The translations under genes and the position numbers were made by a program. Positions 1 to 35,237 of a stretch of DNA of 35,237 nucleotides are shown in pieces. The notes under the pieces are model-generated. The model saw only the letters and a list, made by a program, of their open reading frames with translations. It ran no database searches and was not told the DNA's origin. The DNA lies in assembly GCA_020851775.1 (NCBI GenBank), contig JADZCB010000023.1, forward strand, positions 1 to 35,237, in the 5' to 3' direction. This stretch comes from Gammaproteobacteria bacterium (lineage in GTDB: Bacteria; Pseudomonadota; Gammaproteobacteria; Ga0077536). Numbering within the stretch: position 1 is the first letter of the stretch; the number at the start of each line of letters is the position of its first letter.

Positions 1-36
1 GAGATGGCCCGTATCTGGGACTCGTTGCAGGATTGA
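1..36 (+). CDS. Possible C-terminal tail of an upstream gene (partial)
   Basis: Frame 1 is open from the first base and ends at a TGA at 34-36, giving an 11-residue tail (EMARIWDSLQD). It stops just before the repeat element that starts near 44, so a plus-strand gene may end here. Eleven residues are too few to name a product, and the reading could be chance. Confidence 0.3.
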   Translation, partial: EMARIWDSLQD

Positions 37-43
37 CGGGCGG

Positions 44-179
44 TTTTTGCCACCGAGAACACCGAGGCGGGTGAATTGCGCTTCACGCGCCAATTCATCC
101 GCGCTCCAAGAACCCACACCGGTGAGCGCGGCACGGCCAACTCATATTCCCTCCGTGTTCCCGGTGTTCTCTGTGGCAA
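44..179. repeat. Dispersed inverted repeat, copy 1 (CACCGAGAA / TTCTCGGTG type)
   Basis: The left arm at about 44-67 reads TTTTTGCCACCGAGAACACC followed by GAGG. The right arm at about 151-179 is an imperfect inverted match (CTCCGTGTTCCCGGTGTTCT, then CTGTGGCAA). The interior is about 80 bases, starts with a GAATTGCGCTTCACGCG-like segment and has no convincing gene. The element lies between the possible upstream gene tail and the 3' end of sufE. A second copy with closely matching arms is at 33393-33553. Similar GAGAACACCGAG strings are, to my knowledge, scattered in many environmental bacterial genomes, but I cannot search here. Confidence 0.65.
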
Positions 180-190
180 GTCCAGTGCCT

Positions 191-655
191 TCAGGAGGCA
201 CGATGTACCTTCGCCAGTGCCTCGACCGCCATCTGGCGGATTTGCTGGATCATGGCCGACAGGCCGTTGCTGCGGGTCGGTGACAGATGGGATTCGAGTT
301 CGATGCGGCGGATGAAATCGGGTGGCGTGGCGATGATGTCAGCGGGGCGGCGGTCGCTGTAGACGCGCAGCAGCAGTGCGATGAGGCCGGCGACGATTGC
401 CGAGTCGCTCGTGGCCCGGATATGCAGCAGACCGTCGACGAGCTCGGTCTTGATCCACACCTGCGACTGGCAGCCTTTCAGGCGGTAGCCTTCGGTCTTG
501 TATTCCTCGGGAAACGGCGGCAACCGTTTGCCGAGATCGATGATGTACTGGTAGCGATCGGTCCAGTCCTCGAGCAGCGAGAACGTCTCGACGATCTCTT
601 CCTGCGCGGCGACGAGCTCGGCGGTGGAGTCGAGTCCGGCGGACGAAGCGTGCAT
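191..655 (-). CDS. sufE: SufE-family cysteine desulfuration protein
   Basis: This 154-residue protein matches the SufE/CsdE family. SufE accepts persulfide sulfur from a cysteine desulfurase (SufS or CsdA) and passes it to an Fe-S scaffold in the cytosol. The acceptor cysteine is Cys62, in the family context YRLKGCQSQVW. The N-terminal EEIVETFSLLEDW helix and the KRLPPFPEEY segment are also typical. E. coli SufE is 138 residues, so this one is slightly long, mainly at the N-terminus. It starts at an ATG on the complement at 655 and lies 30 bases downstream of cysS on the same strand. No SufS or other suf gene is in the window, so the partner must be elsewhere. CsdE is an alternative name from the same family. 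Confidence 0.88.
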   Translation of the reverse strand: MHASSAGLDSTAELVAAQEEIVETFSLLEDWTDRYQYIIDLGKRLPPFPEEYKTEGYRLKGCQSQVWIKTELVDGLLHIRATSDSAIVAGLIALLLRVYSDRRPADIIATPPDFIRRIELESHLSPTRSNGLSAMIQQIRQMAVEALAKVHRAS

Positions 656-685
656 GTGATCCTCCTCTGAAATCGTCCGACCGGC

Positions 686-2062
686 TCAGGCGGTGCGCCA
701 GGTCGTGCCCTGCGCGCCGTCTTCGATCACGACGCCGAGCGCCGTCAGTTCGGCGCGAAGACGATCGGCCTCCGCCCATTGCTTCGCGGCCCGCGCCGCC
801 GTTCGCGCCGCAATCAGCGCCTCGACCTTCTCGACATCGATCGCGCCGGTCGCTGCGTAGGAGAACCACGCGTCCGGATCCTGCTGCAGGATGCCGAGTT
901 CGGCACCGCCGCCGAGCAGCGCCGCTTTGAGCCGGCCGAGTTCGGCCTCCTCCGTTGCGACGTTCGCCCGCGTGACGAGTTCCATCAGCACCGCCAGCGC
1001 CTGCGGACTGTTGAGATCGTCGTCCATCGCGGCGGTGAACGCCGCATTCGGCACGCAAGGGACGGTGGGCACGACCTCGCGCAGCCGGCGCAGCGCGCCG
1101 TAGAGACGATCGAGCTGCGACTTGGCATCGCCGATCAGGCCCTCGCTCCAGCTTATCGGTTCGCGGTAACGCCCTTTGAGCAAGGCCAGGCGTATCGCCT
1201 CGCCCGGGAAGCGCTGCAGGAGATTCTGCACGAGCAGCACGTTGCCGAGCGACTTCGACATCTTCTCGTTCTCGATCTCGACGAAGCCGTTGTGCACCCA
1301 GTAGCGGCAGAACAGCGTGCCGCCGTGCGCACAGGTACTCTGCGCGATTTCGTTTTCGTGATGCGGGAATTTCAGATCATTGCCACCGCCGTGGATGTCG
1401 ATCGTGTCGCCGAGGTGCTGCTCGATCATCGCCGAGCATTCGATGTGCCAGCCCGGCCGGCCGCGTCCCCACGGGCTGTCCCAGCCCGGGAGTTCGTCCG
1501 GCGAGGGCTTCCACATCACGAAATCGGCCGGATCGCGCTTGAACGGCGCGACGTCGACGCGCGCGCCGGCGATCATCTCGTCGCGGGTACGACCGGCGAG
1601 GCGGCCGTACTCGGCATAAGACGGCACATGAAACAGCACGTGGCCTGCGGCGACATACGCATGACCGCTCGCGAGCAGCGTCTCCATCATCGCGATCATG
1701 CGCGGAATGTGGGCGGTGGCCCGCGGCTCGATCACGGGATCGAGCGCGCCGAGTGCCGCCATGTCGCGATGATAGACCGCAGCGAAACGTTCGCTGATCG
1801 CCGAGATCGGTACGTCCGACTCCTTCGCCGCCAGGTTGATCTTGTCGTCGACGTCGGTGATGTTGCGGGCGTAGATGACGTTCGGATAATGCCGTTGCAA
1901 CACGCGGTAGAGCACGTCGTAGACGACTGCCGCGCGTGCGTTGCCGATGTGCGGTGGGTTGTACACCGTAGGCCCGCAGGCGTACATCGTGATCCGGGCC
2001 GGATCGCCGGGCACGAAAACTTCCTTGCGACGGCTGAGCGAATTGTGAAGTTGAAGCGCCAT
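686..2062 (-). CDS. cysS: Cysteinyl-tRNA synthetase
   Basis: CysS charges tRNA-Cys with cysteine using ATP, in the cytosol. The protein is 458 residues, the normal bacterial length. The class I signature PHIGN is at 37-41, and KMSKS at 267-271. Zinc ligands expected from the E. coli enzyme are visible: Cys29 (YACGPTVYN), Cys209 (HIECS) and the HHE at 234-236. The C-terminal DALR-like helical region ([18 protein letters not shown]) is intact. It starts at the ATG at 2062, within an all-minus-strand run (ahcY, cytochrome b561, cysS, sufE), with 50 bases to the cytochrome gene upstream. The run suggests co-transcription, but nothing functional links the neighbours. Confidence 0.97.
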
Positions 2063-2112
2063 GGTGATGCGAGCAGATGAAGAGAACGGCAGCGGCGCCG
2101 GGGCTGGCGCCC

Positions 2113-2655
2113 TCAGCGCCAGATCATGCGGGCGAGAACGCCATCACGGTCGACGAATTGATGCTTGAGTGCCGCCGCCGCGTGCACCGCTGCGAGCAGA
2201 CCGGTGCCGTACGCGCAATAGTAATGGACGGCGATGATGAGATCGCGGGTCTGCTCGCCGACCTGCACCAGCACCGGCACCTCGAAGAGCCCATACACTG
2301 GAATGGCCTGGCCCGCGGACGTGGAAATCAGGTAACCCGTGACCGGCAGCAGCAGCATCATCAGAAACAGCAGGCGATGCACCGCGTGGGCCGCCGCCTG
2401 CTGGACGCGTGAAATGGAGCCCGGCAGCGGCGGCGGCCTGGAGACCCGCTGCCACACCAGCATGCACACGGCGAGACCCAGCACCACGAGCCCGAGCACG
2501 CGATGCAGACTCAGCGACTTGTGATACCAGGGATCGTAGTAGGTCAGGTCGACCATCTCCCAGCCGAGCCAGATCAGACCGAGGATCGAGAACGCGATGA
2601 TCCAGTGCAGCAGCTTCGTGACGAGCCCGTAGCGTTCAGGCGTGTTCTTCAGCAT
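2113..2655 (-). CDS. Cytochrome b561 family protein
   Basis: A 180-residue inner-membrane protein with four predicted transmembrane helices (about 12-32, 48-68, 92-112, 140-162). It matches bacterial cytochrome b561 (CybB/YodB), di-haem b proteins thought to pass electrons from quinol to periplasmic acceptors such as superoxide. Conserved histidines are at 17 (LLHWI), 51 (LHRV), 90 or 93 (in HAVHR), 144 (VHYY) and 158 (VHAA). The N-terminal [11 protein letters not shown] motif and a C-terminal [15 protein letters not shown] tail are family hallmarks. It starts at the ATG at 2655 and lies between ahcY and cysS on the same strand. The physiological partner cannot be told from context. Confidence 0.9.
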
Positions 2656-2721
2656 GGTCGCGACCCCCGATGCCGCTGCAGACGGCGGAGACGGCAGCGC
2701 GCCGTTCCCCGCCGTATGCGC

Positions 2722-4179
2722 TCAGTAGCGGTAATGTTCGGACTTGTACGGTCCGCTGACGGGTATGCCGAGGTACTTTGCCTGATCTTTCGTCAGCACG
2801 TCGAGTTCGACACCAATCTTCGTCAGATGCAGGCGTGCGACCTTCTCATCGAGTGACTTCGGCAGCGTGTACACGCCGGTGCGGTAACTGTCCGCATTCT
2901 GGTAGAACTCGATCTGCGCAATCGTCTGGTTGGTAAACGAGTTCGACATCACGAAGCTCGGATGGCCCGTCGCGCAACCGAGGTTCACGAGCCGGCCTTC
3001 GGCGAGCAGGATGATGCTCTTGCGATTGCCGGTCTCGATGCGATGGACTTGCGGCTTGACTTCATGCCACTTGTACTTGCGCAGCTTCTCGATCTGGATT
3101 TCGCTGTCGAAGTGGCCGATGTTGCAGACGATCGCGAGGTCCTTCATCTGTTTGATGTGGCGCTCGGTGATCACGTCGCAGCAGCCCGTCGTCGTCACGA
3201 AGACGTCGCCGATCCGGCACGCGTCGTCCATCTTCATCACCTGGTAGCCTTCCATCGCGGCCTGCAGCGCGCAGATCGGATCGATCTCGGTGACGATCAC
3301 GCGCGCGCCCTGCCCGCGCAGCGACTGGCAGGAACCCTTGCCGACGTCGCCATAGCCGGCGACGACCGCGACCTTGCCGGACAGCATGACGTCGGTCGCG
3401 CGGTTGATCGCATCGACCAGCGAGTGGCGGCAGCCGTACAGGTTGTCGAACTTCGATTTCGTCACCGAGTCGTTGACGTTCATCGCCGGGAACAGCAGTT
3501 CGCCGCGCTCATGCATCTGGTACAGCCGGTGTACGCCGGTCGTCGTTTCTTCGGTGACGCCGCGAATGCCCGGTGCGATGCGCCGGAAACGATCCGGATC
3601 GCGCTTCAGCGACTTGCGCAACTGGTTGTACAGCGCGACTTCCTCGGGATTGCTGCCGGCCGGCAGCGCAGCCCTGGACTGCTCGTACTTGTAGCCGAGG
3701 TGAACGAACAGCGTGGCGTCGCCACCGTCGTCGAGAATCATGTTCGGCCCGAGCCCGTCACCCCAGTCGAGAATGCGATCGGTGAAGTCCCAATACTCCT
3801 CGAGCGATTCGCCCTTGTACGCGAAGACCGGCGTGCCGGCCCTCGCGATCGCCGCCGCGGCGTGATCCTGCGTCGAAAAGATGTTGCAGCTCGCCCAGCG
3901 TACCTGCGCCCCGAGATGCTGCAGCGTTTCGATCAGCACCGCGGTCTGCACCGTCATGTGCAGCGAGCCGCTGATCCGCGCGCCCTTCAACGGTTTGCTC
4001 TTCCCGTATTCCTCCCGCATCGCCATCAGGCCGGGCATCTCCTGCTCGGCGAGTTCGATCTCGGTGCGGCCGAACGCCGCGAGTCCGATGTCCTTGACGA
4101 CGTAGTCCGGGGATGCCGCCTTCTTTGCGCCGCGCGTCGCGCGGCCGTTGCCCCGGGAGCCCGGGTTGCCTCTGCTCAT
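2722..4179 (-). CDS. ahcY: S-adenosylhomocysteine hydrolase
   Basis: AhcY splits S-adenosylhomocysteine into adenosine and homocysteine, removing the inhibitory product of SAM-dependent methylation. From the ATG at 4179 the protein is 485 residues. This start is preferred because GGAAAAGG sits about 8 bases upstream. In-frame ATGs at 4200 and 4299 would add 7 or 40 residues that look unlike the family. The protein has the NAD-binding GYGDVGKG loop, the [10 protein letters not shown] substrate-binding region, a [10 protein letters not shown] motif and the C-terminal YKSEHYRY tail whose Lys/Tyr contact NAD in the tetramer. An Arg/Gly/Lys-rich tail of about 20 residues precedes the conserved [10 protein letters not shown] start. 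It lies 58 bases downstream of metK, so SAM synthesis and SAH removal are probably co-transcribed. Confidence 0.96.
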
Positions 4180-4237
4180 GTAGGGTGCCTTTTCCAACAT
4201 ATCGGGATTGCATTCGCTGCCGTGCGTTGCCGGCGCG

Positions 4238-5428
4238 TCAACCGAGTGCGCGCTGCAGGGTGTCGACCAGATCGGTCTTCTCCCACGCAAAGCCGCCATC
4301 GGCTTCCGCCGGGCGCCCGAAATGGCCGTAGGCCGCAGTGCGGGCGTAGATCGGACGGTTCAGCTTCAGATGAGTGCGGATCCCGCGCGGCGTCAGATCC
4401 ATTACCTCGGCAAGCGCCTGCTCGAGCTTCGCCTCGTCGACTTTCCCCGTGCCGTGCACATCGACGTACAGCGACAGCGGCTTCGCCACGCCAATCGCAT
4501 AGGACAACTGGATCGTGCAGCGCTCGGCGAGGCCGGCCGCGACGACGTTCTTCGCGAGATAGCGCGACGCATACGCCGCGGAGCGGTCGACCTTCGACGG
4601 ATCCTTGCCGGAGAACGCGCCACCGCCGTGCGGGGCCGCCCCGCCGTAGGTGTCGACGATGATCTTGCGGCCGGTGAGCCCGCAGTCGCCGTCCGGTCCG
4701 CCGATCACGAAGGCGCCGGTCGGGTTGACGTGCCACACGGTCTTGCCGGTGATCCAGCCATCGGGCAGCGCCTCGCGCACATGGGGTTCGACGATCGCGC
4801 GGACGTCGTTCGACTTCAGACTCGCATCGAGATGCTGCGTCGAGACGACGATCTGTGTCGCCTCGACCGGCTTGCCGTCGGCGTAACGCACCGTGACCTG
4901 GCTCTTCGCATCCGGCCCGAGCATCTTCGCCGCCCCACTCTTACGCGCCTGCGCCATCAGATGCAGGATGCGGTGCGAGTAGTACAGCGGCGCCGGCATC
5001 AGATCCGGCGTCTCGGTGCACGCATAGCCGAACATGATGCCCTGATCGCCGGCACCTTCGTCCTTGTTTGCGGCAGCGTCGACGCCTTGCGCGATGTCGG
5101 CGGACTGGGCATGCAGCAGGACTTCGATGCGCGCGCGCTCCCAGTGGAAGCCGTCCTGTTCGTAGCCGATGTCGCGGATCGCGAGGCGCGCGAGATGGGC
5201 GACGAGCTCCGGCGTCACAGTCTTCGGTCCGCGCGTCTCGCCGGCGATGACGACGCGGTTGGTCGTCGCGAGCGTTTCGCAGGCGACGCGCACCTGCGAG
5301 GTATCAAGCCCGCCGGCCGCGGCTTCACGGAAGAAACAGTCGACGACTTCGTCGGAGATGCGATCGCAGACTTTGTCCGGATGGCCTTCGGACACGGATT
5401 CACTGGTGAACAGATAGGCAGAACGCAC
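4238..5428 (-). CDS. metK: S-adenosylmethionine synthetase
   Basis: MetK makes SAM from methionine and ATP. The protein is 396 residues when begun at the GTG at 5428, which has a strong GAGGAGG about 6 bases upstream and gives the typical N-terminus [18 protein letters not shown]. The frame stays open upstream, but that part is non-homologous leader. Signatures are [12 protein letters not shown] (ATP site) and [19 protein letters not shown] (P-loop-like). The ending is usual for the family. ahcY follows after 58 bases on the same strand. About 170 bases of structured leader lie between this gene and the oxidoreductase gene upstream. Confidence 0.97.
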
Positions 5429-8331
<2,903 letters not shown>

Positions 8332-8344
8332 CGCCGGCAGATCC

Positions 8345-9226
8345 TCACTCGGGCTGAATCGCGAAATTCTCGCCCTGCGCGCGCACCCGCACGCCGTGCG
8401 GCGGCGGGAAATGCGCCGGCATCAACAGCGCGTTCTTGTCGACGCAGTATTCGATCAGCTTGCGCCGCGTCTGCGCCGACTGCACCGGATCGGCGCAGAA
8501 GCCGCTGCTCCACTGCGGGCGCATCGCTTGCACCGGCGAATGCAGCGTATCGCCGGCGAATATCGCGTGCTGGCCCTTCGACTGCACTTTCATCACCATG
8601 CTGCCGCGCGTGTGACCCGGCGCGAGTTCGAGGCGCATGATCTCGTTGAGATCCTTGTCGCCCTCGACGAGATCGACCTGCCCGGCCTCGACGACCGGCA
8701 GCACGCTGTCGTCGAACACGTTCAGGTTGATGTCCCCTTCGACCGGCGGGTTCCTGCGCGGATCCCACTGCTCCATTTCGGCACGTGAGAAGACGTAGCG
8801 TGCGTTCGGGAAGGTAGGCACCCATTTGCCGTTCTTCAGCCGCGTATTCCAGCCGCAGTGATCGACGTGCAGGTGGGTGCACATCACCATCGTGACGTCC
8901 TCGGGCTTCACGCCCAGCGCCGCGAGCTTCTCGAGATACGGCAGGTTCAGCTTGTGCGCGAGTTCGAAGTTCGGGCGTTCCTTGTCGTTGCCGTTGCAGG
9001 TGTCGATCAGAATGACTTCCTTGCCGACGCGCATCACCCAGGTATGGATGCTGAGCTTCAAGCCGCCGGTCGCCGGATTGAAGCAGAACGGGACCAGCAG
9101 GTCGTGGTTCTGTTCGATGATGCTCTGCTCGAACGACGGCACCAGCATGTTCGCCGGAAAGCCATCGTCGATCGCCATCTCGACTGCGACATCGATCGAG
9201 ATGTCGCCGATTTTCTTCGTCTTCAT
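8345..9226 (-). CDS. Metallo-beta-lactamase-fold hydrolase
   Basis: A 293-residue cytosolic protein of the metallo-beta-lactamase superfamily. The zinc motif HLHVDHCGW gives His118, His120, Asp122 and His123. Further ligands are the His of APGHTRGS, the Asp of FAGDTLHS and the His of MPAHFPPP, so a two-metal site looks complete. The family includes N-acyl-homoserine lactonases and other lactone or ester hydrolases, and the sequence does not settle the substrate. A strong GAGGGG lies 5 bases before the ATG at 9226. It sits between the helicase (86-base gap) and the dUTPase on the same strand. Confidence 0.88.
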   Translation of the reverse strand: MKTKKIGDISIDVAVEMAIDDGFPANMLVPSFEQSIIEQNHDLLVPFCFNPATGGLKLSIHTWVMRVGKEVILIDTCNGNDKERPNFELAHKLNLPYLEKLAALGVKPEDVTMVMCTHLHVDHCGWNTRLKNGKWVPTFPNARYVFSRAEMEQWDPRRNPPVEGDINLNVFDDSVLPVVEAGQVDLVEGDKDLNEIMRLELAPGHTRGSMVMKVQSKGQHAIFAGDTLHSPVQAMRPQWSSGFCADPVQSAQTRRKLIEYCVDKNALLMPAHFPPPHGVRVRAQGENFAIQPE

Positions 9227-9312
9227 CGCGTCCCCTCTGGTTTGGTGTGCGGCGCGACCGGTCTGCGCCGGCGCCGTGGGAATCTACCCGGCCCGGCGGA
9301 CGTGCGCCAGTC

Positions 9313-11247
9313 TCAGGGCGGAGGACATTCGGCGTCGAAGAATGCCTCGACGTCGGCGCGCGATGCGGACTGGCGCATCGGCGGCAGCGAGCGCAGAAAG
9401 ACGCGCCCATAGGCGCGCGTTCGCAGCCGGGGGTCACACAGCACCAGCACGCCGCGATCGGTCGAGTCGCGGATCAGGCGCCCGGCGCCCTGCTTCAACG
9501 CCAGCACCGCCGCGGGTAGCTGGAGTTCCTGGAAGGCGCTGCGTCCTTCGGCGGCGAGCCGCTCGGCGCGCGCCTTTGCGATCGGATCGTCGGGCGGCGC
9601 GAACGGCAGCTTGTCGATGACGACGAGCGACAGCGCTTCGCCGCGTACGTCGACCCCTTCCCAGAACGTCGAAGTCCCGAACAGCACGGCGTTGCCGAGG
9701 CGTTTGAATTCTTCGAGCAGACGCGCGCGCGGCGCCTCGCCCTGGACCAGCGTCGGGAACGGCCAGCGCGTGCGCAACGCGTTCGCGCTGTACTCGAGCG
9801 CGCGATAACTCGTGAAAAGCACGAACGCGCGCCCGCGACTCGCCGCGACCAGCGCCGCCACCTCCTCGACGAACGCCGGTAGATAGCGGGGATCGCCTGG
9901 ATTGCTGTCGATCTTCGGCAGATACAGCAACGATTGCCGTGGATAGTCGAAGGGACTCGGCCATACCGCCTCGCGCGCCTCTTCGATGCCGAGTTCGCGC
10001 CTGAAGTGCGCGAGCTGGCCGTCGATCGCGAGAGTGCCGGAACAGTAGATCCAGGCTGCCGGGTAATGGGCGACCTGGTCCTGATAACGTGCGGCGATCG
10101 ACAGCGGCGTCGCATGCAGCACGAACCCGCGCGCACTGCTTTCGAACCAGCTCACCCGGTCCTCGTCGCCGGCGTCGAGGCATTCCGCGAAGCGGATGTC
10201 GAAGTCGGCCGCACGGCGGGCACAGGCATCGAGTTCGGCACCGCGTTCGGCGACGACATCGAGTCGCGTGGCGAGTGCCGCGAGCGCGCCGCGTGTCGCG
10301 TCCAGCACGGCGCCGAGCACCGGCTCGCGTGCGAGCGCCCCACCCGGCTGGCGGCCGGGTGTGCGCGACAAGGCCTGCACGGCATCGGCGACCCGTTCCT
10401 CGAGACCGCGCGCGGCGTCGCGCAGCTCGGGCATGTCGGACGCCTCGGCAAGCACGGCCTTCGACGCGTCGCGCGCGAGGTCGCGCAACTGGCGGGCCGA
10501 CAGTGCCTGGCCGAAAGCCGCGGACGCGAGTTCGGGGAGCTGATGCGCCTCGTCGATGACGACGCACTGTGCCGTCGGCAGGATCTCGCCGAAGCCCTCG
10601 CCGCGCAACGCCATGTCGGCGAACAGCAGGTGATGATTGATGACGACGAGATCGGCCGCGGCCGCCCGGCGCCGTGCTTCCTTGACGTGGCAGTCATCGA
10701 AGCGTGGACAGCGATGGCCGAGACAGTTGTCGACGGTCGAGGTCACGAACGGCCAGACCGGTGAATCTTCGGGAACGTCCGCGAGCATCGACACATCGCC
10801 ATCGTCGGTGGTGCGCGACCACGCATCGATGACCGGCAGATGGCGCTGCTCGCGCGGGCCGAGCAACGGGTCACCCGCCGCCTGAGCCAGGCGCTGCAGG
10901 CAGAGATAGTTCGAACGTCCCTTCAGCAGCGCGACTGTCGTCTTCAACTGCAGCGCGCGGCGGATGCGCGGCAGATCGACGTGGAACAACTGGTCCTGCA
11001 GCGTGCGCGTCGCGGTCGACACGAGCGTGCGCGCACCGGACAGCAAGGCCGGCACGAGATAGGCGAACGTCTTGCCGGTGCCGGTCCCGGCCTCGCAGAC
11101 GAGAATGCCGCGCTCGGCGATCGTGGCCTCGACCTGCGTCGCCATCTCGATCTGCGCGGTGCGCACTTCGAAGCGCTGCACGGCCGTTGCGAGCGGGCCG
11201 TCCGCCGCGAGCGCTGCCGCCGCCGTCAGCACCGGCGGCCGGTTCAA
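9313..11247 (-). CDS. ATP-dependent DNA helicase, YoaA/DinG family (Fe-S, XPD-like)
   Basis: A 644-residue superfamily 2 helicase of the DinG/YoaA/XPD group, which unwinds DNA 5' to 3' and acts on replication or repair intermediates. Walker A is EAGTGTGKT at 52-60, the DEAH box is in VVIDEAHQLPE, and motif VI is QGAGRLIR. The 4Fe-4S cluster cysteines are present: one in NYLCLQRL and three in CLGHRCPRFDDC. Length and arrangement fit YoaA (636 residues in E. coli) better than DinG (716). Its ATG overlaps the stop of the DUF6998-like gene by 4 bases (ATGA, 11244-11247), indicating translational coupling. Confidence 0.92.
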   Translation of the reverse strand: MNRPPVLTAAAALAADGPLATAVQRFEVRTAQIEMATQVEATIAERGILVCEAGTGTGKTFAYLVPALLSGARTLVSTATRTLQDQLFHVDLPRIRRALQLKTTVALLKGRSNYLCLQRLAQAAGDPLLGPREQRHLPVIDAWSRTTDDGDVSMLADVPEDSPVWPFVTSTVDNCLGHRCPRFDDCHVKEARRRAAAADLVVINHHLLFADMALRGEGFGEILPTAQCVVIDEAHQLPELASAAFGQALSARQLRDLARDASKAVLAEASDMPELRDAARGLEERVADAVQALSRTPGRQPGGALAREPVLGAVLDATRGALAALATRLDVVAERGAELDACARRAADFDIRFAECLDAGDEDRVSWFESSARGFVLHATPLSIAARYQDQVAHYPAAWIYCSGTLAIDGQLAHFRRELGIEEAREAVWPSPFDYPRQSLLYLPKIDSNPGDPRYLPAFVEEVAALVAASRGRAFVLFTSYRALEYSANALRTRWPFPTLVQGEAPRARLLEEFKRLGNAVLFGTSTFWEGVDVRGEALSLVVIDKLPFAPPDDPIAKARAERLAAEGRSAFQELQLPAAVLALKQGAGRLIRDSTDRGVLVLCDPRLRTRAYGRVFLRSLPPMRQSASRADVEAFFDAECPPP

Positions 11248-11732
11248 GCGACGATCGCGCCGCTCGCCGCGGCGTCGGTCTGGTCGCGCGACCAGACCAG
11301 CGCGCCGATGCGCTGGAAACGGGGCACGGTCAGCGTGCCGCGCTTGTTCGGACGCGCTTCCTCGAGCGCTTCCTCGATCGCCGGCCGCTGCGCCTCGTAG
11401 ATCGCGAACGGCTCATAGTCCTGATCGAGCAGGACGAGCAGCACTGCATCCCACGGCCGGTCGAGTTTCAGTTCGCCGATGCGATGCGCGCTCTTGATTT
11501 CCTCGAAGACGACGCGGGCCTTGATCTGGAGTTTCTGTCCGCCGTCTGCGCTACCGCGCGTCGCGTCGTAGCCGAGGCCGGGCTCATCGGCCGCCGCCAG
11601 ACCGAGCAGTCGGATCGCGTCGTTGACGGCGATTTCTCCGCTGATCGGCAAGGTCTTGCCGGTCGTGCGCCGGTATTCGGCTGCGAGGCGGCGCGCTTCA
11701 GCCATCAGCTTGTCGACGGAATAGACGCTCAT
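11244..11732 (-). CDS. DUF6998-like hypothetical protein
   Basis: A 162-residue soluble protein. The order of short motifs (KTLPISGEIAVNDAIRLLGL near the N-terminus, QIKARVVF, then WDAVLLVLLDQDYEPFAIYE) recalls the DUF6998 family, which has no established function. The ATG at 11732 is preferred because GAGG lies about 8 bases upstream; an ATG at 11774 would leave almost no leader below the promoter at 11784-11811. Its stop overlaps the helicase start by 4 bases, so the two products are probably made together. The mix of Lys/Arg-rich strands with acidic residues would allow a nucleic-acid enzyme fold, but this is not shown. Confidence 0.6.
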   Translation of the reverse strand: MSVYSVDKLMAEARRLAAEYRRTTGKTLPISGEIAVNDAIRLLGLAAADEPGLGYDATRGSADGGQKLQIKARVVFEEIKSAHRIGELKLDRPWDAVLLVLLDQDYEPFAIYEAQRPAIEEALEEARPNKRGTLTVPRFQRIGALVWSRDQTDAAASGAIVA

Positions 11733-11783
11733 CCGATCCTCGTCCGCGGCGGGCCGCGACCTTAGGAAATCCATGGATTAAAG

Positions 11784-11811
11784 ATTATAAATAAATGATT
11801 TTTCTGCACAA
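11784..11811 (-). promoter_or_regulatory. Sigma-70-type promoter for the DUF6998-helicase unit
   Basis: On the minus strand, TATAAT (complement of 11784-11789) is a perfect -10 box. TTGTGC (complement of 11806-11811) lies 16 bases upstream and matches three -35 positions. It sits in a conspicuous AT-rich island (about 11765-11805) in an otherwise GC-rich window. Transcription would begin near 11777, about 45 bases before the start codon at 11732. Confidence 0.6.
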
Positions 11812-11835
11812 CCGCGTCGATATTCGAGCGTTTTC

Positions 11836-12783
11836 TCAAGTCCAGTCCCGGCCGAACGCTACGACCGCGTCGAGATCCCTGGCAGCGACGACGAGCATCG
11901 CGAGCCGATCCAACCCCAACGCGACGCCGGCGCATGCCGGCAGCCCGTGGTCCAGCGCCGCGAGCAGGCGCGGGTCCGGTGCACATACCGGCAGTCCACG
12001 GGCCCGGCGCAACGCATCTTCCGTGGCATGCCGCGCGCGCTGGGTCGCACCGTCCTCGATCTCGTGCCACCCGTTCGCGAGTTCGACCCCGTCGATGATC
12101 AGTTCGAAGCGTGAGGCGACCGGCGGCGGGCCCGGCCGCACTTGCGCGTAGGCGGCCTGCTCGACGGGGAAATCATAGACAAATCCGCCCTGCCCTCGCG
12201 GCCAGGCGCGACGCACGACTTCACTGAGCAGGAAATCGAGCAGCAGCACGCGATCGGCGGCGTCACGCGGGCCGGCCTCGAAACCGGCGGCAGCGGCCCA
12301 GGCCACGAGTTCGTCGGTGCGCGCCAGCCGCGGATCCGGTGCACCACAGCGCTGCGCGAGCGCGGCGAACGTCGCCCGCTCGAGGCGTAGCGCGGGGAGG
12401 ATGCGCTCGACCAGCGTGGCGACGTCGTCCATCAGCGCATGGTGATCGAAGCCGACCCGGTACCATTCGACGAGCGTGAATTCAGGGCGGTGGAGCGGGC
12501 TGTCCTCGTCGTCGCGGAACGCCTTGCAGATCTGGTAGATGTCGCCACTGCCTGCCGCGAGCAGGCGCTTCATCGCAGATTCGGGCGAGGTCTGCAGAAA
12601 GCGTCGGCTGCCATGCAGATCGATCGGAAAGGAGGCGAGTGCGGGATCGCCGGCGGCGCCGAGACCGAGCAGCGGCGTGTCGACTTCGAGCACCCCGGCC
12701 GCAGCAAAGTGCGCACGGACGGCGGCGAGTATCTCGGCGCGGCGCGCGAGACCGGCGCGCGTCGCGGTCGGTCGCCACGCCAC
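11836..12783 (-). CDS. epmA: EF-P--(R)-beta-lysine ligase
   Basis: EpmA (PoxA/GenX/YjeA) is a stand-alone class II lysyl-tRNA-synthetase catalytic domain that attaches (R)-beta-lysine to Lys34 of elongation factor P. The protein is 315 residues, close to the E. coli 325, and lacks an anticodon-binding domain. Motifs include FLQTSPESAMKRLLAAG, QICKAFRDDEDSPLHRPEFT and EWYR (motif 2 region), and the motif 3 helix GVALGLDRLAML at the C-terminus. It lies 14 bases downstream of efp on the same strand, so substrate and modifying enzyme are co-transcribed. The ATG start at 12783 is in the expected place. Confidence 0.95.
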   Translation of the reverse strand: MAWRPTATRAGLARRAEILAAVRAHFAAAGVLEVDTPLLGLGAAGDPALASFPIDLHGSRRFLQTSPESAMKRLLAAGSGDIYQICKAFRDDEDSPLHRPEFTLVEWYRVGFDHHALMDDVATLVERILPALRLERATFAALAQRCGAPDPRLARTDELVAWAAAAGFEAGPRDAADRVLLLDFLLSEVVRRAWPRGQGGFVYDFPVEQAAYAQVRPGPPPVASRFELIIDGVELANGWHEIEDGATQRARHATEDALRRARGLPVCAPDPRLLAALDHGLPACAGVALGLDRLAMLVVAARDLDAVVAFGRDWT

Positions 12784-12797
12784 GGGGCGGCGCCGGC

Positions 12798-13370
12798 CTA
12801 TTCTTCCTTCGCGCGCGACACGTATTCACCGGTCCGCGTGTCGATCTTCAGCAGCGAACCTTCTTCGATGAACAACGGCACACGCACGACGGCGCCGGTC
12901 TCCATCGTGGCCGGCTTGGTGCCGCCGGTCGCGGTGTCACCGCGCACGCCGGGATCGGTCTGCGTGATCCGCAGCACGACGAAGTTCGGCGGCGTGACGG
13001 CGATCGGCGCACCATTGAACAGCGTCAGGCTGCACATCTCCTGGCCCTTCAACCATTGTGCCGCGTCGCCCATCACCTGCGCATTCGTCTGCAATTGCTC
13101 GAACGTCGTCGGGTTCATGAAATGCCATTCGCTGCCGTCGCTGTAGAGATACTGCATTTCCACGTCGACGATGTCGGCCCCTTCGACGCTGTCGCCGGAC
13201 TTGAACGTGCGTTCGATCGTACGGCCGGTCAGCAGGTTGCGCACCTTGACCCGATTGAAGGCCTGTCCCTTGCCGGGCTTGACCATCTCGTTCTCGACGA
13301 TGTTGCAGGGATCGCCGTCGAGCATGATTTTCAGGCCGGGCTTGAACTGGTTGGTACTGTACGAGGCCAT
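12798..13370 (-). CDS. efp: Elongation factor P
   Basis: EF-P binds ribosomes stalled at polyproline stretches and stimulates peptide bond formation. The protein is 190 residues with the three-beta-barrel layout of the family. The modified residue is Lys34, in the loop VKPGKGQAF at 30-38. This lysine receives beta-lysine in gammaproteobacteria, and both modification enzymes are immediate neighbours. The C-terminal signature ([15 protein letters not shown]) is intact. Only 35 bases separate its start from the divergent epmB start. Confidence 0.97.
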
Positions 13371-13405
13371 TAGAATGTCGTCTCTGGATGGGTCGAAGGG
13401 TGCGC

Positions 13406-14413
13406 ATGATAGCGCGAAGTCAGCCGGAAAATGAGCCTGCCGACTGGCAGCACGCGCAACGTGACGCGTTCACGCGGCCGACGGATCTGCTCGCGATGCT
13501 CGGTCTTCCGGCGGCGGCCGTCGGCCTGTCCGACGCCGCCGCGGCGGCATTCGCGTTCCGCGTACCGCGTCCGTGGGCCGCGCGCATCCGTCGCGGCGAT
13601 CCCGACGATCCCCTGCTCCGGCAGGTCCTGCCGGTTGCCCCCGAAGGCCGTGCGCGCGCCGGTTTCGTCACCGATCCGGTCGGCGATCGCGCCGCCGAGC
13701 GGGCGCCGGGCCTGCTGTACAAATACCGTGGGCGCGCGCTGCTGCTGGTGACGGGCGCGTGCGCGATCCACTGCCGCTACTGTTTCCGCCGCGAGTTTCC
13801 GTACGGTGAGTCGGTCGGCCATGCGCGACTCGACGCCGCGCTCGCGCTGCTCGCCGCGGCGCCCGACGTCGACGAAGTCATTCTCAGTGGCGGCGATCCG
13901 CTGAGCCTGCGCGACGAGCGCCTCGCCGAACTCGTCACACGCCTGGCGGCGATCCCGCATCTGCGGCGCCTGCGGGTCCATACCCGCGTGCCGGTGACGA
14001 TCCCCACCCGCGTGACGCCTGCGCTCGTCGACTGGCTGTGCGGGACACGGCTGTCGAGCGTCATGGTGCTGCACACGAATCACGCCCAGGAGATCGATGA
14101 CGAGGTCGCGGCCGCACTCGCCCCGCTGCGCGCCGCCGGCGTGCCGCTGCTGAACCAGGCCGTCCTGCTGAAAGGCATCAACGACGATGCGCAGACGCTG
14201 CGCGAACTCTCGACACGGCTGTTCGAAGCCGGTGTTCTCCCCTACTACCTGCATCTCCTCGATCGGGTGCGCGGCACGACACACTTCGCCGTGCCGCTAC
14301 GCCGCGCGCGCCAGCTCGGGCGCGAGTTGCGCGACACGCTACCGGGCTATCTCGTGCCGAAGCTCGTGCGCGAACAGGCCGGCCGGCCCTCGAAGACGCC
14401 GCTCGTGCCGTAG
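13406..14413 (+). CDS. epmB: EF-P beta-lysylation protein, lysine 2,3-aminomutase-like
   Basis: EpmB (YjeK) is a radical-SAM, PLP-dependent enzyme that isomerises L-lysine to (R)-beta-lysine for EF-P modification. The protein is 335 residues from the ATG at 13406, which has GAAGGG at 13395-13400; an ATG at 13388 lacks a site. The radical-SAM cysteines are CAIHCRYC (119, 123, 126). The following RREFPYGE and [10 protein letters not shown] motifs are family-typical, and the expected PLP lysine lies near VLLKGINDD. It is divergent from efp, as in E. coli. The short length and neighbours exclude a catabolic KamA. Confidence 0.95.
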
Positions 14414-14432
14414 CACGCCGGCGAGGGACGGT

Positions 14433-15644
14433 TCAGGTCGCGGGATTCGCGTGCAGCACGCCGGTCGCCTGCAACGCCGCGATACGCTCGGACGACAGCC
14501 CGAGCAGCGTGCCCAGCACTTCTTCGTTGTGCTGACCGAGATAGGCCGCGGCCAGTGGCGCGTCGCGTTCGAAGCCCGAGAAACGCAGCGGCATGCCCGG
14601 GACGGTGAATTCGCCGAGCTTCGGATCGGAGATCCGGCGCACGGTGCCGCGTTCGATCATGTGCGGCGCATTGCACACCTCGGCGATGTTCATCACCGGC
14701 GCGCAGGGCACATGGTGTCCGGCGAGGTGCGCGATGATCGCCTCGACCGAGGGCTGCCGATCGACCCACGCCTGCACCAGGGCGATGACTTCCTCGGCGC
14801 GTTCGACACGTTTCGCATTCGAGTTGTAACGCTCGTCGCTCGCGAGCCCGGCGTCGCCCATCGCGTTGCACAGGCTCGGCCACTGCGGATCGAGGGCGAT
14901 GATGCACACGTGACGATCGCCGTGCCGGAACAGCCCCAGCGGACACACGGCGTAGTGATGATGGCCGGCGCGCGTCGGAATGCGGCCGGTCAGGCCGTAC
15001 AGCGCGACGTTGATTTCGTGACAGTGGAAGTAGGCGTCGAGCAGGGAGATATCGAGATACTGACCTTCGCCGCCGCGCTCCCGGTGCAGCAGCGCGTAGC
15101 CGATCGCCGCCATCGCATGCACGCCGGTGTTGACGTCGCCGAGGCCGAGCATCGGCAGGCTCGGCGCACTGTCGGGCTCGCCGATCATGCCGGTGACGCC
15201 GGCATAAGCCTGCGCGATGTAGTCGAAGCCCGGCAGACCCGACAGCGGTCCCTGCTGCCCGAAGGCCGAGATCGAGCACATCACGGCGCGCGGGTTCAAG
15301 GCGTGGACCTTGTCCCAGCCGATGCCGAGCCGCGCGGCGACGCCGGGCGCGAAATTCTCGATCACGACGTCGACCTGGCGGATCAGATCGTAGACGAGTG
15401 CCTTGCCTTCCTCGGTCTTGAGGTTGATGCACAGGCTCTTCTTGCCGCGATTCTGCTGCACGTAGTACGCGCTGCGCCCGTCGATGATCGTCGGCAGTGC
15501 ACGCGACATGTCACCGAGCGGTGGAAACTCGACCTTGATCACGTCCGCACCCATCTCGGCCATCAGCCGCGTCGCGGCCGGTCCCGCGAGCACGTGCGTG
15601 AAATCGAGAACCTTGAAGCCCGTGAGGATGTGGTTCAGCGCCAT
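14433..15644 (-). CDS. Family III CoA-transferase (CaiB/BaiF)
   Basis: A 403-residue CoA-transferase of family III. These enzymes move CoA between carboxylic acids through an aspartyl-CoA anhydride. The catalytic aspartate is predicted to be Asp170 in LGLGDVNTG. The N-terminal FKVLDFTHVLAGP and the VIENFAPGV segment are typical. The ATG at 15644 is preferred (GGGAG about 8 bases upstream) over a GTG at 15650. It lies 65 bases downstream of the FO synthase gene on the same strand and may be the last gene of the F420 operon, although no known F420 step needs it. Substrates cannot be told. It converges with epmB with only 19 bases between. Confidence 0.88.
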   Translation of the reverse strand: MALNHILTGFKVLDFTHVLAGPAATRLMAEMGADVIKVEFPPLGDMSRALPTIIDGRSAYYVQQNRGKKSLCINLKTEEGKALVYDLIRQVDVVIENFAPGVAARLGIGWDKVHALNPRAVMCSISAFGQQGPLSGLPGFDYIAQAYAGVTGMIGEPDSAPSLPMLGLGDVNTGVHAMAAIGYALLHRERGGEGQYLDISLLDAYFHCHEINVALYGLTGRIPTRAGHHHYAVCPLGLFRHGDRHVCIIALDPQWPSLCNAMGDAGLASDERYNSNAKRVERAEEVIALVQAWVDRQPSVEAIIAHLAGHHVPCAPVMNIAEVCNAPHMIERGTVRRISDPKLGEFTVPGMPLRFSGFERDAPLAAAYLGQHNEEVLGTLLGLSSERIAALQATGVLHANPAT

Positions 15645-15709
15645 CAGCACTCTCCCGATTATCTGCGTCTGTGCCTCGGTTGCCGGCAGGCGCCGTCATC
15701 GATCCCGCG

Positions 15710-18157
15710 TCAGCTCGCGCGCGAGCGCAGCAGTTCACGCCGCGCCGCGCGCACCGGACGCCGCGGCGGCGTGTTGACGATATCGGTGAGTTCCGCCGCA
15801 TTCAGCCCCGCCTCGATGCGTTCGGCCGAGACCGCTTCGTAAGTCGTCGTGCGTTGGCGCGGCACGCGGCCGGCGGCATCGATCATCGCCATCATTTCGC
15901 GCGGCCCCGTCTCCTGGCCATGTTCGGCACCGGCGGCGCGCGTGATGCTCTCGTTCATCAATGTGCCGCCGAGATCATTGACACCCGCCTTCAGGCACGC
16001 CGCGACGCCCAGATGTCCCATCTTGACCCACGACGCCTGGATGTTCGGGATCACCGGATGCAGCGCGAGCCGGGCGACGGCGTGCATCAGCACCGCTTCG
16101 CGGAAGGTCGGGCCGCGCCGCGCGCGTCCCTTCAGATACAGCGGTGCCTCCATGTGCACGAACGGCAGCGGCACGAACTCGGTGAAACCGCCGCTACGCT
16201 GCTGCAGCGTGCGGATGCGCAGCAGGTGCCGCGCCCAGTGCTCGTACCGATCGACGTGGCCGTACATGATCGTCGCCGTCGTGCGGAAACCGACCGCGTG
16301 CGCCGTCTCCATCACTTCGAACCATTGCGCGGTGTTGATCTTGTCGGGACACAGGATGCGCCGCACCTCGTCGTCGAGGACTTCGGCAGCGGTGCCGGGC
16401 AGCGTGCCGAGACCGGCGGCCTTCAGGCGTTCGAGAAACTCGCGCAGCGGCATGCCGAGTGTCGCGGCGCCCTGCCACACTTCGAGCGGCGAGAACGCGT
16501 GCACGTGCATGTCGGGCACGGCGTCCTTCACCATGCGCAGGATGTCGAGGTAAGTCTGCCCGGTGTACTGGGGGTGGATGCCACCCTGCATGCAGACTTC
16601 GGTTGCGCCGCGTGCCCAGGCTTCACGTACGCGGCGTCTGATTTCACTTTCCTCGAGATCATAGGGCTTGCCGCGCAGATCCTCCGACAGCTTGCCTTTC
16701 GAAAACGCGCAGAACTGGCACTTGAAGTAACAGACGTTCGTGTAGTTGATGTTGCGATTGACGACGAAGCTGACGGTGTCGCCGGCGACGGCGGCGCGCA
16801 GTGCATCGGCCGTCTGACACACGTGACTGAAGTCGTCGCCGCGGGCTGCGAAGAGCCGCACGACCTCGCCTTCGTCGAGCGTCTCGCCGCTGGCCGCGCG
16901 GGCGCAGATCGCGACGATGTCGGCACTGACGCGGGTCGGCTGCCGCTCGATCAGATCCAGATCATGCGCCGCCGGCGGCAGGGCCTCGCCCGGCGACCAG
17001 GTGTCGGTGCGCGGCAGTCCGCTGCCGTCGACGCAATCGAGCACCGGCGTGCGGAAGGGTTCGGCGAGCCAGCGGTTGACGTCCTGCGCGTAGCGCGGAT
17101 AGAGCGTCAGGCGTTCGTGCAGCAGCTTGCCGGCCTCGGCACTGGCACGGGCGAGTTCGTCGAGATGCGGCCACGGCGCTTCCGGGTTCACGAAATCCGG
17201 CGTCAGCGGTGATACGCCGCCCCAGTCGTCGATGCCGGCGGCGACGAGTTGCGGCAGCACGCCGGGGCTGAGGTTCGGGGGCGCCTGCACCGACATGCCG
17301 GTGCCGAAGACGATGCGCGTCAACGCGAGCGTCCACAGCATCTCGTCGAGATCGGGTTCCGGCGCCTGCGCCATTTTCGTGTCGGGCTTCGCGCGGAAGT
17401 TCTGGACGATGATTTCCTGGATGTGGCCATACTCGGCGTGCAGCGCGCGGATCGCGAGCAGCGCCTCGACGCGCTCGCGTCGCGTCTCGCCGATGCCGAT
17501 CAGGATGCCGGTCGTGAACGGCACCTGCGCGCGACCCGCCTCGCGCAACGTCGCCAGACGCACGGCCGGCCGTTTGTCCGGCGAGCCGTGATGCGGCTGG
17601 CCCTTGCCGCACAACCGCTCGCTGACGGCTTCGAGCATGATGCCCATGCTCGCCGACACCTCGCGCAGACGCGCGACTTCCGCGGCGTCCAGCGTGCCGG
17701 GATTGAGATGCGGCAGCAGACCCGTGTCGCGGAACACCGCGTCGGCACAGGCGTACAGGTACGCGTGCGTCGACGCATAGCCGTGCCGCGTGAGCCAGTC
17801 GCGCGCCGTCTTGTAGCGGGCTTCCGGCCGCTCGCCGAGCGTGAACAGCGCCTCCTTGCATCCCATCCGTGCGCCGGCGCGCGCCACGTCGAGCACTTCG
17901 TCGAGGCTCATGTACGGTTGCGCGATGCGCTTCGGCGCCTTCGCGAACGTGCAGTAGTGACAGACATCGCGGCACAACTGCGTCAGCGGGATGAAGACTT
18001 TTTTCGAGTAGGTGACGAGATTGCCGAAGCCGGCGTCCCGGATCGTGCCGGCGCTGGCGAGCAGCGCAGTCAGATCGGTGCAGTCGGCGAGGGCGAGGGC
18101 TTCGTCGTCGGTGGGGCATTGCCCGGCGCGGGCACGGGCCAGGATTGCTGCGTTCAT
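15710..18157 (-). CDS. fbiC: FO synthase, fused CofG-CofH (FbiC)
   Basis: A two-domain radical-SAM enzyme of 815 residues that builds the deazaflavin FO, the F420 chromophore, from tyrosine and the flavin precursor 5-amino-6-ribitylaminouracil. The N-terminal CofG half has its cluster motif CRDVCHYC (Cys62, 66, 69). The C-terminal CofH half has CYFKCQFC (Cys476, 480, 483). Both halves look complete, as in actinobacterial FbiC; archaea use two genes. The ATG at 18157 is chosen. A TTG at 18193 directly abuts the cofC stop, would add 12 residues and is a real alternative. It is fourth in the F420 operon. Confidence 0.95.
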   Translation of the reverse strand: MNAAILARARAGQCPTDDEALALADCTDLTALLASAGTIRDAGFGNLVTYSKKVFIPLTQLCRDVCHYCTFAKAPKRIAQPYMSLDEVLDVARAGARMGCKEALFTLGERPEARYKTARDWLTRHGYASTHAYLYACADAVFRDTGLLPHLNPGTLDAAEVARLREVSASMGIMLEAVSERLCGKGQPHHGSPDKRPAVRLATLREAGRAQVPFTTGILIGIGETRRERVEALLAIRALHAEYGHIQEIIVQNFRAKPDTKMAQAPEPDLDEMLWTLALTRIVFGTGMSVQAPPNLSPGVLPQLVAAGIDDWGGVSPLTPDFVNPEAPWPHLDELARASAEAGKLLHERLTLYPRYAQDVNRWLAEPFRTPVLDCVDGSGLPRTDTWSPGEALPPAAHDLDLIERQPTRVSADIVAICARAASGETLDEGEVVRLFAARGDDFSHVCQTADALRAAVAGDTVSFVVNRNINYTNVCYFKCQFCAFSKGKLSEDLRGKPYDLEESEIRRRVREAWARGATEVCMQGGIHPQYTGQTYLDILRMVKDAVPDMHVHAFSPLEVWQGAATLGMPLREFLERLKAAGLGTLPGTAAEVLDDEVRRILCPDKINTAQWFEVMETAHAVGFRTTATIMYGHVDRYEHWARHLLRIRTLQQRSGGFTEFVPLPFVHMEAPLYLKGRARRGPTFREAVLMHAVARLALHPVIPNIQASWVKMGHLGVAACLKAGVNDLGGTLMNESITRAAGAEHGQETGPREMMAMIDAAGRVPRQRTTTYEAVSAERIEAGLNAAELTDIVNTPPRRPVRAARRELLRSRAS

Positions 18158-18193
18158 GCGCGTGGCGTCACTCGGTGTTGGGAGAACGGACAA

Positions 18194-18877
18194 TCAAAGA
18201 TTCCACTGGCCGCCGCTGCTGACGATCGGTCGTGGCTGGAGTCGGGCGGCGACGTCGCGCTCGCACAGGAGCGCACTCGTCGCCGTCGCGCGATCGCAGG
18301 TCAGCAGGCGACGGATGTCTTCGGGGGTATCGACGTCGAGTGCGAGGCCGGGCACCTTCAGCGTCTGCACGCGTGCGCCGAGGGCGAGCGCCGCGTCGCG
18401 GTGCGCGACGAAGCTGTGACGTCCGAAACGGAACGGCATCAGATCCGGCGGCGACACGGCAAGTGCATTGGTGCCATAGCCGTCTTCGTCGGACACCAGC
18501 GTCACGGCCGGCGCCCAACCGTGCTTCGCAATCACGAAGTCCACTTCGGCGCTGGTCGCGAGCGGAACGTCGGTCGGCAGTACGAGCATGGCGCCCTGCT
18601 CGCGGGCGACGAGTACGCGTGCCGCCTGTGCCACCGAGTTCGACAGGCCCGGCTGTGCCTCATCGAGTACCTCGGCACCACAGATCGCGGCGAGGTTCGC
18701 CACGCCTGCTTCGCGCGTGACACACAGGACACCGCTGACGCGCGTACAGTGCGCGAGCAGCGTGAACAGATCGTGCAGCATCGCCTGCGCGAGTGCCGCC
18801 CGCTCGCCGTCGCTCAGCAGGCCGGCAAGGCGGCGCTTGGCGTATGCGAACGGCTTGACGGGAACCACTACCCACAC
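18194..18877 (-). CDS. cofC: CofC/FbiD-family guanylyltransferase (F420 side chain)
   Basis: CofC activates a three-carbon phosphoacid with GTP, giving the dinucleotide donor that CofD transfers to FO. The protein is 227 residues with a nucleotidyltransferase fold: N-terminal WVVVPVKPFAYAKRRL with the basic KRRL at 14-17, and the metal-binding LPTDVPL at 100-106. The start is a GTG at 18877 with AGAGG about 10 bases upstream. The natural substrate may be 2-phospholactate, phosphoenolpyruvate or 3-phosphoglycerate; all three are known in the family and the sequence alone does not tell. It lies 37 bases after cofD and directly abuts or nearly abuts the FO synthase. Confidence 0.9.
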   Translation of the reverse strand: MWVVVPVKPFAYAKRRLAGLLSDGERAALAQAMLHDLFTLLAHCTRVSGVLCVTREAGVANLAAICGAEVLDEAQPGLSNSVAQAARVLVAREQGAMLVLPTDVPLATSAEVDFVIAKHGWAPAVTLVSDEDGYGTNALAVSPPDLMPFRFGRHSFVAHRDAALALGARVQTLKVPGLALDVDTPEDIRRLLTCDRATATSALLCERDVAARLQPRPIVSSGGQWNL

Positions 18878-18914
18878 GGTCGGGTGCCTCTGCGAAGAAC
18901 AGTGATCGACGTCA

Positions 18915-19886
18915 TCATCGCCGCTTCACGCTTGCGCGCAGTTCGCGCACGAATTCGATGACGATGGTGGCCAGCCGCAACTTGTCGTCGAACGTTAGCA
19001 TGACGGTGGGGGCCGCGATAGCCGCCGGACCGGCGTCGCCGAACGTCTCGAGCAGCGATGCATCCTGCAGATCGATCACGAAACCGTCGAGCAGATCGCC
19101 ATAGTGTGCCGCGACGGCGGGCGCGGTCGACGGCACCTTCAATTCCGCCATCATTTTCGCCGTCGGTCCCTTCAGCGCGAGACCGGCGACGATCGGCGAC
19201 ACCGCGACGACGGGGGCGACACTCGCGCGCAACGCCGCGCGAATTTCCGGCACGGCGAGGATCGGATCGATGCTGACGTAGGGATTCGACGGACACAGGA
19301 TGATCCCGGTCAGATCCGGTGCGGCGAGCAGATCCAACACGGCGACCGGGGCTTTTGCCGTGCCGGCGCCGGCGAATTCGAACCCGGTGACGTCCGGCAC
19401 GCAGCGCTCGCGGACGAAGTAATGCTGGAACGCGAGCGGACCGTGCGTCGTATGCACGATCGTCGCGACCGGATCGTCGCTCATCGGCCAGATCGCGTGA
19501 CGCGTGCCGAGCGCCGCGTTCAGCTCGCGCGTCACGCACGACAACGAAGCACCCGCCCGCAGTCGCACCGTGCGCTGGACGTGCACGGCGAGATCGCGAT
19601 CGCCGAGCGCGAACCAGCCTTCACCGCCGAGTTCGCGCAAGGTCTCGATGAACTGCCAGGTCTCACCGCGCCGCCCCCAGCCGGTATCGGGGTTCGACAC
19701 GTCGGCGAGCGCGTACATCAGCGAATCGAGATCGGGCGCGACGTGCAGCCCGAGATGTTCGAAGTCGTCACCGGTGTTGACGAGGAACGACAGCTCGTCC
19801 GGGCCGAGCACCGCGGCGAGACCGACGGCCAGCTTTGCGCCGCCGACGCCGCCGGTGAGCGCAAGAAAACGATCGCCGCGGCTCAT
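18915..19886 (-). CDS. cofD: 2-phospho-L-lactate transferase (FO transferase)
   Basis: CofD (FbiA) transfers the phosphoacid from the guanylylated donor to FO, giving F420-0 or its dehydro form. The 323-residue length is close to characterised enzymes. N-terminal LALTGGVGGAKLAVGL has the glycine loop at 12-16 and Lys18; NTGDD at 37-41 and the ILCPSNPYVSIDPIL segment are family signatures of the nucleotide and FO site. Its start overlaps the cofE stop by 4 bases (ATGA), a sign of translational coupling. Confidence 0.95.
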   Translation of the reverse strand: MSRGDRFLALTGGVGGAKLAVGLAAVLGPDELSFLVNTGDDFEHLGLHVAPDLDSLMYALADVSNPDTGWGRRGETWQFIETLRELGGEGWFALGDRDLAVHVQRTVRLRAGASLSCVTRELNAALGTRHAIWPMSDDPVATIVHTTHGPLAFQHYFVRERCVPDVTGFEFAGAGTAKAPVAVLDLLAAPDLTGIILCPSNPYVSIDPILAVPEIRAALRASVAPVVAVSPIVAGLALKGPTAKMMAELKVPSTAPAVAAHYGDLLDGFVIDLQDASLLETFGDAGPAAIAAPTVMLTFDDKLRLATIVIEFVRELRASVKRR

Positions 19887-20653
19887 CGGAACATGTCTTC
19901 CGCGAGCGGGCGGATGATGTCGCGCGCCGTCTGCGCGGTGGGCTGCCAGGGCAGGCCCCGGATCAGCACCGCCGGCGTGCGCTGGACGCTTTCCCCCATC
20001 AGCAGCGTCGCCGCCGCGGCGAGTGAATCGGCGCGGTTGATCACCGTCACCTTCAACTCGCGACCATAGGCGTCACCGGTGCCGCGCAGATCATCGAGCA
20101 CCTGGAGCCCATGACAACCGATGGCGCCGCCGACGGTGCCGAGCCGCCACGCGCGGTTCATGCTGTCGGCGATGATCACGGCGAGGCGCCGTCCGGTCAG
20201 CGCGAACAGCGCCTCGTGCAGACGCCGCGCGGACGCGTCCGGATCGACCGGCAACAGCAATGCGGCTTCACCGTCCGCGTGATCGACATTCGACTGATCG
20301 ATGCCCGCATGCGCGCCGACATTGCCGAGGCGGTGACGGACGAGCAGCATGCCGGGCCGCTTGCGCAGCAGTTCGCTCGACTCGTCGAGGATCAACTGCA
20401 CGAGCCGCGGATCCTTGTCGGTTTCGGCCGCGAGTTCGATTGCACGCGCCGACGGCGTCACATCCGCGAGCCGCACGAGGCGGCCTTCGGCTTTCGAGAC
20501 GATCTTCTGCGCGAGCACCAGGACGTCGCCGTCGACGGGTTCGAGCGCGAGCCGGCGCAGCGCGGCATCGAGCAGCGCGGCGAGATCGTCGCCCTGCTCG
20601 ATCATCGGGATCCCGGGCAATACGTGCAGGCTCAGATCGGCACGGGTGCTCAT
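19883..20653 (-). CDS. cofE: Coenzyme F420-0:L-glutamate ligase
   Basis: CofE adds gamma-linked glutamates to F420-0 with GTP. From the ATG at 20653 (AGGA 7 bases upstream) the protein is 256 residues, the single-domain CofE length. It lacks the C-terminal FMN reductase domain that mycobacterial FbiB carries. The frame remains open to 20857, but the extra N-terminal residues are not family-like. Motifs include LAQKIVSKAEGR, IDQSNVDHADGE and IADSMNRAWRLGTVGGAIGC. It is the first gene of the F420 operon. Without the FbiB extension, reduction of dehydro-F420-0 would need another protein if phosphoenolpyruvate is the CofC substrate. Confidence 0.93.
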   Translation of the reverse strand: MSTRADLSLHVLPGIPMIEQGDDLAALLDAALRRLALEPVDGDVLVLAQKIVSKAEGRLVRLADVTPSARAIELAAETDKDPRLVQLILDESSELLRKRPGMLLVRHRLGNVGAHAGIDQSNVDHADGEAALLLPVDPDASARRLHEALFALTGRRLAVIIADSMNRAWRLGTVGGAIGCHGLQVLDDLRGTGDAYGRELKVTVINRADSLAAAATLLMGESVQRTPAVLIRGLPWQPTAQTARDIIRPLAEDMFR

Positions 20654-20942
20654 GCGCTTGTCCTGGTTCCTCGGGCGGGGCATCGGTCGCCCGCCCTTCG
20701 CTCGATGTCGTTGGCGATGTTCCCCGGTCGGGGGGTCGTGCAGTACCATCGCGCTAATTCTGAGGCGCCGCGCCTCGAAATTCATTGTACCGGTAAGTTG
20801 CGACGAGAGGAGAGGTCGCCCGCCGCCCCTTCCACCCTGTCCGTCGGGTCGACGCACCCGGGGTTGCAGGTGGCCGGCCCGCGCCTCCGCCCGCTCACCG
20901 TGCGTCCGCCGTCAGACCCGCCATCAGGAGGAAGGACCATCC
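20654..20942. promoter_or_regulatory. Divergent control region between the F420 operon and the acyl-CoA cluster
   Basis: These 289 bases should carry promoters for cofE (minus) and the SDR (plus). A near-perfect palindrome, GAGGCGC-C-GCGCCTC at 20762-20776, lies next to an AT-richer stretch (AAATTCATTGTACC). It is a good candidate operator for a dimeric regulator. A strong AGGAGG with GAAGGA at 20926-20936 precedes the SDR start. I could not assign -35/-10 boxes confidently. Confidence 0.45.
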
Positions 20943-21854
20943 ATGGGCATGCTCGCAGACAAAGTCGTTCTCATCACCGGCGCCGGCCGGGGTATCGGCC
21001 GCGATTTTGCGCTGCACTGCGCCGCCGCCGGCGCGGCCGTCGTCGTCAATGATCTCGGTGTCACCGCCGATGGCAGCGCGGCCGAGGGCAGCCCGGCCGA
21101 ACAGGTCGTCGAGGAAATTCGCGCGGGCGGCGGGCGTGCGGTCGCGAATCACGGCAGCGTCGCCAGCCCGGGCGATGCCGAGGCGATGGTGCGGCAGGCG
21201 GTCGATGTCTTCGGCCAGCTCGACGGCGTGATCAACAACGCCGGCATCCTGCGCGATCGCATCTTCCACAAGATGTCGATCGAGGAATGGGACATCGTCA
21301 TCAACGTGCACTTGAACGGCTGCTTCTATGTCAGCCGCGCCGCCGCCGATCACTTCCGGGAGCGCGAAGGCGGCAGCTTCGTCCACATGACCTCGGCGTC
21401 CGGCCTCGTCGGCAACTTCGGGCAGGCGAACTATTCGGCGGCGAAGCTCGGCATCGTCGCCTTGTCGAAATCGATTGCGCTGGACATGGGGCGCTTCAAC
21501 GTGCGCTCGAACTGCATCGCGCCGTTCGCGTGGACGCGGATGACCAACACGATCCCGGCGCGCAACGAGGCCGAGATCGCACGCGTCCGCCGCCTGCAAC
21601 AAATGACACCGGACAAGATCGCGCCGATGGCGGTCTACCTGCTCGCGGACGCCGCCCACGACGTCAATGCGCAGGTGTTCGGGGTGCGCAACAATGAAAT
21701 CTTCCTGCTGAACCAGCCGCGTCCGGTACGCTCGATCCACCGCGGCGAAGGCTGGACGCCGGAGACTATCGCCGAGCACGCGATTCCGGCGCTGAAATCG
21801 AGTTTCATGGACCTCGCGCGTTCGCCCGACGTGTGGTCCTGGGATCCCGTCTGA
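20943..21854 (+). CDS. SDR-family 3-hydroxyacyl-CoA dehydrogenase-like protein (MFE-2 N-domain type)
   Basis: A 303-residue short-chain dehydrogenase. The cofactor motif TGAGRGIG is at 12-19, NNAG at 98-101, the catalytic Ser near 151-153 (TSASG) and YSAAK at 164-168 (Tyr164, Lys168). The insertion VNDLGVTADGSAAEGSPAEQ after the second strand is typical of the multifunctional enzyme type 2 / HSD17B4 dehydrogenase domain, which oxidises (R)-3-hydroxyacyl-CoAs. The ATG at 20943 has a strong ribosome-binding site. It is the first gene of the plus-strand acyl-CoA cluster, 31 bases before the next gene. The long upstream frame is antisense to cofE. Confidence 0.88.
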   Translation: MGMLADKVVLITGAGRGIGRDFALHCAAAGAAVVVNDLGVTADGSAAEGSPAEQVVEEIRAGGGRAVANHGSVASPGDAEAMVRQAVDVFGQLDGVINNAGILRDRIFHKMSIEEWDIVINVHLNGCFYVSRAAADHFREREGGSFVHMTSASGLVGNFGQANYSAAKLGIVALSKSIALDMGRFNVRSNCIAPFAWTRMTNTIPARNEAEIARVRRLQQMTPDKIAPMAVYLLADAAHDVNAQVFGVRNNEIFLLNQPRPVRSIHRGEGWTPETIAEHAIPALKSSFMDLARSPDVWSWDPV

Positions 21855-21885
21855 GCCCGCAACATCCCGCGGTGGAGACCCACGC

Positions 21886-23577
21886 ATGAGTCCATCCCCT
21901 GTCCCGGACGCGTCGCCGTCCGCCATTGCCGACGGCCTCGCGCTGCACGCACGGCTCGACACCTTCGTCACCACAGCGTGGGGTCGTCTGCGCGGCTGCA
22001 TCGAACACGATGCGACGCTCGTCGACGGCCTCGACGACGCGCAGGTCGTCAGTTACGAACTCGTGTTCGCGAGCGCCGAACTGCACGCGATGCGCGAGAT
22101 GCTCGGCTACGCACAGGCCTGCACGGCCACCGCTGCCGCCGAACTCGAGATCACGCTCGCGCTCGCATTCGCGGCAGATGCGACGGTCAAGATTCGCCAG
22201 CGCATCGACCGGGTGCGTCACGCGATCGGGATCGACAGCGCCGGCTACTGTGCCGTATTCGAGCAGGCGGATCTCCTCGACTTCTGCCGCCGCTGGCTCG
22301 CCCCGGCGCATCTCGCGGCGACCGGCGGCCGCCTGCTGGCGGCCGGCGCCTGCGGCCGCTCGCTGCTGCCCGAGGACAAGCAGATCATCGCCGCGAGCTT
22401 CGCGCGGGTCGCCGACGAAGTCGTCGCCCCGCTCGCCGAGAAGATCCATCGCGAAGATCTGACGATCCCCGACGAGATCCTGCGCGAGATCGCCGACATG
22501 GGCTGTTTCGCGCTGTCGATTCCGGAACGCTTCGGCGGTACCGCGCCGGATGGCGGCCACGACAATCTCGCGATGGTCGTCGTCACCGAGGAACTTTCGC
22601 GCGGTTCGCTCGCCGCGGCCGGCAGCCCGCTGACGCGGCCGGAGATCATGGCGCGCGCGCTGCTCGCCGGCGGCGATCACGATCAGTTGGCGAAGTGGCT
22701 GCCCGGCGTCGCCCAGGGGGCGCCGCTGTGCGCGATCGCGGTGACCGAACCCGACTGCGGCTCGGACGTCGCCGCGGTGCGCCTGAAGGCGACGCAGACC
22801 GCCGGCGGCTGGCTGCTGAACGGCGCCAAGACCTGGTGCACGTTCGCCGGCAAGGCCGGGCTGGTCCTCGTTCTCGCCCGCACGAACCCGGAGGCCGGGG
22901 CCGGCCACCGGGGACTTTCGCTGTTCCTGCTCGAAAAGCCGTCGACCGACGAACATGCGTTCGAATTCAGACAGCCTGGTGGCGGCACGCTGTCCGGCAA
23001 GGCCATCCCGACGCTCGGCTACCGCGGCATGCATTCGTACACGCTGTTCTTCGACAACGTGTTCGTCCCCGCCGACAACCTCGTCGGCGGGCCGGGTGCC
23101 GAAGGCAAGGGTTTCTACCTGACGATGGCGGGTTTCGCCGGCGGCCGGCTGCAGACCGCGGCGCGCGCCTGCGGACTGATGCGCGCGGCCTTCGACGCCG
23201 CGGCGCGCTATGCCCAGGAGCGCAAGGTCTTCGGCAAGCGACTCGCCGACTATCAGCTCACGCTCGCGAAACTCGCGCTGCTCGGCGCCAGTCTGCGCGC
23301 CTGCCGTGAGATGACCTATCACGTCGCGCGCCTGATGGACGAAGGCCAGGGCCAGATGGAAGCGAGCCTGGTCAAGCTTTATGCGTGCCGCGCGGCCGAG
23401 CAGCTCACGCGCGAGGCGCTGCAGATCCATGGCGGCATGGGTTATTCGGAGGAAACGGCGGTCAGTCGCTACTTCGTCGATGCGCGCGTGCTGTCGATCT
23501 TCGAAGGCGCGGAAGAGACGCTGGCCCTGAAGGTCGTCGCGCGCGAGAAGCTCGCGACGGTGCGCGGCATCGTCTGA
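21886..23577 (+). CDS. (2S)-methylsuccinyl-CoA dehydrogenase-like acyl-CoA dehydrogenase
   Basis: A 563-residue acyl-CoA dehydrogenase with an N-terminal extension of about 160 residues before the usual fold. This architecture and length match Mcd (about 550 residues) of the ethylmalonyl-CoA pathway, which oxidises (2S)-methylsuccinyl-CoA to mesaconyl-C1-CoA. Internal motifs resemble Mcd: MVVVTEELSRG, TEPDCGSD, LGYRGM, RLQTAARA and SRYFVDARVLSIFEGA. The Glu of IFEG (Glu540) is at the catalytic-base position of medium-chain dehydrogenases. The next gene is Mct-like, acting on the same product, which strengthens the call. A different branched dicarboxyl-CoA is possible. It lacks the other ethylmalonyl-CoA pathway genes nearby. 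Confidence 0.68.
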   Translation: MSPSPVPDASPSAIADGLALHARLDTFVTTAWGRLRGCIEHDATLVDGLDDAQVVSYELVFASAELHAMREMLGYAQACTATAAAELEITLALAFAADATVKIRQRIDRVRHAIGIDSAGYCAVFEQADLLDFCRRWLAPAHLAATGGRLLAAGACGRSLLPEDKQIIAASFARVADEVVAPLAEKIHREDLTIPDEILREIADMGCFALSIPERFGGTAPDGGHDNLAMVVVTEELSRGSLAAAGSPLTRPEIMARALLAGGDHDQLAKWLPGVAQGAPLCAIAVTEPDCGSDVAAVRLKATQTAGGWLLNGAKTWCTFAGKAGLVLVLARTNPEAGAGHRGLSLFLLEKPSTDEHAFEFRQPGGGTLSGKAIPTLGYRGMHSYTLFFDNVFVPADNLVGGPGAEGKGFYLTMAGFAGGRLQTAARACGLMRAAFDAAARYAQERKVFGKRLADYQLTLAKLALLGASLRACREMTYHVARLMDEGQGQMEASLVKLYACRAAEQLTREALQIHGGMGYSEETAVSRYFVDARVLSIFEGAEETLALKVVAREKLATVRGIV

Positions 23578-23698
23578 CACCGCGCCCGCGCGACCGCCGC
23601 CCGGGTACGGATCCCGTGGATGCGGATCCGGCGCGAGTGGCAGACAATCGCGTTCGGCGCCGGTTGCGGCGGACACGACATCACGGTATCGAGTGACG

Positions 23699-23718
23699 GC
23701 CGCGCATGCCTGCGCGGC
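23699..23718 (+). promoter_or_regulatory. Hairpin immediately upstream of the mct ribosome-binding site
   Basis: A perfect 8-bp inverted repeat, GCCGCGCA-TGCC-TGCGCGGC, forms a tetraloop hairpin. It ends 5 bases before the AAGGAG of the next gene, so folding could tune initiation or mark an mRNA processing point. No T-run follows, so a terminator is unlikely. It lies in the 159-base gap after the dehydrogenase gene. Confidence 0.4.
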
Positions 23719-23736
23719 GCGAAGGAGAACTGAACC

Positions 23737-24966
23737 ATGCAGAATCTGCTGCAGGGGCTGCGCATCGTCGAGGCCTCGGCCTTCATCGCCGCGCCGATGT
23801 GCGGCATGACACTCGCCCAACTCGGCGCCGACGTGATCCGCTTCGATCAGATCGGCGGCGGCATCGACTATCGGCGCTGGCCCGTCACCCGCGACAACGA
23901 CAGCATCTACTGGGCCGATCTGAATAAGGGCAAACGTTCGTTGTGCGTCGATCTGCGCAGCGCTGAAGGTCGCAGCCTCGTCACGCGGCTGATCGCGCTG
24001 CCGGGCCCCGACGGCGGCATCATGTCGACGAACCTGCCGGCGAAAGGCTGGCTCGACTACGCGACGCTCTGCACGCATCGCGCCGATCTGATCCAGCTCG
24101 CGATCGTCGGCGATCGCCACGGCGGCACGGCGGTCGACTACACCGTCAATGCGAAAGTCGGCTATCCGTATCTGACGGGGCCGGAAGACGACGAGCGGCC
24201 CGTCAATCACGTGCTGCCGGCCTGGGACATCGCCGCCGCGCTGCTCGCCGCGACCAGTCTGCTGACGGCGCTGCGCTTTCGCGATCGCAGCGGACGCGGC
24301 CAGCGCATCGACATGTCGCTCGCCGATGTCGCGCTCGCGGCCGTCGGCCATCTCGGCTACGTCGGCGAGCGCAAGATCAACGGAGTCGAACGCACACGCG
24401 GCGGAAATTATCTCTACGGCGCCTTCGGTCGCGACTTCGTCGCCGGCGACGGCGCGCGCCTCATGGTGATGGCGATCAGCCCGAAGATGTGGAGCGGATT
24501 GCTCGCCGCGACGGGCCTGAAGGAGGCGATGGCGGTGCTCGGCGCCCGCCTCGGCCTCGATCTCGACCAGGAGGGCAACCGCTATCTCGCGCGTCGCGAG
24601 ATCGCCGATGTCCTCGCCGATCATCTCGCGACGCGCCCGCTCGCCGACATCGCCGCCGCGTTCGATGCCAACGGCGTGTGCTGGGGGCGTTACCAGTCGA
24701 TCGCCGATCTGATCGACACGGATCCCGACTGCTCGCCCGCCAACCCGATCTACCATCTCGTCGAACAGCCCGATATCGGCACCTATCCGGTACCCGGACA
24801 ACCGATGCACTTCGGTGCCGTCACGCGGGCGCCGGCACGCCGCGCGCCGCGGCTCGGCGAGCACACGGACGAAATCCTGGCCGATCTGCTCGGCATGAGC
24901 AGCGGCGAGATCGGCCGGCTGCACGACGCGGGCATCGTCGCCGGCCCGCGCGCAGCCCGCGCCTGA
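23737..24966 (+). CDS. mct: 2-methylfumaryl-CoA isomerase-like (mesaconyl-CoA C1-C4 CoA transferase, Mct)
   Basis: A 409-residue family III CoA-transferase that closely resembles Chloroflexus aurantiacus Mct as I recall it. Mct moves CoA within one molecule, turning mesaconyl-C1-CoA (2-methylfumaryl-CoA) into mesaconyl-C4-CoA in the 3-hydroxypropionate bicycle. Shared features are GLRIVEASAFIAAPMCGMTL, the GGGIDYRRWPVT loop, VNHVLPAWDI with the catalytic-position Asp164, NYLYGAFGRDF and LGEHTDEIL. Ordinary family III enzymes, such as the one at 14433-15644, lack these. AAGGAG lies 9 bases before the ATG. It sits between the Mcd-like gene and a kinase on the same strand. Biochemical role is inferred. 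Confidence 0.82.
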   Translation: MQNLLQGLRIVEASAFIAAPMCGMTLAQLGADVIRFDQIGGGIDYRRWPVTRDNDSIYWADLNKGKRSLCVDLRSAEGRSLVTRLIALPGPDGGIMSTNLPAKGWLDYATLCTHRADLIQLAIVGDRHGGTAVDYTVNAKVGYPYLTGPEDDERPVNHVLPAWDIAAALLAATSLLTALRFRDRSGRGQRIDMSLADVALAAVGHLGYVGERKINGVERTRGGNYLYGAFGRDFVAGDGARLMVMAISPKMWSGLLAATGLKEAMAVLGARLGLDLDQEGNRYLARREIADVLADHLATRPLADIAAAFDANGVCWGRYQSIADLIDTDPDCSPANPIYHLVEQPDIGTYPVPGQPMHFGAVTRAPARRAPRLGEHTDEILADLLGMSSGEIGRLHDAGIVAGPRAARA

Positions 24967-25011
24967 ACACGTTTTCCGCAACGCCCCGCGCCACTTCACG
25001 AGAGTTCACGC

Positions 25012-26091
25012 ATGAGTCATACACGCCAGGAAAAGTTCTCCGGGACCAAGCAGGTCGAACCGCATCTGCAACTCGATGCCGGCCGCCTCGAGGCCTATCT
25101 GAAGACCGTCGTCCCGGACTACGCAGGCCCGCTCGAACTGCGCCGCTTCAAGGGCGGCCAGTCGAATCCGACCTACCAGCTCGTCACCGGCAACCGCAAC
25201 TACGTCCTGCGGCGCAAGCCACCGGGGCCGCTGCTGCCATCGGCGCACGCCGTCGATCGCGAGTATCAGGTGATCAAGGCGCTGTCCGACGTCGGCTTCC
25301 CGGTGCCCCGGCCCTATGCGCTGTGCACCGACGAGTCGGTGATCGGCACGATGTTCTACGTGATGGAGATGATCGAAGGCCGCGTGCTGTGGGAAATGTC
25401 GTTGCCGGGCATGACGCCGGCCGAACGCGCGCAGATCTACGACGCCAAGGTCACCACGCTCGCCCAGTTGCAGAAGATCGACTACAGGGCCGTGGGACTC
25501 GAGAGTTTCGGCAAGCCGACGGACTACTTCGCGCGCCAGATCACACGCTGGACGAAGAACTACGTCGCCTCCGAAACCGTTAAGATCGATCTGATGGATA
25601 GACTCAATGCGTGGCTGCCCGCGAACATTCCGCACGACGACGCGGTGTCGATCGTCCATGGTGACTACCGCATGGACAACATGATCTTCCATCCGACCGA
25701 ACCGCGCGTCATCGCCGTGCTCGACTGGGAGTTGTCGACGATCGGCCATCCGCTCGGCGATTTCACCTATCACCTGCTGCCGTGGTTGCTGCCGCAGATG
25801 GGCGAGCGCATCAGCACCCTCGGCGGACTGGATCTGCCGGCGCTCGGCATTCCGAGCGAGGAGGAATACATCGCGCGCTATTGCGCGCTGGTCGGCCGCC
25901 GCAACATCCCTGGCATCGACTATTACCGGGCGTACACGCTGTGGCGGCTCGCCGCGATCTACCAGGGGATCATCAAGCGCGTAGAGGAAGGTACGGCGGC
26001 GAACGAACACGCCGAAACCAGCCCCGAACTGGTGAAGACCATCGCCGCGATCGCATGGGACTATGCCCGCAAGCACGGTGCGCCGGCCTGA
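25012..26091 (+). CDS. ACAD10/11-type phosphotransferase (aminoglycoside kinase fold)
   Basis: A 359-residue protein-kinase-like phosphotransferase of the branch that forms the N-terminal domain of animal ACAD10/ACAD11. The fold signatures are GGQSNPTYQL (glycine-rich, 48-57), the ATP-site lysine in LRRKP (Lys69), HGDYRMDN (216-223, Asp218 catalytic) and VLDWELSTIG (metal-binding Asp238). In the levulinate pathway and ACAD11, such kinases phosphorylate 4-hydroxyacyl-CoAs so a dehydrogenase-fold partner can remove phosphate. Two acyl-CoA dehydrogenase genes follow, 20 bases downstream, in line with that role. An antibiotic kinase is unlikely given the neighbours. Confidence 0.85.
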   Translation: MSHTRQEKFSGTKQVEPHLQLDAGRLEAYLKTVVPDYAGPLELRRFKGGQSNPTYQLVTGNRNYVLRRKPPGPLLPSAHAVDREYQVIKALSDVGFPVPRPYALCTDESVIGTMFYVMEMIEGRVLWEMSLPGMTPAERAQIYDAKVTTLAQLQKIDYRAVGLESFGKPTDYFARQITRWTKNYVASETVKIDLMDRLNAWLPANIPHDDAVSIVHGDYRMDNMIFHPTEPRVIAVLDWELSTIGHPLGDFTYHLLPWLLPQMGERISTLGGLDLPALGIPSEEEYIARYCALVGRRNIPGIDYYRAYTLWRLAAIYQGIIKRVEEGTAANEHAETSPELVKTIAAIAWDYARKHGAPA

Positions 26092-26110
26092 AACGCACCT
26101 GGAGACTCCG

Positions 26111-27274
26111 ATGCTGAACCTCGACAGTCTGCGTTTTCCGCGCCACGCACTGCCGTCCGCGCTGGAAGACCTGCGCCGCGAGGTGCGGGCCTTTCTCGCG
26201 GACGCACTCGTGCCCTACTCCGCCGTCGTCCGCAGCAACACCTGGGACGGTTTCGATCCCGAATTCAGCCGCAAGCTCGGCGCGCGCGGCTGGCTCGGCA
26301 TGGCGCTGCCGAAGCAGTACGGCGGCCACGAACGTTCGGCGCTCGAGCGCTACGTCGTCGTCGAGGAGACGCTCGCCGCCGGCGCGCCGGTCGGTTTTCA
26401 CTGGATCGCCGATCGCCAGAGCGGCCCGGTGATCGCCCGTTACGGCACCGACGAGCAGAAACGGCGCATCATCCCGGGCATCGCGAACGGCGAAATCTGT
26501 TTCTGCATCGGCATGAGCGAGCCGAATTCCGGGTCCGATCTCGCCTCGGTACGCAGCCGCGCCGAGCGTGTCGCCGACGGCTGGTGCGTCAACGGCACCA
26601 AGATCTGGACCACGAATGCGCATCGTGCCGACTACATGATCGCGCTGTTGCGCACCGACAGCGGCGGCGAGAGCAAGCATCGCGGCCTGTCGCAGTTCCT
26701 GATCGATCTGAAGCACACCAAGGGCATCACGGCGCGGCCGATCCGCGATCTGACCGGGCGCGGTCACTTCAACGAGGTGGTGTTCCAGGATGCGCTGCTG
26801 CCGGCCGACGCGCTGCTCGGCACGGAAGGCGAAGGCTGGAAGCAGGCCACCGCCGAACTCGCCTTCGAGCGCAGCGGCCCCGAGCGCTATCTGTCGTGCT
26901 TCCTGCTGTTGAGCAGGCTCGTCGACGAAGTCAGGGATCATGCGAGTCCGGCGACCCTCGCCAAGATCGGCGCCGAAGTGGCGTGGGCGGCGACGCTGCG
27001 CAACATGTCGCTGGCGGTCGCCGGCATGCTGAACGAGGGCATCGATCCGGGACTGCAGGCGGCGATCGTCAAGGATCTCGGCTGCCAGTTCGAGCAGCGC
27101 CTGCCGGGTCTCGCACAGGAACTCGTCGCGCTCGAGCCGACGCTCGCCGGCAGCGGCAGCGATTATCAACAGGTGCTCGGCAATCTCACGCAGCTCGCAC
27201 CGTCGTTCTCGTTGCGCGGGGGCACGCTCGAAATTCTGCGCGGCATCATCGCGCGCGGCCTGGGGGTCCGATGA
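26111..27274 (+). CDS. Acyl-CoA dehydrogenase, first subunit
   Basis: A 387-residue acyl-CoA dehydrogenase starting at an ATG with GGAG 6 bases upstream. The FAD-contacting SEPNSGSD is at 136-143. The position of the medium-chain catalytic Glu is a Gly here (LRGGTLEI). A Glu at 253 in ELAFERSG fits the alternative catalytic position of isovaleryl- and long-chain dehydrogenases. It overlaps the next dehydrogenase gene by 4 bases (ATGA at 27271), so they are likely one heteromeric enzyme, as in the alpha2beta2 FadE pairs of sterol degradation. It may act with the preceding kinase. Confidence 0.88.
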   Translation: MLNLDSLRFPRHALPSALEDLRREVRAFLADALVPYSAVVRSNTWDGFDPEFSRKLGARGWLGMALPKQYGGHERSALERYVVVEETLAAGAPVGFHWIADRQSGPVIARYGTDEQKRRIIPGIANGEICFCIGMSEPNSGSDLASVRSRAERVADGWCVNGTKIWTTNAHRADYMIALLRTDSGGESKHRGLSQFLIDLKHTKGITARPIRDLTGRGHFNEVVFQDALLPADALLGTEGEGWKQATAELAFERSGPERYLSCFLLLSRLVDEVRDHASPATLAKIGAEVAWAATLRNMSLAVAGMLNEGIDPGLQAAIVKDLGCQFEQRLPGLAQELVALEPTLAGSGSDYQQVLGNLTQLAPSFSLRGGTLEILRGIIARGLGVR

Positions 27275-28311
27275 ACGAACTGCAACAGATACTCGACGAC
27301 AGCGTCACGCGGCTGTTCGCCGCGCGCGTCGATCGTGAATTCCTGACCGCGACCGAGGAAGCCGGGTTTTCCGCCGATCTGTGGTCGCTCGCGCGGGAAC
27401 AAGGCCTCACCCATGTGCTCGTCAGCGAACAGGGCGGCGGCATGAATGCCGGCTGGGCGGATGCCTACGTCGTCGTGCGCGCCTGCGGACGCTATGCCGT
27501 GCCGCTGCCGATCCCGGAGACGATGCTCGGCCTGTGGCTGCTCGAGCGTGCCGGCGCCCCACCCGTCGATGGCGTGATCGGTCTCCTGCCCGTCCCGATC
27601 GCACTCGCTGTCGACGGCACGTTCAGCGGCGACATGCCGCGCGTGCCGTGGGGACGCGACGCGACGGCCTTCGTCGGCACGACCGACGACGGGCGCCTGG
27701 TCTGTTTCGACACCTCCGCGATCGCGATCCGCGAGGATTCGAACCTCGCGCGCGAACCGCGCGACGACGTGCGCTTCGAGCGCGCGCGGCCGCTCGCGTT
27801 GCAGCCGCTCGATCTCCCGCTGGACGCCGTCCACTGGTTCGGCGCGCTGCTGCGCTCGGCACAGATCGCCGGCGCCGCCGCCGGCTGTCTCGAACTGTCG
27901 GTTCGCTACACCTCCGAGCGCGAGCAGTTCGGACGTCTCCTGTCGCAGTTCCAGGCAATTCAGCATCATCTCGCCGAACTCGCCGGCGGCATGGCGTCGG
28001 TCGACACCATCGCCCATGCCGCATTCACGGCGGTCGACGACGACGGCTTCCGAACCGGTGGCCGCGATGCACGCTTCGAAATCGCCGCGGCCAAATGCCG
28101 CGCGAGTGAAGCGGTCGAGATGCTGACGCGGATCAGCCACCAGGTGCACGGAGCGATCGGTTTCACGTACGAATACGCGCTGCAGTTCCTGACGCGCCGC
28201 CTGTGGTCGTGGCGCGCGGAATTCGGCGCCCATGGCCAATGGGGCGAAGTGCTCGGCCGCACCGCCATCGAGCAGGGCGGGGATCGCCTGTGGGCCTGCA
28301 TCACCAACTGA
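27271..28311 (+). CDS. Acyl-CoA dehydrogenase, second (divergent) subunit
   Basis: A 346-residue protein of the acyl-CoA dehydrogenase fold, more divergent than its partner. The N-terminal half lacks the usual SEPxxGSD FAD motif. The C-terminal half keeps YTSEREQFGRLLSQFQAIQHHLAEL and QVHGAIGFTYEY, the flavin-binding helices. Heteromeric dehydrogenases typically pair one such weak subunit with a canonical one, and the 4-base overlap with the upstream gene supports that. It ends 55 bases before the enoyl-CoA hydratase-family gene. On its own it might not be catalytic. Confidence 0.85.
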   Translation: MNELQQILDDSVTRLFAARVDREFLTATEEAGFSADLWSLAREQGLTHVLVSEQGGGMNAGWADAYVVVRACGRYAVPLPIPETMLGLWLLERAGAPPVDGVIGLLPVPIALAVDGTFSGDMPRVPWGRDATAFVGTTDDGRLVCFDTSAIAIREDSNLAREPRDDVRFERARPLALQPLDLPLDAVHWFGALLRSAQIAGAAAGCLELSVRYTSEREQFGRLLSQFQAIQHHLAELAGGMASVDTIAHAAFTAVDDDGFRTGGRDARFEIAAAKCRASEAVEMLTRISHQVHGAIGFTYEYALQFLTRRLWSWRAEFGAHGQWGEVLGRTAIEQGGDRLWACITN

Positions 28312-28366
28312 GCAACCTCTGCTTGTGCAGAGTTTCTCCAACCCTGAACGAACCCGGAAGACACTC

Positions 28367-29173
28367 ATGAGCAACGACGATCTGCTTCTATTCGAAAAGC
28401 GCGGTCATATCGGCTACCTGACGCTGAACCGACCCGACAGGCGCAACCCGCTCGGCCTCGCCGGTGATGGCGAACAGTTCAAGGCGATGGCGGCACGGAT
28501 CAATGGCGACTTCGAGTTGCGCTGCGTGATCATGACGGGCGCCGGCAGCGCGTTTTCCGCCGGCGGTGACCTGAAGGCGATGCGCGATCGCAGCGGCGAG
28601 TTCGGTGTCGACAACCTGCGCCTGCGCGATCACTACCGCGACAGCATCCATGGCATCATCAAGGCGATGTGGGGCATCGAGGTGCCGATGATCGGCGCGA
28701 TCAACGGCCCGGCGATCGGTCTCGGCGGCGACGTTGCCTCACTGTGCGACATCCGGCTGTCGGCTGCGAGCGCGAAGTTCGGCGCGACCTTCCTCAAGAT
28801 CGGGCTCATCCCCGGCGACGGCGGCGCGTGGCTGCTGCCGCGAATCGTCGGCTGGTCGCGCGCCGCGCAGCTCTATTTCACCGGCGACGTCGTCGATGCG
28901 CAGACCGCGCGCGACTGGGGCCTCGTGTCCGAGGTCTACCCGGACGATCGCCTGATGCCCGAAGCGGAGAAGCTGGCGGCGAAGATCTGCGCCCAGCCGC
29001 CGCAGTCGCTGCGCATGACCAAGCGCCTGATGCGCGAAGGTCTGACGGCGAGCTTCGATACGATCATGGAACTGTCGGCCTCGATGCAGGTGCTGGTCCA
29101 GCGCACCGACGATCACATCGAAGCGGTCAATGCCTTCTTCGAAAAGCGCGAGCCGAAATTCCAGGGCCGGTAA
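28367..29173 (+). CDS. Enoyl-CoA hydratase/isomerase family protein (altered active site)
   Basis: A 268-residue crotonase-fold protein starting at the ATG at 28367 (GGAAG 8 bases upstream). The oxyanion-hole regions SAFSAGGDL (61-69) and GLGGDV are present. The two catalytic glutamates of true enoyl-CoA hydratase are replaced: Asp122 occupies the first (GGDVASLCDIR), and Phe142 the second (FGATFLKIG). An aspartate in IPGDGGAW (Asp151) could supply an acid/base as in some isomerases. It may be an isomerase or hydrolase rather than a hydratase. It is the last plus-strand gene of the cluster. Confidence 0.85.
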   Translation: MSNDDLLLFEKRGHIGYLTLNRPDRRNPLGLAGDGEQFKAMAARINGDFELRCVIMTGAGSAFSAGGDLKAMRDRSGEFGVDNLRLRDHYRDSIHGIIKAMWGIEVPMIGAINGPAIGLGGDVASLCDIRLSAASAKFGATFLKIGLIPGDGGAWLLPRIVGWSRAAQLYFTGDVVDAQTARDWGLVSEVYPDDRLMPEAEKLAAKICAQPPQSLRMTKRLMREGLTASFDTIMELSASMQVLVQRTDDHIEAVNAFFEKREPKFQGR

Positions 29174-29200
29174 ACCCGTATCGCCCGCGCACAGGACGTG

Positions 29201-29235
29201 CGCGCTCGAGCGATACAGGGATGTACTCGAGCGCG
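29201..29235. repeat. Ten-bp inverted repeat, possible terminator stem
   Basis: CGCGCTCGAG at 29201-29210 and CTCGAGCGCG at 29226-29235 are perfectly complementary with a 15-base loop. It lies between the convergent enoyl-CoA hydratase-family and SDR genes, where a bidirectional terminator is expected. There is no T-run, so the function is uncertain. Confidence 0.45.
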
Positions 29236-29287
29236 TCGACGCAGGGTTGTCCGGCGCCGGCGCCCGGGAGTGGCACTCACCCAATAC

Positions 29288-29322
29288 CCTTGTCGGGCTT
29301 CCTACGTCAGCCCAGCCTACGC
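29288..29322. repeat. Possible dispersed GGGCT/AGCCC repeat
   Basis: The 35-base stretch contains TGTCGGGCTTCCTACGTCAG followed by CCCAGCCTACGC; GGGCT and AGCCC form a short stem. It resembles a sequence I have seen recurring in intergenic DNA of many proteobacteria (GTAGGTTGGGCTGACGTACG-like on the other strand), but I cannot verify this. It is in the convergent gap before the SDR gene. Confidence 0.35.
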
Positions 29323-29330
29323 ACCCATCG

Positions 29331-30098
29331 TCACGCCGCCGAGATCCCCCCGTCGATCGGGAACGTCGTGCCGGAACAGAAGCTGCTCTCGTCACTGGCG
29401 AGGAACAGCGCGAGACGCGCGACTTCTTCCGGCGTCCCGTAACGGCGCAGCGGGATCCCCGTTTCCAGGCGCGCCCTGATCTTTTCCGGCGCGCCCGGCC
29501 CCCACTGCCGTTCCAGCGACTGGACCATGCGGGTCTCGATCGGCGCCGGGTTTATCGTGTTGACGCGGATGTTGTACGCGGCGTTTTCGAGCGCCGCGGT
29601 CTTCATCAGGCCGACGACGGCGTGCTTCGACGCGATATACGGTGCGATCCGCGGCGTGGCGCGGAGTCCGCCGAGCGACGAGGTGATGACGATGCTGCCG
29701 CCGCGCTGCTGCTGCATCACCGGGAGCACGGTCTTGAGCGCAAGAAAAACGCCGCGCACGTTGACCGCCATCACCCGCTCGTAATCTTCGAGCGTGGCAT
29801 CCACGATCGGCGCGACCTTGCCCTCGATGCCGGCATTCGCGAACAGCACGTCGATGCGTCCCCACTGCCGGTGCGCGGCATCGACATAGGCACGCGTCTC
29901 GTCGGGATCGGTGACATCGGCGACGATCGCCATCGCCCTGCCCTCGCCCAGCTCGGCGACGGCGGCGTCGAGTTGCGCGCGCTGGACGTCGACGAGCAGC
30001 ACCTTGGCCCCTTCGTCGACGAAAAGCCGCGCCGCGGCGAGCCCGATGCCGGCCGCTGCGCCGGTGATGATTGCGACCTTGCCTGCGAGCCTGCCCAT
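29331..30098 (-). CDS. Short-chain dehydrogenase/reductase
   Basis: A 255-residue classical SDR. Cofactor motif TGAAAGIG is at 12-19, with Asp near 37 (LLVDVQR) suggesting NAD preference. NAG is at 88-90, the catalytic Ser is within TSSLGG (139-144), and YIASK is at 154-158 (Tyr154, Lys158). The C-terminal FPIDGGISA is typical of FabG-like enzymes. The ATG at 30098 has GGAG 8 bases upstream. The frame is open another 60 residues, which I reject as non-family. It is transcribed towards the acyl-CoA cluster. The substrate is not clear. Confidence 0.9.
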   Translation of the reverse strand: MGRLAGKVAIITGAAAGIGLAAARLFVDEGAKVLLVDVQRAQLDAAVAELGEGRAMAIVADVTDPDETRAYVDAAHRQWGRIDVLFANAGIEGKVAPIVDATLEDYERVMAVNVRGVFLALKTVLPVMQQQRGGSIVITSSLGGLRATPRIAPYIASKHAVVGLMKTAALENAAYNIRVNTINPAPIETRMVQSLERQWGPGAPEKIRARLETGIPLRRYGTPEEVARLALFLASDESSFCSGTTFPIDGGISAA

Positions 30099-30135
30099 GC
30101 GCCGTTCTCCGATAAAAATTCGAGCCCGTCGAATC

Positions 30136-30166
30136 TTGCCATGTCGCGTCGCGACGACGCTACACT
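30136..30166 (+). promoter_or_regulatory. Possible promoter with operator-like palindrome for the GFA-family gene
   Basis: TTGCCA (30136-30141) and TACACT (30161-30166) are separated by 19 bases, slightly longer than ideal. The spacer holds the 10-bp palindrome CGTCGCGACG (30147-30156), where a repressor could bind. The leader to the ATG at 30260 would be about 90 bases. Confidence 0.3.
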
Positions 30167-30259
30167 GCACAGGCCGTCGCGAGCGCCGTCCGGGCGGCCG
30201 GTTTGTGGCCATGACATCCGCAACAATGGCGCGTACCCCGCGCCGAGGGGAGCATATAA

Positions 30260-30694
30260 ATGAATACCGGACAGACACATCAGGGAAGCTGCTTTTGCGG
30301 CGCGGTGAAACTCGAAGTCACGGGCGCGCCGGTCGCACAGGGTTACTGTCATTGCGAATCCTGCCGCCACTGGTCGGCGGGACCCGTCAATGCTTTTTCG
30401 CTGTGGGCGCCGGACACCGTCAAAGTCACGCAGGGCGCGGATCTCATCGGCACCTACAACAAGACACCGGGCAGTTCGCGCAAGTGGTGCACGAAGTGCG
30501 GCGGGCACGTGATGACCGATCATCCACAGATGGGTCTCGTCGATGTCTACGCCGCGGTCATCCCGAGCGTCGAGTTCAACCCCGGCCTGCACGTGTTCTA
30601 CGGTGAGACGCGGTTGCGCATCAAGGACGGCCTGCCGAAGATGCAGGACGTGCCGGCCGAAATGGGCGGTTCGGGCGTCACCTTGCCGGAATGA
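30260..30694 (+). CDS. GFA/CENP-V domain protein (zinc-binding)
   Basis: A 144-residue single-domain protein of the glutathione-dependent formaldehyde-activating (GFA) family. The zinc cysteines are Cys11 and Cys13 (GSCFCG), Cys30, Cys32 and Cys35 (GYCHCESC) and Cys77 and Cys80 (WCTKCGG), the full set for two zinc sites. The founding member Gfa was linked to S-hydroxymethylglutathione formation, but most homologues have unknown substrates. The upstream GAGGGGAG gives a strong start at 30260. A formaldehyde link to the downstream PQQ dehydrogenase is conceivable but not shown. Confidence 0.9.
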   Translation: MNTGQTHQGSCFCGAVKLEVTGAPVAQGYCHCESCRHWSAGPVNAFSLWAPDTVKVTQGADLIGTYNKTPGSSRKWCTKCGGHVMTDHPQMGLVDVYAAVIPSVEFNPGLHVFYGETRLRIKDGLPKMQDVPAEMGGSGVTLPE

Positions 30695-30707
30695 GGATGG
30701 TCTGCCG

Positions 30708-31166
30708 ATGGCATTGTCGTTGGTGAACGAAGCCGGCAGCGTCCTGCAGGCACCGATCACGAGCATCGCCCACGCCATCGGCCTCGCGACGGCGCCGGTC
30801 TTCCTGCTGACCGGCGTCGGCGCGGTGTTGAACGTGCTGGCGAGCCGGCTCGGGCGCACGATCGATCGCTCCCGCGTCCTGCAGTCCCGGGATCCCGGCT
30901 TCCACGATCACCACACCCGGCGCGAGCTGCGACGGCTGCAGCGCCGCGCCCATCTGATCAATTGGGCCCTCGGTCTGTGCACGAGTTGCGCGCTGCTCGT
31001 CTGCAGCGTGATCGTCATGCTGTTCCTCGCGCTGTTCGTCGAGCTCGATCTGACGCGCATCGTCGCCGTCCTCTTCATCGCGTCGATGGCGTGCCTGATC
31101 GGCGCGCTGCTGTGCTTCTTCAGCGAAATCCTGCTCGCGACCCACAAGATGAGAATCGCGCCGTGA
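30708..31166 (+). CDS. DUF2721 family membrane protein
   Basis: A 152-residue protein with three hydrophobic segments (about 20-45, 85-112, 115-143). N-terminal SIAHAIGLATAPVFLLTGVGAVLNVLASRLGRTIDR and the conserved RRAHLINWAL motif are typical of DUF2721, whose function is unknown. A GAGG lies 8 bases ahead of the ATG at 30708. It follows the GFA gene by 13 bases and is probably co-transcribed with it. Confidence 0.85.
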   Translation: MALSLVNEAGSVLQAPITSIAHAIGLATAPVFLLTGVGAVLNVLASRLGRTIDRSRVLQSRDPGFHDHHTRRELRRLQRRAHLINWALGLCTSCALLVCSVIVMLFLALFVELDLTRIVAVLFIASMACLIGALLCFFSEILLATHKMRIAP

Positions 31167-31208
31167 GCGCACGACGAGGCTGCGGCGGTACGTCGCCGCA
31201 CTGACGGT

Positions 31209-31670
31209 GTGCAGGCTTCCGTCGCGCGCGTCGATGTATTCCAGCGGCCGACCGCCGCGGACTTCGACGCGGTTCGCGCCCTGCTCGCGGCGAACGGTCT
31301 GCCGACGCTGGACCTCACGCCTTCCCTGCTCACCCATTTCAGGATCGGGCGTGACGACGGATCCCTCGTCGCCGTCGGCGGTATCGAAATTCATGGCCCC
31401 ATCGGCTTGCTGCGTTCACTCGCCGTCGCCGGGACGCACCGCGGCCAGGGTCTTGCACGCCGGCTCGTCGCCACGCTCGAAGCCGACGCGGCGCGCGTCG
31501 AACTCGACGCGCTTTATCTCCTGACCACCACTGCCGCATCGTTCTTCGCCGCTCGCGGCTACATGCATGTTGCGCGCGACGCTGTGCCCGCCGTATTGCG
31601 CCGTAGCGCGGAGTTCTCCAGTCTGTGTCCGGCCAGCGCGACGTGCATGACGAAGTCACTCGCGTGCTGA
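31209..31670 (+). CDS. GNAT acetyltransferase, ArsN2-like
   Basis: A 153-residue GNAT-fold protein. Acetyl-CoA motif A is RSLAVAGTHRGQGLARRL (69-86). The order LYLLTTTAASFFAARGY and the C-terminal FSSLCPASATCMTKSL match the ArsN2 type of arsenic-resistance acetyltransferases. Some ArsN proteins acetylate phosphinothricin-like or organoarsenical amino acids. No ars gene is nearby, so the role here is open. The only in-frame start is the GTG at 31209, with no clear ribosome-binding site. Confidence 0.75.
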   Translation: MQASVARVDVFQRPTAADFDAVRALLAANGLPTLDLTPSLLTHFRIGRDDGSLVAVGGIEIHGPIGLLRSLAVAGTHRGQGLARRLVATLEADAARVELDALYLLTTTAASFFAARGYMHVARDAVPAVLRRSAEFSSLCPASATCMTKSLAC

Positions 31671-31814
31671 GCCCTCCCGCCGCGCCTGCGTTCCGCATCG
31701 ATCTTCGAGATTGCCGACGAGCGGCGTGCGATAAATCGGCTCATTCGAAGCACGATTTGCGGGTTACGGTACTGCGTGCGTGACCTGCGATCGTCATCCC
31801 CCGGAGGAAAACCC

Positions 31815-32426
31815 ATGAATTTCGACGACATCCTGAAGAAGCTGCTCGCGAGTCCAATGGCGGGCGGCGTGGCGGGTGGCCTGCTGTCCGGCGGCCTGCT
31901 CGGCGCGCTCGGCAACAAGCACGCGCGCAAGGCACTGGGCGGCGCCGCCAAATTCGGCGGTGCTGCGGCGATCGGCGCCGTCGCGCTCGCCGCGTTACAG
32001 CGCTACCAGGCCCAGCAGCAGGCCGGCGCGCAGGCAACGCCTGCCGCGCCGCGCGCACTGCCGCAGCTCGAGCGCGACGCATCGATCGTCGTGCAGGCGA
32101 TGATCTCCGCGGCGCGCGCCGACGGCATGCTCGACGACATCGAGCGCGCGCGGATAGGCGAGCGCCTGCGCGACGCCGGACTCGGCGCCACCGAATTCGA
32201 TTACGTGATGGCCGAGTTCAACGCCCCGGCTGATCCCCATCGCATCGCAGCCCTTGCGCAATCGGAAGCCGAAGCGGCCGAGATCTACGCCGCATCGCTG
32301 CTCGCTCTCGACGTCGATCACTGGGCGGAGCAGGCGTATCTGCAGGAACTGAAACGCGCGCTGAAGCTGCCCGACGCGCTCGCCGGGATGCTCGAAGCGG
32401 AAGTGAAGGCGCCGGCAACGGGCTGA
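31815..32426 (+). CDS. TerB-family / DUF533 protein (YebE-like)
   Basis: A 203-residue protein with an N-terminal glycine/alanine-rich hydrophobic stretch (15-60, GGVAGGLLSGGLLGALG) and a C-terminal all-alpha TerB-like domain (about 85-195). The acidic SAARADGMLDDIERARI helix is the TerB/YebE hallmark. TerB folds bind metal, and YebE is induced by envelope stress in E. coli; the function is not defined. GGAGG lies 7 bases before the ATG at 31815. An open frame upstream to 31776 lacks a site. Confidence 0.85.
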   Translation: MNFDDILKKLLASPMAGGVAGGLLSGGLLGALGNKHARKALGGAAKFGGAAAIGAVALAALQRYQAQQQAGAQATPAAPRALPQLERDASIVVQAMISAARADGMLDDIERARIGERLRDAGLGATEFDYVMAEFNAPADPHRIAALAQSEAEAAEIYAASLLALDVDHWAEQAYLQELKRALKLPDALAGMLEAEVKAPATG

Positions 32427-32517
32427 GGCAGGAAGCCGGCGCGAACGAACGACTCCACGAGAGGGACCCGCTCGGGCCGCGTCACTGATTGCGCGCCGCC
32501 GCCTTCCCGGCGTCCGC

Positions 32518-33336
32518 TCAGCGCGGATGCCACAACCCGCGCTTGCGCTCGAGCCATGCAATCCGCTGTTCGAGCGGCGTGTCGACGTATTCCTGCATGA
32601 TTGCGACGGCTTCGTCGGTCAGCATCGTGTGGATGAAGGCGTCGCCTTCGATTTCCAGCCCCCCCTGCAGGTGTACTTCGGATCCTTCGTAGACCGCGCG
32701 CTTGGTTTCCGCGATCGCGACCGGCGACAGCGTGCAGAGTTCTTTCGCGATCTCGAGCGCCCGTGCCCGCGCGTCGTCGGCGAGTTCGTGCACGAGACCG
32801 AGCGCGAGGGCTTCCTCCGGCTTGCAGATCCGGCCGCGCAGGATGAAGTCGATCGCCTTGCCGGCGCCGAGCAGACGCGACAGCCTTTGCGTGCCGCAGC
32901 CGCCGGGTAGGATGCCGAGCGTGACTTCCGGCAGGCCGTAACGGAAATCGCCCCTCTGCGCGATCCGGATGTCGCAGGACAGCGAGGTCTCGAAGCCACC
33001 ACCCATCGTGCTGCCGCTCATCGCGGCGATCACCGGCTTCGGCAGATCGCGCAGGTTCGTCAGTGTCGCGTTGTGCTGATGCAGCCACGAGCGTCCGACG
33101 TTCATCATCAACGCACGGTCGCGCGCGCTCGTCACCAGTTCCTCGACGCTGTAATGCGTGATGAAGCGATCCTTCACGCCGCCGGTGAGGACGACGACCC
33201 GTACCGAGGTGTCGCGCCAGGCCTCGATGTGCCCGGCCAGTTCCCGCATGCCCTCCGCCGTCATGTAGTTCATCGGCGGATTGACCCATTCCGCGGTGAC
33301 GATGCCACCGTCCTGCTTCACCTGCCACTTGGCCAT
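32518..33336 (-). CDS. Enoyl-CoA hydratase
   Basis: A 272-residue crotonase-fold protein starting at the ATG at 33336 (GGAG 9 bases upstream). Both catalytic glutamates are present: Glu116 in GGGFET and Glu137 in YGLPEVTLGILPGG. It should hydrate 2-enoyl-CoAs in beta-oxidation-like catabolism. The frame is open 75 residues further, but that extension runs through the repeat element (giving ENTENTENTE) and is not genuine. It is convergent with the DUF533 gene. The specific substrate is unknown. Confidence 0.9.
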   Translation of the reverse strand: MAKWQVKQDGGIVTAEWVNPPMNYMTAEGMRELAGHIEAWRDTSVRVVVLTGGVKDRFITHYSVEELVTSARDRALMMNVGRSWLHQHNATLTNLRDLPKPVIAAMSGSTMGGGFETSLSCDIRIAQRGDFRYGLPEVTLGILPGGCGTQRLSRLLGAGKAIDFILRGRICKPEEALALGLVHELADDARARALEIAKELCTLSPVAIAETKRAVYEGSEVHLQGGLEIEGDAFIHTMLTDEAVAIMQEYVDTPLEQRIAWLERKRGLWHPR

Positions 33337-33392
33337 AGCTGCTGTCTCCGTTGTTTCAGCCTCATTACCGGATGTCGTGCCTCGTCGAGGTC

Positions 33393-33553
33393 TTTTTGCC
33401 ACCGAGAACACCGAGAACACCGAGGAAATTTTGCTTGAAGCGTCTCGCGAACGGAGGCGCGTCATCGACGCGACGCCGTAGGCCTCGCTTCGCTTATCGA
33501 TTCTCTTCTCGGTGTTCTCGGTGTTCTCGGTGTTCTCGGCGTTCTCGGTGGCC
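33393..33553. repeat. Dispersed inverted repeat, copy 2 (tandem CACCGAGAA / TTCTCGGTG units)
   Basis: The left arm (33393-33425) reads TTTTTGCCACCGAGAACACC and repeats ACCGAGAAC once more. The right arm (about 33506-33553) has four to five TTCTCGGTG-like units ending in GTGGCC. The arms are inverted copies, so the element can form a long stem. The interior has AAATTTTGCTTGAAGCGTCT. It is intergenic between the enoyl-CoA hydratase and the PQQ dehydrogenase genes. Copy 1 is at 44-179. If read as protein it gives the spurious ENTENTENTE extension. Confidence 0.8.
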
Positions 33554-33584
33554 CTTTTCAAACAGCGCCAAACGAAGTCACGGA

Positions 33585-35237
33585 TTATTGCCCGGTCATC
33601 GCCGCCGCCGTTGCCTTTTTCGCCTGCCGCCTGATGTAGTGGTGAATGGCATTCAGATCGGCGTCGGACATTTCCTTGAACTGCGGCATGCCCTGCAGGC
33701 GGCGGCTGCCGCCGATGACGATTTCCTTGAAGGCTTCCGGGTACAGCGGCGCCTGCGAGGCGCGGAGATCCGGCGCGTAGCCGCCGGCGACCGCGCCACC
33801 GCCGTGGCAGCTCGCGCAGTTGCGCGAGAACAGGAAGCTGCCCGTCTCGGCCTGCAGTTCATCGACCTTGAAATCCTCCTGCACCAGCGGCTCGGCGAAG
33901 CTCGGTGGCGGTGCTTTCGGCAGCTTCGTGTCCGCATCGAGGGCGAACACGACGAGCCGGCGCGGATGCAGGCCGTAGCGCCAGCCGTGCTGCGCCGTGA
34001 TCGCGCCGACCATCGACGCGGCCGCACCGCCCCAGCCGGCGAGCAGCGCGACGTACTGTCTGCCGTCGACTTCATAGGTGATCGGCGGTGCCGAGATGCC
34101 GACACCCATGTCGAACATCCACAGCGGCAGGCCGTCCGTCGCGCGATAGGCGACGAGCTTGCCGTCGGTACGACCCTGGAAGACGAGATTGCCGGCCGTC
34201 GTCAACGTGCCGCCATTCCATGTGCCCGGCAGCTTCTGCTCCCATACCTTCTGCTGCTTGACCGGATCCCAGGCGAGCAGGCTCGCCGCATCTATCTTGA
34301 TCGGCAGATCCTCGCGCAGCAGATCGACACCCGGATCGAACGCGAAGCTCGGTGACTTCCACTCCTCCGGCTGCTTGATCGTCTTGTCGGTGAAGTTCGC
34401 CGGCAGATCGTGCTTCGGGATGTAGACGAGCCCGGTGTTCGGATTGAACGACATCGCATGCCAGTTGTGCACGCCGAGCGGCCCGGGCCATACCAGCTCC
34501 TCACCGTCGCCATAGCGCGCGTCCGGATTCTCGACCGGCCGCCCCGTCGCGAGATCGACGTGCGTGGCCCAGCTCACCTTGCCGATCTTCTCGGCCGACA
34601 ACAGCTTGCCGGTCGCGCGATCGATCACGTAGAAGAACCCATTCTTCGGCGCGTGCAACATGGCCTTTACCGGCTTGCCGTCGATCTCGAGATCGGCGAG
34701 CACCATGTCCATGTTCGAGTTGTAGTCCCAGGTCTCGCCGGGCACGGTCTGGTAGTGCCAGGCATATTTCCCGGTATCGGCGTCGAGGGCGACGACCGCG
34801 CACAGGAACAGATTGTCACCGCCGCCGGGACTTCTGATCTTCTGATTCCATGGCGAGCCGTTGCCGGTGCCGATGTAGACGCGGTTGAATTCCGGATCGT
34901 AGGTGAGCCCGTTCCATACCGTGCCGCCGCCGCCGTGCTCCCACCACTTGCCATGCCAGGTCTTCGCGGCCATGGCCTGGGCCTCGTCCTCGAATCCGTC
35001 CGCCGGATTGCCCGGCACGGTGTAGAAGCGCCAGACCTGCTTGCCGGTCGCGGTATCGTAGGCCGTCACGTAGCCGCGCAGTCCACCCCACTCGGTGCCG
35101 CCGTTGCCGATGATCACCTTGTCGTTGAATACCCGCGGCGCCCCGTTGATGAAGTAGGCGAGCTTCGGATCGACCGTCATCACGCTCCAGACTTCCTGGC
35201 CGGTCGTCGCGTCGATCGCGTTCAGACGCCCGTCGCC
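33585..35237 (-). CDS. PQQ-dependent alcohol dehydrogenase, quinohaemoprotein type (5' end outside window)
   Basis: The 3' part of a periplasmic quinohaemoprotein dehydrogenase that oxidises alcohols with PQQ and passes electrons through its own haem c. The visible 550 residues cover most of the eight-bladed propeller. They include repeat-type motifs such as NAIDATTGQEVWSV, the metal-site Asn in TGNGSPWN and the catalytic Asp of ETWDYN (codon 34725-34727). The C-terminal cytochrome c domain has CASCH and a candidate Met ligand in GMPQF. The residue two after the catalytic Asp is Asn, not the Asp seen in lanthanide-dependent enzymes, which favours calcium. The frame is open to the window edge, so the signal peptide and N-terminus are missing. 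Confidence 0.95.
   Translation of the reverse strand, partial: GDGRLNAIDATTGQEVWSVMTVDPKLAYFINGAPRVFNDKVIIGNGGTEWGGLRGYVTAYDTATGKQVWRFYTVPGNPADGFEDEAQAMAAKTWHGKWWEHGGGGTVWNGLTYDPEFNRVYIGTGNGSPWNQKIRSPGGGDNLFLCAVVALDADTGKYAWHYQTVPGETWDYNSNMDMVLADLEIDGKPVKAMLHAPKNGFFYVIDRATGKLLSAEKIGKVSWATHVDLATGRPVENPDARYGDGEELVWPGPLGVHNWHAMSFNPNTGLVYIPKHDLPANFTDKTIKQPEEWKSPSFAFDPGVDLLREDLPIKIDAASLLAWDPVKQQKVWEQKLPGTWNGGTLTTAGNLVFQGRTDGKLVAYRATDGLPLWMFDMGVGISAPPITYEVDGRQYVALLAGWGGAAASMVGAITAQHGWRYGLHPRRLVVFALDADTKLPKAPPPSFAEPLVQEDFKVDELQAETGSFLFSRNCASCHGGGAVAGGYAPDLRASQAPLYPEAFKEIVIGGSRRLQGMPQFKEMSDADLNAIHHYIRRQAKKATAAAMTGQ

Follow-up and report, generated by a model that had tools for sequence, protein, structure and literature searches.

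The window, a stretch of 35,237 nucleotides from a gammaproteobacterium (contig JADZCB010000023.1), carries next to each other a gene resembling that of (2S)-methylsuccinyl-CoA dehydrogenase (Mcd) and a gene resembling that of 2-methylfumaryl-CoA isomerase (Mct). On balance, we lean towards the view that the pair provides a catabolic methylsuccinyl-CoA route via mesaconyl-C4-CoA, separate from the ethylmalonyl-CoA pathway. Mcd is an enzyme of that pathway, and Mct is an enzyme of the 3-hydroxypropionate bi-cycle. The joining of these known enzyme types into an undescribed variant is probably new with respect to the literature searched, in which, as an earlier note on this DNA had supposed, no pathway linking them directly was found; a related route that is described uses the C4 dehydrogenase of the itaconate cluster (PMC12290011). 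This view builds on what was observed of the two gene families, namely their conserved catalytic residues, their conserved pairing and their co-location with both types of exit enzyme in other genomes.

In the proposed route, ORF 1 would oxidize (2S)-methylsuccinyl-C1-CoA to mesaconyl-C1-CoA with FAD, passing the electrons to ETF. ORF 2 would then move CoA intramolecularly from C1 to C4, through an anhydride at Asp164 and an Asp164-CoA intermediate, to give mesaconyl-C4-CoA. A MaoC hydratase encoded elsewhere may convert this to citramalyl-CoA, and citramalyl-CoA lyase would release acetyl-CoA and pyruvate. Methylsuccinyl-CoA might be supplied by breakdown of methyl-branched dicarboxylates or methyl-aromatics. 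We infer the substrates, the direction, the hydratase and lyase serving this organism, and the upstream source. The chances seem evenly balanced that this is a widespread aerobic route of Pseudomonadota from methylsuccinyl-C1-CoA to acetyl-CoA and pyruvate, which would have taken Mcd over from the ethylmalonyl-CoA pathway and a relative of Mct from the 3-hydroxypropionate bi-cycle, and would drain the methylsuccinyl-CoA formed from methyl-aromatics (4-methyl-3-oxoadipate pathway) and branched diacids. For ortho-cleavage of 4-methylcatechol, methylsuccinyl-CoA is the stated end product, its further fate not being given there (PMC6449761), and the Mcd-Mct pair, if the route is true, would supply the missing step. 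A rare type of CO2-fixation enzyme would then become a common catabolic one, and CoA transferases of heterotrophs annotated as 2-methylfumaryl-CoA isomerase would gain a concrete role. It would also follow that mct or mcd alone is insufficient for calling a 3-hydroxypropionate bi-cycle or an ethylmalonyl-CoA pathway.

Both ORFs are intact and lie on one strand, as the earlier note had described (Table 1), and their codon composition is that of real genes.

Table 1. Genes of the putative operon around the Mcd-like and Mct-like ORFs (positions in the window).
Feature	Position	Strand	Evidence or remark
SDR, 303 aa, 3-hydroxyacyl-CoA-dehydrogenase type	20943..21854	+	First gene of the operon; SDR family match
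Mcd-like acyl-CoA dehydrogenase with N-terminal extension, 563 aa (ORF 1)	21886..23577	+	Domains, structure matches, tree, residues
Mcd-Mct gap, 159 bp	23578..23736	+	One or two (1-2) MaoC genes (MFE-2 hydratase type) at this place in several relatives
Mct-like family III CoA transferase, 409 aa (ORF 2)	23737..24966	+	Profile, structure matches, tree, residues (PMC9813914)
APH-fold kinase, 359 aa, kin to the ACAD11 kinase domain	25012..26091	+	8v3v, 1.7e-83
Acyl-CoA dehydrogenase, first of tandem pair (FadE26/27-like)	26111..27274	+	
Acyl-CoA dehydrogenase, second of tandem pair	27271..28311	+	4-bp overlap with preceding gene; family f15 in relatives
Crotonase-fold enoyl-CoA hydratase/isomerase, 268 aa	28367..29173	+	

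A domain profile search placed the acyl-CoA dehydrogenase domains of ORF 1 at residues 163-552, which leaves an N-terminal extension of about 160 residues. Among solved structures, the nearest was 8ciw, the (2S)-methylsuccinyl-CoA dehydrogenase of Pseudomonas migulae crystallized with (2S)-methylsuccinyl-CoA bound (566 bits, 55% identity over aligned columns); the second was 6es9, Mcd of Paracoccus denitrificans (298 bits, 45%), and the next enzyme scored 222 bits. Only with these two did the predicted model of ORF 1 align over its full length, extension included (Z 47.0 over 546 residues for 8ciw, Z 41.4 for 6es9). The alignments began at residues 6 and 5 of the model respectively, while those with ordinary dehydrogenases mostly began near residue 155, and the model has the Mcd-type fold of the extension (about 150-170 residues). 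It was demonstrated previously that Paracoccus Mcd uses Glu535 for catalysis and Arg252, Arg376 and Arg421 for the substrate carboxylate (PMC5798300). These correspond in the alignment to E540, R251, R380 and R427 of ORF 1 and are retained across all Mcd clades compared; equivalents of Ser248 and Thr418 of Mcd are also present. In contrast, the methyl pocket, A285/F287 in the Paracoccus enzyme, is I284/V286 in ORF 1 and I/I in substrate-bound 8ciw. In the tree, ORF 1 falls in a second Mcd clade apart from that of Paracoccus, together with the Mcd of Accumulibacter, whose cluster holds mutase, MeaB and mesaconyl-CoA-hydratase-type (mch) genes. The active-site residues of ORF 1 are identical to those of the Accumulibacter enzyme and nearly identical to those of 8ciw. 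The resemblance to Mcd noted earlier thus holds for the family, but the clade is another one. ORF 1 is an Mcd homologue, and its sequence suggests oxidation of (2S)-methylsuccinyl-CoA to mesaconyl-C1-CoA.

ORF 2 carries the domain of family III CoA transferases (PF02515). Its top solved matches are two Mct structures (7xkg, 505 bits; 8apq, 492 bits; next family 95 bits), and it is 55% identical to solved Mct. The best NCBIfam model was TIGR04253 (2-methylfumaryl-CoA isomerase) with 521.8 bits, below the equivalog cut-off of 725, so that ORF 2 is filed only as Mct-like; in the tree it belongs to a clade that is sister to characterized Mct and is paired with Mcd. The likeness claimed in the earlier note is therefore one of family, not of membership in the characterized clade. 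In Mct, Asp165 is catalytic, Arg47 fills the space of the glycine loop and Tyr136 is a further key residue, while Leu or Ile at position 43 is common to the known intramolecular transferases (PMC9813914). D164, R47, Y135 and I43 of ORF 2 match D165, R47, Y136 and L43 of Chloroflexus Mct, Ile thus occupying the Leu/Ile43 site. Of the cork residues Arg75, Phe101 and Arg104, the first is kept (R74), whereas the other two are changed (L100, K103). The predicted model of ORF 2 was of low confidence (mean pLDDT 64), perhaps because known Mct is an interlocked dimer, and was left out of the analysis. ORF 2 is Mct-like and may convert mesaconyl-C1-CoA to mesaconyl-C4-CoA.

An ethylmalonyl-CoA pathway was ruled out. 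None of the 36 genomes of the window's family had a match above the cut-off of TIGR01751 (crotonyl-CoA carboxylase/reductase, ccr), which indicates that Mcd does not serve that pathway here. The best mutase match was only 39% identical to the ecm-type mutase of Accumulibacter, and ORF 1 lies outside any ethylmalonyl-CoA gene set. The autotrophic 3-hydroxypropionate bi-cycle was ruled out from a search of its second cycle, in which the partner of Mct, mesaconyl-C4-CoA hydratase (Meh), was lacking. In pseudomonads, the methylsuccinate branch of the itaconate cluster (PMC12290011, PMC9875883) differs in that a (RS)-methylsuccinyl-C4-CoA dehydrogenase acts directly on the C4 thioester and gives mesaconyl-C4-CoA (PMC12290011), so that Mct is not needed there, whereas the window has a C1-type Mcd followed by Mct. 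No itaconate cluster genes (Ict, Ich, Ccl, C4-type dehydrogenase, Msi) were found among the window genes scanned; contig C249 of the same genome carries distant Ich- and Ccl-like genes below cut-off.

The earlier note had proposed an exit through citramalyl-CoA and had stated that the MaoC-type hydratase and the lyase for it are absent from the window. Indeed, neither a MaoC hydratase nor an HpcH-type lyase is found there, all matches in the genome being on other contigs. In four lineages, Marinobacter (L092), Nevskia (L098), Oleiphilus (L068) and Paraburkholderia D15 (L151), the Mcd-Mct cluster includes a CoA-ester lyase of the citrate-lyase-beta type besides a Meh homologue, and the two may represent the proposed exit. 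However, Meh homologues are absent from the genome of the window, while the same search was positive in four control genomes. Candidate exit enzymes of this genome are a MaoC and a CLYBL-like lyase, both on C249, together with a further lyase on C341 and a MaoC on C24 that is MC_hydratase-like. The preferred explanation is weakened by the lack of Meh in this genome, by the score of ORF 2 below cut-off, by the residues that differ in the methyl pocket of ORF 1 and at the Phe101 cork site of ORF 2, and by the absence of Mcd from 12 of the 30 family genomes that have Mct, in which Mct must draw its substrate from elsewhere or serve another purpose.

These candidates bear on a different use of the same enzymes, which we consider unlikely. 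Mct may act on methylsuccinyl-C4-CoA, or on mesaconyl-C4-CoA of other source, to give the C1 thioester, and Mcd with a C1-type mesaconyl-CoA hydratase would lead to methylmalyl-CoA and then to propionyl-CoA and glyoxylate. The transfer by Mct is reversible by mechanism (PMC9813914). In eight genomes of the family, the MC_hydratase-like MaoC gene and Mct are no more than 19 kb apart, and the C341 lyase is 37% identical to malyl-CoA-lyase-type genes beside Mct in 3-hydroxypropionate clusters. Such a use would also account for the 12 genomes with Mct only. In Sphingobium TomTYG74, mch and citE lie close to an Mcd of the ORF 1 clade, and the 19.5-kb stretch carries no annotated Mct. Yet plain hydration of mesaconyl-C1-CoA, as in Sphingobium, makes Mct needless, and Mct is nevertheless kept beside Mcd; a C4-type hydratase homologue, moreover, accompanies the pair in the four lineages above.

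The surrounding genes suggest a somewhat less probable substrate, namely a larger alpha-methyl dicarboxylyl-CoA that arises when isoprenoids or sterols are degraded. In this case the dehydrogenase would desaturate it by the methyl branch, the transferase would shift CoA to the other carboxyl, and beta-oxidation would continue. The SDR is 57-63% identical to SDRs in Mcd-Mct operons of L092, L106, L124 and L132, and the kinase gene beside Mct is a conserved arrangement in the window's family. The SDR, the kinase, the tandem dehydrogenases and the crotonase point to breakdown of longer branched acyl-CoA and are left unexplained by the short route. The HSD17B4-like SDR, the MFE-2-type MaoC of several relatives and the FadE26/27-like dehydrogenases are branched-chain beta-oxidation neighbours, marine relatives have an SCPx-type thiolase, and Phe101 is replaced by Leu in the family's Mct. 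In anaerobic naphthalene breakdown, ThnO/ThnT and ThnP are likewise a dehydrogenase and an intramolecular CoA transferase encoded together and serving a bulky diacid; ThnP, unlike ORF 2, is a family I transferase, the diacid there has a cyclohexane ring, and CoA is transferred before the oxidation (PMC11659651). Against a larger substrate stand the active site of ORF 1, shared with the Mcd of the Accumulibacter mutase cluster and nearly with methylsuccinyl-CoA-bound 8ciw, and the carboxylate residues Arg47 and Tyr136 of Mct, which are invariant in the alignment.

The pairing of the two genes is more than chance. Outside the window's family, Mcd and Mct lie on the same strand within 2 kb at 20 of 74 Mct loci, and the pair is found again, arranged as in an operon, in distantly related Pseudomonadota (alpha-, beta- and gammaproteobacteria). 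All 18 family genomes with Mcd also have Mct. Most loci had been gathered by way of Mct, so that the apparent pairing is inflated, and a sample of the class taken without selection served to check the rate: among 369 genomes, Mcd was found in 9, Mct in 7 and both in 6. When the window's family was removed (365 genomes), Mcd occurred in 6, including all three genomes with Mct, a co-occurrence with a hypergeometric probability, calculated by hand, of about 2.5e-6, two of the three genomes being of one genus. That the two genes are mere neighbours in a catabolic island, with no common substrate, is highly improbable: this mode of collection and the family genomes with Mct but no Mcd would fit it, but the genes are 0-3 bp apart or overlap in L064, L077, L087, L098 and L121, Mcd never occurs without Mct in the family genomes, the divergence of Mcd and Mct is correlated (r 0.82), and Mct adjoins Mcd in three of four independently found plasmid records with an Mcd of the ORF 1 clade.

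The earlier note had described an Mcd-like gene and an Mct-like gene (homologues of methylsuccinyl-CoA dehydrogenase and mesaconyl-CoA C1-C4 transferase) side by side, and this was borne out: in contig 23 of the draft genome (3.4 Mb, 90.6% complete) both ORFs are intact, on one strand, and lie inside a seven-gene operon. The F420-gene neighbourhood beside the operon is kept in nearly all window-family genomes examined.

Features of the operon and its surroundings in the window
Feature	Position	Strand	Setting
Second family III CoA transferase, formyl-CoA/succinate-glutarate type, 405 aa	14436-15650	-	
F420 biosynthesis genes: radical-SAM CofG/CofH-like fusion, CofC, CofD, CofE	15713-20857	-	divergent, upstream of operon
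SDR	start 20943	+	operon
Mcd-like gene	21886-23577	+	operon
Mct-like gene	23737-24966	+	operon
APH-fold kinase	start 25012	+	operon
Two acyl-CoA dehydrogenases	starts 26111, 27271	+	operon
Crotonase	start 28367	+	operon
PQQ-dependent alcohol-dehydrogenase-type beta-propeller with cytochrome c domain	33588-35183	-	

The kinase and adjoining acyl-CoA dehydrogenase (25012-27274, +) resemble the two halves of ACAD11. ACAD11-like kinase/dehydrogenase pairs convert 4-hydroxyacyl-CoA via a phosphate ester, and by analogy the window operon may handle 4-hydroxy acids.

In a sequence search with the Mcd-like protein, the (2S)-methylsuccinyl-CoA dehydrogenase 8ciw, whose structure title names bound (2S)-methylsuccinyl-CoA, scored 566 bits, Paracoccus Mcd (6es9) 298 bits and other dehydrogenases at most 222 bits. 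The predicted model (mean pLDDT 81; catalytic domain, residues 163-552) gave 546 aligned residues with 8ciw (Z 47.0) and 528 with 6es9 (Z 41.4), in both cases with the extension; alignments to nearly every other dehydrogenase begin only at about residue 155. Equivalents of the published active-site residues, the base Glu535, Arg252, Arg376, Arg421, Ser248 and Thr418 (PMC5798300), are all conserved; the methyl-pocket pair A285/F287 of the same work is I/V in the window and in most of the Accumulibacter-Oleiphilus group, and I/I in 8ciw. A tree built by a quick method split the extended dehydrogenases into group A, which includes Paracoccus, and group B, comprising 8ciw, Accumulibacter, marine gammaproteobacteria, catabolic plasmids and the window. 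The window's protein groups with 8ciw and not with the Paracoccus enzyme. In Accumulibacter the group-B Mcd is encoded beside MeaB, an acyl-CoA mutase and a gene of the mesaconyl-CoA-hydratase type; this gene context is an independent line of support for methylsuccinyl-CoA being the substrate of group B.

The Mct-like protein is 55% identical to each of two solved Mct enzymes, and catalytic Asp165, Arg47, Tyr136 and Asn100 are invariant in the 85 Mct homologues counted. In Mct, Arg47 occupies the glycine-loop space, and Leu or Ile at position 43 is the rule for intramolecular transferases (PMC9813914); the window protein has Ile. Phe101 is replaced by Leu across the window's family, and Arg104 by Lys in the window. 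The best NCBIfam match is the 2-methylfumaryl-CoA isomerase model, yet below its cut-off. In the tree the protein belongs to a clade of 50 rows (SH-aLRT 93) in which the majority of loci also have Mcd; this clade is sister to the one that contains Chloroflexus, Roseiflexus and Accumulibacter Mct. Because of the cut-off and the sister-clade position we name it Mct-like; it probably works like Mct.

Pairing was counted, in fetched stretches only, at 74 Mct loci; these come from named genomes that do not belong to the window's family. An Mcd homologue was present at 26 of them. At 20 it had the same orientation as Mct and was no more than 2 kb away, and some of these pairs show 0-3 bp gaps or overlaps. 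Among plasmid records, which were retrieved via Mcd, the pair occurs in Variovorax SRS16, Paraburkholderia D15 and pAKD34. Of 369 genomes sampled from the class, 9 have Mcd and 7 have Mct, and 6 genomes have the two together. The two proteins diverge in step (r 0.82; no value this high arose in 2000 permutations), as shared ancestry alone can also produce. Within the window's family (36 genomes), Mct occurs in 30 and Mcd in 18, never without Mct; where Mcd is missing, Mct is retained beside MaoC, SDR, kinase and dehydrogenases. Such genomes either have another mesaconyl-CoA source or a transferase that takes another diacid. Therefore a different enzyme order or exit and a larger diacid substrate stand as less likely readings and mere neighbourhood as an unlikely one, and confidence in successive action of the pair is moderate. 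In the close relatives L036, L038 and L055 two MaoC genes, which the window lacks, lie between Mcd and Mct; a 70% identical MaoC occurs on another contig of the window's genome (C360).

The ethylmalonyl-CoA pathway was ruled out, since its marker ccr passed the cut-off in none of the 36 family genomes and no close ecm was found; methylsuccinyl-CoA must then have another origin. Ortho-cleavage of 4-methylcatechol yields methylsuccinyl-CoA and acetyl-CoA (PMC6449761), and from thiolysis chemistry we infer a C1 thioester, which is the form that Mcd acts on. In Variovorax the pair has ring-hydroxylating dioxygenase genes in its vicinity, and in Paraburkholderia D15 an intradiol dioxygenase, whereas its companions in the window operon are branched-chain beta-oxidation genes.

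Each of the two enzymes, Mcd and Mct, is already known. The earlier note knew of no described pathway linking them directly, and likewise no paper joining them was found in the open-licence literature searched. In the pseudomonad methylsuccinate route, by contrast, a C4-type dehydrogenase gives mesaconyl-C4-CoA directly (PMC12290011, PMC9875883); a dehydrogenase combined with an intramolecular transferase is already described in naphthalene degradation (PMC11659651).

The complete proposed set, with its presumed exit to acetyl-CoA and pyruvate, stands in one stretch in four lineages: Marinobacter litoralis (one strand: Meh homologue, lyase, thiolase, Mcd, SDR, MaoC, Mct), Nevskia (Meh homologue, lyase, Mcd, Mct), Oleiphilus (mutase, Mcd, Mct, Meh homologue, lyase) and Paraburkholderia D15 (Meh homologue, CoA ester lyase, electron-transfer flavoprotein genes, Mcd, Mct, acetyl-CoA-hydrolase/transferase-type gene). 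"Meh", for mesaconyl-C4-CoA hydratase, here denotes sequence kinship to genes beside Chloroflexi mct-mcl-mch clusters. The genome search proposed for meh and citramalyl-CoA lyase gave no Meh homologue of this type in the window's draft genome; it did give lyases on two other contigs, candidates by kinship. On C249 a MaoC overlaps a lyase (weak RipB/Ich and RipC/Ccl matches) whose best solved relative is human CLYBL; the C341 lyase is 47-49% identical to that adjoining Mct in Rhodoplanes. A candidate MaoC on C24 is about 51% identical to the hydratase adjoining Mct in Actinobacteria and one myxococcal genome.

C24 carries a second operon (L181, 364-10510) encoding a small protein, alpha/beta hydrolase, acyl-CoA dehydrogenase, aldehyde dehydrogenase, family III CoA transferase and MC_hydratase-like MaoC; eight relatives have an operon of this type no more than 19 kb from Mct. 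On the Sphingobium TomTYG74 plasmid (L153, 4069-10563), Mcd of the same clade is accompanied by annotated mch and citE in place of Mct, which is not annotated, and by alpha-methylacyl-CoA racemase; this cluster is probably a variant ending in propionyl-CoA and glyoxylate.
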